NCBI RefSeq assembly: GCF_018069625.1
Contig: NZ_CP072941.1
Span: forward strand, 5,022,001-5,086,000
From: Streptomyces yatensis
GTDB lineage: Bacteria; Actinomycetota; Actinomycetes; Streptomycetales; Streptomycetaceae
Length of the DNA stretch: 64,000 nucleotides
Direction of reading: 5' to 3'
Numbering within the stretch: the stretch's first letter is position 1; every line of letters begins with the position of its first letter. A program made the position numbers and the translations under genes. Positions 1 through 64,000 of this stretch are shown here, in pieces. The notes below the pieces were generated by a model, which saw only the letters and a list, made by a program, of their open reading frames with translations, did no database searches and was not told the DNA's origin.

Positions 1-175
1 GCACCTCCGTCTGCCTCTCAGCCAGCCAGTCATCGGCCTCCCTGGACGTGGCAAAGGTGATGGGCGCCGGGCGATCAACGCCATCGGGACCGAGATAGCG
101 CGCCTGATAGCGCCCGGAGCGGAGCTTGCGGATGCGGCCGAAGCTCCGCTTCTTCGATGGCTTCTTCTTCGGCAT
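1..175 (-). CDS. int: AICE site-specific integrase, N-terminal part (cut by window edge)
   Basis: Reading the minus strand from the ATG at 175 gives 58 residues beginning MPKKKPSKKRSFGRI and running into RYQARYLGPDG. That is a basic N-terminus followed by the arm-type DNA-binding fold typical of tyrosine integrases of Streptomyces integrative elements. The catalytic domain lies beyond position 1. The ATG overlaps the xis stop by one base (TGATG), so the two genes should be translationally coupled. The family inserts the element into a tRNA 3' end, which agrees with the tRNA-Gly fragments near 10.3 and 12.8 kb. The family call rests on the visible start, the context and the gene order. Confidence 0.85.
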   Translation of the reverse strand, partial: MPKKKPSKKRSFGRIRKLRSGRYQARYLGPDGVDRPAPITFATSREADDWLAERQTEV

Positions 176-378
176 CAGGCAGCCCGCCCGAGACGCCGAC
201 GCCGAGGCTGCACGGTGTTGGCGTCGATGTACTCCTGAATGACGCTCTCCGGGATCCGTACGTGACGGCCCACCTTGACGTACTTGATGCGCCGCTCGGC
301 GACCAGCCGTCGGGGGAATCGCTGGGTGGTCCCCAGCAGCTCGGCCACCTGAGCAACGCTGAGGTACCGGTCACGCAT
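175..378 (-). CDS. xis: Excisionase, MerR-like helix-turn-helix
   Basis: A 67-residue protein with the excisionase-type winged helix: YLSVAQVAELLGTT at residues 5-18 is the first helix-turn-helix and KVGRHVRIPESVIQEYI at about 35-51 is the wing and helix typical of HTH_17 (DNA-binding protein, excisionase family). Xis directs the integrase towards excision in pSAM2-type elements. The start at 378 is supported by AAGGAGA a few bases upstream. It overlaps the end of repSA by 8 bases and the int start by one, so repSA, xis and int form one coupled unit. Confidence 0.9.
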   Translation of the reverse strand: MRDRYLSVAQVAELLGTTQRFPRRLVAERRIKYVKVGRHVRIPESVIQEYIDANTVQPRRRRLGRAA

Positions 379-1666
379 GGGTCGGTTCTCCTTCCGTTCC
401 GGGAGCGGGGGTGATGGTGGCGCTGAGCCATTCCTCAGCGGGGGTGAGGCCGGTACCGGCGTAGACCCAGTGGGCGAGGACCAGCGTGGTCTCGTCCGGG
501 CCGGAGTCGGTGGCCGCAGCCTGAGCACGTCGCCAGGCAGCGCGGGCGTCGCGGAGCGCGCCGAGGGTGGTGGAGTAGCGGCGGGACTTGGTGGAGAAGT
601 GGCCCCGGAAGCCGAGCATGTGGGCCCAGGCGCGAAGCCGGAGGTGCTCCAGGTCTTTGCGGGCCCCGAGCGCCCAGGCGGTACGGACGAGGCGGCGGGC
701 GTGCTCGCTGATGTCGAGCTGAGCCACCTCGGCGATGAGCCGTATCGGCCGGTCCAGCGCTCCGGTCGCGGTCTCGGCACCCTTGGTGGCGTACTTGGCG
801 ATGTACGCGGCCACGGCACGGTCGGTCAGCTCCTGGCGGCCGTTGAAGTCGGCACCTCGAATGGGCCGTACGTCGAGCTGCCCGCCGAAGGCGAAGGTGC
901 GAGCCCGGCCGTCAATGACGGCTCCGGGGACCTGCACCCTGGAAGCAGCGGTCCGGATTGCGTCAGTCAGCAGCTCGACCGTGGCCCAGGCCGGGGGCGG
1001 GGTGTCGCCGCCGTCGGGGCCGTCGATGCGGATCACGGCATGGAAGTGGACAGCACCGCGCTTTTGGTACTCGGCGACCTTGGCAAAGGACAGCCGCGCA
1101 TGGTCGCGGAAGGCCCGTTGCGTGAGCCCGGCCCGCTTAGCAACCTCCCGCCGCAGGTAGATCGAGAACCGCCGCCACAACAGGCCCGCGTGAGCGTTCC
1201 AGAGCACCGCGGATTCGTAGTCGTACCGGTCCTGGTCGAGAGGCGCTCCAAGGGCGTCGTCGTCCTGGTCGTGGCGGACACCGCAGCGGCACGGGCGACG
1301 GAGACCGGCGGGGCCGGTGGGCCGGTTGTGGACCGGGCCGAAGCTGGGCGCGGTGAAGGTGGCGAAGACCCGGGGATGAGTGGCGACCTCTTCCGGAGTG
1401 CCCTTCCCGCCGCGCAGTCCGGCGGTGATCAGGTGGAAGGTGTCGCGGCGGTAGGTCTCGGCGCAGGCCGCACAGCGGGTGGTACGGCGGTTGTTGCAGC
1501 GGACCAGGAGATGCCCGGCGGGCAGCTCGGCAGAGTCGAGGTGTCGGAGGACGTGGCCAATCTCGCCGGTGTCCTGGTTGAGGTGGTGTTCGATGCGGTG
1601 GCCGTCGAGGCGAATGGGGTTGGTGCAGCCGCCGAGGCCGGAGAGTTGGCGGAGCAGTGCGGGCAT
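371..1666 (-). CDS. repSA: RepSA-type rolling-circle replication initiator
   Basis: Initiator protein of the pSAM2 RepSA family, expected to nick the element's double-strand origin after excision. From the ATG at 1666 it has 431 residues. A cysteine cluster (C57, C65, C68) suggests metal binding. The HUH-type metal site is HFHAVIR at 207-213, and YIAKYATKG at 288-296 carries the likely nicking tyrosine. Upstream of the ATG the frame stays open and similar-looking (LPELRSLAALGT), and an AAAGAGGAG site lies just before two ATC codons at 1729-1724 with no ATG, GTG or TTG nearby. The true start may therefore be a rare ATC (about 452 residues). The stop overlaps xis. A decayed paralogue is at 15297-15482. 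Confidence 0.9.
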   Translation of the reverse strand: MPALLRQLSGLGGCTNPIRLDGHRIEHHLNQDTGEIGHVLRHLDSAELPAGHLLVRCNNRRTTRCAACAETYRRDTFHLITAGLRGGKGTPEEVATHPRVFATFTAPSFGPVHNRPTGPAGLRRPCRCGVRHDQDDDALGAPLDQDRYDYESAVLWNAHAGLLWRRFSIYLRREVAKRAGLTQRAFRDHARLSFAKVAEYQKRGAVHFHAVIRIDGPDGGDTPPPAWATVELLTDAIRTAASRVQVPGAVIDGRARTFAFGGQLDVRPIRGADFNGRQELTDRAVAAYIAKYATKGAETATGALDRPIRLIAEVAQLDISEHARRLVRTAWALGARKDLEHLRLRAWAHMLGFRGHFSTKSRRYSTTLGALRDARAAWRRAQAAATDSGPDETTLVLAHWVYAGTGLTPAEEWLSATITPAPGTEGEPTHA

Positions 1667-1830
1667 GGTACCGAGTGCTGCCAGGCTGCGGAGTTCGGGC
1701 AGCGGTGGTGGGGTGGTGCGGGTGATGATGGGGCTCCTCTTTCGGCTCTTGGGTCGGGAGGGGTTGGGCTGCCGGGGCGGCGGATGCTTGGCGGTATCGA
1801 GGCCGCCCCGGCAGTCGTGTTCGTGCGGGG

Positions 1831-2127
1831 TCAGCGGCGGCGCTGGCTGGCCAGCAGCGACCGCATGACGACAGCGGCCACAGCGACGGAGACAGCCGTC
1901 ACGGCCACAGCGGCGAGCAGGGCCGTCAGGACGATGCCGACCGTGACCACGGCGCCGACCGTTCCGGCGTTGAGCCCGCTCAAGACCCCGGCCGGTCGAG
2001 CTGGAGCAGGCGCGGGGGCGTGCTGGCAGGAGCAGGCCGGGGCGTGCTGGTGCTGGGCCGCCGGGACGGCGGTGGGCACATGGACGATCGACGGCGTAGG
2101 GGCTTCGGGATACTTCGGACGGAACAC
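1831..2127 (-). CDS. Small single-span membrane protein, SpdD-like transfer protein
   Basis: Ninety-eight residues with a GTG start at 2127 preceded by GGGAGAG. The N-terminal half is rich in Pro, Ala, His and Cys (AAQHQHAPACSCQHAPAP), and a long hydrophobic stretch covers about residues 55-88 (VGAVVTVGIVLTALLAAVAVTAVSV), ending in a basic tail. Proteins of this shape lie next to repSA in Streptomyces AICEs and are annotated as SpdD or mobile-element transfer proteins that help plasmid spread between hyphal compartments. That role is inferred from position and shape only. A candidate KorSA operator lies just upstream at 2146-2159. Confidence 0.7.
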   Translation of the reverse strand: MFRPKYPEAPTPSIVHVPTAVPAAQHQHAPACSCQHAPAPAPARPAGVLSGLNAGTVGAVVTVGIVLTALLAAVAVTAVSVAVAAVVMRSLLASQRRR

Positions 2128-2145
2128 AGCGATCTCTCCCAGCTA

Positions 2146-2159
2146 CTCGTCTAGTCGTG
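2146..2159. promoter_or_regulatory. Candidate KorSA operator upstream of the spdD/repSA genes
   Basis: CTCGTCTAGTCGTG matches the left arm and centre of the 14-bp motif CTyGTnTAnACGAG found at other control points of this element. Its right arm is imperfect. It lies 19 bases upstream of the GTG start at 2127. Confidence 0.4.
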
Positions 2160-2345
2160 TTGGTCGTTGACGGATTCGACGCCGGAGCGCGTACCGGACT
2201 CCACGGGCGGCGCAAGACCGGTGTGGGCGAGCCAGAAGCCGAACAGCGCGATCACGACGGCAACCCACAGGCGGACGCCCATGAACTTGATCGCGATCCA
2301 GGCGACGGCGCCCAGGACGAGGACCAGGGGCAGACTGACAGTCAC
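2151..2345 (-). CDS. Small two-span membrane protein of the AICE transfer region
   Basis: Sixty-four residues with a GTG start at 2345 behind AAGGAGAG. Two hydrophobic segments (about 4-21 and 25-43) are followed by a polar tail ending NDQHD. No enzymatic motif is visible. It lies between a Cys/His-containing small ORF and the SpdD-like gene, all on one strand with short gaps, as expected for a spread (Spd) gene cluster. The function is not recognisable from sequence. Confidence 0.65.
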   Translation of the reverse strand: MTVSLPLVLVLGAVAWIAIKFMGVRLWVAVVIALFGFWLAHTGLAPPVESGTRSGVESVNDQHD

Positions 2346-2360
2346 GGGCGATCTCTCCTT

Positions 2361-2546
2361 TCAGCGGACGGGGCAGCGGTGCGTACGGGCGGCCAGCTCG
2401 GCAGCGGCACGGGTGTCGTAGTCGGCGGAGAAGTCACAGCGCGGCGCGGTGCATACGGCGGTGTGCTTCACCCGGCCCCGCTGATCGTTGGCGGTGCCGA
2501 CGCGCACCAGGCCGATACGGATGACGTTGCGGAATCGGCGGAGCAT
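2361..2546 (-). CDS. Small Cys/His protein of the AICE transfer cluster
   Basis: Sixty-one residues with an ATG at 2546 and GAAGGAG nine bases upstream. The N-terminus is basic (MLRRFRNVIRIG). The second half has CTAPRCDFSADYDTRAAA and ends in HRCPVR, giving a C-x4-C plus H-x-C pattern that could bind zinc. Short proteins of this kind recur between DUF2637 and SpdD genes in Streptomyces mobile elements and are usually labelled mobile element transfer protein. That label is positional, not functional evidence. Confidence 0.7.
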   Translation of the reverse strand: MLRRFRNVIRIGLVRVGTANDQRGRVKHTAVCTAPRCDFSADYDTRAAAELAARTHRCPVR

Positions 2547-2557
2547 GAAGGACTCCT

Positions 2558-3184
2558 TCAGAGGCGGGATGCAATGGCGTCGGCCAACGGCGCCGGAACG
2601 CCGAGGCGGGCGCGCAGGGTCTCAGGGTCGATGGGCGATCCAGTACGGGCGTGGTGGTCGTCGGCGAGCTTGCGCGCGTGGTTCACCAGCGCGGCTGGAA
2701 CGTGCGGCGCCGTCCGATTCGACTCCAGCTCCGGACCAGCAGGAGGCTCCGCAGTTTCCGGCTCGGCCGTGACCGATACGGCTTCGGCGGGTCCGGCCAG
2801 AGCCGACGCGGTTTCGGCCGCTGGTGCGGTGTGGGCGAGGAGCGTTCCGCCGAGGAAGGCCACGGCTGGCCATCCAGCGACGAGGATGCGCAGCCAGGCG
2901 GGGACGTCGGTCAGGTCGAGCAGTCCGGCGGTGGCGACGTTGGCCCCGAGTGAGGCGGCCAGGGCGATCACGAACCAGCACCAGCCCGCCGCCTTGGACG
3001 AGCCCGACCGCAGCCGCTTCCAGGCCGCCACAAGCAGCAGGTCAACGGAGACCGGATAGGCCCACGCCTTCCACCCGGCCTGTCCGGCCGCCGAGGCCAG
3101 GTCATGCAGGTGGGCGAAAGACAGCGCAGCAGCGATGACCGCTTGCACCAACACCGCGTCAATCCGCGCCAGGTGAGCGCGCAC
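2558..3184 (-). CDS. DUF2637 membrane protein, SpdB-like
   Basis: An integral membrane protein of the DUF2637 family found in AICEs and actinomycete plasmids. The preferred start is the GTG at 3184, seven bases after GGAAGGAGA. An in-frame ATG at 3211 would add nine residues but has no comparable site. Four hydrophobic segments lie in about residues 10-125 (VLVQAVIAAALSFAHLHDLA, then WAYPVSVDLLLVAAW, then FVIALAASLGANVATAG, then ILVAGWPAVAFLGGTLLAH). A Pro/Ala/Glu linker and a C-terminal soluble piece with ARKLADDHHARTG follow. It lies between the TraSA translocase and small Spd-type ORFs, consistent with a role in intramycelial spread. That role is inferred. Confidence 0.8.
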   Translation of the reverse strand: MRAHLARIDAVLVQAVIAAALSFAHLHDLASAAGQAGWKAWAYPVSVDLLLVAAWKRLRSGSSKAAGWCWFVIALAASLGANVATAGLLDLTDVPAWLRILVAGWPAVAFLGGTLLAHTAPAAETASALAGPAEAVSVTAEPETAEPPAGPELESNRTAPHVPAALVNHARKLADDHHARTGSPIDPETLRARLGVPAPLADAIASRL

Positions 3185-3267
3185 GGGCAATCTCCTTCCG
3201 GATTCAGGCATGGCAGGGGTAGGGACACGGCGCGGGTACGGTCGCGCCGACCGTCAGACGGGGTGGA

Positions 3268-4644
3268 CTACTCGGCAGCCGGAAGCGGCTTGAGCAGGGA
3301 CGCCGGAGCGCTCACCGGAACGGCCGGCACGTCCGGCCGGAACGGCTCCAGCGCGGGCATGTCCGGCACGAGATGAGCGGTCTCGCGGCACACTTCGGCC
3401 GCCTCAGCCAGCGACAGGTACGGCGTACGGATACGGGACCAGCCACCGGACGTATCACCAGCAACAGCGAGACCGGGCCGCTCCGGAGCAATGGCGCAGG
3501 CCGCGCCGACCGCTTCGGGGGCGATGTCGCCGAGTGCCATCTTGGCGGAGGCTTCATCGTTGACGCGGTGGCAGACCCGGCCGGTGAGCTGAGCCCGCAG
3601 CATCGTCGCGCCCTTGCCCAGCTCGGCGCCGAAGCGCTGCCCGCACACCTCCAGGTAGATGCCTGCCGCGCGGCCGAGTTGGGCGAGCCGGATGAGCTGG
3701 GTGACCATCTCATCCCGCCTTTCCTCATCCTTCCGAGTGGCGACGAGGAACAGCTCGGCCACCTCGTCCACAACCAGCACCACCGGCACCGGCCGCTCCT
3801 CCTCCGGCAAGCCCCAGATGTCAGAGGTGATCTCCTCGTCCGGGGTGCTGGGTGCGATGCCCTGCCGGGCCTTGATCAGGTCGTACCGGTCCTCCATCAG
3901 CCCGACCAGTACAGGCAGCAGTTCCGCCGCCTGCACAGGATCGGTGGCCAGCGCCGAGAGCCGTGGAGCGAACGGCACCAGCTCGACCCCCCGCTTGCAG
4001 TCGATCCCGACCAGCGCGACCGGTTGCCGGGCGAGCCCGGCGATGAGGTGCCGCAGGAACATCGACTTCCCCGACAACGTGGCGCCCAGTGTGAGCTGGT
4101 GTGGGATGGCCCGGTAGTCCCGGACGAACGGGGTCGCGTCCTCTCGCAGCGCCACCGGCACCTTGAGGAAGCCACCGCCGGTCTTGCGCGGCATCCGGAC
4201 CTTCCGGAGCACGTCGAAGCCGATCAGCCGCAGTTCGACCACGCCCGGTTTGATCTCCTCCACGTACGCGCCGTGAACGCCCCAGGCATGCCGCAGCCGC
4301 TCGGCCGAGGCTGCCACGTCGGCAGGTTCCTGCCCCGGTGCCAGCCGCAGCCGGACCCGCAGCCCGGTCGACGTGGGCCGGATCAGTCCCCGGCGCGGAG
4401 GCACCGGCCGGACTTCCCGGTGCGTGAGCGCCTGTATCGCCCAGGCCCGCAGCCGGGACGGCGGAACGGTGAGCCCGCAGGCGTCCATCACCGACCCGTA
4501 CGACCCCAGCAGCCGGGCAGTCGAGAGGGGCATCCCGATCGTGGACCAGTAGGCGGCTGGGTGCCGGGACCGGAGGTAGGCGGCCCCGCCGACCATTCCG
4601 GCGACCGGACCACCCACCTCCATCAACGTCATGGCGTCGGTCAT
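3268..4644 (-). CDS. traSA: FtsK/SpoIIIE-type DNA translocase of the AICE (TraSA)
   Basis: The single-protein conjugation motor of pSAM2-like elements, a hexameric ATPase that moves double-stranded DNA between mycelia. It has 458 residues. An N-terminal region precedes the motor domain. Walker A is GATLSGKS at 187-194, Walker B is VVLVVDEVAEL at 288-298, and the downstream RLAQLGRAAGIYLEVCGQR segment matches the FtsK/SpoIIIE family. The start at 4644 follows the stop of the upstream 116-residue gene by five bases, so the two are probably co-transcribed. The likely promoter is under the KorSA-type sites around 5034-5143. Confidence 0.9.
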   Translation of the reverse strand: MTDAMTLMEVGGPVAGMVGGAAYLRSRHPAAYWSTIGMPLSTARLLGSYGSVMDACGLTVPPSRLRAWAIQALTHREVRPVPPRRGLIRPTSTGLRVRLRLAPGQEPADVAASAERLRHAWGVHGAYVEEIKPGVVELRLIGFDVLRKVRMPRKTGGGFLKVPVALREDATPFVRDYRAIPHQLTLGATLSGKSMFLRHLIAGLARQPVALVGIDCKRGVELVPFAPRLSALATDPVQAAELLPVLVGLMEDRYDLIKARQGIAPSTPDEEITSDIWGLPEEERPVPVVLVVDEVAELFLVATRKDEERRDEMVTQLIRLAQLGRAAGIYLEVCGQRFGAELGKGATMLRAQLTGRVCHRVNDEASAKMALGDIAPEAVGAACAIAPERPGLAVAGDTSGGWSRIRTPYLSLAEAAEVCRETAHLVPDMPALEPFRPDVPAVPVSAPASLLKPLPAAE

Positions 4645-4649
4645 CAGGG

Positions 4650-5000
4650 TCAGGCCCCCGCGCCGACGGATATGGCGGCCGGGGCGATGGCCTCGGCCCG
4701 GAAGGCGATGCCGTGCCGCTGCTGCCCGTTGAACACGGACTCCCAGGGCCGGGCGATCAGACCTATCAGCGTGACCGGTGCCCCGAGCGCCAGCCCCTCC
4801 GTGACTCCGCTCTCCGGCACGGTGACCTGAAGCAGCGAGGATTCCCCGCCGTCGATGTAGACGACGCCAAGCCGCATCAGCGCTTCACCGCTCTGCGCGT
4901 CCTTGGCGATCTCGCCGGTCTGCCGGTCCTTCACCTTCGGCTCCGGCGCCTCAGTCAGCAGAACCGTGGCGCCAGAGGTCTCAACTCGGATGGAACGCAA
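4650..5000 (-). CDS. Small conserved AICE protein upstream of traSA
   Basis: One hundred sixteen residues starting at a TTG (5000) right after AAGGAGAAGTAG. It contains an all-beta-looking core (VVYIDGGESSLLQVTVPESGV, then LALGAPVTLIGLIARPW) and no membrane span. It is the first gene of the traSA operon and the one closest to a cluster of three candidate KorSA operators. In pSAM2 KorSA represses pra, the activator of replication, so this is a positional candidate for a Pra-like regulator. Nothing in the sequence proves that. A small OB-fold-like DNA-binding protein is another possibility. Confidence 0.6.
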   Translation of the reverse strand: MRSIRVETSGATVLLTEAPEPKVKDRQTGEIAKDAQSGEALMRLGVVYIDGGESSLLQVTVPESGVTEGLALGAPVTLIGLIARPWESVFNGQQRHGIAFRAEAIAPAAISVGAGA

Positions 5001-5033
5001 CTACTTCTCCTTGCTTCTCACTCAACCCACCTA

Positions 5034-5047
5034 CTTGTGTAGATGAG
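5034..5047. promoter_or_regulatory. Candidate KorSA operator, traSA-operon promoter
   Basis: CTTGTGTAGATGAG fits CTyGTnTAnACGAG with one mismatch in the right arm. It lies 34 bases upstream of the TTG start at 5000. Confidence 0.5.
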
Positions 5048-5107
5048 TTGCGGTCTTCGAACCCGAATGAGCGGGAACGACGACCACCATGCCACACAGC
5101 TTGCCCA

Positions 5108-5143
5108 CTCGTCTATACGAGTATGCGTCTTCGTGTGTACGAG
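5108..5143. promoter_or_regulatory. Tandem candidate KorSA operators
   Basis: Two sites lie 22 bp apart, about two helical turns. CTCGTCTATACGAG (5108-5121) has perfect 5-bp inverted arms, and TTCGTGTGTACGAG (5130-5143) has 4-bp inverted arms. They lie in the gap between the korSA stop (5185) and the traSA operon and could bind two repressor dimers on the same face. This is the best copy of the motif in the window. Confidence 0.6.
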
Positions 5144-5184
5144 TCAGAAGAAGCAGCCCGGGGCCACCGCGCCCCGGTCATGCG

Positions 5185-5970
5185 TCAGTTGGCGGGGAGC
5201 TGGTAGGCGAGGACGTACGCGTCGGCGGCCATCACCGTGTCGCAGACCTCCACCGCCCGCCCCTCCGAGTCGTAGGCGGTCCGGACGAGATGGATCACCG
5301 GCACCCCAGATGCGAGCTGGAGCGTGCGCACCTCAGTGGGCGAGGGCATCCGGGCCCGGATCTCCTCATCGAAGTGGTCCAGGCGGTGCCCCATCTCCTC
5401 CAGCCGGGCATAGATGCCACCGGGGCCGGGGTTCGGCTGCGCGATCGGAGTGTTCCGCGCCAGGTCCAACGGCAGATACGAGGTGGCGAACTCCACCGGC
5501 CGCCCATCCAGCAGATACCGCCGCCGCCGAGCCAGCACCTTACGAGGCGAACCGAGCCGGGCCGAGATGTCCTGCGACGGCCGCTCTTCCTTCACCTCGA
5601 GGTTGTCCACCTCCGGGCGACTGCCCGCCGCCTCTGCCTCCACGGTGAAGGCCGCCTTGCCCTGATCGCGATGACGCCGCGCGAACCGGTCCGAGGCCAG
5701 CCGCCGCACAGGCGGCCGGGGCCGCACAAACACACCCTTGCCGTGCTCGGACAGCACCAGCCCCTCTTGCTGGAGCAGCGACAGAGAGTTGCGGACGGTC
5801 ATCCGGGAGACGCCGAAGTGGTCGACCAGCTCGGTCTCCGAGGGCAGCTTGTCGCCCTCCCGGAAGCGTCCCTTGTCGATCGCTTCCCGCAGTGCATCGG
5901 CGATCTGCCGGAACACCGCCCGGTCGCTCGTCGGGTCCAATACACCCAGGACGGAAGTCAGAGAAGCCAT
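5185..5970 (-). CDS. korSA: GntR/HutC-family repressor of the AICE (KorSA-like)
   Basis: A 261-residue transcription factor. The N-terminal winged helix occupies about residues 12-78 (VFRQIADALREAIDKGRF, then LPSETELVDHFGVSRMTVR) and is followed by a UTRA effector domain up to about 250 (SYLPLDLA and GIYARLEEMGHRLDHFDEEI are typical). In pSAM2, KorSA represses pra and its own promoter and so keeps the element integrated. Its gene neighbours here (traSA operon on one side, pif-like Nudix on the other) match that role. The start at 5970 is ten bases after AAAGGAG. A candidate operator at 5988-6001 lies directly upstream, pointing to autoregulation. Confidence 0.9.
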   Translation of the reverse strand: MASLTSVLGVLDPTSDRAVFRQIADALREAIDKGRFREGDKLPSETELVDHFGVSRMTVRNSLSLLQQEGLVLSEHGKGVFVRPRPPVRRLASDRFARRHRDQGKAAFTVEAEAAGSRPEVDNLEVKEERPSQDISARLGSPRKVLARRRRYLLDGRPVEFATSYLPLDLARNTPIAQPNPGPGGIYARLEEMGHRLDHFDEEIRARMPSPTEVRTLQLASGVPVIHLVRTAYDSEGRAVEVCDTVMAADAYVLAYQLPAN

Positions 5971-5987
5971 TCGCACATACTCCTTTA

Positions 5988-6001
5988 GGTATCTAGACGA
6001 G
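5988..6001. promoter_or_regulatory. Candidate KorSA operator in the korSA-pif divergent promoter
   Basis: GGTATCTAGACGAG keeps the CTA centre and the full ACGAG arm of the shared motif. It lies 18 bases upstream of the korSA ATG and 57 bases before the Nudix start, so it could control both directions. Confidence 0.5.
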
Positions 6002-6057
6002 CGGCTGACCGGGATTGCTACGGTGGAGAGCCTAGCCAGCCGAGAGGGCAGAGGAAC

Positions 6058-6489
6058 GTGAGCACTGAGCGCCCGCACTCCGTGAGCGTCGCCGGAGTCA
6101 TCGTCGACGACGCGGGCCGTGCGCTGCTGATCAAGCGACGGGACAACGGTAAGTGGGAACCGCCCGGCGGCGTGCTCGAACGCGGGGAAACCATCCCCGA
6201 CGCCCTGCAACGGGAAGTCCTCGAAGAGACCGGCATCAAGATCGCGCTTCCCGCGACCCTCACCGGCGTCTACAAGAACATGACCGGCCTGATCGTCTCC
6301 ATGGTCTTCCGCTGCGAGGCCATCGACGGCGCCCCGACCACCGGAGCCGAGACCCGCGCCCTGCGCTGGGCCACGCGCGACGAGGTCACCGAGCTCGCCG
6401 ACGAGGCGTACGCGATCCGCGTCCTGGACGCGCTCGACAACACATCCCCGCCGGCCATCCGCGCCCACGACGGCGTACGACTCATCTAG
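6058..6489 (+). CDS. pif: Nudix hydrolase, Pif-like (pSAM2 immunity factor)
   Basis: A 143-residue Nudix protein. The complete box G-x5-E-x7-REVLEETGI is at residues 38-60. In pSAM2 the gene beside korSA, pif, encodes a Nudix protein that prevents redundant transfer between cells already carrying the element. The position here is the same, with korSA divergent. The start is the GTG at 6058 after GAGGAAC. A chromosomal homologue of identical length at 57623-58054 shares both the protein and the 46 bases leading to the start codon. Substrate specificity cannot be read from the sequence. Confidence 0.8.
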   Translation: MSTERPHSVSVAGVIVDDAGRALLIKRRDNGKWEPPGGVLERGETIPDALQREVLEETGIKIALPATLTGVYKNMTGLIVSMVFRCEAIDGAPTTGAETRALRWATRDEVTELADEAYAIRVLDALDNTSPPAIRAHDGVRLI

Positions 6490-6529
6490 CACGAACCCAT
6501 GACCCATAGCCTCTACCAGCATGAAGGGA

Positions 6530-6543
6530 CTTGTATGGACGAG
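6530..6543. promoter_or_regulatory. Candidate KorSA operator overlapping a start codon
   Basis: CTTGTATGGACGAG matches the shared motif in both arms. The ATG at 6535 of the following ATPase gene is inside it, so a bound repressor would cover the translation start region. Confidence 0.5.
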
Positions 6544-6960
6544 TATATGAGTGCTCCGCGAGTTTGGGGCCTGATGTGCCCAGGATCCCGAGAAGAAGTC
6601 ACCCGCGCCCGCCGCTGGACCCGCGACATCCTCAGCAACCACCCCTGCGCCGACGACGCCGAATTGATCGTGAGCGAACTCGGCAGCAACGCCCTCACCC
6701 ACACCGCCAGCGGCACCGCTTACGGCACCTTCCAGCTCACGCTGTCGCTCTCACCCCGCACCGTCGCGATCTCCGTCACCGACGAGGGAGGCCACCCAGA
6801 AGAAGTCAGCCCTACGGAGGCCGACGCAGACGACACCCACGGCCGCGGATTAACCATCGTCATGGCACTCGCCCGCCGCCTGGACATCACCGGCGGCCAG
6901 TACGGCCGCACCGTCACCGCCCAGCTCGTAGCACCCGAGACAGGAGCCACCACATGCTGA
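6535..6960 (+). CDS. RsbW/anti-sigma-like histidine-kinase-type ATPase
   Basis: A 141-residue stand-alone HATPase_c_2 domain. The N box is visible as ELGSNALTHT, the G1 box as DEGGHPE and the G2 glycines as HGRGLTIV. Proteins of this family phosphorylate or sequester anti-sigma antagonists, and Streptomyces has dozens. Here it is AICE cargo located after pif. The ATG at 6535 is preferred over 6499 because GAAGGGAC lies just before it. The end overlaps the next gene by seven bases, indicating a two-gene unit. The partner protein is unknown. Confidence 0.8.
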   Translation: MDEYMSAPRVWGLMCPGSREEVTRARRWTRDILSNHPCADDAELIVSELGSNALTHTASGTAYGTFQLTLSLSPRTVAISVTDEGGHPEEVSPTEADADDTHGRGLTIVMALARRLDITGGQYGRTVTAQLVAPETGATTC

Positions 6961-7367
6961 GGCCCCTGCTACGACACGGCTACTGGTGCGAATGCTGGAC
7001 CCGCTCACCAGCCACAGGACCCCGCTCCGTCCTGCTCGCCTCCATCGAAACCAACAGCCCGAGCGAGGCCACCCGATGGATCCGCATCACCGTGCGCACC
7101 ATCGCCACAGCACTCGACCGGGAAACAGCCCATGAGGCATGGGACTGGGTCACCTACGGCCACAAGGAGGCCGAAGACGCCCTCACCAACGGCGGAGCAG
7201 CCACATTCGCCCTCACCCAGCAAGACACCCACATCGAATGGATCCTCCGGCCGGTCATCTTCCTACCGCTCGCCCACCGCGAGTCTCGACGCCTTCCAGC
7301 ATGCGCCGAACAGTTCACCTGCCCCACCACACACAAGATCGCCCGACACCAGGCCAACGGCTACTGA
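6954..7367 (+). CDS. Hypothetical AICE protein, 137 residues
   Basis: The ATG at 6954 overlaps the end of the ATPase gene (ATGCTGA) and has CAGGAG eight bases before it, so it is real by context and spacing. The protein begins MLRPLLRHGYWCECW and is mostly alpha/beta-looking with a Trp-rich middle (HEAWDWVTYGHKEAEDAL). The end contains C-x5-C and several His, possibly a metal site. No family is recognised. It is probably co-expressed with the anti-sigma-type ATPase. Confidence 0.65.
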   Translation: MLRPLLRHGYWCECWTRSPATGPRSVLLASIETNSPSEATRWIRITVRTIATALDRETAHEAWDWVTYGHKEAEDALTNGGAATFALTQQDTHIEWILRPVIFLPLAHRESRRLPACAEQFTCPTTHKIARHQANGY

Positions 7368-7390
7368 GTTACAACCTTCTCTACGGGTTC

Positions 7391-7684
7391 AAGGCGCCGC
7401 GCAAGCGCGGCGCGCGCGGCCCGGCGGCGCGGGCCGCCGCTCCTGTCTCCGCCCCGCTCCGGCCCGACCGCCGAGCCGCGCGCCAGCAACGGGCACCTTG
7501 GCTGAGGAGAAGGGGTACGTCGTGGCTGGGGGTCGGCTCCACGGCTTTAGGCACCTCCCCGGTCCGGGTCCCGCGTCGGGCAAGGCCAGGGGGCCACTCG
7601 TGCTAATTCCGGGCAGGTCCAAAGCCTGCCCGAGTTGCCAACTAGCGTACGGCCCCCTGACCATGCCCGACCCCAAATCGGGCA
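7391..7684. ncRNA. Structured non-coding block (candidate single-strand origin or element RNA)
   Basis: No convincing reading frame exists between 7368 and about 7765. Instead there is a series of hairpins. A GC-rich stem is at 7394-7413. A 6-bp stem GGCCCG/CGGGCC is at 7418-7435. A nested two-level stem follows, with outer CAGGGGGCC (7587-7595) paired to 7651-7659 and inner CGGGCAGG (7610-7617) paired to 7625-7632. The last is TGCCCGA (7664-7670) paired to 7678-7684. Such clusters are typical of single-strand origins of rolling-circle replicons, of transfer loci (clt) and of structured RNAs. Which of these applies cannot be decided by eye. Confidence 0.45.
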
Positions 7685-7778
7685 GGCCACCGCCCAAACC
7701 CGCTCCACCGACGGCGTCAGCCTCTAGGAGCACCCGATCGAGTTCCGACGCAAAAAGCCTGCGGTTTGGCACCTGATG

Positions 7779-7797
7779 ATGTCATAGTCGATGACAT
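7779..7797. promoter_or_regulatory. Inverted repeat at the start of the HEPN cargo gene
   Basis: ATGTCAT and ATGACAT are perfect 7-bp inverted arms separated by five bases. They lie exactly over the first candidate start codons of the following gene (TTG 7766, ATG 7796). This could be an operator for a DNA-binding regulator or a translation-blocking hairpin. Confidence 0.4.
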
Positions 7798-9676
7798 GCA
7801 CTCTTCGTCACCCAACATGCCTACTTATATAGATCTTGCAGCAGAATGCCTTGACCACGAGAGCGAGAGGTGGTCAGGAGAGGACACCATCAGTCTGCAC
7901 ACGGCAGCTTCCGAGCTGCTGGCATGGGTGAATGACCAACGCAACTACGTGCAGAGGTTCCATAAATCTGCATGGCAGTCGGCAATAGATGACATCGAGC
8001 ATTCACTAAACACCATAGGCAGTTCCCTGCAAGGGCATATCGCTCCCGTTCGAGAAGAGATACTGAGACACACACAAACATGCCTAAAAGATCCGAAGAA
8101 CCCGCAAAGGGAGCCACTAAAGCGAAATTTGCAGCAACTCCTGGAATCACTCCAGTCAACGCAAGCCTTGTCTGCATCCTGGCAGGACTTTCTCCGCTCC
8201 TGCAAACGACCCGAGCACTCGTTGCGTCGAGTCGCAATGACACGAGATGAGTTCTGGGCAATAGCCAAAGCATGCGGCCACAATTGCAAAGAACTGAATA
8301 GCATGCTGAATGGAATTCTCGAAAATGACTTGCAAGGAGTCTATCGCGCAAAAACGGTTCTGGGAGAAGACACTTCTACCTTCCCAGAAAACGTCCGTGA
8401 TCGCATCAACGCTTCGGCCAGTCTAAGCAGAAGAGACCGAGAGGAACTGTGCCTCCGCCTCGTCGAAGCAAAGCCGCGAAAAGCTCATCACATCGTTTGG
8501 CTCACCTACACGTCCGCACTCATCAATAGAGAGGTTATTACCGCAGGTCCTGTAACACTGTACGACGGACCTAAACTACGCGACATGCCTCAAGACGCAG
8601 CAATATTCCCTCAAGAACTTAAACAAACGGATGAGCGAAACATTAGGAGAATATTTCCTAGTGGCGAAAGATTCGTGATGGCACGCGTCGATCTGGGACT
8701 AAGCGCGCTATCCGATGCTCCCGCTCTTGCGCGCAAGCAGGCGTTGGCCGTTATCACGGCAGGATCTACACACGCCAGCGGCAAGAAGGGGAGCTGGAAG
8801 GAATCGGGAGGATTCGTTCATGTAATGGACGGCAGGATCGTCAGTCAGACGATTACCCGCAGCGGCAACTCGCCAATCACAAGATTTCAACTCGACCCGT
8901 TGGCACACGGAATTGATAAAGCAGCCAAAAGAATTTCGACCTACCTGCCTCTCACTTCTCAATCTCTAGTGGAACTTCTCGATTCCGTGAATCTATGGGA
9001 CCGAGCCCAAGGGTACGATGGAACATCATCGGTACTGACAAATGTTAGACTGATTGAGTTGCTAGCCTCGAATAGAGTCGAGGATTGGACCCATTTCTGT
9101 CACCGAGTATTCGAGCACCATTGGACTTGGAGCGATCTTCAATGGGGCTTGCGTCAGGGAATCGATAGAGCAGCCCGAGGATCCTCTGAATTTATCAGCG
9201 AGGAGACCCAGGCCGCCATCGACGAGATATACGGCCGCATATTTGAAGACAAAGATGGCCTCGCCTACTCCGATATGGAGTTGGCGCTAAAATATCTTCC
9301 TGACCTCGCCCAACATTTTTCCGAAAACGAGTTGATTGGCTATCGCCTAAAATCGCTGGAACGCGATTATTCAACTTGTGCACGCTTGAACGCATCACGC
9401 AAGCTCTTGACGAGCAGGTGGAATCGAGCTCTAGCCCGACTTGAGAGAGTTAGGAATGCGCTGACTCACGGCGGTCCGGTGACAGAGGCATCTCTTGACA
9501 GCGTGAGCTCCTTCTCGCGAAAATTGGCGGGGAGCTTGATTTCATATGCGCTTGACGGGGTACTGGACGGCAAATCCGTAGAGGAAACAATGACCGAGGC
9601 TCAAAAACTCGGGGAAGAGTGGCACGCAAATACTCTCACTGCCACATCTCCACACTCTTTCTTGTTCGGAAAGTAG
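7796..9676 (+). CDS. Large HEPN-domain protein, putative defence RNase carried by the AICE
   Basis: The frame is open from a TTG at 7766 (636 residues). ATG at 7796 (626) or 7817 (619) are more ordinary starts, and none has a clear ribosome site. The C-terminal region (about 500-610, counted from 7766) is helical and holds RNALTH at 563-568, the R-x4-H catalytic signature of HEPN ribonucleases, inside RWNRALARLERVRNALTHGG. The preceding 500 residues match nothing I recognise. They look soluble, with coiled helices at 30-150 and a mixed alpha/beta middle. The gene is clearly richer in A/T and in rare codons (AGA, ATA, TTA) than its neighbours, so it was probably acquired recently. A single large HEPN protein as element cargo suggests abortive-infection-type defence. 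No substrate or partner is visible. Confidence 0.75.
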   Translation: MHSSSPNMPTYIDLAAECLDHESERWSGEDTISLHTAASELLAWVNDQRNYVQRFHKSAWQSAIDDIEHSLNTIGSSLQGHIAPVREEILRHTQTCLKDPKNPQREPLKRNLQQLLESLQSTQALSASWQDFLRSCKRPEHSLRRVAMTRDEFWAIAKACGHNCKELNSMLNGILENDLQGVYRAKTVLGEDTSTFPENVRDRINASASLSRRDREELCLRLVEAKPRKAHHIVWLTYTSALINREVITAGPVTLYDGPKLRDMPQDAAIFPQELKQTDERNIRRIFPSGERFVMARVDLGLSALSDAPALARKQALAVITAGSTHASGKKGSWKESGGFVHVMDGRIVSQTITRSGNSPITRFQLDPLAHGIDKAAKRISTYLPLTSQSLVELLDSVNLWDRAQGYDGTSSVLTNVRLIELLASNRVEDWTHFCHRVFEHHWTWSDLQWGLRQGIDRAARGSSEFISEETQAAIDEIYGRIFEDKDGLAYSDMELALKYLPDLAQHFSENELIGYRLKSLERDYSTCARLNASRKLLTSRWNRALARLERVRNALTHGGPVTEASLDSVSSFSRKLAGSLISYALDGVLDGKSVEETMTEAQKLGEEWHANTLTATSPHSFLFGK

Positions 9677-9696
9677 TGAGTGACAACGGAGTGATT

Positions 9697-10095
9697 TCAC
9701 CCAATAAAAGTCTTCACTATGCCAATGAGCGAAGACACGAGTGCAATGACGGCGCCCACGCTGGCAAGTGATGTAGTGGCATTAGGAAATAGTTCTGCGG
9801 AAATTTGACGCCATCGGCGCCTGATTACAATGGCTTTCAATTTCTGCCACTGGTGCTGCTTAATGCGACAACCTCGCAACACACCCCGCCCGTTATTACG
9901 GCACTGCTCTACGTCGCCCCGATTCAGAGCGCCGCATGGGACCGGAGCCTGAAACAAGAACCAAAGGAAGCTGAGACCAGAAAGTGCCGCGATGCCAGCA
10001 GGCCCTATGTCTGACGTCAGCCAGCCAGCAATCGCCACAATAAAGACGAATAGTCCCCAATGCGCCCAAAGTTGGTTTTTCTTTTTCTTGGTCAT
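9697..10095 (-). CDS. Small membrane protein with Cys/His cluster, convergent to the HEPN gene
   Basis: A 132-residue protein from the ATG at 10095 (MTKKKKNQLW). Membrane segments are predicted at about 12-28, 33-50 and 111-129. Between the second and third lies a cytoplasmic loop with C54, C65, C76 and H81 (CRNNGRGVLRGC core), a possible zinc site. The codon choice is A/T-rich like the HEPN gene, and the two stop codons are only about 20 bases apart on opposite strands, so they may have arrived together. No family name can be given. A role as membrane partner or immunity factor of the HEPN protein is possible but unproven. Confidence 0.6.
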   Translation of the reverse strand: MTKKKKNQLWAHWGLFVFIVAIAGWLTSDIGPAGIAALSGLSFLWFLFQAPVPCGALNRGDVEQCRNNGRGVLRGCRIKQHQWQKLKAIVIRRRWRQISAELFPNATTSLASVGAVIALVSSLIGIVKTFIG

Positions 10096-10170
10096 GTCGG
10101 CGGATCGTAACGGCTCCAGCGGGGTGCATCGAGGGGCGCACGGTGGCACTTCCCTGCAACCGCGGCCGTG

Positions 10171-10296
10171 CCCGTAGCGTGCCCGATCGGACGGTGAACC
10201 ACGGTCAATCAGGGTTTTCGGAATGGCCAGAATGCTCCCACCGGGAAGTCCATTTCAGCAGGTCGGGCCCACTTCCAAGCTCGTTGGGCCCCGTGA
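10171..10296. repeat. Attachment-site arm, copy 1 (similar to 12621-12752)
   Basis: This sequence, with short repeats of GTGCCCG, precedes the tRNA-Gly fragment and is visibly related to 12621-12752, for example CGATCGGACGGTGAACCACGG against CGATCGGGCGGCGAACCACGG, and CCATTTCAGCAGGTC against CCATTTCAGCTGGTC. It behaves like the element-side arm of an attR site. The similarity was judged by eye. Confidence 0.5.
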
Positions 10297-10340
10297 TTCC
10301 CAAGCTCAGAGGACGGGTTCGATTCCCGTCACCCGCTCCA
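10297..10340 (+). mobile_element. Right attachment site: 3' end of tRNA-Gly (attR candidate)
   Basis: The 44 bases from TTCCCAA (anticodon loop, CCC) through the T-arm GGGTTCGATTCCC and the acceptor strand CACCCGC, discriminator T and CCA form the 3' half of a tRNA. An acceptor of GCGGGTG and U73 fits glycine. The 5' half is absent, as expected for the distal end of an integrated element whose integrase lies at the other border. The intact tRNA-Gly gene should lie left of this window. Confidence 0.7.
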
Positions 10341-10344
10341 GCAC

Positions 10345-10376
10345 AAAGCCCCAGGCCAGCGGCCCGGGGCTTCTTT
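10345..10376 (+). terminator. Rho-independent-like hairpin after the tRNA fragment
   Basis: AAGCCCC (10346-10352) pairs with GGGGCTT (10366-10372) and there is an inner GCC/GGC. It is followed by TCTTTG. This is the usual tRNA terminator form. A related but mismatched copy follows the second tRNA fragment at 12801-12829. Confidence 0.6.
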
Positions 10377-10597
10377 GTTGCTCAAGGCCGCGGGTGTCTC
10401 CGGCAGCTCGCGTCGACGCACCAAGATCCAGCACAACGCGATCAGGCTTGGGCCAGAGCGATCGAGACGGGTCGGTTGTTATGTGGCGGACGGGACGCGG
10501 GCGTAGGCTCACAACGGCACGATGATCACGCAGACCGGCGCCCAGGAGACGTTCCGATGACCGAGCAGCCCTCTGCCCCGACAGGCCCCTGATACCC

Positions 10598-10909
10598 ATG
10601 CCGGCGCTCACTCCAGCAGCGCTCCGAGCAGCGGTCGCCCAAATCGCCCCCGCCCAGTTGCCTTCCTTCGTCGAGCACCTCGACCGCGCGGTTGAACAAG
10701 CCGCCACTCAGAGCACTATCGCTCCGCTGCGTACGTTCCTGCTGTGGTGGGGAGAATTCGTCGCCATCCAGCGCTACCCCGTGAGGGCGGCCCGCCTGAG
10801 TGAACTGGAAGCCGAGGCAGAAGCAGCAACGGACCGCGAGGCCCTGCGTTCCGCACTCGCCGAGATGCGACAGATCACAGACCTGGCGCAGCGCGAGATC
10901 TCCACCTGA
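10598..10909 (+). CDS. DUF6247-like antitoxin-type protein
   Basis: A 103-residue helical protein (MPALTPAALRAAVAQIAP start, WWGEFVAIQRYPVRAARL middle, acidic helical end). Streptomyces proteins of this shape, DUF6247, sit directly upstream of a small RelE-like gene. Here the following RelE-like sequence begins at 10906 but is damaged, so this would be an orphan antitoxin. The ATG at 10598 has no strong ribosome site. The functional link to toxin neutralisation is inferred from gene order. Confidence 0.65.
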   Translation: MPALTPAALRAAVAQIAPAQLPSFVEHLDRAVEQAATQSTIAPLRTFLLWWGEFVAIQRYPVRAARLSELEAEAEAATDREALRSALAEMRQITDLAQREIST

Positions 10910-11113
10910 GCGATAACTGGGCCTGGGACTACGACCCCGATGCTGACCATGTCGTAGGCAGCCTGTCTCACGAAGTGGTGGCCGAAGAGCAGTTGACGGT
11001 CCTGGGCCGCGACGCGGTCGACGTCGGTCGCGGAAACCCGCACGGCGGAGGTCTGCGGACACAGGACATTTCGGAGGACGGGGCTTCTTCATGTTCATGG
11101 CCGTGGAGCGGCC
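10906..11113 (+). pseudogene. Decayed RelE-like toxin gene, copy 1
   Basis: Homologous to 15047-15250 (NWxWDYDxDAxHV at the start, GRDAVDVGRGNPHGGGLR in the middle). Three lesions are visible. The GTG start of the paralogue is CTG here (10906). Five codons are missing after VVAE. One T is lost at ACATTTCGG, which shifts the frame before an otherwise readable GFFMFMAVER. It overlaps the stop of the DUF6247-like gene as a working toxin-antitoxin pair would. Confidence 0.65.
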
Positions 11114-11182
11114 AGCCCGGCAGACCTCAGCGACCGGCCCGTAGTTCGGGACGAAGCGCGACCAGCACACCAGATGGAGCGA

Positions 11183-11323
11183 TGGACGCTCCGGAGGCGA
11201 CTCCTTCCCAACTCCTCGGACAAGGCACGGGTTTCGTTGCAGCAATTCACCCTCGACTGCCCTACCGAGGATGACTCTGAGCGCCAGCACGGACCTCGCG
11301 GTCGCCTTTAAGGTACCTGGGCG
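11183..11323 (-). pseudogene. Fragment of a tyrosine integrase gene
   Basis: The minus strand encodes about 47 residues (PGTLKATARSVLALRVILGR, then AVEGELLQRNPCLVRGVGKE, then SPPERP) that read like the core-binding to catalytic linker of actinobacterial integrases, where GTL..AY..L, RNPC.I.G and ERP are common. No catalytic residues remain, and the flanking sequence in the frame is unrelated. It lies between the two tRNA-Gly fragments and supports a former element there. Confidence 0.45.
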
Positions 11324-11349
11324 AAGGCTAGTAACCCGCGCAGAGCGCA

Positions 11350-12192
11350 TCAGGGGCGGCCGAGGGCATCTAGCTCGGCGCGGGCCACGTTGACGAACTC
11401 CGCGTGTGCTGCGAGCAGCGCCTCGCTCGCCTCCTGGTAGGCGCTGCGTGCGCGTGCAGGCTCCTGATGTTGCACGTCCCGCAGGAGGGTCTGGTCCCCT
11501 AGGTCAAAGGTCCCGGGCGGAAAGGCATTAAACGCCTCATCAACCGCAGCCGCCGCCTGCTCCTCTAGAGAGCGGCGGTCAGCTCTTTGAGGATTGGTCA
11601 TCAAGACTGAGCCGAGTAAAGTTAGAGCTTCCATGAGGTCTATCGCTGGCCTACTGCCTGCGGGGGAATTGCGTTCCGCGTCGCACATACGGTCGAGAGT
11701 GACCCAGGCTCGCCCCATCGCTGCCTGCCGCTTCTGAGCGTCAGCGATCGCCAACGTGTGCGTGAGTACGCGTTGTGCAGCGTCGGCGACGGTTCCGGGA
11801 GCTTCAAGGGTCACAACGAGGAATGCGGCGCGCACCGCCGCCTCAGCGATGGCAAGGTCTGCCTTGTGAGCTGCTGCAACCTCGCTATCCACCCGGTCTT
11901 CATCAAGGCGTTTAGCTGCTTCGGTCACCTGGTGGGACGCAAGTAGGAACGAGGCGTACGTCTCTCGCTGGACACTGCGGCGCCACTGGACATGCGCAGC
12001 GGATGCCTCGGCGCGCACCGCGTCGAGGGCAGCGCGGTACGTGGCCTCAGCCTGGGCGATACCTGCCCGGCCTGTCTCGTCAGCCGTGCGCAGCGCTGCA
12101 CGCATCTGCCACCGACCGACGAGTAGAGCCGCTGGGATTCCGACCGCAGTGACGCCTGCGGCGGCTATTGCGCCGACTCCTTCAAGATCCAT
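11350..12192 (-). CDS. Hypothetical protein with N-terminal membrane helix and long coiled region
   Basis: A 280-residue protein. A hydrophobic helix spans about residues 7-27 (GAIAAAGVTAVGIPAALLVG). Alanine/glutamate-rich helices follow through the rest (RAGIAQAEATYRAALDAVRA, then HVQWRRSVQRETYASFLLASH). Many Streptomyces genomes carry several such membrane-anchored helical proteins, and their function is not known. The ATG at 12192 lacks a clear ribosome site. It lies between the two tRNA-Gly fragments, so it may be cargo of an older element. Confidence 0.65.
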   Translation of the reverse strand: MDLEGVGAIAAAGVTAVGIPAALLVGRWQMRAALRTADETGRAGIAQAEATYRAALDAVRAEASAAHVQWRRSVQRETYASFLLASHQVTEAAKRLDEDRVDSEVAAAHKADLAIAEAAVRAAFLVVTLEAPGTVADAAQRVLTHTLAIADAQKRQAAMGRAWVTLDRMCDAERNSPAGSRPAIDLMEALTLLGSVLMTNPQRADRRSLEEQAAAAVDEAFNAFPPGTFDLGDQTLLRDVQHQEPARARSAYQEASEALLAAHAEFVNVARAELDALGRP

Positions 12193-12620
12193 AGAGGTGA
12201 TAGTGCCGCATACAGCCGCGTGACGGCCTGCTCAAGGTCGACTCGGTCGCCGTTGCCGAGGAGAGCATGGCGGATCGCCGTAGGCGCGGAGCCGCTGCCT
12301 CAGCGTCATGTACGTCGTGAGCTGTATCAGCGGCTGGCCGTCCCCCACGGGGTTGGGAGCCGCCGCGCATCGCCCGGGCGGCGGCGGCCGCAGTGGCCGC
12401 GAAACTGGCGAGCCTCGGAGCTCCCGATCCCATTGATGACCGCTCCAGCATTGACGCCCGTGGGCCACACCCGGTAGCTGGGGTGAGAAGCGGAGGCAGG
12501 GGCCCTTCAGGAGCGGCACCGTGCGGCGATCGACCTCCTGATGCGGGTGTCTACCTGCCTGGCTCGGCTGTACGCACCGACCGCTTCCTAACGAACCGGT
12601 GCTCGCTACCCAGGTACCAG

Positions 12621-12752
12621 TCCGTGCCCGATGCGTGTCCGATCGGGCGGCGAACCACGGTCCACCAGGGTCTTCGATGAGTCCTGTCACGGCACCGCCG
12701 TCAACCCATTTCAGCTGGTCAGAACCTGTTTCACATCGACCGGTGCCCGTGA
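12621..12752. repeat. Attachment-site arm, copy 2
   Basis: Related to 10171-10296 over its whole length with substitutions and small indels. See that entry for matched pieces. It precedes the second tRNA-Gly fragment. The rest of the 12193-12931 gap shows no gene. Long frames antisense to the tRNA fragment are artefacts. Confidence 0.5.
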
Positions 12753-12796
12753 TTTCCAAGCTCAGAGCGCGGGTTCGATTCCCGTCACCCGCTCCA
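12753..12796 (+). mobile_element. Second tRNA-Gly 3'-end fragment (older attachment site)
   Basis: TTTCCAA, then AGCTCAGAG, then GGGTTCGATTCCC and CACCCGCTCCA. It is the same anticodon-loop-to-CCA segment as 10297-10340, with differences at the anticodon loop and variable loop. A 5' half with GCGGGTG is not present upstream. Two ordered tRNA 3' ends imply two successive integrations, or one element with an inherited satellite segment of about 2.5 kb. Confidence 0.65.
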
Positions 12797-12931
12797 GCAC
12801 AAAGCCTCAGGCCACCGGCCCGGGGCTTGTTCGTTGTCCAGCTGTCCCACGCGTTCGGCGCCACGTTCACTCCCTAGTGCACCATCCGCACTGCGACGCC
12901 CTCGCCAGTCCCCATCGGGCATGCTCGATCC

Positions 12932-13261
12932 ATGTGCAGGTACGCAGCGGCGAAGCCGTACGTACTGCCGGAGTCGCTCGACGAGCTGAGCGGGCCGACA
13001 GTCGGCAGTGTCACGCTGCCACGCCACATCGACTGGGGACCGCGCTACGTCTACGACCTGACCGACGAGGCCGACTTCCGGCTGATGAACGAGCGGGTCA
13101 TCCGCGAGGCCCAGACACGCGAGGACCTCGCCGCATATCTGAACGCCATGTCCCTGCGGAAGGTGTGGCGCGAGCTGTTCCTCCCCCTCCCGGTCAAAAC
13201 GGCGTGGGAAACCCGCTTCCCCGAACTCCGGAAACCGGGCGCCACGACAGCAGCCGCCTAG
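12932..13261 (+). CDS. Antitoxin-like partner of an AbiEii-type nucleotidyltransferase
   Basis: A 109-residue protein (MCRYAAAKPYVLPESLDEL start, LPRHIDWGPRYVYDLTDEAD, RLMNERVIREA). In Streptomyces this family lies immediately upstream of nucleotidyltransferases of the AbiEii/AbiGii toxin class. Here the TAG stop overlaps a GTG of the next frame (TAGTG, 13259-13263), as in coupled pairs. The partner is broken (see next entry). Its role as antitoxin or regulator is inferred from this pairing. Confidence 0.65.
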   Translation: MCRYAAAKPYVLPESLDELSGPTVGSVTLPRHIDWGPRYVYDLTDEADFRLMNERVIREAQTREDLAAYLNAMSLRKVWRELFLPLPVKTAWETRFPELRKPGATTAAA

Positions 13262-13600
13262 TGGACCAGCTGCACCGCCAACTGATCCGCATCGGGCTGG
13301 ACGCTCTCGCCAAGGACTACGGATACGCCCTCGCGGGCGGCTACGCCGTGTAGGCCCACCACATCGTCAACCGAATCAGCGACGAAGTGGTCCTCTTCGC
13401 CCACGTCGAGAGGGCGAGCCGCGAGATGAGCCAGGCCGCGGAGCGGATCACCACCGCCTACGAAGCCGCCGGTACACCGTCGAACAAGCCCACCTGACCC
13501 CCACCTATACCAGGTTGAACGTCACCGACTCCAGCCTCGGGGACGCGGTTCGCCGACTGGCAGTGGCAACTCCTCTGAACAGTGCTCCGCCACCAAGCCT
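13261..13600 (+). pseudogene. Decayed AbiEii-like nucleotidyltransferase, copy 1
   Basis: From the GTG at 13261 the frame reads LHRQLIRIGLDALAKDYGYA then LAGGYAV, the nucleotidyltransferase-type GG motif, and stops at a TAG (13351-13353) where CAG would be expected. Beyond the stop the same frame continues with AHHIVNRISDEVVLFAHVER and TTAYEAAG, then shifts at GGTACACC through loss of an A relative to the copy at 18.3 kb. The catalytic Asp pair is partly gone (DEVVLF instead of DVDLF-type). Confidence 0.65.
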
Positions 13601-13607
13601 GACCGGC

Positions 13608-13649
13608 AAAGACCCCCGCCTGCGGCTGTTCGTAGGCGGGGGGGCTTTG
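13608..13649. terminator. Strong bidirectional terminator hairpin
   Basis: CCCCCGCCT (13613-13621) pairs perfectly with AGGCGGGGG (13634-13642) around a 12-base loop, flanked by AAAG and CTTT. It separates the relic at 13.3 kb from the convergent monooxygenase gene. Confidence 0.7.
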
Positions 13650-13746
13650 TGGGGTACCTGGGCCGTCGGAGCCAGACGAGGCGGGTAGTGACGCGGACGG
13701 ACACGATGAGGGCCACCGGCAGCGCGAGAGCGGTCGACTCTGCGGG

Positions 13747-14949
13747 TCACAGGCCCGGCGGGAGTTCGGGTCCCATGTAGCGTTCCAGGAAGGCGCGCGC
13801 GTAGGCCGGGTCGTCACGCAGCCGGAACAGCCGGGCCCGCCGCAGCTTTTCGAGGTACCCCGCGTCCGGGGTACCGGGAAGCGGGCCGTGCTGGAGGTGG
13901 AGCATGAAGTGGCTGAACTCCTGCACCTGCCACACGTCGGCGAGGCGCCGCCGGGAGTATGCCGCCAGCACCTCGTCGAGGTCCCCTGCGGAGTCTTCGC
14001 GGAAGTGCCGGCCCAGGGCGGCCGCGAGATCGGCCGCGTCGGCCATGGCCAGGTTCATCCCCTTGCCACCGGAGGGCGGCACGATGTGCGCCGCGTCACC
14101 CACCAGCGCCACCCGCCCGAGGTGCATGGGTTCCACCACCCAGGTCCGCATCTCCACGAGGGACCGCTCGAGCACCGGCCCCCGCCGCAGCGCTCCCGGC
14201 GGGAGCGCCAACCGGGCATCCAGCTCGCGCCAGATGCGTGCTTCGGGCCAGTCCTCCAGGCTCTCGCCCGGGGGCACCTCCAGGTACAGGCGCGTCACCT
14301 CCGCGGACCGCAGCATCTGCCCCGCGAACCCGTCGCGGTGCTGACCGTAGACGGTGTGGGGCGCGAAGGGCGGAGTCTGCGCCAGGACGCCGAGGAGCCG
14401 CACACCGTGCCGGATGTCGTACTGGGTGAAGGCGTCGGCGGGCAGGGCGGCGCGCACGGGGCCGTACTGGCCGGCTGCCTCCACCACCACCTCGGCCCGC
14501 ACCACCGTGCCGTCCGCGCATCGCACCACCGGCAGCGCCCGCTCGGTGCCGAGGCCGACGACGGGGCTGCCCAGCAGTACCGTTCCGCCGTCCGAGACGT
14601 ACCCGTCCAGCAGATCGGCCACCAGCTCGTGCTGTGGGTAGACGAAGCTCGGGGTGCCTCCGCACAGGTCCGCGTAGTCCAGCCGCACGACCTCGCCGTC
14701 ACACCGGAACTCGCACGCCGTGTGTGGCAGGCCCTCAGCGTGCAGCCGCTTCGAACGCCCGAGGTCGTCCAGGAGCCGCGCGGTGCGGCGTTCCAGGAAA
14801 CCGGCACGGGACCTGGCCACCAGCTGGTCGCGCCGGAACTTGTCGATCACCACGCAGCCGACGCCCCGCTGGTGCAGCAGCGTTGCCAGTGTCAGGCCGG
14901 CGGGCCCGGCCCCGACGACAGCCACCCGTGTTTCGATTGTTCCCGCCAC
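13747..14949 (-). CDS. pobA: 4-Hydroxybenzoate 3-monooxygenase-like FAD enzyme
   Basis: A 400-residue group A flavin monooxygenase, close to the usual 394 residues of PobA, which hydroxylates 4-hydroxybenzoate to protocatechuate with NADPH and FAD. The N-terminal dinucleotide fold is VVGAGPAG at 11-18, and the second FAD motif GDAAHIVPPSGGKGMN is at 284-299. YLEVPPGESLEDWPEARIW at about 222-240 matches the PobA substrate region. Unusually, the middle DG fingerprint reads EAAGQYGPVR (158-167), with Ala in place of the conserved Asp. The GTG start at 14949 follows AAGGAGCACT. No other aromatic catabolic genes are nearby, so it is probably accessory. Confidence 0.8.
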   Translation of the reverse strand: MAGTIETRVAVVGAGPAGLTLATLLHQRGVGCVVIDKFRRDQLVARSRAGFLERRTARLLDDLGRSKRLHAEGLPHTACEFRCDGEVVRLDYADLCGGTPSFVYPQHELVADLLDGYVSDGGTVLLGSPVVGLGTERALPVVRCADGTVVRAEVVVEAAGQYGPVRAALPADAFTQYDIRHGVRLLGVLAQTPPFAPHTVYGQHRDGFAGQMLRSAEVTRLYLEVPPGESLEDWPEARIWRELDARLALPPGALRRGPVLERSLVEMRTWVVEPMHLGRVALVGDAAHIVPPSGGKGMNLAMADAADLAAALGRHFREDSAGDLDEVLAAYSRRRLADVWQVQEFSHFMLHLQHGPLPGTPDAGYLEKLRRARLFRLRDDPAYARAFLERYMGPELPPGL

Positions 14950-15046
14950 AGTGCTCCTTCGTCCGTGCTGGGCGAAAGGATAGGGAGCCGCTGCTGCATC
15001 GCCGCCGGTGCCCGGCACCAACGGGTGGGTCCACGAGGATCTCCGC

Positions 15047-15250
15047 GTGAGCGGTAACTGGACCTGGGACTACGACCTCGATGCCGAGCATGTCGGAGGC
15101 GGCCTGCCCCACGAAGTCATGGCCGAGGTAGAGCGCCTCGCTGAGCAGCTGACGGTCATGGGCCGCGACGCGGTCGACGTCGGTCGCGGAAACCCGCACG
15201 GCGGAGGTCTGCGGGCACAGGACATTTTCGGCTCGTGGCCACCGCAGTAG
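15047..15250 (+). pseudogene. Truncated RelE-like toxin gene, copy 2
   Basis: A GTG start at 15047 gives 67 residues (SGNWTWDYDLDAEHVGGGL, then RLAEQLTVMGRDAVDVGRGN, ending DIFGSWPPQ). It keeps the N-terminal two thirds, including the segment deleted in copy 1, but diverges after DIFG, where copy 1 still encodes GFFMFMAVER. The C-terminal catalytic strand is therefore lost. No antitoxin gene precedes it. It could be expressed but is unlikely to work. Confidence 0.6.
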
Positions 15251-15296
15251 GCGGCGCTCGGCCGACAACGCCCTGTACACATCGACAGGCATGGCG

Positions 15297-15482
15297 GTCA
15301 GTCAGCAGCTCGGTCGTGTCCCAGGCCGGAAGGCGACAGTCGCCACCGGCCCCGTCGATGCGGATCACGGCATGAGGTGGACGGCGCCGCACTTTTGCTA
15401 CTCGGCGATCTCGGCGAAGGACAGCCGGACGAGGGACAGCCGGGCATGGTCGTGGAAGGCGGGTTCTGACAGGCCGGGGCCG
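15297..15482 (-). pseudogene. Fragment of a second repSA gene
   Basis: Plus-strand bases here align by eye with 963-1145 inside repSA (GTCAGTCAGCAGCTCG, CGTCGATGCGGATCACGGCATG, GGACAGCC and so on). On the minus strand it encodes AVIRIDGxGGD and LPAWDTTELLTD in broken frames. A one-base loss destroys the HFH metal motif (VHLMP remains). It proves that another pSAM2-like element once occupied this region. The remaining bases from 14950 to 15529 show no other gene. Confidence 0.75.
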
Positions 15483-15529
15483 GCGTGCAGGTCATGCCGG
15501 TGTCCCGCCGTCAGTCCGGAGGCCTGCCC

Positions 15530-16084
15530 TCAGTTGGACTCCCTGGGCTCATGCGATTTGTCGCGAAAACAGTCGGAGACGACCGTCACCGCAATCAATG
15601 ACGTCTTGTCAGGATGCCTGCGCTGATCGAGTAGTCGGATGTCTGCGGAGAAGTGGTCCCGAGTAGAGTTCGCGACGATCTGCGGTGTCTTCGCGGGACT
15701 TCCGTCGGGCCCGTCTTTGACGATCTTCCAGTCGTGTTGGGGAAGCTCCGTGCGCAGCCGCTCAAAACTGCGGGACAGATCATCAAACGGCACGTCATAG
15801 ACGCTCCAGGGATGGTGCATGCGCTGCACTCCCGCGTCATCAGGGTATTTCGAGCACGGTAGCGCCCCCGGACCAGGCTCGGTGACCTTCGCCTTCTTCA
15901 GGTCAATGATGTCCAGAATCATACTGGACATTTTCTCCGTCTTCTTTTCCATAGTGCCGACATCACGGACATCCACTGTGTCCGCAGGTTTTTTGTCGCC
16001 CATCTGGGAACACCCCGCAATAAAGGTAAGGATCGGAATCACGAAGAGCACCGACCAAACTTTCCCAGAAGTCAATTTAATCAT
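15530..16084 (-). CDS. Lipoprotein of the DUF1023-hydrolase operon
   Basis: A 184-residue protein. The N-terminus MIKLTSGKVWSVLFVIPILTF ends in a lipobox IAGC (Cys about residue 25), so it should be lipid-anchored on the outer membrane face. A charged mature region with two further cysteines (PCSKYPDDAG, SDCF) and a repeated-looking DVPFDDLSRSFERLRTELP follow. The start overlaps the stop of the upstream hydrolase gene by eight bases (ATGATTAA), so the two are coupled. Lower G/C than the core suggests acquisition. No family name is recognised. Confidence 0.75.
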   Translation of the reverse strand: MIKLTSGKVWSVLFVIPILTFIAGCSQMGDKKPADTVDVRDVGTMEKKTEKMSSMILDIIDLKKAKVTEPGPGALPCSKYPDDAGVQRMHHPWSVYDVPFDDLSRSFERLRTELPQHDWKIVKDGPDGSPAKTPQIVANSTRDHFSADIRLLDQRRHPDKTSLIAVTVVSDCFRDKSHEPRESN

Positions 16085-17936
16085 ATTGAACCCTGTCGTA
16101 GCTGCCGGTGATCACTGCGGCCTGATTCCACAGCGCAGTGGTTTCATCATCCCAGTAGTCACCATGGCCCTCGACACCTGATGTCACTCGGTGGGCGCCG
16201 AACTCGGGGTCGGTGGGAATGTTCCCGTCACCACCGAGCCCAACCTTCCGCCCCCCTTCCCGGACCCACCAGTCATCTCCCCCAATACCGCCGGCCTTCA
16301 TGGCCCAGACATGGTCGCTCCCGATGCCGAGGTCGGACGCGTGCCCCACCTGCATGCCGGGGCTGCCCGCCGCGAAGATGTCGTCAACGGGCAAGGCACC
16401 GCCATGAGGGTCGTAGGAGGTATGGGACTTGCTGGCATCACCGATGACCGTGCTGCCGTAACTGTGCCCAATGAGGGTCGTATGGCCATGGTTGCCGGCC
16501 GCCGCCTCATGCGCCGCCCGATTGCCGTCGAGGAACTGACGGAGATGGGGCGCCGCAGCAGCCGCGTATTTGTCGTGCCGTGCGTCCGGAATGGCGTCCG
16601 GGGCGTCATACCCCAACCAGGTGATTGTGGAGACCTTGGAGTTGGGATCCAGTTTATTGCTCTCCGCCCAGAGCCTTTCCCCGCGGTCGAGATCTCCGCC
16701 GATACTGCCGATGTGCGTCTTGGTGCCCGGCACATACACCGCAGTGTGATCGGCGGTGTCCGGGTTTCCGGTGGCCATGATGACGCGACCGTCGTTCTTC
16801 TCCGGATCGAAACCGAGTAGATACGCCTCGGGTATGTGTTTCTTTCCGCCGGTCTCGTCAAAACGCTTCTGGATCGCCTCCATGCCATCCAGAGCGGCGT
16901 TCAGATGGTCCCTGCGGTCGTTGTACTTGTAGTACCACTTCGCGTATTCATCGGTGAAGACCTGGACCGGATAACCTCCGCTGCCCGGAATCGTCTTGTA
17001 TTTGACCAGAGGTTCCTCGGGGATGCTCTTCAACTCCTCCTGGTACTTGGCATGCATCACGTCCAGATGGGTGCGGTTGGCCTCGTCCCGGACGGCGGCG
17101 GGCAAGCCGTTCATGCCGCCCACAGCCTTCGGGTGGAGGGCGATATAGGCGTCCTTCTCGTCCTGGGACAGGCCTTTCCACCATTCTGCGTTTTCCTTGG
17201 GGCTGCCGTCCCCCGGCGGATTCTTGATGTGATCCAGGTAGTCCTTGGCGCCCGACCTGACCCCGCCGGTGTCCCTGTCCGTGTCGATCCAGTCCTTGTC
17301 AGAGACGTTCAGATCATCGTCGGCCTTCAACTTGAGCAGCTTCGGCGCCCACCGCTCGTCGGCCTCGGTCGCCTCCTGGACAGCCTGGGCGATCCGGTCG
17401 GCGTATTCGATCGCCCGGCTGAAGTACGGGTTCGGGTGCTGATTCCCGGCTTGCCGGTCCAGGGCGTCGGCGATGTCATTCGCGTCTTTGCCCGGGTCTA
17501 TGGGGGCACCGGACTCGTGTGCCCTGGCACTGCCGGTGACCTTGCCGCCCTTGGGGGTCTTGCCGTCGACCTCGTCGCCACCGGGCGGATAGCTCACCGA
17601 GCCGTCCGCGTTCACCGTCAGCTTCTCCGCCTGGGCGTCCTCGATTGTCGCGTCCAGCTTCTTCTTCGCCGCTCGCAGATCGAAAGCCAGCGCGTTCAGA
17701 GCGGTGCTGACCAGGCCGCACTCGACCTCCACGTAGTGGAAGTTCTCCGAGAGGTTCCGTAACTGGTTGTACGCCGCCGTGGCGGCTTCACCCTCCAGGG
17801 ACTCTCGCATCTGGGCGGCGATCCGGCGCTCCAGCGCCTGCCTGGCCCGGCCAGCCATGTCGCTGGTCGTTTGGTAGCCGTCGGCCGCGCCCTCGAACTC
17901 GCTGGGCTTGAGGCCCTTCAGCGTCGCGTAGTCCAC
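16077..17936 (-). CDS. DUF1023-type alpha/beta hydrolase with helical N-terminus
   Basis: A 619-residue protein. Residues 1-110 are helical and resemble the WXG/ESX-like N-termini of actinobacterial secreted effectors. The C-terminal third is an alpha/beta hydrolase. The nucleophile elbow GHSYGS is at 490-495 (Ser492), the preceding TLI strand is at 486-489, and candidate acid and His are in PVDDIFAAGSPG and EGHGDYW. Such proteins are usually preceded by a short gene and followed by a lipoprotein, as here. The GTG start at 17936 lies eight bases after the stop of the small upstream gene. It could act as an exported lipase/esterase-type effector. The substrate is unknown. Confidence 0.75.
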   Translation of the reverse strand: MDYATLKGLKPSEFEGAADGYQTTSDMAGRARQALERRIAAQMRESLEGEAATAAYNQLRNLSENFHYVEVECGLVSTALNALAFDLRAAKKKLDATIEDAQAEKLTVNADGSVSYPPGGDEVDGKTPKGGKVTGSARAHESGAPIDPGKDANDIADALDRQAGNQHPNPYFSRAIEYADRIAQAVQEATEADERWAPKLLKLKADDDLNVSDKDWIDTDRDTGGVRSGAKDYLDHIKNPPGDGSPKENAEWWKGLSQDEKDAYIALHPKAVGGMNGLPAAVRDEANRTHLDVMHAKYQEELKSIPEEPLVKYKTIPGSGGYPVQVFTDEYAKWYYKYNDRRDHLNAALDGMEAIQKRFDETGGKKHIPEAYLLGFDPEKNDGRVIMATGNPDTADHTAVYVPGTKTHIGSIGGDLDRGERLWAESNKLDPNSKVSTITWLGYDAPDAIPDARHDKYAAAAAPHLRQFLDGNRAAHEAAAGNHGHTTLIGHSYGSTVIGDASKSHTSYDPHGGALPVDDIFAAGSPGMQVGHASDLGIGSDHVWAMKAGGIGGDDWWVREGGRKVGLGGDGNIPTDPEFGAHRVTSGVEGHGDYWDDETTALWNQAAVITGSYDRVQYD

Positions 17937-17944
17937 CGTTCAGG

Positions 17945-18127
17945 TCACCGACCCTTGTCCTGGCTGCCGGCGCCGGTGGTTGTCGCATTCTCCACGTTGC
18001 TCAGCAAGGCGACCAATTCGCTTCCGGTGTGCCGCGTCCTCCGGTCCGACTTCACTCCGCCGGATTCCCCCGCGCCCCACGGCTTCCCCGTCACACCGCC
18101 GAGTTGACTACATGTGATGCCAACCAT
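17945..18127 (-). CDS. Small protein upstream of the DUF1023 hydrolase
   Basis: A 60-residue frame from the ATG at 18127 (MVGITCSQLGGVTGKPWG), preceded by GGGGAAGGC. It ends LLSNVENATTTGAGSQDKGR and stops eight bases before the hydrolase start. Homologous operons normally have a longer helical partner (about 100 residues) at this place, so this may be a shortened version. No motif gives a function. Confidence 0.5.
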   Translation of the reverse strand: MVGITCSQLGGVTGKPWGAGESGGVKSDRRTRHTGSELVALLSNVENATTTGAGSQDKGR

Positions 18128-18225
18128 GCCTTCCCCCCGTGCACGTTCGTATCCGCTATGTGCTGATGCCACACTACAAAATGTGTTCCGGTCGGTACGG
18201 ACGGCCACTCACTGTCAGACAGGGC

Positions 18226-18400
18226 AAGCCGCGAGATGGGCCAGGCCGTGGAGCGGATCACCACCGCCTACGAAGCCGCCGGATACACCGTCGAGCGGGA
18301 CCGTCTGACTCCCACCCAGCCGCAGCGATTCGCGACACCTTTGCCGACTGGCAGCAGCAACTGCTCTGAACGGTGCTCCGCCACCACCATGGTCACTCGG
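18226..18400 (+). pseudogene. Decayed AbiEii-like nucleotidyltransferase, copy 2
   Basis: Closely similar to 13417-13600 (SREMGQAVERITTAYEAAGYT, then WQQQLL where copy 1 has the same bases in another frame). The whole N-terminal half with the GG nucleotidyltransferase motif is missing. The two copies also share the same unusual ending CTGAACxGTGCTCCGCCACCA, so they descend from an already shortened ancestor. The rest of the 18128-18581 gap contains nothing recognisable. Confidence 0.6.
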
Positions 18401-18581
18401 CCACACCAAGCGCCGTCGCGGCCAGGGGTCGGCAGACCGGCCGGCGGTCGGCGCTGTCGTCACCGCCGCTGTGGCCGCACCCGCACCTCTCGGAAATCTT
18501 CCGGGCAGGCGGCCGGCCCCCTCACACAGCAGCAGCCGCGCCACGGGGGCTGTGCGCAAGGGGGACAGCGGGAGAAACCGC

Positions 18582-19331
18582 TCAGTGCGGCAGGCGCCAG
18601 GTGTGGACGTGCTCCCAGGTAAGGGTCTGCCACCAGCGGCCCGACCAGTCGTCGCTGCGGGTGCGGTAGAGGGTGACCGTGTTGCCGGGGAAGCTCTTGG
18701 GGAACGGCACCGGCAGTCCTCTGACGTACTCCTCGACCTCTTCGGACAGGTCGGGGCGTACGTACATGTCGTGTGACACCAGCGAGAGATGAGCCCGGAA
18801 GGTGTCCGCGTCGAATTGGTGACCCATGGGGTTCGGTGCCGGAATCTCCAGCGGTACGACGGCCTGGTCGACCCGGGCGGCCAGGTCCGTGAACGCCGCG
18901 TTCGGGGTGACGCCGTCGGCGAGGTGATGGACGTCGTAGACCAGGCCCACCCCCTGCCGCCGGACGCCCGCGTTGTGAACGGTGATGGGCGACGCTCCGG
19001 CCAGTCCCCGTGTGACCGCGGCGACGATCTCCTCGGCCGGCGCCACGATGTGCCGACTGCCGACCAGGGTCGCGTGGGGCGGGAACGCACCGGCCGAGAC
19101 GATCCCGTACTGCGCCCGCAACTGTGAGGTCACGGCCGTGACGGCTGCGCAGGTCGCGGGGTCGGGGCGAAGGTAGACGCCGTAGCGGTACGGGTCGCCG
19201 GGGGCCTGCGCGAACCGGTCGGTCGGTTCGGCCGCCGTCGCCGTCACCGCCGGGGCTGCGGTCACGGTCGCGGTCGCCGGCACGGCCGGGGCTGCGGTCA
19301 CGGCCGGGGTTGCCATGGGGGTCGGGGGCAT
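18582..19331 (-). CDS. 2H phosphoesterase (2'-5' RNA ligase-like)
   Basis: A 249-residue protein of the 2H superfamily, with the two signature motifs HAT (86-88, in AFPPHATL) and HLS (181-183, in FRAHLSL). Members hydrolyse or ligate cyclic or 2'-5' phosphodiesters of RNA or nucleotides. The first 35 residues are an Ala/Pro/Thr/Val repeat (VTAAPAVPATATVTAAPAVT) with little information, so the true start may be one of several internal ATGs. It follows the sugar-binding lipoprotein gene by two bases and is expected to be co-transcribed with the ABC transporter. That is an unusual pairing of functions. Confidence 0.75.
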   Translation of the reverse strand: MPPTPMATPAVTAAPAVPATATVTAAPAVTATAAEPTDRFAQAPGDPYRYGVYLRPDPATCAAVTAVTSQLRAQYGIVSAGAFPPHATLVGSRHIVAPAEEIVAAVTRGLAGASPITVHNAGVRRQGVGLVYDVHHLADGVTPNAAFTDLAARVDQAVVPLEIPAPNPMGHQFDADTFRAHLSLVSHDMYVRPDLSEEVEEYVRGLPVPFPKSFPGNTVTLYRTRSDDWSGRWWQTLTWEHVHTWRLPH

Positions 19332-19333
19332 GG

Positions 19334-20740
19334 TCACTGTCCGGCCTGCCCTCGGTAGTCCTTGATCTTGGCGGTGGCCGCCTTCTCCGCCGCCCTCAGC
19401 GCGGTGTCGAGGGGGGCCTTGCCGTTGAACGCCTGCTGCATCTCGGGTACGACCACGGCTCGTACGCCGGACATCGCGCCGGTGAGACAGCCGGAGGTGG
19501 CTGTCGTGGGCCGTGTGTCCGCGAACTGCTTGCCGAGCACGGCATAGGGCTGGTTCTTCGCGAGGAACTGCTTCCAGGTGGCGGAGCTGTCGACTTCGGT
19601 GTTGATCGGGGCGTAGCCGGACGCCTTGGCGAACCGTTCCTGTGCCTCGGCGGACGCCAGATAGCTGATCGCCTTCCAACTCGCCACCTGCTCGGCCTTG
19701 CTGTGCCCGGCCTGGTCCACCCACATCGCGGCACCGCCGATCGCCGCACCCGCGTGAGACGGCGAACCCGAGAGGGGGTAGGGCAGCGCGGTGTAGCCGG
19801 TCATCTTCGCCTCCTCGAGGCCACCGATGGCGCCGCTGGAGTTGAACATCATGGCGGTCTTGCCCGCGGTGAAAGCGGACAGGGCGGCGTTGCCGTCGAC
19901 ACCGGTGTTGAGCGCGGCGCCATCGGTGTAGAGCTCGGCCATGGTGCCGATCGCCTTGCGCTGAGGCCCGCCGGTCAGCGACAGCGCCGTGGCCCCGTCA
20001 CCCTTGCGGCCGTTGTCGGGCGTGCAGTAGGAGGCCCCGGCCGCGGCGGTGAGTTGCTCGAACCACCAGCCGTCCAGGGGCATGTCGATGCCCTTGACGC
20101 CGGGTACCCGGGCGTGGATCTTGCGGGCCGCGGCGGCCACGCCCTCCAGGGTGCCGAGCGACGAGCGGTCGACGCCTGCCCGGTCCAGCAGCTCGTCGTT
20201 GACGTACAGCAGGGGCATGGACGTGTTGAGTGGTACGGCGAGCAGCTCGCCGTCGGCCGTGTAGTAGTCGCGCGCGGCGGGGCGGAGCCGGTCGAGGTCC
20301 AGGTCCTTGGGGTTCGCGGCCGCCATGTCCTGGGCGGAGACGGTCTGGTGCGCGTCGCGCAGATAGCCGGTGGTGATGTCGTTCGAGACCATGATGCTCG
20401 GCGTGCCGCCGTCGCGGATCGCGGAGGTGTACTTGGCGATGGCGTCGGCGTAACTGCCCTGGAACGAGGACTTGACCACGATCTTTCCGCTGTTGGCCTT
20501 GTTGAAGGCGTCGATCTCCTTCTGGAACGCCTTGCCGGCCGGTCCGCCGAGCCCGTGCCACAGGGTCACGGTCACCGGTCCCTTCGCCGCGCCCAGCGCC
20601 GACGGTCCGGGCGCGGCTCCGGTGGCCTCCTCACCGGAGCCGCCGCAGGCGGTGAGGGTCGTCACGGTGACCGTCGTGAGCAATGCGGCCAGGACAGGCA
20701 ATCGTCCGGGGCGGGAGGAGCGGGAGGAGCGTGAGGACAT
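19334..20740 (-). CDS. ABC transporter sugar-binding lipoprotein (family 1)
   Basis: A 468-residue extracellular solute-binding protein. The signal peptide ends in the lipobox TLTACGG (Cys about 32), and the mature protein starts GPVTVTLWHGLGGPAGKAF, typical of carbohydrate family 1 binders. Further matches are SIMVSNDITTGYL and FNSSGAIGG. It captures an unknown sugar or glycerol-phosphate-like ligand and delivers it to the two permeases encoded upstream on the same strand. As in many Streptomyces sugar systems no ATPase gene is adjacent, so a shared MsiK-type ATPase may be used. Control by the LacI regulator upstream is likely. Confidence 0.85.
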   Translation of the reverse strand: MSSRSSRSSRPGRLPVLAALLTTVTVTTLTACGGSGEEATGAAPGPSALGAAKGPVTVTLWHGLGGPAGKAFQKEIDAFNKANSGKIVVKSSFQGSYADAIAKYTSAIRDGGTPSIMVSNDITTGYLRDAHQTVSAQDMAAANPKDLDLDRLRPAARDYYTADGELLAVPLNTSMPLLYVNDELLDRAGVDRSSLGTLEGVAAAARKIHARVPGVKGIDMPLDGWWFEQLTAAAGASYCTPDNGRKGDGATALSLTGGPQRKAIGTMAELYTDGAALNTGVDGNAALSAFTAGKTAMMFNSSGAIGGLEEAKMTGYTALPYPLSGSPSHAGAAIGGAAMWVDQAGHSKAEQVASWKAISYLASAEAQERFAKASGYAPINTEVDSSATWKQFLAKNQPYAVLGKQFADTRPTTATSGCLTGAMSGVRAVVVPEMQQAFNGKAPLDTALRAAEKAATAKIKDYRGQAGQ

Positions 20741-20843
20741 GGGGGATCGTCTTCCTTTTCTCGGCGCGTCACGGGTGAGCGGTTTTCTCCGCGCGTGCGG
20801 GGGAGCCGTTTTGCCGGCACGTGCGGGTGAGTGGTGGGGGCGT

Positions 20844-21665
20844 CTACGTCGTGACCCGCGAGGCCAGCCCGCGGACCAGGAAGCGCTGCCCGAACAGGAC
20901 CAGCAGCAGGGTCGGCAGCAGAACGAGCAGGGTGCCGGCGTAGATCACCGCAGGTGTGGTGGCCTGGTCGACGACGAGTTGGGCGAGGCCGACCTGGATG
21001 GTGCGCCGCTGAGGCGAGTCGGTGATCAGCAGCGGCCAGAAGTAGCCGTTCCACGCCGACAGGGCGCACCACATCGCCGCCGTGATCAACTGCGGTCGTG
21101 CCATGGGCAGGATGACGTGCACGAGCGCCCGCAGGTCGCCGCAGCCGTCCAGCCGGGCGGCCTCCCAGGTCTCTCTCGGCAGGGCGAGGAACGCCTGGCG
21201 GAGCAGGAAGACCGCGTAGCCCGCGGCCAGATACGGCACGACGATCCCGAGCAGGGTGTCGCGCAGCCCGAGCGCGGTGGCGAGTTCGAAGTTGGGGATG
21301 ACCAGACTCTCGCCAGGGAACGCCAGGGTGGCCAGCACCAGGGCGAAGACGACGCCCCGGCCGCGCCAGCGGGGGAACACGAGCGCGTACGCGGCCAGCG
21401 CGGCCGTGGTCAGCTGGGCGGCCGACTGCAGGACGGTGACGGCCACGCTGACCAGGTACTGGCTGGACAGCGGAGCGGAGTCCAGCGCCGCGCGCACATT
21501 GGCCAGGGTCAGCTGGTCCGGCACCGGGACGAGGCGGCCGGTGGCGACGTCGCCCGACGGGAGCAGGGCGGTGACGACGGTGACGTAGACGGGGAACGTG
21601 ACGACCGCGACCACGATGCAGAGCCACAGCCAGCGCAGTACGGAACCGGCCTGACGGCGTCTCAT
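20844..21665 (-). CDS. Carbohydrate ABC permease, second subunit (MalG-like)
   Basis: A 273-residue membrane protein with about six spans and the EAA loop ETWEAARLDGCGDLRALVHV, then ILPMARPQL near residues 180-205, the contact point for the ATPase. The ATG at 21665 overlaps the stop of the first permease gene (ATGA-type), which indicates coupled synthesis of the two subunits. A 103-base gap with no gene separates it from the sugar-binding lipoprotein. Confidence 0.85.
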   Translation of the reverse strand: MRRRQAGSVLRWLWLCIVVAVVTFPVYVTVVTALLPSGDVATGRLVPVPDQLTLANVRAALDSAPLSSQYLVSVAVTVLQSAAQLTTAALAAYALVFPRWRGRGVVFALVLATLAFPGESLVIPNFELATALGLRDTLLGIVVPYLAAGYAVFLLRQAFLALPRETWEAARLDGCGDLRALVHVILPMARPQLITAAMWCALSAWNGYFWPLLITDSPQRRTIQVGLAQLVVDQATTPAVIYAGTLLVLLPTLLLVLFGQRFLVRGLASRVTT

Positions 21666-22678
21666 GTCCACCTCCGCAGCACCCGGAACTGCAGTGCGGT
21701 GATCGCCAGGACGAGGGCCAGCAGGACCACGGCCAGGGCCGAGGCGGAGCCGACGTGGGGCAGCGCCTCGCCGAACGCACGCTGGTACAGCTCGTACACC
21801 AGCGTCGACGTCGCGTCGGCCGGGCCGCCCCGGGTGAGCACCTGGACTTGGGTGAACACCTGCAGTCCGCTGATGGTCTGGGTGACCAGGAGGAACACCA
21901 GACTCGGCCGCAGCATGGGGATGATCACCGACCGGGCGAGCCGCAGACCCGAGGCGCCGTCCAGCGCCGCCGCCTCGATGACCGACTGGTCGAGCTGGGT
22001 CAGCGCGGCCAGCAGGACGAGGAAGGCGAAACCGAACTCGTACCAGGCGGTGGCGAGCGAGACGCTGATGATGGCCCATGTCGGTGACTGCAGCCATGGC
22101 GGGCCGGTGACGCCCAGGTGGGCCAGCACCTGGTTGAGCGTCCCGACCGCGGGCGCGAACAGCCCCGCGAACACGGCCGCCGCCGCTGCCGCCGAGTAGG
22201 CGAACGGCAGGGACAACAGCACTGACACCACGGCTCGCGGCCTGCCGGCTGCCCGGCGCAGCGGGAGTGCCGCCGCGAGCGCGCCGCCCACGGAGAGCAG
22301 CACGCTCAGCCCGGCGATCGCCCCGGTGGTGAGCAGTGCCCGCCGCATGTCCGGGTCGGAGACCACGTCGACGTAGTGGGCGCCGCCGACGAACCAGGAG
22401 GGGTTACCCAGCAGGTCGGTACCGTACAGGCTCAGTGCGACACCTCGGACGACCGGCCAGTACGCGAAGACGAGCAGCAGCCCGACGCACGGCAGGGCCA
22501 TGAGCGGCGCGGCCAGGGCGCGGGGCCGTGCGGCCGGGGCAGCCGATGAACGCGACCCGCGCCGTATGTACCGACGACGCGGCCCACCGGCTCCGGCCGG
22601 TGCGTGCGACGCGCTCGGTCTGCCCGGTCCGTCCGGTCCGCGCGGTCCACCGCGTCGAAGTGGAACGTTCCCAATCAT
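21662..22678 (-). CDS. Carbohydrate ABC permease, first subunit (MalF-like)
   Basis: An inner-membrane permease with six predicted spans (first span MALPCVGLLLVFAYWPVV). The EAA loop is VIEAAALDGASGLRLARSV, then IIPMLRPSL. The start is uncertain. The frame is open from a TTG at 22732, ATG occurs at 22678 and at 22501, and the LacI-type operators at 22660-22694 overlap the first possibilities. The ATG at 22678 is used here (338 residues), but the region from 22678 to about 22560 encodes a Gly/Pro/Arg-rich stretch that may be untranslated. Confidence 0.75.
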   Translation of the reverse strand: MIGNVPLRRGGPRGPDGPGRPSASHAPAGAGGPRRRYIRRGSRSSAAPAARPRALAAPLMALPCVGLLLVFAYWPVVRGVALSLYGTDLLGNPSWFVGGAHYVDVVSDPDMRRALLTTGAIAGLSVLLSVGGALAAALPLRRAAGRPRAVVSVLLSLPFAYSAAAAAAVFAGLFAPAVGTLNQVLAHLGVTGPPWLQSPTWAIISVSLATAWYEFGFAFLVLLAALTQLDQSVIEAAALDGASGLRLARSVIIPMLRPSLVFLLVTQTISGLQVFTQVQVLTRGGPADATSTLVYELYQRAFGEALPHVGSASALAVVLLALVLAITALQFRVLRRWT

Positions 22679-22694
22679 GAGTGGAACGTTCCCA
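22660..22694. promoter_or_regulatory. Two LacI-type operators in front of the sugar ABC operon
   Basis: GTGGAACGTTCCCA occurs twice (22660-22673 and 22681-22694). It is centred on AACGTT and its centres are 21 bp apart, about two helical turns. The same sequence in inverse orientation is at 24376-24390 before the HAD gene. AACGTT-centred palindromes are typical of LacI-family sites, and the lacI-type gene lies next door. Confidence 0.7.
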
Positions 22695-22759
22695 CTTCCA
22701 GTCGGACCCCAAAGGACCCGCAAGGTGAACAATCTGCAAACCCCGCCGCCGGCACCCGA

Positions 22760-23773
22760 TCAGGCCGCGGGCGGTGCCGTCGTCCGCCCGACGACCAGCG
22801 CACCCGGCAGCGCCCGGTGATGGTCGGGAGGCTGCTCACCGTCGAGCAACTGCACCAGGGCGTCCACGGCTCCGCCGCCGATCAGGTCGATGGGCTGACG
22901 CCAGTGCGTCAGACCGATCAGGGACGTCGTCAGATCGCCGATGCCGTCGTAGCCGGTGACGGACAGCTGCTCCGGCACGGCGGCCCCCCGGAGTCGAAGC
23001 TGTTCCAGCAGGGCGAGCGCATGGCGATCGCTGGGTGCCATCACCGCGGTGATCCCGGGATGCCGCAGCACCTCGGTCGCCCAGGCGCCTGCCGTCTCCC
23101 GGTGCGAACCGGGAATCTCCAGCACATGCGCGCCCCGCTCCCGCAACCGGCGGGCCATGGCCGCCGTCCGGGGCCCCAGCGTCACGGAGTGGCTCGTCGG
23201 TACGGTGACCACCGCGACCTCGCGGTGCCCGAGCCCGACGAGGTGGTCCGCCAGCGCGACGCCGCCCTCGTCCTCGTCGCAGTAGACGCTGGTGATGCTG
23301 GGATGGGTCTCCGGGCGTCCCGCCACCACCGTCGGCAGCCGCTCGGCGAAGGGCAGGATCCGCTCGCTCGGCAACAGCCCGCTGCACACGATCAGCGCCT
23401 CGACCCGCAGCATGGCGAGAGTCTCCAGGGCCCGGTACTCGTCGTCCTCCTCGAACCGGCCGGACCCGGTCGCGGTGACCACCCGGTAACCGTGGAAGGC
23501 CGCGCGCTCCTGCATCGCGGTGAGCAGGTGGCCGTAGAAGGGCGTCGCGGCGTCCCGTACGAACGCCCCGACGGTGTACGTGCGGTGGGCCACCATGGCC
23601 CGCGCCGACGCGTTGACGACGTAGCCCAGCTCCTGCGCGGCCCGGAGGACCCGCTGCCGGGTCTCCTCCCCCACACTGCCGCGCCCCGAGACGACGCGGG
23701 ACACCACCGACTTGGACACCCCGGCCCGCCCGGCCACGTCTATGATCGTCGGGTTGCGCGGCCGGTCAGTCAT
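22760..23773 (-). CDS. LacI-family transcriptional repressor of the sugar ABC operon
   Basis: A 337-residue LacI-type repressor. The helix-turn-helix starts NPTIIDVAGRAGVSKSVVSR (8-27) with the hinge RVLRAAQELGYVVNASARAM. The periplasmic-binding-like sensor domain follows, ending in LPGALVVGRTTA. It should bind the operators TGGGAACGTTCCAC at 22660-22694 and 24376-24390 and release them when the transported sugar or a derivative is present. The ATG at 23773 overlaps the stop of the HAD gene by eight bases, so regulator and phosphatase form one transcript that is itself under an operator. Confidence 0.85.
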   Translation of the reverse strand: MTDRPRNPTIIDVAGRAGVSKSVVSRVVSGRGSVGEETRQRVLRAAQELGYVVNASARAMVAHRTYTVGAFVRDAATPFYGHLLTAMQERAAFHGYRVVTATGSGRFEEDDEYRALETLAMLRVEALIVCSGLLPSERILPFAERLPTVVAGRPETHPSITSVYCDEDEGGVALADHLVGLGHREVAVVTVPTSHSVTLGPRTAAMARRLRERGAHVLEIPGSHRETAGAWATEVLRHPGITAVMAPSDRHALALLEQLRLRGAAVPEQLSVTGYDGIGDLTTSLIGLTHWRQPIDLIGGGAVDALVQLLDGEQPPDHHRALPGALVVGRTTAPPAA

Positions 23774-24359
23774 CGAGCACGCCCTCCCGGGCGAGCACCG
23801 CCGCGGCCGCGTCGCCTCCGGTCCATACGTGCGCACGCCAGCCGTGCGCGCGGGCGGCCGCGACGTTCTCCGGACGGTCGTCGAAGAACACCACCTCCGA
23901 CGGCGCGCGGCCCAGCCGTTCGTCGGCGGCCCGGTAGACGAGTGGATCCGGTTTCATCAGGCCGAGATCCGACGAGAAGACCAGGCTCTCGAAGTCATCG
24001 CTCCACGGCGCCCGGCGGACCGCCCGCGCCATCGAGCCCGGGGCGTTGGACAGGACCCCCAAGGGCGCTCCCCGCTTCACCAGTCGCGCGAGCAGCGCCG
24101 CGGCGTCGGGCGCGAGGGCCGTCCAGCAGTCGGTGTCGATCCGGTCGAGTCGCTCGACCCACGCCCCGTCGAGCGGGCGCCCCAGCACCTCGGCGATCGG
24201 CCGCCAATACGCGTCCGGGGAGGCGCCCAGGTCGTAGGCGTCCCGGTGAGTCCAGTACGGTTCGGCCAGTTCGGACTCGGATACGTCGAGGGCCTCGGCG
24301 AGAGCGGTCAGCGCACGGCCCGACGGCGCCAGGACGCCGCCGAGATCCCAGACGACCAT
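23766..24359 (-). CDS. HAD-superfamily hydrolase (subfamily IA)
   Basis: A 197-residue phosphatase-like protein with all four HAD motifs: VVWDLGGVL at 2-10 (the nucleophile Asp is followed by LGG), LSNAP, MKPDP and FFDDRPEN. Members dephosphorylate sugar phosphates and related small molecules. It is co-transcribed with the LacI regulator and probably acts on a product of the imported sugar. The ATG at 24359 has no strong ribosome site. The operator 24376-24390 lies only 17-31 bases upstream, so the transcript leader must be short. Confidence 0.8.
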   Translation of the reverse strand: MVVWDLGGVLAPSGRALTALAEALDVSESELAEPYWTHRDAYDLGASPDAYWRPIAEVLGRPLDGAWVERLDRIDTDCWTALAPDAAALLARLVKRGAPLGVLSNAPGSMARAVRRAPWSDDFESLVFSSDLGLMKPDPLVYRAADERLGRAPSEVVFFDDRPENVAAARAHGWRAHVWTGGDAAAAVLAREGVLDD

Positions 24360-24375
24360 GGTCGGCGATGTGTTT

Positions 24376-24390
24376 TGGGAACGTTCCACA
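24376..24390. promoter_or_regulatory. LacI-type operator before the HAD/lacI transcript
   Basis: TGGGAACGTTCCACA is the reverse complement of the sites at 22660-22694 and lies just ahead of the HAD start. The rest of the gap up to the MarR gene (24391-24672) shows no gene. Confidence 0.7.
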
Positions 24391-24672
24391 TCGGGATGAT
24401 AGCGGGCTGGCGACAACAACTGACGGCCCTTGTACGCGGACCGGGATTCCGAGCCACCGCTGCCGCAACCGGATGGGCGCCCGCCGGAGCGGAACGTCCG
24501 CGCCCTTCGGCGGCGTCGAGGAGCTCGCGGCATGCCCCCGTCCGGCGCCCGGGTCGCCGATGTCGGAGCGGACACCGCAATCGCCACCCCGTCGCCCCCC
24601 GGCGGTCCGGACCAGGGGCGTCCGGGGTCCACCGGGCACACGGCGTCGGGACCGGGGCGGTAGAAAGGGCGT

Positions 24673-25164
24673 ATGGCCCGCCCTTCTCCAGCCTCCGAGT
24701 CCGACGCCGAGGCGATGGTCACCGCTCTGCTGACCGCGTCCAGGCTGCTTGTCGCCGTCTCCGCCCGGTCGTTGGCCGCGGTGGAGGATTCCCTGACGCT
24801 GCCGCAGTTCCGGATGCTGGTCGTGCTCGACGGCCGGGGGCCGCTGAGTCTGTCCGGGCTGGCGGGGGAGCTGGGGGTGCAGCCCTCGACCGCGATGCGC
24901 ATGATCGACCGCCTGGTCGCGGCGGGCATGGTGGCGCGCGGTGTCACCGCGGAGGACCGGCGCACCAGCGTGATTTCCCTCACCAAGGACGGTCGGCGGA
25001 TTGTGAACGAGGCCACCGGCCGACGGCGGCGGGAGATCGCGGGCATCGTCGATGTCATGCCGCCCGGTCAGCGGCGTCATCTCATCGAGGCGCTGCAGGC
25101 GTTCACGGAGGCGGGCGGCGAGCCCTCCGTGGCCAACGGCCCGCGGGCGCACGCGACCTGGTGA
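24673..25164 (+). CDS. MarR-family transcriptional regulator
   Basis: A 163-residue MarR protein. The winged helix-turn-helix covers about residues 55-110 (LSLSGLAGELGVQPSTAMRM, then IDRLVAAGMVARGV, wing EDRRTSVISLTKDG). The start follows GAAAGGGCGT. The CLC channel gene lies about 100 bases downstream on the same strand behind the palindrome TTTTGCATAATGCAAAA, and a related palindrome is at 27771-27787, so this protein is the likely repressor of both promoters. The ligand is unknown. Confidence 0.85.
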   Translation: MARPSPASESDAEAMVTALLTASRLLVAVSARSLAAVEDSLTLPQFRMLVVLDGRGPLSLSGLAGELGVQPSTAMRMIDRLVAAGMVARGVTAEDRRTSVISLTKDGRRIVNEATGRRRREIAGIVDVMPPGQRRHLIEALQAFTEAGGEPSVANGPRAHATW

Positions 25165-25258
25165 CGCCCGGAGGCGGCTTCGGCGCCCCCGGCCATCACA
25201 TGCGACACCCCGCGCGGTTGACACCCGAGCCGACGCCGTCTGTGCGCCGGAGGCATTC

Positions 25259-25275
25259 TTTTGCATAATGCAAAA
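25259..25275. promoter_or_regulatory. MarR-type palindrome at the CLC gene start
   Basis: TTTTGCATAATGCAAAA is a perfect 8-bp inverted repeat around one A. It contains the first candidate ATG (25268-25270) of the CLC gene. Size and symmetry fit MarR operators. Confidence 0.65.
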
Positions 25276-27088
25276 CATGGCCAGTGAAACGATTAGTTCC
25301 CGGCGGGCGTCTTCCTCCCCCGTCCGAGCGGGCACCCGGCTCCTGAACGGCGCGGGACAGGCGCCGGGAAGGGTGATCGCGCTCGCACTGGTCGTGGGGT
25401 GCGGGGCCGGGCTGGGGGCGATCGCCTTCCGGTGGCTGATCCAGACCTTCACCGAACTGCTGTCGGGCCACGCCGACTACTCCGCCGCCGGGCACGCCGC
25501 CCACCCGTGGCTGCCCTGGCTCGGCCCGTGGTTCGTCGTACTGGCGCCGGTGGCCGGCGGACTGCTGTACGGGCCGCTGGTGCAGCGTTTCGCCAAGGAG
25601 GCACGCGGACACGGCGTACCGGAGGTGATGTATGCCGTCGCCCACCGCGGGGGACGGATCGCCCCGCAGGTCGCGGTGGTCAAGGCGGTCGCGTCGGCGC
25701 TGTGCATGGGGTCGGGCGGCTCGGTGGGCCGGGAGGGGCCGATCGTGCAGATCGGCTCGGCGCTGGGCTCAACGGTCGGGGGCGTGCTGCGGGTGCCGGA
25801 AGACCTCAGGCGGCTGCTGGTCGCCTGCGGTACGGCCGGCGGGATCTCGGCCACCTTCAACGCCCCGCTGGCCGGGGTGTTCTTCGCCATGGAGCTGATC
25901 CTGCGGGACTTCGCCGTGGAGTCCTTCGGTGCCATCGTCCTCTCCAGCGTCACCGCCAGCGTCATCGGCCGGGCGGTGCTGGGGGACGAGGCGTTCCTGA
26001 CCCTGCCCGCCTTCCATGTCGCCCATCCCGCGCAGTACCTGCTGTTCGCCCTGCTAGGGGTGATCGCGGGCACGGTCGGCGTGTCGTTCACCCGGGTGCT
26101 GTACCTGATCGAGGACGCCTGCGACTGGGCCTGGCGCGGGCCTGAGTGGCTGCGCCCGGCGGTCGGCGGCCTGCTGCTGGGCGGCCTGCTGCTCGTACTG
26201 CCCCAGATGTACGGGGTGGGTTACCCGGTCCTGGAGAACGCCATCGAAGGCCGGTACGCCATGGGCCTGCTGCTGCTCCTGCTGGTCGGCAAGATCGTGG
26301 CGACCAGCCTGACCATCGGTATCGGCGGCTCGGGCGGGGTGTTCGCGCCCAGCCTCTTTCTCGGCGCGATGACCGGCACCGCCTTCGGCGTGACGGCCCA
26401 CGATCTGCTGCCCGGCACCGCGGGAGCGGTGGGCGCCTACGGGCTGGTCGGGATGGGCGCGGCCTTCGCGGGCGCGGCCCGCGCCCCCATCACCGCCGTG
26501 ATCGTGCTGTTCGAGCTGACCGGGCAGTACACCATCATCCTGCCGATGATGCTCGCCATCGTCCTGGCCACGCTCACCAGCCGCCTGCTGTCACGCGACA
26601 CCATCTACACCCTCAAGCTGCGCCGCCGCGGCATCGACCTGGACAGCGCACGGCTGGGGTCCTCACTGGCCGGCGCGAGCGTCCGCGACGTGATGGAGCA
26701 ACTCCCCGCCGCGTTGTCCGGCGGCCTGCAGCTGGAGGACGCCACCGATGTGATCGCCCGCTCCGGGCACGGAGTCCTGCCCGTCACCGGCCGGGACGGG
26801 CGGTACGCGGGTGTGGTCACCGCACGTGCCGTGGCCGAAGCACTCACCGAGCCCGATCCCGCCCTCGACGCGCACGCCACCCCGCGCGTCGTCGCGGACC
26901 TCGCCGAACGGCCCCCGGCGGTGACCGCCGACGCGCCCCTGAGCGGGGCGTTGCACACCCTGGTCGCCGCCGACGGCGCCGGACTGCCCGTCCTGGACGC
27001 GGAGACCGGCGAACCGGTCGGCTGGCTCACCCACCAGACCGTGCTGAGCGCGCTCCACGCGCCCGCGGTCCCCGCCGGGAACCCCTGA
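25268..27088 (+). CDS. CLC-family chloride channel/antiporter with C-terminal CBS pair
   Basis: A 606-residue CLC protein. The selectivity signature GSGGSVGREGPIVQ is at 148-161, with gating Glu156 in GREGP. A second signature, IGIGGSGGVFAPSLFLGAM, is near 345-363. About ten or more membrane helices end near residue 445. Two CBS motifs follow (VRDVMEQLP, then VLPVTGRDGRYAGVVT, then LPVLDAETGEPVGWLTH) and may bind nucleotides. It moves chloride or exchanges it for protons. ATGs at 25268 and 25277 are both possible, and each lies within or next to the MarR-type palindrome. Confidence 0.85.
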   Translation: MQNMASETISSRRASSSPVRAGTRLLNGAGQAPGRVIALALVVGCGAGLGAIAFRWLIQTFTELLSGHADYSAAGHAAHPWLPWLGPWFVVLAPVAGGLLYGPLVQRFAKEARGHGVPEVMYAVAHRGGRIAPQVAVVKAVASALCMGSGGSVGREGPIVQIGSALGSTVGGVLRVPEDLRRLLVACGTAGGISATFNAPLAGVFFAMELILRDFAVESFGAIVLSSVTASVIGRAVLGDEAFLTLPAFHVAHPAQYLLFALLGVIAGTVGVSFTRVLYLIEDACDWAWRGPEWLRPAVGGLLLGGLLLVLPQMYGVGYPVLENAIEGRYAMGLLLLLLVGKIVATSLTIGIGGSGGVFAPSLFLGAMTGTAFGVTAHDLLPGTAGAVGAYGLVGMGAAFAGAARAPITAVIVLFELTGQYTIILPMMLAIVLATLTSRLLSRDTIYTLKLRRRGIDLDSARLGSSLAGASVRDVMEQLPAALSGGLQLEDATDVIARSGHGVLPVTGRDGRYAGVVTARAVAEALTEPDPALDAHATPRVVADLAERPPAVTADAPLSGALHTLVAADGAGLPVLDAETGEPVGWLTHQTVLSALHAPAVPAGNP

Positions 27089-27122
27089 CCTCACGTCAGC
27101 GCGTTTCCGCGAGCGCGGTGAC

Positions 27123-27623
27123 TCACCGCGGCGCGGGCCGTTCGTCGGGGAGGACGCGTACGAAGGGGATGTGGTCACGCCCGATGCGGTGGTAGTCCTC
27201 CGCGCTGCCGTCCGTCTCCAGACCGCACATGCGCATCAGGCCCCTGGCCAGGCGTGGATGGCGCAGCGCGTAGGTGGCCATCAGGCGGCCGCACTCCTCG
27301 GGATCCAGCGGTTCGGCGACCGCCGGCATCCGGCGCCGTCCGACCTGGATGGTGACGTGTGGAGTGCGCCGGATGTTGCGGTACCACTGCGCGGACGGGC
27401 CGAAACCGGAGGCGAGGTGGTACGCCCCGGTCGCCGGGTCACGACCGGTCACCTCCAGGACGACCTGCCGCGGCAGGCCACTCGTCCGGCCCGTGTGCGT
27501 GAGCAGCAGCATCCGGCCACCCAGCAGCCACCCCAGGCGCCAGCGGTAGAGCAGGAGCGGCGCCCGGAACATCGCCCTGCGCAGCCCGGAAGGAGGGGGC
27601 ACCCGCGTACGGCGGTTCGGCAT
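27123..27623 (-). CDS. F420/deazaflavin-type nitroreductase-family protein
   Basis: A 166-residue protein of the deazaflavin-dependent nitroreductase family (DUF385/Ddn fold). LLLTHTGRTSGLPRQVVLEV, SGFGPSAQWYRNIRRTPHVT and QVGRRRMPAVAEPL are the typical segments. It binds F420 or FMN and reduces quinones or nitro compounds. Exact substrates are not predictable. The ATG at 27623 follows GAGGAGGAG. Longer versions of the frame run into a 9-bp tandem repeat and are unlikely. It is divergent from the DUF4142 gene with a MarR-type palindrome between. Confidence 0.8.
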   Translation of the reverse strand: MPNRRTRVPPPSGLRRAMFRAPLLLYRWRLGWLLGGRMLLLTHTGRTSGLPRQVVLEVTGRDPATGAYHLASGFGPSAQWYRNIRRTPHVTIQVGRRRMPAVAEPLDPEECGRLMATYALRHPRLARGLMRMCGLETDGSAEDYHRIGRDHIPFVRVLPDERPAPR

Positions 27624-27640
27624 CGACCGGTCTCCTCCTC

Positions 27641-27685
27641 GTAGGCGGCGTAGGCGGCGTAGGCGGGGTAGGCGGCGTAGGCGGC
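27641..27685. repeat. Five tandem 9-bp repeats (GTAGGCGGC)
   Basis: Units at 27641, 27650, 27659, 27668 and 27677. The third ends in G instead of C. They lie in the leader of the nitroreductase-type gene on the other strand. No protein is needed to explain them. Confidence 0.8.
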
Positions 27686-27770
27686 CGGGGTCCGCACTCG
27701 CGCCGTCGGGGAGCGGGGGAGCGTAGCGAATCGGAGGGTCCCCGGCCATCGGTTCCGCATGCTTTATCAA

Positions 27771-27787
27771 AGTGCAAATTTTGCACT
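27771..27787. promoter_or_regulatory. MarR-type palindrome in the divergent promoter
   Basis: AGTGCAAATTTTGCACT has 8-bp inverted arms around T. Its half-site TTTGCA also occurs in TTTTGCATAATGCAAAA at 25259-25275. It sits between the minus-strand reductase and the plus-strand DUF4142 gene, in the 246-base gap 27624-27869 that has no gene. Confidence 0.6.
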
Positions 27788-27869
27788 GTCTAAAAGCCTA
27801 GCGTGCTCCGTGCCCACGACGCAGGTGTCCGCCCCCGCAGGCGGACGCACTCCCGATCCAGGAGGCACC

Positions 27870-28535
27870 ATGACCGCGCACGCCCGGTCGGCATCCGGCC
27901 GCTCACGCAACCTCACCATCGCGGGCGTCCTGCTCCTCGCCCTGGCCGTCGTGGCCGGAGCGATCGTGTGGGCCACCCGGGGCGACGCCAACGCCACGGA
28001 GAACTCCTCGTCGAACTTCCCCAGCGCCAAGCCGGCCGCGCCGGGTGATGTGGTCACCACGGCCGGGCCGGTGAGCAAGCTGGACATGGAGTTCCTGGCG
28101 AAGGTGCGGCAGGCCAACCTGTGGGAGGCCCCGGCCGGGCGGCTCGCCCAGACCCACGCCACCAGCGAGGCCGTCAAACGGGCCGGGATGCACGTCATGG
28201 ACGGACACTCCAAGCTGGACGAGTTCGTCCGCAACACCGCCGAAGCGCTCAACGTCCCCCTGCCGGACGAGGCCAGCGCCGAGCAGCAGGGCTTCGTCCG
28301 CACCCTGGAGGACGCCCAGGGCGCCGACTTCGACAAGAAGTTCGCCAACATCCTCCGCGGCACCCACGGCAAGATCTTCGTCACGATCGCCCAGGTCCGC
28401 GCCAGCACCAAGAACTCCCTGATGCGCCGCTTCGCCTCCGAGGTCAACCTCACCGTCCTCGACCACCAGAACGTCCTGGACGACTCCGGCCTGGTCGACG
28501 AGGCCACCTACGACGACATCGCCGCCACCTTCTGA
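27870..28535 (+). CDS. DUF4142 membrane-anchored protein
   Basis: A 221-residue protein with one N-terminal membrane anchor (LTIAGVLLLALAVVAGAIVW, about 15-34). A secreted DUF4142 helical-bundle domain follows (DMEFLAKVRQANLWEAPAG, then MHVMDGHSKLDEFVRN, then ILRGTHGKIFVTIAQVR). The His/Asp positions resemble ferritin-like bundles but no metal site is certain. The start follows AGGAGGCACC. The promoter region carries a MarR-type palindrome. Confidence 0.85.
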   Translation: MTAHARSASGRSRNLTIAGVLLLALAVVAGAIVWATRGDANATENSSSNFPSAKPAAPGDVVTTAGPVSKLDMEFLAKVRQANLWEAPAGRLAQTHATSEAVKRAGMHVMDGHSKLDEFVRNTAEALNVPLPDEASAEQQGFVRTLEDAQGADFDKKFANILRGTHGKIFVTIAQVRASTKNSLMRRFASEVNLTVLDHQNVLDDSGLVDEATYDDIAATF

Positions 28536-28627
28536 GACCCGCATGCCCTCCACATGCCTCATCAGGTCCTGTCGCGCGGAGACCGGCCAGGCCCTTTGAC
28601 CCTGAGCAACGAGGGTGGTGGTACGGG

Positions 28628-29014
28628 TCACATCCGGGACACGAGGCGATCGACGCCGGGCCGAGGGCGATCGAGCGGCCCGGCGGGCGAGAACAGGTGG
28701 CGGGTCAGCCGTCGCTGCAACCTGACACCCGCCCAGCCCGCGCCCGCCACGGTCGGCAGCACGGCGACGCGCAGCCAGTGCCAATCCGTCAGCGCGTCCC
28801 CGGCGAGCGCGACGAACCAGGCCAGCGCGATTCCGGTCACGGCCACGGCGGTGCGCCGTGGGCCGACGGTGCCGGCGCGGACTCCGTCTCCCCCGTGAGT
28901 CCCGCCGCCGGCCCCGCCGATCCGCGCCACCAGCCGGTACCCGGCCACGACGAGGAGCGTCAGGCCGGGCAGGACCGCCGGACGCTCCTGCGCGGTCCGC
29001 GGACACTCAGCCAC
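28628..29014 (-). CDS. Hypothetical small membrane protein
   Basis: One hundred twenty-eight residues from the GTG at 29014, nine bases after GGAGG. Hydrophobic stretches (about 14-30, 52-70 and 76-92) suggest three membrane spans, followed by a basic end RPRPGVDRLVSRM. It is convergent with the DUF4142 gene. No family is recognised. Confidence 0.55.
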   Translation of the reverse strand: MAECPRTAQERPAVLPGLTLLVVAGYRLVARIGGAGGGTHGGDGVRAGTVGPRRTAVAVTGIALAWFVALAGDALTDWHWLRVAVLPTVAGAGWAGVRLQRRLTRHLFSPAGPLDRPRPGVDRLVSRM

Positions 29015-29153
29015 AACGCCTCCCCGATTCCCCCGTCTCGGTGCCGGGCACATCGTGACACCGGGACCACGAGCCGCACATTGCCGGATCCCGGCAATCT
29101 CCACGCGTTCCTGACGGCCTGGTGACACCGGAACCGAACGGGCGGGGCCGCGT

Positions 29154-30266
29154 CTACAACGGGCTCCCCGGCCAGCCCAGCAGCCGCGCCCCCATGGCAG
29201 CCGTCTCCAAGGTGAAGCGCTGCAACGCGTCGCCCGGGTCGTAGCCCGTCAGGGCCCTGATGCGCTCCAGCCGGTAGGAGAGTGTGCGGACGCCGATGTT
29301 CAGTCGCCGCGCCGCCTCGGCGTTGACGTACCCCGCGCCCGCGCACGCGGTGAGCGTCTCCAGAAGCGGCCCGGCCCCGCCCCGGGCCCGCGTGAGCGGG
29401 CCGAGCACCGTGCGCACCAGGTCGGTCATGGCGGCCCGGTCGCGCAGGAGCACCGGAAAGACCAGCAGGTCGGCGGCGCGCAGAACAGGGCCGGGCAGCT
29501 CCAGACGGTCGGCGAGCTCCAAGGCGCTCAGGGCCTCCTCGTAACTGCTCACCACGCCACCGGCCCCCGGGTGCTCACGGCCGACGGCCACGCGCCCCGC
29601 TCCCACGTACCCACTGCCGGGATCGTGCACCCAGCTCACGAAGGCATCCAGGATCGCGCGCTCACGCTCACCGCTGGCCGCGACGCACACCAGCCGCCCG
29701 TCCTTCGTGGACAGCAGCACATCGTGCTCACCGAACCGGGCGATCAGCTCGCGCTCGACACGCCGTACCACCGGATGCACATCGTCATACCGCTCTTCCC
29801 CTTCGGCGACCGCCACCGCGTGGCTCCGCGCCAGCCGCAGCCCGAACCGTTCCGCCCGCTCGGCCAACCGGCCCAAGTCGCTGCGCCCGTAGAGCAGGTC
29901 GTCCACGAACTCCCGCCGCGCCGCCTCCTCCTGCCGCACCGCCAGGCGCTGCGCTCGCTCATGCCCCTCGCCAAGAGCGGCGACGGCGGTGTCCATGGCG
30001 CCGAGCAGCGCGTCGGCGGTACGGGCCGACGCCGACGCGCCGGACGCCCGGACCGCACCGGGCAGCGAACCCCACAGCCTACGGGTCTCTGCCAGGTACA
30101 GCCCGATCAGCTGCCGGAGGCCGAATCCCGCCTCGGCCGCCCGCTCCCCCAGATCTCGCAGTTCGTCCAGCTCGGGGCGGAGCAGCAGTCGGCCGGTCGC
30201 GGCGACGTCGGTGAGCATCCGCTCGTACCCGCCGAGGAAGTCATCAGGTATCCGGGGCTGTCTCAT
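29154..30266 (-). CDS. PucR/CdaR-family transcriptional regulator
   Basis: A 370-residue regulator. The C-terminal PucR-type helix-turn-helix (YVNAEAARRLNIGVRTLSYR, then LERIRALTGYDPGDAL) is at about 320-355. A GGDEF-like central domain precedes it (HAVAVAEGEERYDDVHPVVR). The N-terminal helical region may sense a ligand. It follows the NhaD-type transporter gene on the same strand with a 28-base gap and probably regulates that operon. Confidence 0.8.
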   Translation of the reverse strand: MRQPRIPDDFLGGYERMLTDVAATGRLLLRPELDELRDLGERAAEAGFGLRQLIGLYLAETRRLWGSLPGAVRASGASASARTADALLGAMDTAVAALGEGHERAQRLAVRQEEAARREFVDDLLYGRSDLGRLAERAERFGLRLARSHAVAVAEGEERYDDVHPVVRRVERELIARFGEHDVLLSTKDGRLVCVAASGERERAILDAFVSWVHDPGSGYVGAGRVAVGREHPGAGGVVSSYEEALSALELADRLELPGPVLRAADLLVFPVLLRDRAAMTDLVRTVLGPLTRARGGAGPLLETLTACAGAGYVNAEAARRLNIGVRTLSYRLERIRALTGYDPGDALQRFTLETAAMGARLLGWPGSPL

Positions 30267-30294
30267 CGGTCGGCTCCCTGTGAACGTCGTAGCG

Positions 30295-31596
30295 TCAGCT
30301 CAAGGCGAAGTACCGCAGCCACAGATATCCGGCGGACAGGGCCACCGTCACGGCGGTGACGATCAGGCCGTACCGGGTGAACTGCCAGAAGGAGATGGGC
30401 TGGCGGTTGCGTTCGGCGATGCCCAGGACGACCACGTTGGCGGAGGCGCCGATGGCCGTGGCATTGCCGCCCAGGTCGGCGCCGAGTGCCAGCGCCCACC
30501 ACAGCACATGGACACCGTCGCCGCCGCCGAACCCGTGGGCCAGGTCGGCGGTGATGGGGGCCATGGTCGCGACGTACGGAATATTGTCGACTATCCCCGA
30601 CAGCACTGCCGAGCCGAACAACAGGAGCATGACCGCGCCAAGTTCGCTGCCGCCGGTGGCGTCAGCCAGTGCGCGGGAGATCTCCCCGATGACACCGGTC
30701 TCGATGAGCGACCCGACCATGATGAACAGCCCGGCGAAGAACGCCAGCGTCGGCCACTCCACCTCCTTCAGCGCCTCACCCGTCTCCACCGTCGAGACGG
30801 CGACGAGCAATCCGGCACCGAGCAGGGCCACCACGCTCGGCGCGTAGTGCAGCACGGGATGCGCCACGAACCCGAAGACGACCAGGGCCAGGACGCCCAG
30901 ACCCTGGTACAGCAGCCGGTGGTCGCGGATGGCCTCCCGTTCCTCCAGCGCCATCACCTCGGCGGCCCGCTCCTCGTCGTACACCAGCGCCTTGCGGAAC
31001 ATCACCCGGCACAGCACCACCAGTACGGCGGTCAGGACCACGGCGATCGGGGCCAGATGGACGAGGAAGTCGTTGAAGGTCAGCCCGCCCCGGCTGGCGA
31101 TGATGATGTTCGGCGGGTCACCGACGAGCGTGGCGGTGCCGCCGATATTGGACGCCATCACCTCCGCGATCAGGAAGGGCGCCGCCGGCAGCGCGAGACG
31201 TTCGCACACCAGCAGGGTGACCGGGGCGACCAGCAGGACCGTGGTGACGTTGTCCAGCAGCGCGGAGGCGGACGCGGTGATGACTATCAGCATGGTCAGC
31301 ACGCGGAACGGCTTGCCGTGGGCGCGTTTGACCGCCCAGATCGCCAGATACTCGAACAGGCCCGTCTGCCGCAGGACTCCGACGATCGCCATCATCCCCA
31401 GCAGCAGGAAGATGACGTTCCAGTCGATTCCGGAACGTTCGTCGAAGAAGGCGGCCTTGTCGTCGGTGGCACCGATCGTGAGCATGACGGCCGCCCCGGC
31501 CAGGGCGGCGGCCGTCCGGTGGACATGTTCACTGATGATCGCCGCGTAGGCGACGACGAAGACGGCGATCGCCGCCCAGCTGTGCCAGTCACTCAT
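30295..31596 (-). CDS. ArsB/NhaD-type ion transporter
   Basis: A 433-residue membrane protein with about 11 spans of the ion transporter superfamily. Typical segments are EVMASNIGGTATLVGDPPNI, then DNVTTVLLVAPVTLLVC and the C-terminal GSAVLSGIVDNIPYVATMAP with GGNATAIGASANVV. Such proteins move Na+/H+ (NhaD) or arsenite. No arsenic genes are nearby, so NhaD-like antiport is the better guess. The ATG at 31596 has GGAG before it and overlaps the end of the CBS gene by eight bases, so the CBS protein may sense the energy state for the transporter. Confidence 0.8.
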   Translation of the reverse strand: MSDWHSWAAIAVFVVAYAAIISEHVHRTAAALAGAAVMLTIGATDDKAAFFDERSGIDWNVIFLLLGMMAIVGVLRQTGLFEYLAIWAVKRAHGKPFRVLTMLIVITASASALLDNVTTVLLVAPVTLLVCERLALPAAPFLIAEVMASNIGGTATLVGDPPNIIIASRGGLTFNDFLVHLAPIAVVLTAVLVVLCRVMFRKALVYDEERAAEVMALEEREAIRDHRLLYQGLGVLALVVFGFVAHPVLHYAPSVVALLGAGLLVAVSTVETGEALKEVEWPTLAFFAGLFIMVGSLIETGVIGEISRALADATGGSELGAVMLLLFGSAVLSGIVDNIPYVATMAPITADLAHGFGGGDGVHVLWWALALGADLGGNATAIGASANVVVLGIAERNRQPISFWQFTRYGLIVTAVTVALSAGYLWLRYFALS

Positions 31597-32059
31597 AGGG
31601 CTCCGCATGTCCGAGGAGTCGGTGGAGGAGCTGCGAGGCGGTGATCACCCCGAGCAGACGCAGTCCCGCCTTGTCCCGCCTCGCCACCGCCACCAGCGGG
31701 CTGCGCGCCTGCGCCATCAGCGCGGCCACCTCCAGCGCGGTGTCGTCGGGATCGGCGATCGGCGGCCGGGCCGCCTTGTCGGACAGCAGGTCGCCGACCC
31801 GGCGGCCACGCAGCCCCTCGCACAGCCGGTCGGCGTGTTTCTCGTCGATGACGGCCGCAAGTGCCGGGTCCTCGATCACGTAGGCCGGGACGAGCGCCTT
31901 GATCACCTGGGAGGCGGGCAGGATGGCCTTCGGCTCCCCCTCGCGGTCCAGGACCAGTAGCCCGGGCAGTTGGTGCTCGGCCATGAGGCGAGCCGCCTCC
32001 AGCGCGTCATCATCGACGCGGACCGACTCGTATGCCATCGCCAGATCACGTGCGCGCAT
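31589..32059 (-). CDS. Two-CBS-domain protein
   Basis: A 156-residue protein of two CBS motifs (MRARDLAMAYESVRVDDDAL, then QLPGLLVLDREGEPKAILPA, and PIADPDDTALEVAALMAQAR, then SPLVAVARRDKAG). CBS pairs bind adenine nucleotides and regulate a partner protein. The partner here is probably the transporter encoded directly downstream. The start at 32059 follows GGAGGAGGACGACG. An ORF upstream ends across this start codon. Confidence 0.8.
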   Translation of the reverse strand: MRARDLAMAYESVRVDDDALEAARLMAEHQLPGLLVLDREGEPKAILPASQVIKALVPAYVIEDPALAAVIDEKHADRLCEGLRGRRVGDLLSDKAARPPIADPDDTALEVAALMAQARSPLVAVARRDKAGLRLLGVITASQLLHRLLGHAEPYE

Positions 32060-32426
32060 CGTCGTCCTCCTCCACTCGGGACGCCGTCCGGACTGACCCG
32101 GCGGTCCTCTTCTCCCTGCCCCCATCGTGGCCGTCCTCGTCATCGTCGTCCGGAATGCCGACGAGGTCCTCGACGTCGAAGAGACGAGCGCCCGGCACGT
32201 CGAAGACCAGCAGCGCCGCGAACTTGTTCAGCTCCGCCACGGCCTCGCCCAACGGCTCGAACGCGCGGCCGGACTCCGGCGAGACGGAGGCGAGCACCGC
32301 GCCCGCCGAGAAGGCGCACGGCACAACCCCTGCCGCTGGCGATGGGTGTGATTCTCCACGTCGGCTGCCATCTGACCCATGCCAACCCCTACCTGGCACC
32401 TGAGGCCGCACGGGAATCGCCGCCAA
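32046..32426 (-). CDS. Uncertain hypothetical protein upstream of the CBS gene
   Basis: An open frame of up to 126 residues whose stop overlaps the CBS start by 14 bases. The middle reads like a real protein (VLASVSPESGRAFEPLGEAV, then AELNKFAALLVFDVPGARLF) and ends in an acidic DDDDEDGHDGG tail. The first 35 residues look like noise, so the true start is unclear and it may be a fragment. No function can be offered. Confidence 0.35.
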   Translation of the reverse strand: MAAIPVRPQVPGRGWHGSDGSRRGESHPSPAAGVVPCAFSAGAVLASVSPESGRAFEPLGEAVAELNKFAALLVFDVPGARLFDVEDLVGIPDDDDEDGHDGGREKRTAGSVRTASRVEEDDDART

Positions 32427-32435
32427 CGGAACTGC

Positions 32436-33173
32436 CTAGTGCGAGGCGTTGTCCCACGCGTCGCCGAGCCGGCTCTCGTGGCTCTCCTCCAGCGCGACCA
32501 GGGCGGCGACCAGCCGTTCGTCCCACCAGTCCGCGAGGAGGGAGAGCTGGAACTCGTAGCCGCCGTCGTGCCAGTCCAGGACGGTCTCGCCGTCGATCCG
32601 CCACTTCGTGCGCCGCGGTGTCCGGGCCGCGGCGCCGCCGCCCCCGAGGACGCTCAGGAAGGCGAGGGCCAGCTGTACGGGCCAGATCAGCCACCACACG
32701 ACCCACCAGAAGGGGTGCCCCTTGAGGCCAACGGCGACTGGGTGGCCGGTCTGCTGTACGGTCCAGCGGGTCCTGACCCGCCCGCCCCTCGCGGCCGGTT
32801 CGCGGACGATCGAGCCGAGCGGCGCCCCGGACTCGTCCACCACGTCGTACGTCGCCGGGCGGCCCTTGGACGCCGTCCTGGTGACCACCGTCGCCAGCTT
32901 CCCCTCCCGGTGAGGGTCGGCCCACAGGACGATGGAGCGGCTGCCCTGCTTACGTGCCTTCTGGTACGCGTCCAGCCCGCCCGGGGGAAGCGGCCGCTCC
33001 GGGTAGGCGACGGTCCGTACGAGGTCGCTCCCGTCCGGCGCCCGGTGGCCCTCCCACATCCGTATCTCGCGGGACAAGGCGCCGTCCTGCGGCTCGCTCT
33101 CCTTGCCTTCGTCCGCCGTGTGTCCGGACTGGACCCGCTCGCCCGAATCCGCCAGCCACATCTTTCGCCCCAT
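32436..33173 (-). CDS. Hypothetical protein with one hydrophobic segment
   Basis: A 245-residue protein. It has a polar N-terminal half, a Trp-rich hydrophobic stretch at about 150-175 (HPFWWVVWWLIWPVQLALAF) and a C-terminal soluble domain ending GDAWDNASH. The shape recalls LURP-one or tubby-like proteins of Streptomyces (TKWRIDGETVLDWHDGGYEF), but that assignment is weak. The ATG at 33173 is chosen because it begins the conserved-looking region. Confidence 0.6.
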   Translation of the reverse strand: MGRKMWLADSGERVQSGHTADEGKESEPQDGALSREIRMWEGHRAPDGSDLVRTVAYPERPLPPGGLDAYQKARKQGSRSIVLWADPHREGKLATVVTRTASKGRPATYDVVDESGAPLGSIVREPAARGGRVRTRWTVQQTGHPVAVGLKGHPFWWVVWWLIWPVQLALAFLSVLGGGGAAARTPRRTKWRIDGETVLDWHDGGYEFQLSLLADWWDERLVAALVALEESHESRLGDAWDNASH

Positions 33174-33285
33174 GGGACGCCTCGCCCTCGTACACAACAG
33201 CCCTAACGCGATGGTCGGGACTCTATCGGGCCCCGGATGTCGTCGATCGCGCTGACCGCGGTCTCGTGCCCCAGTAAGGCGCAGG

Positions 33286-33954
33286 TCACAGAGCCGGCGA
33301 ATCCCGGAAGGACGGGGGCCTGCGCAGCAGCCACTGCATGAATGTCCGGCGCGGGGGGCGTACCACCACGCGGCCGTGGGCCTTCAGGCCGACCAACTCC
33401 ACGCGCAGGGCGACCGGCGTATCCGGATTCGCCCGAGTCTGGCGGTGCTTGACCCTGCTGTGCACCAGCCCCAGCTCATCGGTGTCGACCACGATGCCCG
33501 GCCTCGTGATCAGCTTCAGGGTCTTGCCCGTCATGCCCACGTCGATCCGCAAGGTGTTGTGGGTGATCACCGCGTCCGTGAAGTCGAGCGTCACCTTGCA
33601 GTACGTCACCGCGAGCTCCAGCCTCCGCGGCACCACCCAGCGCCCCGCGCGCTCGATCGGGCCGCTGTGGACCTGTTCGATCCGGACTACGTCCTTGGCC
33701 TCAGCCACCGCCATGCCGCCGACCGCAGCCGGTACGGGCGGCAGGTCGGCGGTGAGCGTGGCCAGTTCGTTCAGGGTCCGCGCCGACAGGGCGACTTCCA
33801 GGCGTTCGTCCAACTCGTCCGCGGTCAGCAGGCCGTCCCCCGCCGCGACGCGCAGCACATCCGCCACCCGGTCCCGGTCCGCGTGAGAGGCCCGCAGCTC
33901 GGGCGATGAGCCGGGGGCGGAGTGCTTCCCGGCGGGCGTGATCTCTCCCGACAT
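33286..33954 (-). CDS. DUF1707 domain protein, copy 1
   Basis: A 222-residue protein. The DUF1707 (SHOCT-like) motif is at about 18-70 (LRASHADRDRVADVLRVAAG, then DGLLTADELDERLEVALSAR). A beta-rich region follows (VVPRRLELAVTYCKVTLDFT). This family of actinobacterial proteins is associated with membranes or regulation. A second DUF1707 protein with the same second half type is at 37773-38324, so the pair flanks the regulator/DUF4097/ABC cassette. Confidence 0.8.
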   Translation of the reverse strand: MSGEITPAGKHSAPGSSPELRASHADRDRVADVLRVAAGDGLLTADELDERLEVALSARTLNELATLTADLPPVPAAVGGMAVAEAKDVVRIEQVHSGPIERAGRWVVPRRLELAVTYCKVTLDFTDAVITHNTLRIDVGMTGKTLKLITRPGIVVDTDELGLVHSRVKHRQTRANPDTPVALRVELVGLKAHGRVVVRPPRRTFMQWLLRRPPSFRDSPAL

Positions 33955-34093
33955 GCTTCCGTCCTGGTCCTGGGCGAGGGGCAGCGTCGATTCATGGCAT
34001 GCGGCATGCCGCATCCATCATGCCGAGGCCCGTTCGCGGCAACAACCGGTCGTGGCAACAACCGTGTCCCGGAGGCCAGTTCCCTGAGGCCCG

Positions 34094-34879
34094 CTAGCCG
34101 TGGTCCGGGCTTGCTGCGGCAGGGCTTTCCTGGGTCGTCGGTTCGGCGTTCGGTTCCGCGTCCGGTTCCGGGTTCATGTGGAGGATGTCGCGGGCCTGTT
34201 CCGTGGCACGGGCGAGGCTTTCGGCGACAAAGTCGAGGAAGCGCGCGACGTTTTCCAGGCGGACGGCGGCCGGGGTGCCGGGGCCGAGGATGCCGACGCC
34301 CTGGCGTGAGATCTCGACCTGCTGGGTGAGGGCGCGGACGCTGGCGGCCATCGACTGGTACCAGAGGTTGTCGTCGATGACGTACCGCTCCCGGCGGCGT
34401 TCGTCGCGCTCCCTGCGGACGAGGGACTGGCTCTCCAGGAAGGCGATCGACTTGGAGATGGACGCCGGGCTGACCTGAAGGCGCTGGACCAGTTCAGCGG
34501 CGGTCATGCTGCCGGAGTCGGTGGTGAGGAGGCAGACCATCACCCGCGCCATCATCTTGTTGGACAGGCCCGATTGCATCAAGACGGTGGTGAACCGCTC
34601 TTCGTACTCGGCCACGGCCTCGGGGTCGCGGCCATGCGGCAGGGCGGCCGGCTCCGCCCCCCGGGACGAGGCGGGCTTGCGCCGGTGGGCGCGGCGTTCG
34701 GTGGCGCGGTGGGCCAGGTCCGCGCGGTACCCGGTGGGGCCGCCGTTGCGCATCACCTCACGCGTGACCGTCGAGGTCGGCCGCTCCAGACGGCGGGCGA
34801 TCTCGGCGTAGGGGAGGTTGTCGGCCAGCCCCAGCGCGATCTGCTGACGGTCCTTCTGGGTGAGCCTGCCGCCCGGCAT
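34094..34879 (-). CDS. HTH regulator with IS30-like N-terminus and MarR-like core
   Basis: A 261-residue protein. An IS30-type helix-turn-helix lies in the first 50 residues (LTQKDRQQIALGLADNLPYA, then EIARRLERPTSTVTREV). A GbsR/MarR-type winged helix follows at about 118-175 (MTAAELVQRLQVSPASISKS, then IAFLESQSLVRRERDERRRE) and a helical C-terminus. It is divergent from DUF4097 and the ABC genes and should control them. The intergenic region has several CAACG/CGTTG repeats. The start at 34879 is close to GGAGGGCG. Confidence 0.8.
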   Translation of the reverse strand: MPGGRLTQKDRQQIALGLADNLPYAEIARRLERPTSTVTREVMRNGGPTGYRADLAHRATERRAHRRKPASSRGAEPAALPHGRDPEAVAEYEERFTTVLMQSGLSNKMMARVMVCLLTTDSGSMTAAELVQRLQVSPASISKSIAFLESQSLVRRERDERRRERYVIDDNLWYQSMAASVRALTQQVEISRQGVGILGPGTPAAVRLENVARFLDFVAESLARATEQARDILHMNPEPDAEPNAEPTTQESPAAASPDHG

Positions 34880-34936
34880 CGCGCCCTCCTTCACATGTTG
34901 TCCGATGCCCCAGCATAGCGTTCACGCGCAATCCAT

Positions 34937-35040
34937 TGCAACGTTCGAGCGAGCGCATGTTGCATTACGTTCAGGACCATCGCAACGAATAGTGGGCTTC
35001 TAGCTGCGACAACCTCCTTTCTATGCAACAACTTCGTTGC
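34937..35040. promoter_or_regulatory. CAACG inverted repeats between regulator and DUF4097 gene
   Basis: TGCAAC (34937-34942) faces GTTGCA (34959-34964), and GCAAC (35025-35029) faces GTTGC (35036-35040). Further CGCAACG pieces occur at 34981 and about 35055. They lie between the divergent genes and are good candidates for the regulator's binding sites. Confidence 0.5.
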
Positions 35041-35103
35041 CAGACTCATGAACGCAACGTAGCTTTTCCCATGCCAGAAACAACGAGACGCAAGGAGAGC
35101 ACG

Positions 35104-35766
35104 ATGCCGAAGTTCGAGACCCCCGCCCCGATCGCCGCCGTCCTGGACATCCCCGCGGGGCGGGTCCAGATCATCGCCGCCGATCGCACCGACACCGCGG
35201 TCGAGGTCCGGCCCACCAACGCCTCGAAGAGCCGCGATGTGCTGGCCGCGGAGCAGACCACCGTCGGGTACGCCGACGGAGCGCTGCGGATCGCGGCCCC
35301 GGTGAAGAACCAGTACCTCGGCCCCTCCGGATCCATCGAGGTGACCGTCCAACTGCCCGCCGGTTCCCGGGTCGAGGCGAAGGCGGCGAGCACCGAATTC
35401 CGGGCCGTCGGCCGCCTCGGCGACATCGCCTTCGACGGCGCGTACCGCCAGATCAAGATCGATGAGGCCGGGAGTGTCCGCCTCACCGCGGTCGACGGCG
35501 ACGTCGAGGTCGGCAGGCTCAACGGGCCCGCGGAGATCAGCACCGCGAGGGGGGACATCCGGATCGCCGAGGCCGTGCGCGGCAAGGTCGTGCTGAGCAC
35601 CCAGCAGGGCGACATCTCGGTCACCGCCGCCGCCGGCGTCTCTGCCTCCCTGGACGCCGGTACCTCCTACGGCCGCGTCAGCAACCGCCTCAAGAACGCG
35701 GGCGCCGCCGAGCTCGAGATCCATGCGACCACCAACCAGGGCGACATCGCCGCCCGCAGCCACTGA
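35104..35766 (+). CDS. DUF4097 family beta-helix-like protein
   Basis: A 220-residue DUF4097 protein built of short repeating beta segments (AEISTARGDIRIAEAVRGKV, then VLSTQQGDISVTAAAGVSAS). The start follows AAGGAGAGCACG. Homologues are usually found beside DrrAB-type ABC exporters and MarR-type regulators in actinobacteria, as here, but their function is unknown. It is probably in one transcript with the two ABC genes 93 bases downstream. Confidence 0.8.
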   Translation: MPKFETPAPIAAVLDIPAGRVQIIAADRTDTAVEVRPTNASKSRDVLAAEQTTVGYADGALRIAAPVKNQYLGPSGSIEVTVQLPAGSRVEAKAASTEFRAVGRLGDIAFDGAYRQIKIDEAGSVRLTAVDGDVEVGRLNGPAEISTARGDIRIAEAVRGKVVLSTQQGDISVTAAAGVSASLDAGTSYGRVSNRLKNAGAAELEIHATTNQGDIAARSH

Positions 35767-35858
35767 CCCCACAGCCTCTGACCCCACAGCCACTGCCCCC
35801 GCAACCTCCGATTGATCCCGCAACCTCCGATCCGCGGCTTCCAGAAGGAGCACCCCTC

Positions 35859-36821
35859 ATGACCAGCTTGGCCATCGCGGCGAACGGGCTGCGCAAGTCC
35901 TACGGCGACAAGGTCGTGCTCGACGGCATCGACCTGGCGGTGCCGGCCGGTACGGTCTTCTCCCTGCTCGGCCCGAACGGCGCCGGCAAGACCACCGCCG
36001 TCAAGATCCTCTCCACCCTGATCAGCGCCGACGGCGGCGAGCTGCACGTCGCCGGCCACGACCTCGCCGCCGACCCGCAGGCGGTGCGGGCCGCGATCGG
36101 TGTCACCGGGCAGTTCTCCGCCGTCGACGGGCTGATCACCGGTGAGGAGAACATGCTCCTCATGGCGGACCTGCACCATCTCTCCAAGCGCGAGGGACGG
36201 CGGGTGGCCGCCGAGCTGCTGGAGCGGTTCGACCTGGTCGAGGCCGCGAAGAAGCCCGCCGCCAGCTACTCCGGCGGGATGAAGCGCCGCCTGGACATCG
36301 CCATGACGCTGGTCGGCAGCCCGCGGATCATCTTCCTCGACGAGCCGACCACCGGTCTGGACCCGCGCAGCCGCCACACCATGTGGGGCATCATCCGCGC
36401 GTTGGTCTCCGACGGCGTCACCGTCTTCCTCACCACCCAGTACCTGGACGAGGCCGATGAACTCGCCGACCGCATCGCGGTGCTGAGCGACGGCAAGATC
36501 GCCGCCGAGGGCAGCGCCGACGAGCTGAAGCGGCTCATCCCCGGCGGGCACGTACGGCTGCGCTTCACCGACCCGGCCGCCTACCAGTCCGCCACCGTCG
36601 CGCTGCGCGAGGCGACGCGGGACGACGAGGCGCTGTCCCTGCAGATCCCCAGCGACGGCAGCCAGCGGGAACTGCGCTCCCTTCTCGACTGGCTGGACTC
36701 GGTCGGCGTCGAGGCCGACGAGCTGACCGTGCACACTCCCGACCTCGACGACGTGTTCTTCGCCCTGACCGGCTCCACCGTGCCCGCCCAGAACGACCAG
36801 CCCAAGGAGAACGTCCGATGA
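35859..36821 (+). CDS. DrrA-type ABC exporter ATPase
   Basis: A 320-residue ATP-binding subunit. Walker A GPNGAGKTT is at 38-46, the signature YSGGMKR at 137-143 and Walker B IIFLDEP at 157-163, followed by the DrrA-type C-terminal extension that ends DLDDVFFALTGSTVPA. It energises export of hydrophobic compounds with the permease encoded next, overlapping by four bases. The substrate is unknown, and resistance or lipid transport are both possible. Confidence 0.9.
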   Translation: MTSLAIAANGLRKSYGDKVVLDGIDLAVPAGTVFSLLGPNGAGKTTAVKILSTLISADGGELHVAGHDLAADPQAVRAAIGVTGQFSAVDGLITGEENMLLMADLHHLSKREGRRVAAELLERFDLVEAAKKPAASYSGGMKRRLDIAMTLVGSPRIIFLDEPTTGLDPRSRHTMWGIIRALVSDGVTVFLTTQYLDEADELADRIAVLSDGKIAAEGSADELKRLIPGGHVRLRFTDPAAYQSATVALREATRDDEALSLQIPSDGSQRELRSLLDWLDSVGVEADELTVHTPDLDDVFFALTGSTVPAQNDQPKENVR

Positions 36822-37609
36822 GCGCCCTCTCCCTTGCCGTCCGCGACTCGGCCACGATGCTGCGCCGCAACCTGCTGCACGCCCGCCGCTACCCGTCGCT
36901 GACGCTGAACCTGCTGCTCACACCGGTCATGCTGCTTCTGCTCTTCGTCTACCTCTTCGGCGACACGATGAGCGCGGGCATCGCCGGCAGCGGCGCCGAC
37001 CGCTCCGACTACATCGCCTATGTCGTCCCCGGCATCCTGCTGATGACCATCGGTTCCACTGTCATCGGGGCCGCGGTGTCCGTCGCCACCGATATGTCCG
37101 AGGGGATCGTGGCCCGCTTCCGCACCATGGCCATCCACCGCGGATCCGTGCTCATCGGGCATGTGATCGGCAGCGTGCTGCAGTCCCTCGCCAGCGTGGT
37201 CCTCGTCGGCACCATCGCCGTGGCCATCGGCTTCCGCTCCACGGACGCCACCGCCCTGGAGTGGCTCGCCGCGTTCGGACTGCTGGTGCTCTTCGCCCTG
37301 GCCCTCACCTGGATCGCGGTCGGCATGGGCATGGCCAGCCCGAACGCCGAAGCCGCCAGCAACAGCGCGATGCCGCTGATCCTGCTGCCGCTGATCTCCA
37401 GCGCCTTCATCCCGATCGACTCGATCCCGGGCTGGTTCCAGCCCATCGCCGAGTACCAGCCGTTCACCCCGGCCATCGAGACCCTGCGCGGTCTGCTGCT
37501 CGGCACCGAAATCGGCCACGACGGATGGCTCGCCCTCGCCTGGTCCATCGGCCTGACCGCGCTCGGCTACCGCTGGTCGACGGCGTCGTTCAGGCGCGAC
37601 CCGAAGTAA
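36818..37609 (+). CDS. DrrB-type ABC exporter permease
   Basis: A 263-residue permease of the ABC-2 type with six hydrophobic spans (SLTLNLLLTPVMLLLLFVYL, then PGILLMTIGSTVIGAAVSVA, then IPIDSIPGWFQPIAEYQPF typical of DrrB). The ATG overlaps the stop of the ATPase gene. It forms the exporter with that ATPase. Confidence 0.9.
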   Translation: MSALSLAVRDSATMLRRNLLHARRYPSLTLNLLLTPVMLLLLFVYLFGDTMSAGIAGSGADRSDYIAYVVPGILLMTIGSTVIGAAVSVATDMSEGIVARFRTMAIHRGSVLIGHVIGSVLQSLASVVLVGTIAVAIGFRSTDATALEWLAAFGLLVLFALALTWIAVGMGMASPNAEAASNSAMPLILLPLISSAFIPIDSIPGWFQPIAEYQPFTPAIETLRGLLLGTEIGHDGWLALAWSIGLTALGYRWSTASFRRDPK

Positions 37610-37772
37610 CTGGGATGCGCCCGCGGGCCCTCTCCCGCACCTCGTCCCACCAGGGGCGGCGGCCACCGACACCATGTCGCGGACGCCGCCCTTTCAGTGT
37701 TCCCACCAGCTGGGCAGCGCTGGTGGCGGGACGGTTCATCGCCAGTGAGCCGGCTGAGGGTCAGGATTTCCG

Positions 37773-38324
37773 TCACCGGGGCGAACGGCGCGCGTGGCGG
37801 ATCGTCAACCGTCCGAACCCCATGGCCCCGGAGATCCGGATCCTCGGCCCGCCGGGGCCGGAGTCCCGCCGGGGCGTGTAGCGCGTGTCCTTCCACCCGG
37901 TGTGCAGCCCCTCGAGATCGACGATCGCGTCCCGCGGCACCGTGATCTTGGCCCTGCCGGTGCCGAGTTGCAGCTCGATGTCCACGACCGGATGCTCGAT
38001 GACCGCCCGGGACAGGTCCAGACGCACCCTGCCGAATGCGGACGCGACCTTCAGGACCCGGGGCACGTGCCAGGCGCCGCGCCGCTTGATCCGCCCGCCG
38101 GCGGCGGCAATCGTGGACGTCGTGCCCGCGTTCTCCTCCGGGAGCGAGGCCAGAGCCGCCGCGAGGTCGCCGCGGGTCTTGGCGGTGAGCACCCGCTGGA
38201 GGCGCTCGTCCATGTCCTCGTGCGCGATGTGCCCTTCGGCGTACGCCTCCTGCACGCGCCGCACGGCCGCGTCGCGGTCGTCTTCGCCGACCAGTAACGG
38301 CGGGTCTTCCGGCAGAGAAGTCAC
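37773..38324 (-). CDS. DUF1707 domain protein, copy 2
   Basis: A 183-residue protein with DUF1707 at the N-terminus (GEDDRDAAVRRVQEAYAEGH, then IAHEDMDERLQRVLTAKTRG). A beta-rich half follows (GRAKITVPRDAIVDLEGLHT) with the same layout as the protein at 33286-33954. The start is uncertain. A TTG at 38351 and the GTG at 38324 are both open, and the latter is used because it begins the conserved region more closely. It is convergent with the exporter genes. Confidence 0.75.
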   Translation of the reverse strand: MTSLPEDPPLLVGEDDRDAAVRRVQEAYAEGHIAHEDMDERLQRVLTAKTRGDLAAALASLPEENAGTTSTIAAAGGRIKRRGAWHVPRVLKVASAFGRVRLDLSRAVIEHPVVDIELQLGTGRAKITVPRDAIVDLEGLHTGWKDTRYTPRRDSGPGGPRIRISGAMGFGRLTIRHARRSPR

Positions 38325-38382
38325 CGTCTCACTGTACTGGCGGGTCGGCAATCCGCAGATGGCGTCAGCCGGTTCGAGATCG

Positions 38383-38400
38383 CGTCAGCGCTTCGTTAGC
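38383..38400 (+). promoter_or_regulatory. 11-bp-periodic heptamer pair upstream of DUF4232 gene 1
   Basis: CGTCAGC (38383-38389) and CGTTAGC (38394-38400) are 11 bases apart, about 100 bases before the ATG at 38503. The other two DUF4232 genes carry the same arrangement (46348-46376 and 49902-49919). Confidence 0.5.
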
Positions 38401-38502
38401 GGAGCGCTAAGGGAACGGTAGCGGCCACCGGCAGGGTGAGTGGCACACCGAGCGAAACGTCGCCGGGAGCACGACACCACTGATGACGAAGAAGGTCTTC
38501 CG

Positions 38503-39189
38503 ATGCTTATCAGCCGCCCCCGGGTCCGTATGTTCGCCGGTGCCAGCCTGCTGGTGACGGCAGCGATGTTCGCCACCGCCTGCCAGTCGGACGAGACGAG
38601 CAGCGGGTCGAATGACTCGTCCGCCTCCGCCAAGGCCACGACCGGGGCCTCGGCCGATGCCGCGGGCGACAAGGACACCGCCGCCGACTCGTCGGCCAAG
38701 TCCCCCGGTGCGAAGGACAAGGGAGCCCAGGACGGCTCCGGTGCCGACACCGGCAACGGCGAGCGCGGCAAGGTCGGGCAGGTGTGCGGGGCCAACGACA
38801 TTTCCTGGAGCACCCGGGAGGAGTCGCAGGCCGGCGGCTACATCCTGGTCATGGCGAAGGCCAAGGCGGGGATCACCTGTGTGCTGCCCTCCGCGCTGCC
38901 CACGGTGGCCTTCGGGTCGGACGGCACCGAGGCGGGTCCCGCGGAGCAGTCCGTCGGGCCCGCGATCACGCTGAGCGGGGGAACCACCGCCTATGCCGGG
39001 GTGAACCCGAAGACCACCAACGACAACAACGGCAAGGAACTGGACAGCATCATCGTCGCAGTCGGCAATGAGGACGCCAACCCGGTCTCCCTGCCGGTCG
39101 ACACCATCACCGTCGACAAGCCCGTCGTCACCAACTGGCACACCTCCCCGGCGGACGCCGTCCCCTTCGGCGGCGGAACGGACCAGTAA
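38503..39189 (+). CDS. DUF4232 lipoprotein 1
   Basis: A 228-residue lipoprotein. The signal peptide (VRMFAGASLLVTAAMFATAC) has its lipobox Cys at about 27. A Ser/Ala/Gly/Asp-rich linker leads to a DUF4232 beta-sandwich (CVLPSALPTVAFGSDG, then GGTTAYAGVNPKTTNDNNG). It should be anchored outside the cell. Function unknown. Two paralogues lie at 45624 and 49101. Confidence 0.8.
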   Translation: MLISRPRVRMFAGASLLVTAAMFATACQSDETSSGSNDSSASAKATTGASADAAGDKDTAADSSAKSPGAKDKGAQDGSGADTGNGERGKVGQVCGANDISWSTREESQAGGYILVMAKAKAGITCVLPSALPTVAFGSDGTEAGPAEQSVGPAITLSGGTTAYAGVNPKTTNDNNGKELDSIIVAVGNEDANPVSLPVDTITVDKPVVTNWHTSPADAVPFGGGTDQ

Positions 39190-39255
39190 CCGGCGGGCCA
39201 CATGCCGGGGAAGGTGGCCCTCGCACTTCGCAGTAACGACGTCAGGAGTTCGCAG

Positions 39256-40002
39256 ATGCCTCGCAAACGGTCACGTCTGATCGCCGCACCGATCGCGGCT
39301 GTCGCTCTGACCCTGACCATCGCCGGATACCAGGCCAGTGCGGCCGGGTCGTCGCCCTCGGGCGGCGCGGACCGGTCCGGCAAGGTCGGCGAGGCGACGG
39401 GCCCCTGCCTGGCCGACGCCACGACGCTGATCGGCGACCTCGACGGCGACGGCCACCCGGACAAGATCTCGAACCCCGGGCGCACTGGCACCAAGATGAC
39501 CATCCAGTGGGGCGCCGCGGACGGCTCGTTCGGCGGGAAGCAGGCCGTCAGCGCACTTCTCGGCGCGAAGAAGGGGGAGGTCGCGACCGCCGCGGTCGCC
39601 GACTTCCGCAACGACGGCACCCTGGACATGGTCGTCAACATCGTCGAGCCGGCCGACGGGGACGACGCCTCGACCGCCCGCGTCGCGGAATACCGCCCCG
39701 GCCCGCTCGCACGGACGGACCTGGGCTCCGCCGACGCCCGGCACTCCGACATCGGCGACCAGGGCGAGGCCCAGCAGCTTCGCATCGCCGACTACGGCGA
39801 CGACCCCTACCCGGACCTCGCGATCCTCAACAACCCCGGTGACGGGCAGCTGGATCGGGACGTACGCCTGTCGACCGCGGGCAGCGGCCCGGGGGACTAC
39901 GACTACGCGACGCAGCGGAAGTACGGGGAGTTCGGCAGCACGGCCGAGCCGCCGGCCATGCCCGGCGACGGCTGGAAGCACTTCTACACGTCCTGCGCCT
40001 GA
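39256..40002 (+). CDS. Secreted FG-GAP/VCBS-repeat protein
   Basis: A 248-residue secreted protein. A signal peptide covers about 1-32 (ending SAAG). Repeats have calcium-loop-like cores: LIGDLDGDGHPDKIS at about 57-71, then VADFRNDGTLDMVVN and IADYGDDPYPDLAIL. These are FG-GAP/VCBS units of beta-propellers. The start follows CAGGAGTTCGCAG. It is next to DUF4232 gene 1. No catalytic site is visible. Confidence 0.75.
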   Translation: MPRKRSRLIAAPIAAVALTLTIAGYQASAAGSSPSGGADRSGKVGEATGPCLADATTLIGDLDGDGHPDKISNPGRTGTKMTIQWGAADGSFGGKQAVSALLGAKKGEVATAAVADFRNDGTLDMVVNIVEPADGDDASTARVAEYRPGPLARTDLGSADARHSDIGDQGEAQQLRIADYGDDPYPDLAILNNPGDGQLDRDVRLSTAGSGPGDYDYATQRKYGEFGSTAEPPAMPGDGWKHFYTSCA

Positions 40003-40136
40003 CCCCACCCCGGCGCCTCTCCAGGGCCGGGTCCCGCTCCCGGGACCTGGCCCTGTGCCGTCCACCGATCGGTGGACGGGAAGTTCAACCGGGTACCTCT
40101 GTCGGCCAACCGCGCTGGTCAGCAACGCTTTTGGCC

Positions 40137-42335
40137 ATGAACTCATTCACTGTGCGCATGGCGCGCTGGAGCGCTCGGCACCCCTGGCGGGCCATCGCCG
40201 GCTGGCTGGTGTTCGTGGCGCTGTGCCTGGGGGTCGGCAGTGCCGTCGGCACCCACAGCGCGACCACGGCCGACTACCGGGTCGGCGAGGCCGGGCGGGC
40301 GGAGGCGATGGCCGCGGAGGGGGGTCTGGAGCGCCGGGCCGCCGAACAGGTGCTGATCTCTTCCCGGTCGGGCCCCCTCGACCGGGACGCGGCCGAGGCC
40401 GCGGCCAGGGACCTGACCGCCCGGATGAAGCGGCTGCCCGAAGTCGCGGGCGTCGCCGATCCGCTGCTGTCCCAGGATCGCCGGATCCTCATGGTCGAGG
40501 TGGCGCTGAAGGGCGAGGAGCGGGACGCCAAGGACAAGGTCGACGCCCTGGCCGGACAGACCGACGCCGTGGGGACGGCCTATCCGGCGCTGCGGCTGGA
40601 GGAGACCGGGAGTCCCTCCATCAGCAAGGGAGTCGACCAGCAGCGCGGCGACGACCTGGCGCTCTCCGAGAAGATCACGCTTCCCATCACCCTGGTCACC
40701 CTGTTGGTCGTCTTCGGATCCGTGACCATGGCGGGGGTGCCGCTGCTGCTCGCGCTGTCGTCCATCGCGGCGGCCATCGGGCTTTCGATGGTGGCCTCAC
40801 ACGTCTCCCCCGACGCCGGGGTCGGCACCAACGTCATCCTGATGATCGGCCTCGCGGTCGGCGTCGACTACACGCTCTTCTATCTCAAGCGGGAGCGCGA
40901 GGAGCGCGCCCGCTCGGGCGGCCGGCTGAGCTCCGAGGCGCTGGTGGACATGGCCGCGGCGACCTCCGGCCGGGCTGTCGTGATCTCCGGACTCGCGGTC
41001 GTGGCCTCCACCGCGACCCTGTATCTCGCCTCCGACGTCATCTTCTCCTCACTCGCCACCGGCACGATCGTGGTCGTCCTGGTCGCGGTGGCCAGTTCGC
41101 TGACGGCGCTGCCCGCGCTGCTGGTCAAGCTCGGACAGCGGGAGGAGCGCAGGGCGCGGCGCCGTGCCGAGCGGGGAAGGCCCGCGCGCCGGACCCGGGG
41201 CGACAGCGGGGGCCGCGTATGGGCCGCCCTGCTGCGACCCGCGAGCCGGCATCCGCTGGCCACCCTGTGCGTCTCGGTTCTCGCCCTGCTCGCGCTCGTC
41301 ACCCCGTTGGCCGGGCTGAAGATCACCGAGATGAGCCGGGACACCCACTCCCGCGACATCGCCGCGATGCGGGTGTACGACCGGCTCAACGCGGCGTTCC
41401 CGGAGCAGCGGGTCACCCACCAGGTCGTCGTACGGGCCGACGCCGCCCGCTCCGGCGAGGTCGGCGGGGCGCTGCGCGAGCTGGCCCGGCGCGCCGACGC
41501 CGACCCGCTGTTCGCCGGTGCCTCGCGCGTGCGGACCTCCGCCGACCACCGGACCAGTGTGCTCGAGCTGAAGGTGCCGTACCTCGGCAACTCCGACCAG
41601 GCGTACGACTCCCTCGACCACCTGCGGGAGGACTATCTGCCCGCCACCGTCGGCCGGGTCGAGGGGGCGGAGTTCGGAGTGAGCGGCGACGTCGCCCGGT
41701 ACGCCGACTATCCCGCTCACCAGAACAGCAAACTCCCGCTGGTCCTCGGGGCGTTGCTGCTGGTGACCTTCGCGATGACGACGTACGCGTTCCGCTCGGT
41801 GGTGCTGGGCCTGATCGGCGTCGTACTGAATCTGCTGTCCGCGGCGGCGGCGCTCGGGCTGCTCGTCCTGGTCTTCCAGGGGACCTGGGCCGAGGGGCTG
41901 TTGGACTTCCACTCCACGGGGTCGATCGGATCGCGCGTACCGCTGTTCCTCTTCGTGATCCTCTTCGGGCTCTCGATGGACTACCAGGTGTTCGTGGTCA
42001 GCCGGATCAGGGAGGCCGTCCTCGCGGGCGTGCCCACACGGCAGGCCGTGCTCGAGGGAATCCGCAGGTCGGCGAGTGTGGTGACGAGTGCGGCGGTGGT
42101 GATGACGACCGTCTTCGTGAGTTTCGTCTTCCTGCACATCATCGAGATGAAGCAGATCGGCTTCGTCCTCGCGGCGGCCGTGCTGCTCGATGCCTTCATC
42201 GTCCGGATCATGGTCCTGCCGTCGGCGATGCTGCTGCTCGGTGAGGCGAGCTGGTGGCCCTCGCGGACGGCGGGGCGAACGGCGGCGGCCTCGGCTCAAC
42301 CGGCCGACGGGCGGCCGGTGGTCGACGTACGTTGA
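40137..42335 (+). CDS. MMPL-family RND exporter
   Basis: A 732-residue MMPL transporter with two halves of about six spans, each containing a conserved D-Y segment (IGLAVGVDYTLFYLKREREE in the first half, LFGLSMDYQVFVVSRIREAV in the second). A large extracellular loop follows the first span. It probably exports lipids or siderophore/antibiotic compounds by proton motive force. The next genes are a histidine kinase and response regulator on the same strand, starting six bases later, so the pair likely senses the same stress and is expressed with the exporter. Confidence 0.85.
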   Translation: MNSFTVRMARWSARHPWRAIAGWLVFVALCLGVGSAVGTHSATTADYRVGEAGRAEAMAAEGGLERRAAEQVLISSRSGPLDRDAAEAAARDLTARMKRLPEVAGVADPLLSQDRRILMVEVALKGEERDAKDKVDALAGQTDAVGTAYPALRLEETGSPSISKGVDQQRGDDLALSEKITLPITLVTLLVVFGSVTMAGVPLLLALSSIAAAIGLSMVASHVSPDAGVGTNVILMIGLAVGVDYTLFYLKREREERARSGGRLSSEALVDMAAATSGRAVVISGLAVVASTATLYLASDVIFSSLATGTIVVVLVAVASSLTALPALLVKLGQREERRARRRAERGRPARRTRGDSGGRVWAALLRPASRHPLATLCVSVLALLALVTPLAGLKITEMSRDTHSRDIAAMRVYDRLNAAFPEQRVTHQVVVRADAARSGEVGGALRELARRADADPLFAGASRVRTSADHRTSVLELKVPYLGNSDQAYDSLDHLREDYLPATVGRVEGAEFGVSGDVARYADYPAHQNSKLPLVLGALLLVTFAMTTYAFRSVVLGLIGVVLNLLSAAAALGLLVLVFQGTWAEGLLDFHSTGSIGSRVPLFLFVILFGLSMDYQVFVVSRIREAVLAGVPTRQAVLEGIRRSASVVTSAAVVMTTVFVSFVFLHIIEMKQIGFVLAAAVLLDAFIVRIMVLPSAMLLLGEASWWPSRTAGRTAAASAQPADGRPVVDVR

Positions 42336-42340
42336 TCGGT

Positions 42341-43540
42341 ATGACCGCTCTCGCCAACCCCCTGGCCGACGCCTTCTGGGCCACCTCGCTGCGCCGGTGG
42401 AACGCCGTGTGCTGGGTCCTGTTCGCCGCGATGGCCGTCGGGCTGGTGACGACGGCTCCGGCCGGGGGCAGCAAGTACCGGGCGATCGCGCTTCTGGGCT
42501 GTGTGGTGCTGTGCTACGCGGTGCTCGACCGCTTCCCGGGCAATCCCGTCGTCCGTCCGCGGGTCTACCTCTCGGTGCTCGTGCTCGGGCTCGGCGGGCT
42601 GGCCTATCTGGGCAGCAGCTATGCGGCGCTGTTCATGGTGACGCTGCCGCACTACTGGATGTTCGGGCGCACGCCGCGGGCCTCGATGGGGTTCCTCGGG
42701 GTGGCCGCCGCCGCCACGCTGGCCGGGAGTCTGGTCCGGCAGGGCTGGTCGGCGGAGTTCTTCGGCGAGACGCTGATGTCCACCCTGATCGTGGTCGCGG
42801 TGGGCGTGCTGATCGGCCTGTGGGCGCACTCGGTCGTCGCGCAGAGCAGTGAACGGGCGCGGCTGATCGAGGAGTTGGAGCGCACGCAGGCGCAGCTGTC
42901 CGAGGCCCACCAGCGGCAGGGCGCGGCGGACGAACGGGAACGCATCGCACGCGACATCCACGACACGCTCGCGCAGGGTTTCGCGTCGATCATCGTGCTC
43001 GCGGAGGCGGCCCAGGCGGGCATCGGCCACGCTCCGGCGACCAGCGCCCAGCAACTGCGGTCGATCGAGTCCACCGCCCGGGAGAACCTCGCCGAGGCGC
43101 GGGAGTTGGTCGGCTCGGCGGGGCAGCCGGGCCCGGGCCGGGTGGCGGCCGGTTCGGTGGCGCTGACGCTGCGCCGTACGCTGGACCGCTTCGCGGAGGA
43201 CACCGGGCTGACGGTGGACGCCGACCTGGCAGACCTGGAGTGCGACCAGCAGACCCGTATCGCGCTGCTGCGCTGCACCCAGGAGTCCCTGGCCAACGTG
43301 CGTAAACACGCACACGCGTCCATGGTCGGCGTGGTGCTGGTGCGGCGTCCGCACGGAGTGGAACTGGAGATCACCGACGATGGAACCGGGTTCCGGGTGG
43401 GGGAGTCGACGGGCTTCGGACTCGACGGCATGCGCAAGCGACTGGCGGAGCTGGGCGGGAGGCTCACGGTGACGAGTTCGGTGGGCGACGGGACGCGGAT
43501 CCTGGCGATGCTCCCCATGGCGAGCGAGGTGGAGGCATGA
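42341..43540 (+). CDS. NarL-type sensor histidine kinase
   Basis: A 399-residue kinase. Five hydrophobic segments lie between residues 20 and 165. A HisKA_3 domain follows with the phospho-accepting His207 in ARDIHDTLAQGF, then an HATPase_c domain with the N box ESLANVRKH and G1 box ITDDGTGFR (about 340-350). The ATG at 42341 follows the exporter stop closely. It overlaps the response-regulator gene by four bases. Confidence 0.85.
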   Translation: MTALANPLADAFWATSLRRWNAVCWVLFAAMAVGLVTTAPAGGSKYRAIALLGCVVLCYAVLDRFPGNPVVRPRVYLSVLVLGLGGLAYLGSSYAALFMVTLPHYWMFGRTPRASMGFLGVAAAATLAGSLVRQGWSAEFFGETLMSTLIVVAVGVLIGLWAHSVVAQSSERARLIEELERTQAQLSEAHQRQGAADERERIARDIHDTLAQGFASIIVLAEAAQAGIGHAPATSAQQLRSIESTARENLAEARELVGSAGQPGPGRVAAGSVALTLRRTLDRFAEDTGLTVDADLADLECDQQTRIALLRCTQESLANVRKHAHASMVGVVLVRRPHGVELEITDDGTGFRVGESTGFGLDGMRKRLAELGGRLTVTSSVGDGTRILAMLPMASEVEA

Positions 43541-44181
43541 GCGAGGCAGGTCTGCGCATCGTCGTGGTGGACGATCACACCGTGATGCGGGCCGGGGTGA
43601 TCGCCCTGCTCGCCGCCGAGGACAGCATCGAGATCGCCGGCGAGGCGGGCGACGGACGCGCGGCGCTCGATCTGGTCGAGCGGTACGACCCCGACGTGGC
43701 CCTGGTCGATCTGCGGATGCCCGTGCTCGACGGGGTGGCGACGACGGCCGAGATCGTCGCCCGGTATCCGCGTACGCGGGTGCTGATCCTGACGACGTAC
43801 GACACCGACACGGAGATCGAGCGCGGAGTGGAAGCCGGTGCCATCGGCTATCTGCTCAAGGACACCACCCGTGAGCAACTCGTCGACGCCATCCACGCGG
43901 CGGCGCGGGGCGAGACGGTGCTCGCACCCCGGGTCGCCGAGAAGCTGGTCGCGCGGCTGCGCCGGCCCGTTCAGGAGCCGCTGACCGACCGCGAGACCGA
44001 GGTCCTGGGCGCCGTGGCGGACGGTCTCACCAACGCCGAGATCGGACGGCGCCTGGTGATCGCCGAGGCCACGGTGAAGACGCATCTGCTGCGCCTGTTC
44101 GCCAAGCTGGATGTAAATGACCGGACGCGGGCGGTGGTGGTGGCCATGGAGCGGGGGCTTCTGCGGCGGCCGCGACCCTAG
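43537..44181 (+). CDS. NarL/LuxR-family response regulator
   Basis: A 214-residue regulator. Its receiver domain has the acidic pair D12-D13 and the phospho-acceptor D58 in ALVDLRMP. The C-terminal LuxR helix-turn-helix is at about 148-205 (LTDRETEVLGAVADGLTNAE, then IGRRLVIAEATVKTHLLRLF). It forms a two-component pair with the kinase just upstream. The stop codon is convergent with the GNAT gene and overlaps it by four bases. Confidence 0.9.
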   Translation: MSEAGLRIVVVDDHTVMRAGVIALLAAEDSIEIAGEAGDGRAALDLVERYDPDVALVDLRMPVLDGVATTAEIVARYPRTRVLILTTYDTDTEIERGVEAGAIGYLLKDTTREQLVDAIHAAARGETVLAPRVAEKLVARLRRPVQEPLTDRETEVLGAVADGLTNAEIGRRLVIAEATVKTHLLRLFAKLDVNDRTRAVVVAMERGLLRRPRP

Positions 44182-44639
44182 TCGGGCGTGGCCCCCGAGA
44201 CGCGCTTCCGGTAGTGGATCCGGTCGTACGCGCCGTCCTGGCGGCGCTCGGTCACCTCGTACCCGTACCTCGGGTAGATCTCCTGGTTCTCCCACATGGC
44301 GGCGTTGGTGTAGAGCCGGATCTCCGGGCGGCCGAGAGCGCGGGCGTGCAGATCGGCGAAGGCGAGCAGACGCCTGCCCACGCCCTGTCGGTGCGCGCCC
44401 GGATCCACGGCGATGCTCTCCAGGACGAGATGGCCGGGCTCGGCCACCAGGACCAGCACCCCCACGACCGGGTCGCCGGTGACGAAGACGCGCCCCGCCG
44501 CGATATCGGCCGCGTGGTCCGCGTCCATCGGCGCGGGGCGCAGCCCGATCCGGGCGACGTAGGGGCGGTAGGCCGCGTCGGTGACGGCCCGTACCGCGTC
44601 GATGTCGGCCGCGGTCGCGGGGCGGATGCGGTCGTCCAT
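44178..44639 (-). CDS. GNAT-family N-acetyltransferase
   Basis: A 153-residue GNAT enzyme with the acetyl-CoA loop QGVGRRLLAFADLHA at about 87-101. The motif A strand before it (LESIAVDPGAHR) and LYTNAAMWENQEIYPRYGYE complete the fold. The acceptor molecule is unknown. It begins with the ATG at 44639 and converges on the response regulator. Confidence 0.85.
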   Translation of the reverse strand: MDDRIRPATAADIDAVRAVTDAAYRPYVARIGLRPAPMDADHAADIAAGRVFVTGDPVVGVLVLVAEPGHLVLESIAVDPGAHRQGVGRRLLAFADLHARALGRPEIRLYTNAAMWENQEIYPRYGYEVTERRQDGAYDRIHYRKRVSGATPD

Positions 44640-44661
44640 GCCACCCAGTCTGGCGCACGGC

Positions 44662-45387
44662 TCAGCCCGGCTGGGCCTGGGTGCCCCGTCGGGTCTGGGC
44701 GACCCATTCCGGCGCCGGCGCGGCGTCGTCGTACGCGTCGTGCCAGTTCCACCATTCGTACGGCGGGGTCTTGGGGTAGTCCTTCGGCGAGTCCTCCCAC
44801 TCCTCCTGCCGCCCGAGCGCGGTCATGTCGAGGTAGCTCCAGGTGCTCCCCAGCGCCTCGTCACCGCGGGCGTTGATGAAGTAGGTGCGGAATACGCGGT
44901 CGCCGTCGCGGATGAACGCGTTCGTGCCGTGCCATTCGTCCACACCGAAGTCGGCGTCGAAGTCGTCGGTGATCGTGTACCAGGGCATCGTCCAGCCCAT
45001 CCGCTCCTTCACCTGCTCGATCTCCGGCTGCGGGGCGCGCGAGGCGAAGACCAGGGTGGTGTCGCGGGCGTTGAGATGAGCGAGGTTGCCCACGTGGTCG
45101 GCGACCATGGAGCAGCCGCGGCAGGCATGGTCGGGCCAGCCGTAGACGACGGGCTCGAAGAAGGCGCGGTAGACGATCAGCTGACGGCGCCCCTGGAACA
45201 GGTCGAGCAGACTCACCCGGCCCTCGGGACCCTCGAACGCGTACGCCTTCTCCACCGCCAGCCACGGCATCCGCCGGCGCTTGGCGGCCAGCGCGTCACG
45301 GGCGCGGGTGAGCCGCTTCTCCTCGTCGAGCAGCTGCCGGCGCGCGGCCTCCCACTCCTGCGGCGAGACGATCGGAGGTGTCTTCAT
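44662..45387 (-). CDS. DUF899 thioredoxin-like protein
   Basis: A 241-residue DUF899 protein. A thioredoxin-like fold is marked by VYRAFFEPVVYGWPDHACRG and CRGCS (two cysteines), with the C-terminal WWNWHDAYDDA. DUF899 proteins are suspected peroxiredoxin-like or lyase enzymes. The true activity is not known. The ATG at 45387 is favoured over the GTG at 45399 because GGAAG lies immediately before the latter. Confidence 0.8.
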   Translation of the reverse strand: MKTPPIVSPQEWEAARRQLLDEEKRLTRARDALAAKRRRMPWLAVEKAYAFEGPEGRVSLLDLFQGRRQLIVYRAFFEPVVYGWPDHACRGCSMVADHVGNLAHLNARDTTLVFASRAPQPEIEQVKERMGWTMPWYTITDDFDADFGVDEWHGTNAFIRDGDRVFRTYFINARGDEALGSTWSYLDMTALGRQEEWEDSPKDYPKTPPYEWWNWHDAYDDAAPAPEWVAQTRRGTQAQPG

Positions 45388-45578
45388 CGTGACGTCCACC
45401 TTCCAGTTCGGTCCGAGCTCCTGCGCTGGGCCAGGGGAACGTGAGCCGGGCGCTGCTCAGCAGGCTCCCCGCGTCCACCATCCAGGGTCGGCCGTCACCG
45501 GCGGGGGCGCACGCCGATGCACCGGAAATCAAACGTACGATCGATATCGGTCGGGTGCACGACTCCCGGCGCTCATGG

Positions 45579-45612
45579 CAAAGCCCCAGGCCGGCGGCCC
45601 GGGGTTGCTTTG
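45579..45612 (-). terminator. Hairpin terminator after DUF4232 gene 2
   Basis: AAAGCCCC, GGCC, GGCC and GGGG-TTGCTTT form a strong stem at 45580-45610, just past the stop of the minus-strand lipoprotein gene. The sequence closely resembles the hairpins after the tRNA fragments at 10345 and 12801, but the tRNA bases are absent. Confidence 0.6.
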
Positions 45613-45623
45613 CTGTCCGTTGG

Positions 45624-46268
45624 CTACTTACCGGTGCCGACGGGGTCCACCTTGATCTCGGAGCCGGAGCCGTCGGTGACGGGGACGTTGATGCTGACGG
45701 GCAGGGAGTGCGAGTGGGTCTCGTTGGGCGGGGTGACGACGAGCGTGGTGAAGGTCTCGCCGGAGCCACCGGAGGTGTTCGGCGGGTAGTGGAGCGTGAA
45801 GCGGGTCTCCTCGCCCGGCTTGACGCTCGTCTTCGGCGCGGCGAGGTCGCTGCGCTTGGCGCTCAGGGTGCCGTTCTTGCTCTTCAGGTCGACGCCGGGG
45901 AAGCCCTGCAGCGTGCAGGTGGCCGAGCCGGTGTTCTTGAGGTCGACGATCAGGGTGCCCTCGCCCATGCCGTGGGTGCTGCGGAAGGCGAGCTGCGAGG
46001 TGGCGCAGGCGTCGGAACCGGCATTGCCGCCACCACCGGAGCCCGAGGAACCCGAACCGGAGGAGCCGCTGTCCGAGGAGCCCGAGGAGCCGGAGGAACC
46101 CGAGTCGGAGGAGTCCGAACCGCCGGAGCTCGACGAGGCCGCGGAGGACGAGTCGCCGCCGCCGGCATCCGCGTTGTCCTGGCACGCGGTCAGACCGAAC
46201 GCGGCGACTGCGACGACCGCGGCGGCGGCGACCTTGCGAGCGTGACGAAGAGTGATGCGGTGCGACAT
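45624..46268 (-). CDS. DUF4232 lipoprotein 2
   Basis: A 214-residue lipoprotein. The signal peptide ends in LTACQD (Cys about 28). A long Ser/Gly/Asp linker (residues about 30-85, blocks of SSGSS and GSGSSGSGGGG) precedes the DUF4232 beta-sandwich (LAFRSTHGMGEGTLIVDLKN, then PKTSVKPGEETRFTLHYPPN). The linker suggests it reaches through the cell wall. It shares family, anchor type and upstream repeats with the genes at 38503 and 49101. Confidence 0.85.
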   Translation of the reverse strand: MSHRITLRHARKVAAAAVVAVAAFGLTACQDNADAGGGDSSSAASSSSGGSDSSDSGSSGSSGSSDSGSSGSGSSGSGGGGNAGSDACATSQLAFRSTHGMGEGTLIVDLKNTGSATCTLQGFPGVDLKSKNGTLSAKRSDLAAPKTSVKPGEETRFTLHYPPNTSGGSGETFTTLVVTPPNETHSHSLPVSINVPVTDGSGSEIKVDPVGTGK

Positions 46269-46347
46269 GGGTTCCTCAGCTGTCGTGAACGGCGTCCCCG
46301 TCCCCCGGGGCCGTGACCACCAGTCTGTCCGCCGCCGCTGACGATCA

Positions 46348-46376
46348 ACTAACGCCTCGTTAACGGGCTGGCAACG
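46348..46376 (-). promoter_or_regulatory. 11-bp-periodic heptamers upstream of DUF4232 gene 2
   Basis: On the minus strand CGTTGC, CGTTAAC and CGTTAGT begin at 46376, 46365 and 46354, spaced exactly 11 bases, about 80 bases before the ATG at 46268. The rest of the gap 46269-46556 has no gene. Confidence 0.5.
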
Positions 46377-46556
46377 CTGTGACCTCGGGCTTTGCCCTCT
46401 GACCGGCTATGGGGCCGTTGTGCCCGCTGCGTGTGCTTTGACCGTCGGCGGCCGTTGGAGGGCGCTTTCTCCGGCAGCTCCGCGTCCGCGTGGGCGACCC
46501 GCTGGGTGACAAAAACCCCGCGCCGTAGGCGGCCCCGCGTCGTTAGGATCCGGCGC

Positions 46557-47117
46557 ATGGCCACAGCCGACCACGCAGTCACCCATGTCCTTACGGGCTA
46601 CCGGCCGAAGACCACCGCGGAATGCGTCGACCTCGAGCGGGTGCTCGGCGTTGTCGAGGCGGGCGGCGCCCCCTGGGACCGGTCGACGCCCCTCCACATC
46701 ACCGCATCCGCCCTGATCGTGCACCCGGACAGCGGCCGTGTGCTGCTGCGCTGGCACCAGCGCCAGCAGTCGTGGCTGCTGGTCGGCGGGCATGGCGACC
46801 CGGGCGAGTACGACCCGCTCGCCATCGCCCTGCGGGAGGGGCGGGAGGAGACGGGGCTGCCCGACCTGGCCCCGTGGCCGGACGCGGACGTACGGCATCT
46901 GGTGATCGTTCCGGTCCCCGCGAACAGCCGGGAGCCGGCGCATGAACACGCCGATGTGCGCTATGTGCTGTCCACCGGCGTTCCCGAGGCGGTACGGCCG
47001 GAGAAGCCGGACGCGCCGCTGCGCTGGCTGACGCCGGACGAGGCGCGGATGGCGATCACCGAGGCCAATGTTCTGGACACGCTGTCCCGGGTGGAGCCCC
47101 TGCTCCCGCGTGGTTAA
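46557..47117 (+). CDS. Nudix hydrolase
   Basis: A 186-residue Nudix protein with the box GGHGDPGEYDPLAIALREGR followed by EETGL, a slightly relaxed G-x5-E-x7-REXXEE form, at about 80-105. The substrate is unknown. The box sits in the middle of the protein, whereas Pif-type proteins carry it near the N-terminus. The ATG at 46557 is the first in a clearly coding stretch. The stop overlaps the convergent SnoaL-like gene by four bases. Confidence 0.8.
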   Translation: MATADHAVTHVLTGYRPKTTAECVDLERVLGVVEAGGAPWDRSTPLHITASALIVHPDSGRVLLRWHQRQQSWLLVGGHGDPGEYDPLAIALREGREETGLPDLAPWPDADVRHLVIVPVPANSREPAHEHADVRYVLSTGVPEAVRPEKPDAPLRWLTPDEARMAITEANVLDTLSRVEPLLPRG

Positions 47118-47560
47118 TCGTCCTGTGTCGTGCTGAAGGCCTGGGCCACGGCGAGGCTGTCCTCGTAGACGTGGTGCCGGGTGACGAGACCGCCCTCGAG
47201 GGTGAGATGCAGGGCGAACCGCGCGCGATAGGCGCGTCCGGTGGCCCGGGCGGTCTGGCGGATCTCGCCCAGCACGACCGCGTCGTCGCCGTCGACCAGG
47301 ACGCGTTCGACCTCGGTGGCCGCCTGCTCGGGCACATGGTGATGGGCCAGCTCCCGGAAGTGGGCGGCCACGTCCGCGCGGGTGGAGCGGTGGCGAATCC
47401 ACGGGGTGGCGGGGCGGCCGTGCTCGGCCTCCGGCCAGTCCAGCTTCCAGTCGCTGCGCTCGGCGTACAGCTCGGCGATGCGCTCGGGGTCGCCCTCACC
47501 GATGCGGCGCAACAGTTCCGCCACCAGGGCGCGGGTGGTCGTGGGTGCGGCCGAGGACAT
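47114..47560 (-). CDS. SnoaL/NTF2-like protein
   Basis: A 148-residue protein of the NTF2-like fold (VAELLRRIGEGDPERIAELY at the start, then TRADVAAHFRELAHHHVPEQ, then RYRARFALHLTLEGGLVTRH in modified form). Such proteins are polyketide cyclases, isomerases or simple binding proteins. A specific reaction cannot be assigned. Confidence 0.75.
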   Translation of the reverse strand: MSSAAPTTTRALVAELLRRIGEGDPERIAELYAERSDWKLDWPEAEHGRPATPWIRHRSTRADVAAHFRELAHHHVPEQAATEVERVLVDGDDAVVLGEIRQTARATGRAYRARFALHLTLEGGLVTRHHVYEDSLAVAQAFSTTQDD

Positions 47561-47808
47561 GGTGATCCCTCCGATCGGAAGCCTTGCGGGAAGCGATCAC
47601 CATGCTGCCGGGGGGCGCGGCGCGGTGCGATTACGTCCCAGGTAATGCCCCCAGGGAACGGGACACGGCCGTCCGTTTTGTCCGGGGAGGTCAAGCCCGG
47701 CCGGATCGATTCGACCCGGGTGGACGTGGCGGCCCGGGGCGGTGGCGGCCACCGTGGGACGGGTCGGCACAGCAGGAGGCGTAGCGGAGTAGCGGAGGAG
47801 GATCGACG

Positions 47809-48165
47809 ATGGCCGGTTCCACAACGTTCGATCGCGGGGAGTGGCGGACCACGCTCGATCAGGTCACGGCCGAGCACGAGGGGGAACTCGCCACCATCGA
47901 GGTGCTGGACCCGTCCGTCGGGCATCAGTACGAGGCCGAGCGGCTGCCCTTCTCCTCCCTCAGCTACGACCCGAAGGACGACACGGTGATCGGTGCCGTC
48001 GGCGGGAAGTCGCCGCGGTATCCGGTGGTGCTGCGGCACATGGTGTGGCATCCCACCGAGGTCGACGTGGCCACGGAGGACATCCCGGAGGCCGCCGTCC
48101 GCGTCGTCGCGCCGGACGGGAGCACCACCTTGATCACCTTCTATCCGGAGGAGTCCGGGACGTAA
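47809..48165 (+). CDS. DUF5335-like small protein
   Basis: A 118-residue protein (FDRGEWRTTLDQVTAEHEGE, then LRHMVWHPTEVDVATEDIPE). It matches the family of small actinobacterial proteins called DUF5335, whose function is unknown. The start at 47809 follows GGAGGAGGATCGACG. The 248-base gap before it has no gene. Confidence 0.75.
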   Translation: MAGSTTFDRGEWRTTLDQVTAEHEGELATIEVLDPSVGHQYEAERLPFSSLSYDPKDDTVIGAVGGKSPRYPVVLRHMVWHPTEVDVATEDIPEAAVRVVAPDGSTTLITFYPEESGT

Positions 48166-48196
48166 GCGCCGCCCTCCTGGGGCAAGGGGGCGCCGC

Positions 48197-48955
48197 CTAG
48201 TGCCACAGGGAGATGGCCAGGCCCAGGCCGCCGAGGGCGATGGCGATCCGGAGCGGGGTTTCGGGCAGGCGGCGGACGACCACGGGGCCGAGCCGGCTGC
48301 CGAGGAGGGCGCCGAGGCCGAGGGCTACGGCGGCGGCCCAGTTCACGGGGGCGACGGCGACGTAGGCGACGGCCGCCGTCACATTCGCGGCGCCCGTGGC
48401 GATGTTCTTGACGGCGTTGGTGACCGGGAGGGGTTCCGTGGCGGAGAGCGAGAGCACCGCCAGCATCAGGACGCCCGAGGCCGCGCCGAAGTAGCCGCCG
48501 TACAGGCCGACCAGCAGGACCGCGCAGGCGAGCGGGAGGGTGGGCCGAGCCGTATGGGCGAGGGAGGGCGAGCGGGAGGCCACGAGCCGGCGGAGTGGAT
48601 CGCGGACCAGGATCAGCACCGAGCCGAGGGCGATCAGCCACGGTACGACGGTCTCGAAGGCGGAGGACGGGGTTCCCAGCAGCAGGGCGGCCCCGACCGC
48701 GCCGCCGAGCGCCGCGATGACGCCCAGTCGGAGGAGACGGTCCCGCTGGCCGCGGAGTTCGGCGCGGGATCCCGCCGCGGTGCCGACGGTGTTGGAGAAC
48801 AGGGCCACCGTGTTGGTCACATTGGCGGCCACCGGCGGCAGGCCCACCGCGAGCAGCGCCGGATAGCTGAACAGCGAGGCCAGCCCCGCGATCGAACCGG
48901 CGAGCCCGGAGGCCACCCCGGCCGACACCAGCAGCGCCGCCGAGTCGATGCCCAT
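48197..48955 (-). CDS. TauE/SafE-family (TSUP) membrane transporter
   Basis: A 252-residue membrane protein with seven to eight spans and the duplicated TSUP motif (PPVAANVTNTVALFSNTVGT in the first half, EPLPVTNAVKNIATGAANVT in the second). The family exports sulfite or other sulfur anions and small organic acids. It is convergent with the DUF5335-like gene. The specific anion is unknown. Confidence 0.85.
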   Translation of the reverse strand: MGIDSAALLVSAGVASGLAGSIAGLASLFSYPALLAVGLPPVAANVTNTVALFSNTVGTAAGSRAELRGQRDRLLRLGVIAALGGAVGAALLLGTPSSAFETVVPWLIALGSVLILVRDPLRRLVASRSPSLAHTARPTLPLACAVLLVGLYGGYFGAASGVLMLAVLSLSATEPLPVTNAVKNIATGAANVTAAVAYVAVAPVNWAAAVALGLGALLGSRLGPVVVRRLPETPLRIAIALGGLGLAISLWH

Positions 48956-49100
48956 CCGTTCCCCCTGTTCGCCGGCTTCGGCGACGCCGCTGTTTCTTCT
49001 GCACGTCGGCGACGTCGCTTCATACTCCAGGGGTGCTGTCTCCTATGCAAGACAGCGTTCATGTACATGGACCGCTCTGGGTCCCGAGGGCCGTGCCGAC

Positions 49101-49784
49101 CTACCAGGTCAGGGCGTCCTGCGCGGTCGTCTGCCAGTACGTGACCTGGGCGGCGCTGTCGATGTAGACCGAGCCGCCGGGCAGTTCGACGCTCGTGGGG
49201 TCCTCGCTGCCGTCGATGAACACCTCGAGCGAGTTGACCTCGCTGCCCTCCGCACCCGAGCCGTCCCCCGCGGAGGTGGTGATGCCCGCATAGGTGCTCT
49301 CGCCCGGGGCGAGCACGACGACGGACTGCGGCCGGCTCTCCTCGTTCACCGGCGTGGCGGCCTGCGCGTTCTCACCGAACTTCAGCCCGGGGTAGCCGAC
49401 CAGCTTGCAGTCCACACCGGCCCCGTTGGTCGCCTTGAGCAGCATGTGGTTGATCGGGTTCTTGACCTTCTGGACGGAGAAGACCGTCTTGTTGATGTCG
49501 CAGTCGCCGATCGGCTCCTCGTCGGACCCCGCCCCGGCCTTCTGGGCCTGCGTCTTCGCGTCCTTGGCCTCCTCGGCGCCCGCGTTGCCGCCCTTGGCCG
49601 CCTTATCCGTCTTGGCCGTCTTGTCCGCCGGGGCCGAGGCCGACGCGTTCGCCTTGCCCGCGTTGTCCGAGCCTCCGTCCTCGCTACCGCCGCACGCCGC
49701 GGTCAGGCCGAGCGCGGCAACGGCCAGCATGGAGGCGGCGATGGTACGGACGGTGCGGCCGCGGCGGTAAGCGGTGACGTTCAT
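49101..49784 (-). CDS. DUF4232 lipoprotein 3
   Basis: A 227-residue lipoprotein. The signal peptide ends in LTAACGG (Cys about 31). A Ser/Asn/Ala/Lys linker (ANASASAPADKTAKTDKAAK) leads into the DUF4232 domain (FSVQKVKNPINHMLLKATNG, then VVVLAPGESTYAGITTSAGD). It is paralogous to 38503 and 45624, and its upstream region holds GCTAACG twice at 11-base spacing. Confidence 0.85.
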   Translation of the reverse strand: MNVTAYRRGRTVRTIAASMLAVAALGLTAACGGSEDGGSDNAGKANASASAPADKTAKTDKAAKGGNAGAEEAKDAKTQAQKAGAGSDEEPIGDCDINKTVFSVQKVKNPINHMLLKATNGAGVDCKLVGYPGLKFGENAQAATPVNEESRPQSVVVLAPGESTYAGITTSAGDGSGAEGSEVNSLEVFIDGSEDPTSVELPGGSVYIDSAAQVTYWQTTAQDALTW

Positions 49785-49901
49785 GGTGGGGTCTCCCTCT
49801 GGGGCGGGTCGGCGGTCCGGCGGTGTCCCCCACCGGCCCTCGGTATGGCTATGAGCCTGCCGTGGTCCGCTGGCGTAAAGCTGCTGCCACGACGCCGTTC
49901 C

Positions 49902-49919
49902 GCTAACGCCGCGCTAACG
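49902..49919 (-). promoter_or_regulatory. 11-bp-periodic heptamer pair upstream of DUF4232 gene 3
   Basis: On the minus strand CGTTAGC occurs at 49913-49919 and 49902-49908, exactly 11 bases apart, about 118 bases before the ATG at 49784. The rest of the 348-base gap to the kinase gene at 50133 shows no gene. Confidence 0.55.
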
Positions 49920-50132
49920 CAACGGCACGCTCCCCACGTCCAGTTGGCCGGCAGGGGGCCGACCCGGCCGTTCGCCGGCCCGTCCATGTGTCCCCCCGTC
50001 GGCCGGCGCTCCGCTGGTAACCGTTCCGCCACGCCCTGGGCCACCTGGTCCGCCGATGCTCCCGCCGACCTAATCTAGGAGTCCGGTACGGCCGCTCAAG
50101 GCGCGGAGACAGCGCGGGAAAGGGGATCGGCG

Positions 50133-52403
50133 ATGCCGCTGGCCACCGGGGATCCGGAATCCATAGGCGGCTACGCCCTGGTCGACCGGCTGGGGTCGGG
50201 CGGCATGGGCGTCGTCTATCTCGGGCGTTCGGCGTCGGGGCGGCAGGTCGCGCTCAAGCTGGTCCATGAGCAGTACGCGCAGGACGAGGAGTTCCGGACC
50301 CGTTTCCGGCAGGAGGTCGCGGCGGCGCGCCGGGTGAGCGGGGCGTTCACCGCACCCGTCGTGGACGCCGATCCGGAGGCCGACCGGCCGTGGATGGCCA
50401 CGCTGTATGTGCCGGGGCGCACCCTCTCCGAGGTCGTACGGAAGAACGGCCCCCTGGACGGGCACACCTTGCGGACGCTCGGCCTCGGACTGGTCGAGGC
50501 GCTGCGCGAGATCCACCGGGCCGGGGTGGTGCACCGGGATCTGAAGCCCGCCAACATCCTGATGGCCGAGGACGGGCCGCGCGTCATCGACTTCGGCATC
50601 TCCCGCGCCGTCGACAGCCAGACGCTCACCGTCACCATCGGGCGGGTGCTCGGCACCCCGCCGTTCATGTCGCCGGAGCAGCTGCGCAGTCCGCGGGACG
50701 TCACGGCGGCGTCGGATGTGTTCTCGCTGGGGTCGCTGCTGGTGTTCGCGGCGCGGGGCAGCAGCCCGTTCGAGTCCGACAGCCCCTATCTGTCGGGCTA
50801 CCAGGTGATGTACGAGCATCCGACGCTGGAGGAGGTCCCGGCGCCACTGCGGGGCATCGCCGAACGCTGTCTGGCCAAGGAGCCGGAGGCCCGGCCGAAA
50901 CTGGACGAACTGCACCATATGCTGCGGGCGCTGCCGGACTTCCCGGCGGCGGAGCGCGTCGAAACGGCCGGTGCTCCCGGAGCCGGCGCCCCTGTAGGTC
51001 CCCCTGTAGGTCCCCCCGCCCCCTCGGCCCACGCTCCCCGGCCCGACTCGCGGCCCGCTCCCCGGCCCCCCGGTTCGCAGCCCCCCAGCTCGCAGCCCCC
51101 CGGCCCGGGGAGCACCGCACCGAGGCGGGGAGCTCGGCGGCGGCTCGTCGTCACCTCCGCCGGGGTGGCCCTGGCCGTCACCGGGCTGACCGTCGCGGCG
51201 GCGGTCTTCGCCCCGGACATGACGGAGTCGTCGGGCGACGCGTCCGCCGCCTCCGCCACCGCGCCGTCCCAGAAGCCCGCCTCGCTCCCCGAGGGCTGGA
51301 AGCCGTGGCGGACGGATCTGCGGGTCGAGACCGACGGGCCGCCCCTCGTCTACCAGCAGTCCGGATGTGTCCCGGCCAACGGCCGCGCCCTGTACTGCGG
51401 CGGAAACGGGTTCACCATCGCCAAGGTCGACGCCGCCACCGGCCGCGTCCTGTGGCGCTGGGGCACCCGCCCCCAGGCGGCGCGCCCGATCGGGGTGCGG
51501 GACGGAATCGCCTACGCCTACCGGGCGCCGGAGGGCGGCCACCGGTCGGTGGTGGCCCTGGACGCCGCCACCAAGCGAGAGCGGTGGGAGCAGCCGATCA
51601 ACGGCTCGGCGCCGGCGGAGCTGTTCCGCGGCGGGGTGCTGACGCTGTCGCCGGACGGCAATCAGCTCGTCGCCTACGGGACGTCGGGTGAGCGGCTGTG
51701 GCAGTCGCCGGCGCCCCAGGGGAAGTACTGCGAGCCGACGGTGCTGGGCGGCGAACCGTACGGCCTGTGCGCACCCACGGCCGACGACGGCCTGGCCGCC
51801 GAGGGCCCGTACGAACTGCTGCGGTTCGACGTCTCCGACGGCAAGCGGCACGAACTCACCACGCTTCCGAAGAAGACGCTGACCATCGGCGCGGCCACCG
51901 GCAAGCCGCTGTTCCTGATACCGCAGACCGCGAAGGAGGTGTACGACTCGGGGTACGAGCGCCCGTACACGTCCATGCTCCGGGTCGATCCGGGCACCGG
52001 CGAGACCAAGCGGATCCCGCTGCGCCGCCCCGTGCTGGGTGAGCCGACCCTGCTGCGCGGCGTCGTCTACTTCGTCCGTGCCAACGGCACGGTCACCGCG
52101 GTGTCGGCGGACAGCGGCCGGGAGCTGTGGCAGCGGGCCACGGAGACGGAGAACCTGTCCGCGCCCGTGCTGTCCAGGCGGTACGGGCAGCTCTACTTCT
52201 CCAACCGCTTCGGCCGGCTGCTGGCGCTGAACGTGGACGACGGCACGGAGGCGTGGCGTACGGCCGCGCTGGACAATCCCGGGACGGCGGCGGAGGACAC
52301 CGAGCCGAGGGTGGTGCTGGTCCAGGACGCGATCGTGGGGACGGCCGGGGACACGGTGTTCTCCGTGCGCCCGGACCGTCCCTCGGCGCGGCCCCCGTCC
52401 TGA
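50133..52403 (+). CDS. Ser/Thr protein kinase with extracellular PQQ-like beta-propeller
   Basis: A 756-residue receptor-type kinase. The catalytic domain is at about 13-275: glycine loop GSGGMG at 21-26, Lys42, HRDLKPAN at 134-141 and DFG at 153-155. A Pro/Ala-rich juxtamembrane stretch follows. One membrane helix lies near 335-360 (VVTSAGVALAVTGLTVAAAV). Outside the cell there is a PQQ-like repeat propeller (AKVDAATGRVLWRWG, VVALDAATKRERWE, TAVSADSGRELWQRA, LLALNVDDGTEAWRT). It should sense an envelope or cell-wall signal and phosphorylate cytoplasmic targets. The ligand is unknown. Confidence 0.9.
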   Translation: MPLATGDPESIGGYALVDRLGSGGMGVVYLGRSASGRQVALKLVHEQYAQDEEFRTRFRQEVAAARRVSGAFTAPVVDADPEADRPWMATLYVPGRTLSEVVRKNGPLDGHTLRTLGLGLVEALREIHRAGVVHRDLKPANILMAEDGPRVIDFGISRAVDSQTLTVTIGRVLGTPPFMSPEQLRSPRDVTAASDVFSLGSLLVFAARGSSPFESDSPYLSGYQVMYEHPTLEEVPAPLRGIAERCLAKEPEARPKLDELHHMLRALPDFPAAERVETAGAPGAGAPVGPPVGPPAPSAHAPRPDSRPAPRPPGSQPPSSQPPGPGSTAPRRGARRRLVVTSAGVALAVTGLTVAAAVFAPDMTESSGDASAASATAPSQKPASLPEGWKPWRTDLRVETDGPPLVYQQSGCVPANGRALYCGGNGFTIAKVDAATGRVLWRWGTRPQAARPIGVRDGIAYAYRAPEGGHRSVVALDAATKRERWEQPINGSAPAELFRGGVLTLSPDGNQLVAYGTSGERLWQSPAPQGKYCEPTVLGGEPYGLCAPTADDGLAAEGPYELLRFDVSDGKRHELTTLPKKTLTIGAATGKPLFLIPQTAKEVYDSGYERPYTSMLRVDPGTGETKRIPLRRPVLGEPTLLRGVVYFVRANGTVTAVSADSGRELWQRATETENLSAPVLSRRYGQLYFSNRFGRLLALNVDDGTEAWRTAALDNPGTAAEDTEPRVVLVQDAIVGTAGDTVFSVRPDRPSARPPS

Positions 52404-52471
52404 TCGACGCGGCTGCGGACGGGCGGCGGCGGTCAGCGCGGCTGCGGTCGACGTGGCTACGGTCGACGTGG

Positions 52472-53491
52472 TTACGCCGGGGCCGGGCCCACGAGTTCGT
52501 CCAGGACGTCCGTCATCGTGACGAAACCGAGGACCGCCGTACCGGTGTCGGCCGTCACGGCGGCCAGGTGGGTGCCGGTGGCGCGCATGGTGGTGAGGGT
52601 GTCGTCCAGCGGGGTGTCCGCCCGCACGCGGGGGATGGTGTGGACGGCGGTATGCGGGAACGGGCGGTCCCGGTCGAGGGCCCCGAGGGTGTCCTTGATG
52701 TGGAGGTAGCCCAGGATGGCGCCGCCGGGGCCGGTGACCGGCAGACGCGAGTAGCCGGAGGCGGCCGCCCTGCGTTCCAGTTCGGCGGGGGTGACGCGAT
52801 GGTCGACGGTGACCATCGCGCCGACGGGGACGAGGATGTCGCCGACCCGCCGGGTGCCCAGTTCCAGCGCGTCGCGCAGCCGGTCGCCGCCGGACTTGTC
52901 GAGCAGCCCGGCGTCGCTGGAGTCCCGTACCAGCCGGATGAGTTCGTCGTCGGTGAAGACCGCCTCGACCTCGTCCTTGGGCTCGACCTTCAGCAGCCGC
53001 AGCACGGCGTTGGCGAAGGCGTTGACGCCGAAGACGACCGGGCGCAGAAGGCGGGTGAGGGCCACCAGGGGCGGGCCGAGGAGGAGTGCGGTGCGCTCGG
53101 GGGCGGCCAGGGCGATGTTCTTGGGGACCATCTCGCCGATCAGCATGTGCAGATACGTGGCCGCCGTGAGCGCGACGACGAAGGCGATCGGATGCACCAG
53201 GGCGTGCGGCACATGGACGGCGTCGAAGACGGGCTCCAGCAGATGGGCGATGGCCGGTTCGGCGACCGCGCCCAGGGCGAGGGAGGAGATGGTGATGCCG
53301 AGCTGGGCCGTGGCCATCAGCGCGGACAGGTGCTCCAGCGCCCACAGCACACCGCGCGCCCGCTTCTCCCCCGCCTGCGCGCGCGGTTCGATCTGGCTGC
53401 GGCGCACGGAGATCAGGGCGAATTCGGCGCCGACGAAGAAGGCGTTGGTGAGGAGGGTGAGGGCGCCGATGGCGAGTTGGAGGACGGTCAT
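52472..53491 (-). CDS. CNNM/CBS membrane protein (HlyC/CorC family), shorter
   Basis: A 339-residue protein. The CNNM/DUF21 transmembrane domain (FVGAEFALISVRRSQIEPRA, then MLIGEMVPKNIALAAPERTA) is followed by a CBS pair (RVGDILVPVGAMVTVDHRVT, then SRLPVTGPGGAILGYLHIKD) ending before a CorC domain. The family transports or senses Mg2+ or other cations. The ATG overlaps the stop of the longer paralogue by four bases, a common tandem arrangement. Confidence 0.85.
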   Translation of the reverse strand: MTVLQLAIGALTLLTNAFFVGAEFALISVRRSQIEPRAQAGEKRARGVLWALEHLSALMATAQLGITISSLALGAVAEPAIAHLLEPVFDAVHVPHALVHPIAFVVALTAATYLHMLIGEMVPKNIALAAPERTALLLGPPLVALTRLLRPVVFGVNAFANAVLRLLKVEPKDEVEAVFTDDELIRLVRDSSDAGLLDKSGGDRLRDALELGTRRVGDILVPVGAMVTVDHRVTPAELERRAAASGYSRLPVTGPGGAILGYLHIKDTLGALDRDRPFPHTAVHTIPRVRADTPLDDTLTTMRATGTHLAAVTADTGTAVLGFVTMTDVLDELVGPAPA

Positions 53492-54834
53492 CGGGTGGCC
53501 TCGGTGGTCTGGGTCGTCTCGGTGGTCTGGGTCGTCTCGGTGATCTCGGTGATCTCGGTGATCCGTACGCGGTCGGCGCGGTGGTGCTCCACCTTCAGCA
53601 CCGTGAGCTGCCAGCCGTCGGTCTCGATGGTGTCCCCGGCCGCAGGAATGCGCTCCAGGGCGGTGGCCAGCAGGCCCGCCACCGTTTCGTACGGACCCTC
53701 GGGGGCGGTCAGCCCGATGCCGGTGAGCTCGTCCAGCCGTACGCCCCCGTCCGCCTCCCAGACGCCGGGGCCGAGGGGCACCAGGCCGGGGGTCTCGTCG
53801 GTGTCGTGTTCGTCGCGTACGTCGCCGACGATCTCCTCGACGATGTCCTCCAGGGTGGCGACCCCCGCCGTGCCCCCGTACTCGTCGATGACCACGGCCA
53901 TGGTGTGCGCCCTGCGCAGCCGGTCCAGCAGCCGGTCCACCGGGAGGCTGTCGGGGACCAGGAGCGGGGGCGTGGCCAGGTCGGTGACGGGGGTGGTGGG
54001 GCGATCGGCGACGGCCAGGGCGAGGACGTCGCGGATGTGCACGGTGCCGACCACCTCGTCCAGGGTGTCGCGGTAGACGGGGAAGCGGGAACGCCCGGTG
54101 GCCAGGGTGAGGTTGGCGGCGTCGGCGGCGGTGGCGTGGGCCTCCAGCGCCTGGACGTCCACGCGCGGGGTCATCACGTTCTCGGCGGTCAGCTCGCTCA
54201 GATGGAGCGTACGGACGAACAGCTCGGCCGCGTCCTGCTCCAGCGCGCCCGCGGCGGCCGAGTGGCGGGCCAGCGCGACCAGCTCGTCCGGGGTACGGGC
54301 GGAGGCCAGCTCCTCGGCGGGCTCCAGGCCCAGACGGCGCACCAGGCGGTTGGCCGTGTTGTTGAGGTGGTGGATCAGCGGGGCGAAGGCGGCGGTGAAG
54401 GCGCGCTGCGGGGCGGCGACCGCCTTGGCCACGTGCAGGGGGCGGGAGATCGCCCAGTTCTTGGGCACCAGCTCCCCGGCGACCATCAGCACCACCGTGG
54501 AGAGGGCCACGCCCAGCACCAGCGCGGTCGTCGACGCCGCGCCCTCGGGCAGGCCGAGTGCGGTGAGCGGGCTCCGCAGCAGGGCGGCCAGCGAGGGCTC
54601 GGCGAGCATGCCGATCACCAAGGAGGTGACGGTGATGCCCAGTTGGGCCCCGGAGAGCTGGAACGTCAGCCGGCGCACCGCCATCAGCGCGCTGTCGGCG
54701 CCGCGCTCACCGGCTTCGGCGGCGCGCTCCAGCTCACCGCGTTCGACGGTGGTGAGGGAGAACTCGGCGGCCACGAAGAGCGCGCAGGCGAGCGTGAGGG
54801 CCAGCGCGAGGAGAAGCAGAAGGATCTCGGTCAC
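53488..54834 (-). CDS. CNNM/CBS/CorC membrane protein (HlyC/CorC family), longer
   Basis: A 448-residue member of the same family. The CNNM domain (FVAAEFSLTTVERGELERAA, then VAGELVPKNWAISRPLHVAK), a CBS pair (RFPVYRDTLDEVVGTVHIRD) and a C-terminal CorC_HlyC domain (DGGVRLDELTGIGLTAPEGP) follow. The last 25 residues are an unusual repeat ITEITEITETTQTTETTQTT from tandem repeats in the DNA at 53498-53560. It is the first gene of the pair. Confidence 0.85.
   Translation of the reverse strand: MTEILLLLLALALTLACALFVAAEFSLTTVERGELERAAEAGERGADSALMAVRRLTFQLSGAQLGITVTSLVIGMLAEPSLAALLRSPLTALGLPEGAASTTALVLGVALSTVVLMVAGELVPKNWAISRPLHVAKAVAAPQRAFTAAFAPLIHHLNNTANRLVRRLGLEPAEELASARTPDELVALARHSAAAGALEQDAAELFVRTLHLSELTAENVMTPRVDVQALEAHATAADAANLTLATGRSRFPVYRDTLDEVVGTVHIRDVLALAVADRPTTPVTDLATPPLLVPDSLPVDRLLDRLRRAHTMAVVIDEYGGTAGVATLEDIVEEIVGDVRDEHDTDETPGLVPLGPGVWEADGGVRLDELTGIGLTAPEGPYETVAGLLATALERIPAAGDTIETDGWQLTVLKVEHHRADRVRITEITEITETTQTTETTQTTEATR
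53498..53560. repeat. Tandem 18-bp and 9-bp repeats at the end of the longer CNNM gene
   Basis: CTCGGTGGTCTGGGTCGT occurs twice (53498-53515, 53516-53533), then CTCGGTGAT three times (53534, 53543, 53552). In frame they encode the TE/TT/TQ tail of the protein on the minus strand. Confidence 0.85.
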
Positions 54835-55187
54835 CGTGCCACCGCCGTCCGCCCGCTCAGGGGCTCGGTGGTGAGGGCCGTCCTCGTGAGGAACGGGCGG
54901 AGGGTGGCACGGGTGGTACTGGGAGGGTCAGGGTCGCCCATCGCGGGTCTGGTACTCCTTCATCGCTGGTCGGTGGCTCACCGGGACGTCCGGTGGATCC
55001 ACACATGTCCGGGGAAAGCAGTGTCCCCGCATCCATAGTAAAGGGACGGTAAAGGTGCGGGCCCCCCGGCCCGCGCCCCGGTCCGCATCGAGATGCGCTC
55101 CGCACAACCTGCGGCTTTTCCCTGTCGGCTCGATTGGGACCGGGGTTGCCTGTCGTCGGCACAGGTTTATCGGCAATACTTCCCGCC

Positions 55188-55889
55188 GTGGAGCAGAGCA
55201 CTGGACCGATCATCCCGCCCATGCACACAGCCGGGACGGATCCGGGGTATGTCCCCGGCCTGACGTCCCCGCGCCCTGCCGATGTGGAGGAGGACGCACC
55301 GGACAACGCAGCAGAGCGGCCGCCCGAGGATGTCACCGCCGAGGACGAAGTCGACGAGGCAGGAGACGCCCAGGGAGAAGGCGTCGAGGGAGAAGGCGCC
55401 GGCGCCGAGGCGGAGTCCGACGACGAAGCCGGGACGAAGGGCGACGTCGCGTCCGACGGGGAAGCGGACGACGACGAGGAAGAGGAAGCGGAAGCGGACG
55501 GCGCGGAGGAGGACGGCGGCGTCGTCTTCGACGTGTCCGACCGGCGCGGTGCGATCCGGGCCGGGCGCCATGGTGTCACCTTCGAACTCGACGGCGAGAA
55601 GGCCGAGTTCGGGTGGGACGAGATCGGCGCGGTGGAGGTCGACACCCCGCGGTTCGGGAAGCGCTTCGGGATCACGGTCTATACGACCAACCGGCGTTGG
55701 TACACGGCCGATGTCGAGGCACCCGCCCGCAAGCTCCTCAAGGAATGGACGGCGGAGCTCGACGCGGTGCTCGACGCGTATTTCGAGGACTCGGCGGACG
55801 GCGAGGCCGAAGCGAAGGCCGAAGCGGAAGCCGAGAGCAAGGACACCGAGGACACCAAGGAGACCGAAGCCAAGGACGCCACCTCGTAG
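55188..55889 (+). CDS. Acidic-linker protein with a DUF-type beta domain
   Basis: Frames start at TTG 55134, GTG 55188 (233 residues, used) and ATG 55221. None has a clear ribosome site. After PMHTAGTDPGYVPGL comes a very acidic linker (about 25-110, many Glu/Asp/Gly). Then a compact domain follows (VFDVSDRRGAIRAGRHGVTF, then ELDGEKAEFGWDEIGAVEVD and RFGKRFGITVYTTNRRWYTA) and an Ala/Glu/Lys tail. The domain looks PH- or SH3-like and is seen in Streptomyces hypothetical proteins. Function unknown. The 353-base gap upstream (54835-55187) shows no gene. Confidence 0.65.
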   Translation: MEQSTGPIIPPMHTAGTDPGYVPGLTSPRPADVEEDAPDNAAERPPEDVTAEDEVDEAGDAQGEGVEGEGAGAEAESDDEAGTKGDVASDGEADDDEEEEAEADGAEEDGGVVFDVSDRRGAIRAGRHGVTFELDGEKAEFGWDEIGAVEVDTPRFGKRFGITVYTTNRRWYTADVEAPARKLLKEWTAELDAVLDAYFEDSADGEAEAKAEAEAESKDTEDTKETEAKDATS

Positions 55890-56007
55890 CGGCCCTCCGC
55901 GCGGGTGGCGGTTCATCCGGTCCTCGCTGCGCACAACCGTATCCGGCGCCGGGAAAACGGTCTAACGTCGGGTTTCAGCAGCGGAACGACTGGGGGGCGG
56001 CCGCCGT

Positions 56008-56259
56008 ATGACACCGGATGATCCTGTGATCGGTTGCACCGGGGTGCTGGTACTCGGCACCCGGGGGGCCGGTGGTCCCGGTGAGGTCCTGGTGCGGGTC
56101 AGAGGCGGTTCGGAGACGTTCCTCGCCTGGTCTGCCGACCCGTTGCCCCGAGGCGCGTCCGTCCTCGTGATCGACTTCCGTGGCTCCCGCCAGGTCGACG
56201 TCATCGAGTGGACCGATCCATTGAACGCGTCGTCCGGCATGGCCGGCGGCGCCGGCTGA
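56008..56259 (+). CDS. NfeD-like small OB-fold protein, partner of flotillin
   Basis: An 83-residue beta-rich protein (VLVLGTRGAGGPGEVLVRVR, then GASVLVIDFRGSRQVDVIEW), shaped like the soluble OB-fold of NfeD-family proteins. It lies 11 bases before the flotillin gene, the classic pairing of NfeD and flotillin genes, so it is probably the partner. It has no membrane span of its own. Confidence 0.65.
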   Translation: MTPDDPVIGCTGVLVLGTRGAGGPGEVLVRVRGGSETFLAWSADPLPRGASVLVIDFRGSRQVDVIEWTDPLNASSGMAGGAG

Positions 56260-56270
56260 GGAGACGAAGG

Positions 56271-57413
56271 ATGTTCGGTTACCGCGTGCCCGCACCCGAC
56301 CAGGCGATGCTGATCTCGGGCGGCAGGCGTGGACAGGGGGGTGCGCCGTTTCGCGTGGTGACCGGGCACGGCAAGTTCGTGCTCCCGGTCTTCCGTAAGG
56401 TCCGCTTCCTGACGCTGGCGATGTGTGAGGCGGAGGTCGAGGAGAAGTGCGTCAGCCGGCAGGGCATCACGCTGACGGTGCGCTCGGTGATCGCGTTCAA
56501 GGTGGGCAATGACACCGAGTCCATCGTCAACGCGGGACAGCGCTTCCTCTCCGACCAGGAGCAGATGGCGGTGCTGACGGGCCGGATCTTCGCGGGCCAT
56601 CTGCGGTCCATCATCGGCTCGATGACGGTCGAGGAGATCATCACCGAGCGGCAGAAGCTGGCCACCGAGGTGCTGGACACCTCCAAGGCGGAGATGGCGA
56701 AGATCGGTCTGATCGTGGACTCCTTGCAGATCCAGTCGATCGACGACGGCGACACCGGCTATATCGACGCGATGTCGGCCCCGCACAAGGCCGCCATCCA
56801 GCGGCAGGCCCAGATCGCCCAGGCGCAGGCCAGCCAGGCGGCGGCCGAGGCGGAGCAGGAGGCGGCGCGCAACCAGGCCGAGTACGCACGGCAGACGGCG
56901 GTGGTCCAGGCCCGGTACAGCGCCGAGGTGGACCGCGCCCAGGCCGAGGCCGCCCAGGCGGGGCCGCTGGCGGAGGCGCACGCCCAGCGGGAAGTGCTGG
57001 CCGCGCGCACCGAGTTGGCCCAGCGGGCGGCCGATCTGCGGCAGCAGCAGCTGGTGGCCGAGATCGTGAAGCCTGCGGAGGCGGAGGCCGAGCGGATCCG
57101 GGTGGTGGCGCTGGCCGAGGCGGAGCGGATGAAGATCCAGGCCGAGGCGGCGGCCTCGCACGGCCGGGTGGCGCTGGACCGCATGCTGATCGACCAACTC
57201 CCGCAGATCGTCAAGGAGGCCGCCTCCGGGCTGTCCGGGGCGAACGTCAACGTCCTCAACGGGGCCGATGGGCTGGGCGAGATCGCGGCGGGCCTGGTCG
57301 GCCAGGGGCTGACCATCCTGGACGCGGTGCGGCGCAACATGGGCACGCCGGGTCCGAAGGACGAGCCGAAGCGGCCGAGCGGGGCGGACGACGGCGCGGT
57401 CGAGGTTCGTTAG
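56271..57413 (+). CDS. Flotillin/SPFH-family membrane-scaffold protein
   Basis: A 380-residue SPFH protein. The N-terminal SPFH domain (VVTGHGKFVLPVFRKVRFLT, then MTVEEIITERQKLATEVLDT) is followed by a long Ala/Gln/Glu-rich coiled region (HKAAIQRQAQIAQAQASQAA), typical of flotillin, and the end DGLGEIAAGLVGQGLTILDA. It forms membrane microdomains. The N-terminal hydrophobic anchor is weak here. The start at 56271 follows GAGGAGACGAAGG. Confidence 0.85.
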   Translation: MFGYRVPAPDQAMLISGGRRGQGGAPFRVVTGHGKFVLPVFRKVRFLTLAMCEAEVEEKCVSRQGITLTVRSVIAFKVGNDTESIVNAGQRFLSDQEQMAVLTGRIFAGHLRSIIGSMTVEEIITERQKLATEVLDTSKAEMAKIGLIVDSLQIQSIDDGDTGYIDAMSAPHKAAIQRQAQIAQAQASQAAAEAEQEAARNQAEYARQTAVVQARYSAEVDRAQAEAAQAGPLAEAHAQREVLAARTELAQRAADLRQQQLVAEIVKPAEAEAERIRVVALAEAERMKIQAEAAASHGRVALDRMLIDQLPQIVKEAASGLSGANVNVLNGADGLGEIAAGLVGQGLTILDAVRRNMGTPGPKDEPKRPSGADDGAVEVR

Positions 57414-57498
57414 GGGGTCCGGCGGGTCGTGACGCCTGCGGCGGGCTGCTCCCCTCCCCGCCCCTTCCCGCAGCATCGATATACGGCTCCGCCGCGCG

Positions 57499-57562
57499 GT
57501 GGGGCTCCGCCCCTGACCCTGGACGCCCTTCGGGCGTGTCCTCAATCGCCGGAGGGGCTGAA
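57499..57562. repeat. Streptomyces-type intergenic hairpin repeat
   Basis: GGGGCTCCGCCCC is followed by ACGCCC-TTC-GGGCGT (57523-57537) and TCAATCGCCGGAGGGGCTGA. This form is frequent in intergenic regions of Streptomyces genomes, usually after genes. It could end flotillin transcription. Confidence 0.65.
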
Positions 57563-57622
57563 TGCAGCCCGTCCGGCCGTTGCTACCGTGAGAAACCCAG
57601 CCAGCCGAGAGGGCCGAGGAAC

Positions 57623-58054
57623 GTGACCTCTGACCGCCCGCACCGCGTCAGCGTCGCCGGAGTCATCGTGGACGAGCGCGGCCGAGCGCTGCTGATCAAA
57701 CGGCGCGACGGCAGCACCTGGGAGCCGCCGGGCGGTGCGCTCGACCCCGACGCCACCGTCCCCGACGCCCTGCGGCGCGAAATCCTCGACGAGACGGGCG
57801 TCAAGATCGCGCTCCCGGCCGCGCTCACCGGGGTCTACAAGGACATGAACGACCTCACCGTCTCCCTCGTCTTCCGCTGCGAGGCCCTCGACGGCACTCC
57901 GGCCACGGGCCCCCGCACCCGCGCCTGGCGCTGGGCCACCCGTGCCGAGGTCCCCGACCTCGCCGACGAGGCGTATGCCGTGCGCATCCTGGACGCCCTC
58001 GACGCCACCGCCCCACCGGCGGTCCGCGCCCACGACGGCGTCACGCTGGTCTGA
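57623..58054 (+). CDS. Pif-like Nudix hydrolase, chromosomal paralogue
   Basis: A 143-residue Nudix protein of the same length as Pif at 6058, with the box GGALDPDATVPDALRREILD followed by ETGV at 38-60 (Glu44 of Pif is Ala here) and near-identical HDGV ends. The 46 bases leading into the GTG start (57580-57625) are also about 85 percent identical by eye to 6015-6060. It has no AICE genes around it. It is either an old remnant of an AICE or the chromosomal source of pif. The box differs at one catalytic-signature Glu, so activity may be reduced. Confidence 0.8.
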   Translation: MTSDRPHRVSVAGVIVDERGRALLIKRRDGSTWEPPGGALDPDATVPDALRREILDETGVKIALPAALTGVYKDMNDLTVSLVFRCEALDGTPATGPRTRAWRWATRAEVPDLADEAYAVRILDALDATAPPAVRAHDGVTLV

Positions 58055-58072
58055 CCCCGCAACGCCCACGGC

Positions 58073-58972
58073 TCACGCCGGGAGCAGCCGCGTCAGCTCG
58101 TCCGCCACCGCCCGCGCCGCCGGGCTGGTCCAGCGGCGGCGGTGCCGGGTGAGGTGGACCGGGACCGGCGGAATGGCCGGGCCATGGACTTCGGCGAGCT
58201 GGCCATCCGCGAGCTGGCGTTCCACCGTGACACGGGGCAGCAGCGTCAGGCCGAGCCCGGCGGCGACGCAGGAGCGGGCGGCCTCGATGCTGCCGAAGCG
58301 GGTGAGGCGGGGCGGCGGGCCGGGGAGGGTGAGCAGGGTGCGGACGAGGTGGTCGCTGTAGGAGCAGCCCTGTTCGTGGACGAAGAAGCTCTGCGCGGCC
58401 AGTTCGTCCCAGTCCGCCGCGCGTCCGGCCAGCGGGTGGCCGGGGGCGGCGAGGTAGACGAGGGGTTCGCGGGCGATGGGGCGGGCGACCAAGTCGGCCT
58501 CGGTCACGTCCTGTTCGAGGAGAAGGGCGAGGTCGAGCCGGCCCGTACGCAGTCCCTCGACGGCCGCCGCGGTGCCCGCGGGGTGGAGGTCGAGGTCGAT
58601 ACCGGGGTGGGTGCGGCGCAGCGAGGCGATCACGCGGGGGAGGTGCGAGGCGCACAGGGACTCGCCCGCGCCGAGCGCGACGGGGCCCTCCACCGTGCCG
58701 TCCGCGCCGTCGCCGTTTCCGGCCGCCGCCACCGCGCGCAGCCGGGCCTCGGCGTCCAGGACCTCCTCGGCCTCCTTCAGCAGCCGGCGGCCGGCGCTGG
58801 TCGGCAGGGCGCCTGACGGCAGCCGGTCGAAGAGGCGGGTGCCCAGCTCCCGTTCCAGGGTGCGTATCTGGACGGTGACGGTGGACTGGGCGAGATGGAG
58901 ATCGGCGGCGGTCGCGGTGAAGCTGCCGGTTCTCGCCAGCGCCGCGAACGTCCTCAGGAGTCGTGTGTCCAC
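58073..58972 (-). CDS. LysR-family transcriptional regulator
   Basis: A 299-residue LysR regulator. The helix-turn-helix starts LLRTFAALARTGSFTATAAD, then LHLAQSTVTVQIRTLERELG. The effector-binding domain follows (RVIASLRRTHPGIDLDLHPA). It is divergent from the phzF-like gene with about 100 bases between, the usual arrangement for LysR control of a neighbour. The GTG at 58972 is the start used. An upstream ATG adds 12 low-quality residues. Confidence 0.85.
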   Translation of the reverse strand: MDTRLLRTFAALARTGSFTATAADLHLAQSTVTVQIRTLERELGTRLFDRLPSGALPTSAGRRLLKEAEEVLDAEARLRAVAAAGNGDGADGTVEGPVALGAGESLCASHLPRVIASLRRTHPGIDLDLHPAGTAAAVEGLRTGRLDLALLLEQDVTEADLVARPIAREPLVYLAAPGHPLAGRAADWDELAAQSFFVHEQGCSYSDHLVRTLLTLPGPPPRLTRFGSIEAARSCVAAGLGLTLLPRVTVERQLADGQLAEVHGPAIPPVPVHLTRHRRRWTSPAARAVADELTRLLPA

Positions 58973-59080
58973 GACGGTCAGCTTAGGCAGCCCCCCACCT
59001 GGCCCCATCGGGTTTCCCGATCACCTCCAGCGAAAGGAATCGTTGGACGCGATACCGGGCGCGGTGGAACCGTGGACGGC

Positions 59081-60004
59081 ATGACGGCACCCACGACGGA
59101 CATCGACGTTCTGCACTACTCCGCCTTCACCACCCACCCCGACGGCGGCAACCCCGCCGGTGTGGTCCTCGACGCCGCGGCCCTCGCGGACGACGACGCG
59201 GCCATGACCGCCGTCGCCGCGCGGGTCGGCTACTCGGAGACCGCGTTCATCACCGAGCGGGACGAGGCCGCGCGCCGCTACCGGCTGCGGTACTTCAGCC
59301 CGCTCGCCGAGGTCGCCTTCTGCGGACACGCCACCATCGCCACGGCCGTCGCCCTCGCCGACCGCGACGGCCCCGGTGAGCTGATCTTCGACACCGCTTC
59401 GGGCGAGATCCGCGTCCAGACCACGGCCGACGGCGACGGCCCGTCCCGGGCCACGCTCACCAGTGTTCCCACGCGGTCGCGCCCCGCCGACCCGGGCACG
59501 GAGGTCGAACCGACGCTGGCGGCACTGCGCTGGTCCGCGGACGAACTGGACCCGGCCCTGCCCCCGCATGTCGCCTTCGCGGGCAACGACCACCTCGTCC
59601 TCGCCGCCGCCACCCGCGAGCGGCTGGCGGACCTCGACTACGACTACGACGCGCTGGAGGCGGTGATGCGGCGGCGCGGCTGGACGACGGTGCATCTGGT
59701 GTGGCGCGAGGCGGGGGATGGCGCCGCGGGTGACTCCGCGGACGGCCTTGCGGATGGCCTCGTCTTCCACGCCCGCGATCCGTTCCCGGTCGGCGGGGTG
59801 GTCGAGGACCCGGCCACCGGCGCCGCGGCCGCCGCCTTCGGCGGCTATCTGCGGGCACTCGGCCTGGTCGACGCCCCGACCCGGATCCATATCCGCCAGG
59901 GCGAGGACATGGGCCGGCCCAGCGATCTCCTGCTCGACATCACGCCCGACGAGCCCCGGGCGCGCGTCAGCGGGCAGGCCGTCCGGATCCCGCGGAGCGG
60001 GTGA
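59081..60004 (+). CDS. PhzF-family isomerase/epimerase-like protein
   Basis: A 307-residue PhzF-like protein. The catalytic Glu is in GYSETAFIT (about 53), and the two domain glycines are in FCGHATIATAVA and VEDPATGAAAAAFGGYLRAL. The fold is shared with diaminopimelate epimerase, and family members act on phenazine precursors or on many unknown substrates. The ATG at 59081 is the first good start. It is divergent from the LysR gene, its likely regulator. Confidence 0.85.
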   Translation: MTAPTTDIDVLHYSAFTTHPDGGNPAGVVLDAAALADDDAAMTAVAARVGYSETAFITERDEAARRYRLRYFSPLAEVAFCGHATIATAVALADRDGPGELIFDTASGEIRVQTTADGDGPSRATLTSVPTRSRPADPGTEVEPTLAALRWSADELDPALPPHVAFAGNDHLVLAAATRERLADLDYDYDALEAVMRRRGWTTVHLVWREAGDGAAGDSADGLADGLVFHARDPFPVGGVVEDPATGAAAAAFGGYLRALGLVDAPTRIHIRQGEDMGRPSDLLLDITPDEPRARVSGQAVRIPRSG

Positions 60005-60046
60005 GGCCTGGTGCGAAACACCGACGCGTGACACCGGCCTCGGCGC

Positions 60047-60727
60047 TCATGGCGCGGGCGGGGCCGCCTGTACCAGGCCCGTCTGGTAGGCGATGACGAC
60101 CAGTTGGGCGCGGTCGCGGGCGCCGAGCTTCATCATCGCGCGGTGGATGTGGGTGCGCACGGTCAGCGGGCTGAGCGTGAGGATCTCGGCGATCTCGGTG
60201 TTGGACCTGCCCTCGGCGGCCAGGCCCATCACCTCGCGCTCCCGGCCGGTGAGCTCCGACAGGCGTTCCGGGGGCGCGAGGTGGGCGTCGGGGGCGGGGG
60301 ACATGAGGAAGTTCGTGATGAGGGTGCGGGTCGCGGCGGGTGACAGCAGCGCCTCGCCGGAGGCCACCGTGCGCAGGCCGGCCAGCAGGGTGTCGGCGGT
60401 GACGTCCTTGCCGAGGAAGCCGCTGGCACCGGCGCGCAGCGCCTGTGCGACGTAGTCCTCGGTCTCGAACGTCGTCAGGATGAGGACGCGGGTTGCGGCC
60501 AGCTCCGGGTCGGCGCAGATCGCGGAGGTGGCGGCGAGACCGTCCGTGCCCGGCATCCGGATGTCCATGAGGACGATGTCGGGGTGGTGGGCGCGGGTCA
60601 GTTCCAGCGCCTCCGCGCCGTCCGACGCCTCGCCGACCACCGTCATGTCCTCGCAGGAGTCGATCAGGATCCGGAAGGTGGCCCGCAGCAGGGCCTGGTC
60701 GTCGGCGAGCAGCACCCTGATGGTCAT
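60047..60727 (-). CDS. NarL/LuxR-family response regulator 2
   Basis: A 226-residue regulator. The receiver domain has D9-D10 and the acceptor D55 in IVLMDIRMPG. The LuxR helix-turn-helix at about 156-215 reads LTGREREVMGLAAEGRSNTE, then IAEILTLSPLTVRTHIHRAM. The start overlaps the stop of the histidine-kinase gene by four bases. Together they form a pair that likely regulates the MMPL exporter encoded upstream. Confidence 0.85.
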   Translation of the reverse strand: MTIRVLLADDQALLRATFRILIDSCEDMTVVGEASDGAEALELTRAHHPDIVLMDIRMPGTDGLAATSAICADPELAATRVLILTTFETEDYVAQALRAGASGFLGKDVTADTLLAGLRTVASGEALLSPAATRTLITNFLMSPAPDAHLAPPERLSELTGREREVMGLAAEGRSNTEIAEILTLSPLTVRTHIHRAMMKLGARDRAQLVVIAYQTGLVQAAPPAP

Positions 60728-62115
60728 GACTCTTCTCCTCCTGCTGGAACATCGGTGGCGGCCACGGCCGCTTGCGGGGCCGCCTCGGGTGCCGGCTGCG
60801 GGGCCGTCCCGGGTGGCGGCTGCGGGGCCGTCCCGGGTGGCGGCTGCGGGGCCGTCCCGGGTGGCGCCTGGGGTGCCGCCTGGGGTGCCGAGGGCTGGAG
60901 CGGCAGTGCGGTGGTGACCTCGAAGCCGCCTTCCGGGCGGGGGCCCGCGCGGAGTTCGCCGCCGATGGTGTGGGCGCGCTCACGCATGCCCATGACGCCG
61001 AAGCCCCGGCTCGGCCCGGCCTCGGCGGCATCGGTGCCGCCCATGGTGCCCGAGGTGTCCGGGCCGTCGTTGCTGACCGTGATCAGCAGCCGGGATCCGG
61101 CGTAGGCGATGCGTACGTGTGCGGCGTCCGCGGCGGCGTGCTTGGTGACGTTGGTGAGCGCTTCCTGCACGATCCGGAACGCGGTCAGGTCCACCCCGGG
61201 GGAGAGCGGCCGCGGCTCCCCCGTCGTGGTGACCGTGACGGTGAGCCCCGCGGACGCACATGCCGAGACCAGTTCGGGCAGCCGGGCCAGGCCGGGGGAC
61301 GGCTCCAGCGATGCGGAGGCCGGGTCGTCGTTCTGGCGCAGCAGCCCCAGCGTGGCCTTCAGCTCGCGCAGTGCGGAGGAGGTGGTGCCGGTGAGGTCGG
61401 TGAGGATCTTCTGCGTCTGCTGCGGGCTGGTGAGCACGAGGTGGGCGGCCGTACCGGCCTGCGCGTTGGCCAGGGCCATGTGGTGGGCCACCACATCGTG
61501 CAGCTCGCGGGCGATACGCATGCGCTCCTCGGTGACGCGCAGCCGGGCCTCCTCCTCCCGGGTGCGCTCGGCGTGTTCGGCGCGGGCCTGCACCGATGCC
61601 AGGTAGGCGCGCCGCAGCCGGGTCATGTTGCCGGCGGCGAGCGGCAGCAGCAGCCAGAAGAAGGGACCGATCGTCCTGAGGATCAGGGAGAGGCTGTCCA
61701 TGGAGTCGGAGACCGCCGCTGCGGCCATCAGCGCCGCCATGGCGGTGACGCCGAAAACGCGGGTGGTCTTGCGGTCGGTGAGCGTGGCCAGCCAGTAGAG
61801 CGCCGCCATGACGGGGCCCAGCAGCAGGGGGGTGAGCAGATACCCCAGCGCGATCGCGATCACGGTGCAGACCGCGGTCACGACGACGGCGGTGCGCGGG
61901 TGGGCGCGGTACTTCAGCAGGGCGAGGCAGGAGACGCCCATGAGGACGACGGCGGCCCTGTCCTGGTCGGGTGGGCTGGCTCCGGGCAGGGTGAGATTGC
62001 TGCCGAGGGTCGCACAGCCCATCAGCGACAGGACGAGCACCACGTCGACGACGCGGGGGTAGCGGTCGGCGTACTGCTCGAAACGGTCCGTGTAACGCTC
62101 AAGGCTGGTACTCAT
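60724..62115 (-). CDS. NarL-type sensor histidine kinase 2
   Basis: A 463-residue kinase. Several hydrophobic spans lie between 20 and 165. HisKA_3 has His206 in IARELHDVVAHHM, and HATPase_c has EALTNVTKHA and SNDGPDTSGT. The C-terminal 70 residues are a Pro/Gln/Ala repeat (APQPPPGT three times) encoded by three 24-bp tandem repeats at 60794-60865. The start at 62115 is the first ATG of a clearly coding region. Confidence 0.85.
   Translation of the reverse strand: MSTSLERYTDRFEQYADRYPRVVDVVLVLSLMGCATLGSNLTLPGASPPDQDRAAVVLMGVSCLALLKYRAHPRTAVVVTAVCTVIAIALGYLLTPLLLGPVMAALYWLATLTDRKTTRVFGVTAMAALMAAAAVSDSMDSLSLILRTIGPFFWLLLPLAAGNMTRLRRAYLASVQARAEHAERTREEEARLRVTEERMRIARELHDVVAHHMALANAQAGTAAHLVLTSPQQTQKILTDLTGTTSSALRELKATLGLLRQNDDPASASLEPSPGLARLPELVSACASAGLTVTVTTTGEPRPLSPGVDLTAFRIVQEALTNVTKHAAADAAHVRIAYAGSRLLITVSNDGPDTSGTMGGTDAAEAGPSRGFGVMGMRERAHTIGGELRAGPRPEGGFEVTTALPLQPSAPQAAPQAPPGTAPQPPPGTAPQPPPGTAPQPAPEAAPQAAVAATDVPAGGEES
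60794..60865. repeat. Three perfect 24-bp tandem repeats in the histidine-kinase tail
   Basis: GGCTGCGGGGCCGTCCCGGG plus TGGC is repeated at 60794, 60818 and 60842. They encode the repeated PPGTAPQP unit of the kinase on the minus strand. Copy number could vary among strains. Confidence 0.9.
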
Positions 62116-62261
62116 CGGGCTCTCCGGTCGTTGCTCTCGGGCCATCGTGACCGTTCCCCGCTCCCCACGCGAACGGCTGCCGGGACCGCCCATGGCGTTC
62201 GCCACGGGTGGCCCCGGTCGGTGGGGTGACCCCGGTCGGTGGGGTGGGCAGGGCGGTGGTC

Positions 62262-64000
62262 TCAGGTGCGGGCCACTTCGCGGCCGGGCGTCCCTGCGGC
62301 CGGATCCGGGTCCGCTTCCGGGTCTGTTCCCCGGTCCGCTCCGTGGTCTGTTCCCCGGTCCGCTTCCCGTCGGCGGCTGAGGGCCTCGCCCTCCACGTCG
62401 ACGTTGGGCAGCAGCCGGTCCAGCCACTTCGGCAGCCACCAGGCCCGGTCGCCGAGCAGGGCGAGCACGGCGGGCACGATCGCCATCCGTACGACGAACG
62501 CGTCGAACAGGACGGCGGAGGCGAGTCCGAACCCGATCATCTTGATCATGGAGTCGCTCTCGCCGACGAACCCGGCGAACACCGCGATCATGATCAGCGC
62601 GGCGGCCACCACCACGCGGGCGCTGTGCCGGAAGCCGGATGTGATCGCCTGGCCGGGTCCCTCGCCGTGGACGTACGCCTCCCGCATCCGCGAGACGAGG
62701 AACACCTCGTAGTCCATGGCCAGGCCGAACACGATGCCCACCAGGAAGATCGGCATCAGGCTCATGATCGGGCCGGTCTGTTCCACGCCCAGGAGTCCGG
62801 CGCCGTGGCCCTGCTGGAAGACGAGGACGACCACGCCGAGGGAGGCCAGCACCGACAGCAGGAAGCCGAGGGCCGCCTTCAGCGGGACGAGCAGGGACCG
62901 GAAGACCACCAGCAGGAGCACGATCGCGAGACCCACGACGACGACCAGGTAAGGGATCAGCGCGGCCTGGACCTTGTCGGAGATATCGATGTTCAGCGCG
63001 GTGGTGCCCGTGACCTCGAAGGTCGCCCCGGTCTCGGACTCGACTCCGGGCCGCTCCCCCCGAATGGTCGTGACCAGGTCCTTGGTCTTCTCATCGGTCG
63101 GCGCCGTGGACGGCACGACCTGGAGGACGGCCGTGTCACGGGCTTCGTTGAAGCGGGGCGGGGAGACGGAGACGACGCCTTCGGTGCGGCGGAGCTCCTT
63201 CGCGATGGTCGCGGCGGCGCCCTTCGCGTCTGCGTTGGCCTTCGCGTCCACGACGACGGTCAGCGGCCCGTTGAAGCCCGGCCCGAACGCCTCGGCGAGC
63301 GCGTCGTAGGCCCGGCGCTCGGTGGTGGCGGTCGACTTGGCCTCGTCCCCCGGCATGCCGAGCTGCAGGGCCGTCATCGGCGCCGCGAGGGCTCCGAGGC
63401 CCACCACGCCGAGCAGCAGCACGGGCAGCGGACGCCGCAGCACGAACCGAGCCCAGCGGCTGCCCCCGTTGTTCCGGGTGCTCTCGTCCTCGATCCGTCC
63501 GGTCTTGCGGGCGCGCCGCCGGAGCACGGCGTTCGGCCAGAAGCCCAGGAGCGCCGGGACCAGCGTCAGCGCGATCACTACGGCGACGACGACCGCGCCC
63601 GCCGCGGCCAGACCCATCTTGGTGAGCATCGGGATGCCGACCACCGCGAGTCCGGCCAGCGCGATGACCACGGTGAGCCCGGCGAACACGACCGCGGAAC
63701 CGGCCGTGCCGACCGCCAGACCGACCGCCTCCTGCGGCGCACGGCCCTTGGCGCGCTCCTCGCGGTAGCGGGAGACGACGAACAGGGCGTAGTCGATGCC
63801 GACCGCGAGGCCCAGCATCATCGCCAGGGTGCCGGTCGTCGTGGAAAGACCCAGTGCCTGGGACAGGGTCAGGATGGCGGCCGTGCTGACGCCCACGCCG
63901 ATGAGAGCGGTCAGCAGCGGCAGCCCGGCGGCGGCCAGCGAGCCGAAGGTGGCCAGCAGCACGACGGCGGCTATCACGACACCGATCACTTCGGCCGCAC
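62262..64000 (-). CDS. MMPL-family RND exporter, C-terminal part (cut by window edge)
   Basis: The frame is open from 64000 to a TGA at 62262 and lacks its N-terminus, which lies beyond the window. Residues include the duplicated transport motifs (MLGLAVGIDYALFVVSRYRE in the first half, VGIVFGLAMDYEVFLVSRMR in the second) and end in a hydrophilic tail rich in Arg/Asp/Glu (RREADRGTDHGADRGTDPEA). It exports unknown lipids or toxins and is probably controlled by the two-component pair downstream on the same strand. Confidence 0.85.
   Translation of the reverse strand, partial: AAEVIGVVIAAVVLLATFGSLAAAGLPLLTALIGVGVSTAAILTLSQALGLSTTTGTLAMMLGLAVGIDYALFVVSRYREERAKGRAPQEAVGLAVGTAGSAVVFAGLTVVIALAGLAVVGIPMLTKMGLAAAGAVVVAVVIALTLVPALLGFWPNAVLRRRARKTGRIEDESTRNNGGSRWARFVLRRPLPVLLLGVVGLGALAAPMTALQLGMPGDEAKSTATTERRAYDALAEAFGPGFNGPLTVVVDAKANADAKGAAATIAKELRRTEGVVSVSPPRFNEARDTAVLQVVPSTAPTDEKTKDLVTTIRGERPGVESETGATFEVTGTTALNIDISDKVQAALIPYLVVVVGLAIVLLLVVFRSLLVPLKAALGFLLSVLASLGVVVLVFQQGHGAGLLGVEQTGPIMSLMPIFLVGIVFGLAMDYEVFLVSRMREAYVHGEGPGQAITSGFRHSARVVVAAALIMIAVFAGFVGESDSMIKMIGFGLASAVLFDAFVVRMAIVPAVLALLGDRAWWLPKWLDRLLPNVDVEGEALSRRREADRGTDHGADRGTDPEADPDPAAGTPGREVART

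Follow-up and report, generated by a model that had tools for sequence, protein, structure and literature searches.

Several described systems come close to the locus analysed here. ApeA is a large single protein with a C-terminal HEPN domain and an R-N-x3-H motif; the passages of PMC3710099 that treat these subjects give ApeA-NTD1 as mostly beta strands, and place the HEPN motif where a helix ends and the following loop begins. BxaP, in the part of PMC10799925 concerned with it, is a rare single-gene defence protein that contains DUF4145 and confers phage resistance. AICEs, according to the sections of PMC9513070 on their cargo, bear predicted phage-protection genes together with much decayed cargo.

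We analysed a 64,000-nucleotide stretch of Streptomyces yatensis DNA (the window), from a genome of 10.36 Mb in a single contig, in which an AICE carries a gene for a large protein (hereafter the cargo gene and cargo protein). Like ApeA, this is a single protein with a predicted HEPN region at its C-terminus and an R-N-x3-H motif; hhalign aligned the two over the motif region, and a PDB profile search matched Ec4ApeA and Ec3ApeA over that region with a non-significant E value of 0.8. Membership of ApeA was rejected, as PF18739 (HEPN_Apea) was matched neither by the protein nor in the window's genome and the beta-rich ApeA-NTD is missing; the modelled N-terminus is helical plus alpha/beta, unlike ApeA, and has no Pfam match. 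The preliminary description had likewise found no match to ApeA. Compared with the CARF-HEPN RNases (Csm6, Csx1), the cargo protein has no CARF domain that Pfam recognises, and fold searches with the whole model gave no help on this point; its best match to a PADLOC CARF_HEPN model (E = 0.048) falls in the C-terminal part. Like BxaP, the cargo gene is rare, acts as a presumed single-gene system and encodes a predicted HEPN-superfamily domain; DUF4145 was unmatched in its product at E ≤ 1.

An AT-rich gene near the end of an AICE

The cargo gene's reading frame is open and intact on the forward strand (Table 1), as claimed for 7766/7796–9676. The ATG at 7796 is the better start, because three relatives (P0003, P0004 and P0005) start in the same alignment column; TTG at 7766 is a longer alternative. 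The database copy (P0001) has an internal ATG start and is 457 aa long, without the first 169 residues. The gene had been called A/T-rich, and its GC content is 51.5%, compared to 69.8% for the window; the rep and FtsK-type genes reach ~71%. Some 390 GC-rich bases (7380–7765) with no nameable gene separate the AICE regulators from the AT-rich cargo and are a possible junction. No convincing match to the cargo protein was obtained in Pfam (best E = 0.045) or PADLOC (best E = 0.017), none in an NCBIfam scan and nothing at E ≤ 10 in a PDB sequence search. Weak matches were to DUF3037 (one of 18 alignment rows, E = 0.0015), phrog_24410 (0.02, residues 533–564) and PADLOC PDC-S37 (0.017).

Table 1 Features of the cargo gene, its carrier element and the adjoining decayed element (window positions)
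Feature	Position	Strand	Basis or remark
Tyrosine integrase gene, 5' end (385 aa)	1..175	-	Named from own sequence; remainder left of window, L017:9018-10175
Excisionase xis, start approximate	175..378	-	NCBIfam TIGR01764, E 2.8e-14
RepSA replication initiator, start approximate	371..1663	-	Pfam PF20199, E 1.4e-151
DUF2637 protein	2558..3211	-	Pfam PF10935, E 4.7e-24
FtsK/SpoIIIE-type transfer protein	3268..4644	-	Pfam PF01580, E 1.1e-32
SCO3933-family regulatory protein	4650..5000	-	NCBIfam NF051478, over cut-off
GntR/UTRA regulator, start approximate	5185..5955	-	Pfam GntR and UTRA
Nudix hydrolase	6058..6489	+	Pfam PF00293, E 1.6e-19
RsbW-type HATPase	6499..6960	+	Pfam PF13581, E 1.5e-14
Cargo gene, 626-aa protein	7796..9676	+	Helical N-terminus, alpha/beta middle, helical C-terminus
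Predicted C-terminal HEPN region, residues 386-626	8951..9673	+	pLDDT 95.3, pTM 0.87; HEPN ranks 1-3 of 974
R553-N554-x3-H558 motif	9452..9469	+	Sequence position and conservation
Cys/His membrane protein, 131 aa	9697..10092	-	Separate AICE cargo; family distribution
attR, tRNA-Gly 3' end	10297..10340	+	44 bp at 95% to attL copy; final 27 bp identical
Second, decayed element	10341..12796	.	Ends in another att copy, 12756-12796

The preliminary description had taken the carrier for a pSAM2-type AICE, and genes for int, xis, RepSA, DUF2637, FtsK-type, SCO3933, GntR, Nudix and HATPase proteins are indeed present. Int, Xis, RepSA, an FtsK-type transfer gene and an att site in a tRNA gene, by which AICEs are recognised, were all found, with transfer itself predicted from sequence; RepSA stayed under the cut-off of NCBIfam NF041486 (531/700 bits). 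With pSAM2 and other AICEs the element shares genes for replication, transfer, excision and regulation as well as a tRNA attachment site; it differs in its integration at tRNA-Gly with the present cargo. Apart from the RepSA family name, the likeness to pSAM2 itself is presumed; in location and type, the Nudix gene resembles the pSAM2 immunity factor Pif. This gene also matches the PADLOC candidate-defence model PDC-S07 (E = 1.2e-17), probably through the general Nudix fold.

The tRNA-Gly(CCC) gene that forms attL lies left of the window, as does most of the integrase gene. With attL there and attR at 10297–10340, the element is therefore ~11.4 kb long, and the cargo gene sits near attR, in the distal position previously ascribed to it. 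The outer att copy, which closes the decayed element beyond attR, is exact to attL over 41 bp, a better match than the inner attR; an integrase-like remnant was read by eye in ORF 10526–11350 (-) against the AICE integrase. A decayed element between two tRNA-Gly att copies identifies an accretion site. When the DNA was searched against 60 relatives and its own genome, none of the listed matches outside the own genome reached the cargo gene, and these covered just the att site and the nearby end.

Domain organization of the cargo protein

The structural model comprises helices (~1–225), an alpha/beta part (~229–352), a low-confidence stretch (355–385) and a helical part (386–626). The RNALTH signature reported near the C-terminus is present and corresponds to R553–H558 (R563/H568 in the preliminary description, whose count began at TTG 7766). 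Of 134 proteins retrieved from the database, among them the own copy (14 from a first branch of the family and the 120 listed among 199 second-branch matches), 133 keep the longer pattern RN-x3-HG-x-P; the one without it, P0009, is a fragment of 420 residues and stops short of the motif. Homologues were checked for the R-x4-H pair, and the same 133 have it, together with the polar residue that follows R in the Rx4-6H feature of HEPN proteins. Judged from these sequences, the conservation exceeds chance.

In the model, the motif occupies the last part of one helix and the first part of the loop that follows, and HEPN proteins took ranks 1–3 among 974 chains in a structural comparison with residues 386–626. 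A significant HEPN match for this region was found in none of the Pfam, PDB-sequence or Foldseek searches. Many HEPN families have a second acidic position, often Ex3[KR]; none of the region's acidic residues is invariant, although conservation reaches 90% or more at D408 and D493. The C-terminal HEPN reading of the preliminary description thus draws on motif conservation, the place of the motif in a confident model and the top three structural matches, and an HEPN fold of residues 386–626 is supported by the model but not proven. The region is predicted to be a metal-independent RNase centred on R553 and H558. HEPN RNases act as dimers, and the cargo protein would likewise dimerise and cleave RNA.

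The N-terminal part had been described as unrecognised for about 500 residues, and this holds for ~385 of them. No convincing match to these was found in Pfam, PADLOC, PHROGs or PDB sequences, or in NCBIfam (window protein only). Fold searches with the model of the entire protein returned generic helical matches alone. The N-terminal part may act as a sensor.

Family and distribution

Using phmmer, we retrieved 14 proteins including the own copy (the first branch), and a search with their alignment returned the identical 14. Searched against genomes, the first-branch alignment matched 8 of the 392 from the genus and 4 of the 394 from the class, counting the own genome in both and fragments as well. 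These genome searches also brought out a second branch (L022, L024, L027 and fragments), which gave 199 matches in its own search; the 79 beyond the 120 listed may include first-branch proteins. The branches aligned over 549 columns in hhalign (probability 99.5%), and, run against the window's genome, the second-branch profile recovered the cargo gene via the motif region (E = 7e-6). All counts of relatives are lower bounds because the candidates scored were limited to the best 7996 in family searches and three per genome in genome alignment searches.

The family is scattered across actinobacteria. Second-branch members L022 and L027 are 86% identical and come from different families of bacteria, indicating that the gene moves. 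Six of the ten genome loci (L018–L027) have long open frames of 611–751 codons from the preceding stop, one of which (L025) may miss part of the N-terminus, and four (L020, L021, L023 and L026) hold broken copies. On the 11.36 Mb contig with L020 (G104:C1), a broken copy lies near either end, as in terminal inverted repeats. Plasmid relatives occur on six records, two found with the window protein and five with P0015, one being common to both. No relative was found in the viral contigs and phage records searched, no match in a named-genome scan with the window protein, and no paper on the family in a search of the open-licence PMC literature.

Proposed function and alternative explanations

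The reading to which we give somewhat better than even chances is that the AICE carries a single-gene conflict effector, in which a C-terminal HEPN RNase under an N-terminal restraint or sensor stops the infected cell. The N-terminal ~385 residues, helical and alpha/beta, would probably hold the RNase inactive and sense the invader; upon infection, cleavage of host or phage RNA by the RNase would halt the cell before phage release. The target would be phage, not plasmids or other elements. Going further, and with slightly less than an even chance, the cargo protein may represent a new family of one-gene immune RNases in actinobacteria, spread by AICEs and plasmids, with an unrecognised ~385-residue sensor controlling the HEPN domain free of any partner. 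Our confidences in rival explanations are not mutually exclusive. HEPN effectors are common, yet none of Pfam, NCBIfam and PADLOC, as searched, matched the cargo protein convincingly. If it does sense phage, standard Streptomyces strains would serve to test a compact system of one gene, with the wide second branch supplying many natural variants for trigger mapping.

A role in phage defence would agree with the patchy distribution, with the broken copies and with a single Gabija neighbour, a GajA–GajB pair ~1 kb from a relative in Agromyces tardus (L073:5475-11875). Among all six plasmid contexts, two have TIR genes within 9 kb, and one of these also has a caspase-family gene. Neighbour ORFs (n = 208) were chosen by a simple codon-bias rule that dropped those >900 aa and missed AT-rich genes, and 124 were scanned, excluding L076 and more distant ORFs. 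At 1e-10, these matched 194 PADLOC models and 80 control genes matched 72, the controls being an unmatched set from the rest of the window and membrane-family loci. Because a single gene matches many models and controls match too, enrichment was not established from this comparison, which used the first 25 families per list.

The chief rival, which we consider unlikely, is a conflict between mobile elements: the HEPN RNase would exclude or punish incoming plasmids or AICEs, or serve element maintenance. Consistent with this, relatives lie on the six plasmid records, one beside mobilisation genes, and two AICEs carry family members (window and L022). Resolvase, recombinase, integrase and transposase families were each matched by 2–3 of the 124 neighbours (single-member families seen among the first 25 listed) and are not among the 12 Pfam families matched by at least two control genes. 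Against it, tblastn with the AICE genes found the set in only one of 38 other loci (L022), although other AICE types may escape and the loci are partly dependent (L027 and L060 appear to be one place; L074 and L080 are two contigs of one strain with two parts of one gene) and sometimes short (for example, 3.9 kb for L077). The co-occurrence with element genes raised in the preliminary description was therefore seen once, and AICE residence appears untypical of the family on the tested genes. In an all-against-all comparison of ORFs ≥70 aa from 39 contexts, window included, where the larger clusters were the cargo gene itself and its shadow ORFs, the commonest neighbour was a serine recombinase in four, and a few others occurred in three; the cargo gene has no widely conserved neighbour gene. 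The same recurrence comparison, made without reference to gene names, showed no widely recurring antitoxin-like neighbour, which speaks against this rival and against an HEPN-MNT toxin–antitoxin.

Rather improbable, in our view, is that the HEPN-like protein lacks nuclease activity and serves in regulation or RNA binding, for example as a scaffold for an activity of the alpha/beta domain. Four residues outside the motif (E274, R297, A308 and R418) are invariant in 18 rows, so the remainder of the protein is likewise constrained, as such a role would have it. The motif R, N and H are nonetheless retained in 133 of 134 proteins; in the passages of PMC3710099 on nucleotidyltransferase-fused HEPN domains, which are taken as substrate-binding, the motif is wholly or partly lost.

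That the C-terminus is an unrelated helical domain of coincidental motif likeness seems very unlikely. The PDB-sequence, Foldseek and Pfam searches gave no significant HEPN match, and R-x4-6-H strings are frequent by chance: the protein has seven, against a mean of 5.0 in 2000 shuffles, so a string is uninformative by itself. Conservation of the motif, its place in the model and the three leading structural ranks argue otherwise.

A two-gene system with the membrane protein is scarcely credible: the genes are adjacent, convergent and similarly low in GC (52.7% for the membrane gene), but the membrane family occurs in 41 of the 295 genomes searched in the genus, counting the window's own, and at 0 of 38 loci of cargo relatives. 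Its closest relative (G191, L050; 79% identical) shares a 12 kb stretch with relatives of GntR and SCO3933, about 9 kb off, and that stretch has no HEPN gene, although the contig edge is 1.7 kb away and a gene past it would be missed. The partner suggested in the preliminary description was accordingly rejected, and the protein is separate AICE cargo. Other details of that description stood: the Cys/His ORF is convergent, its end at 9697 lies 20 bases past the cargo stop codon, and three hydrophobic stretches were read by eye. This family, common in the genus, had no Pfam match over cut-off. Four genomes (G045, G097, G128 and G267) carry both genes, far apart or on separate contigs, and the window's own genome has a second copy of the membrane gene at G000:C1:4175602-4175961.
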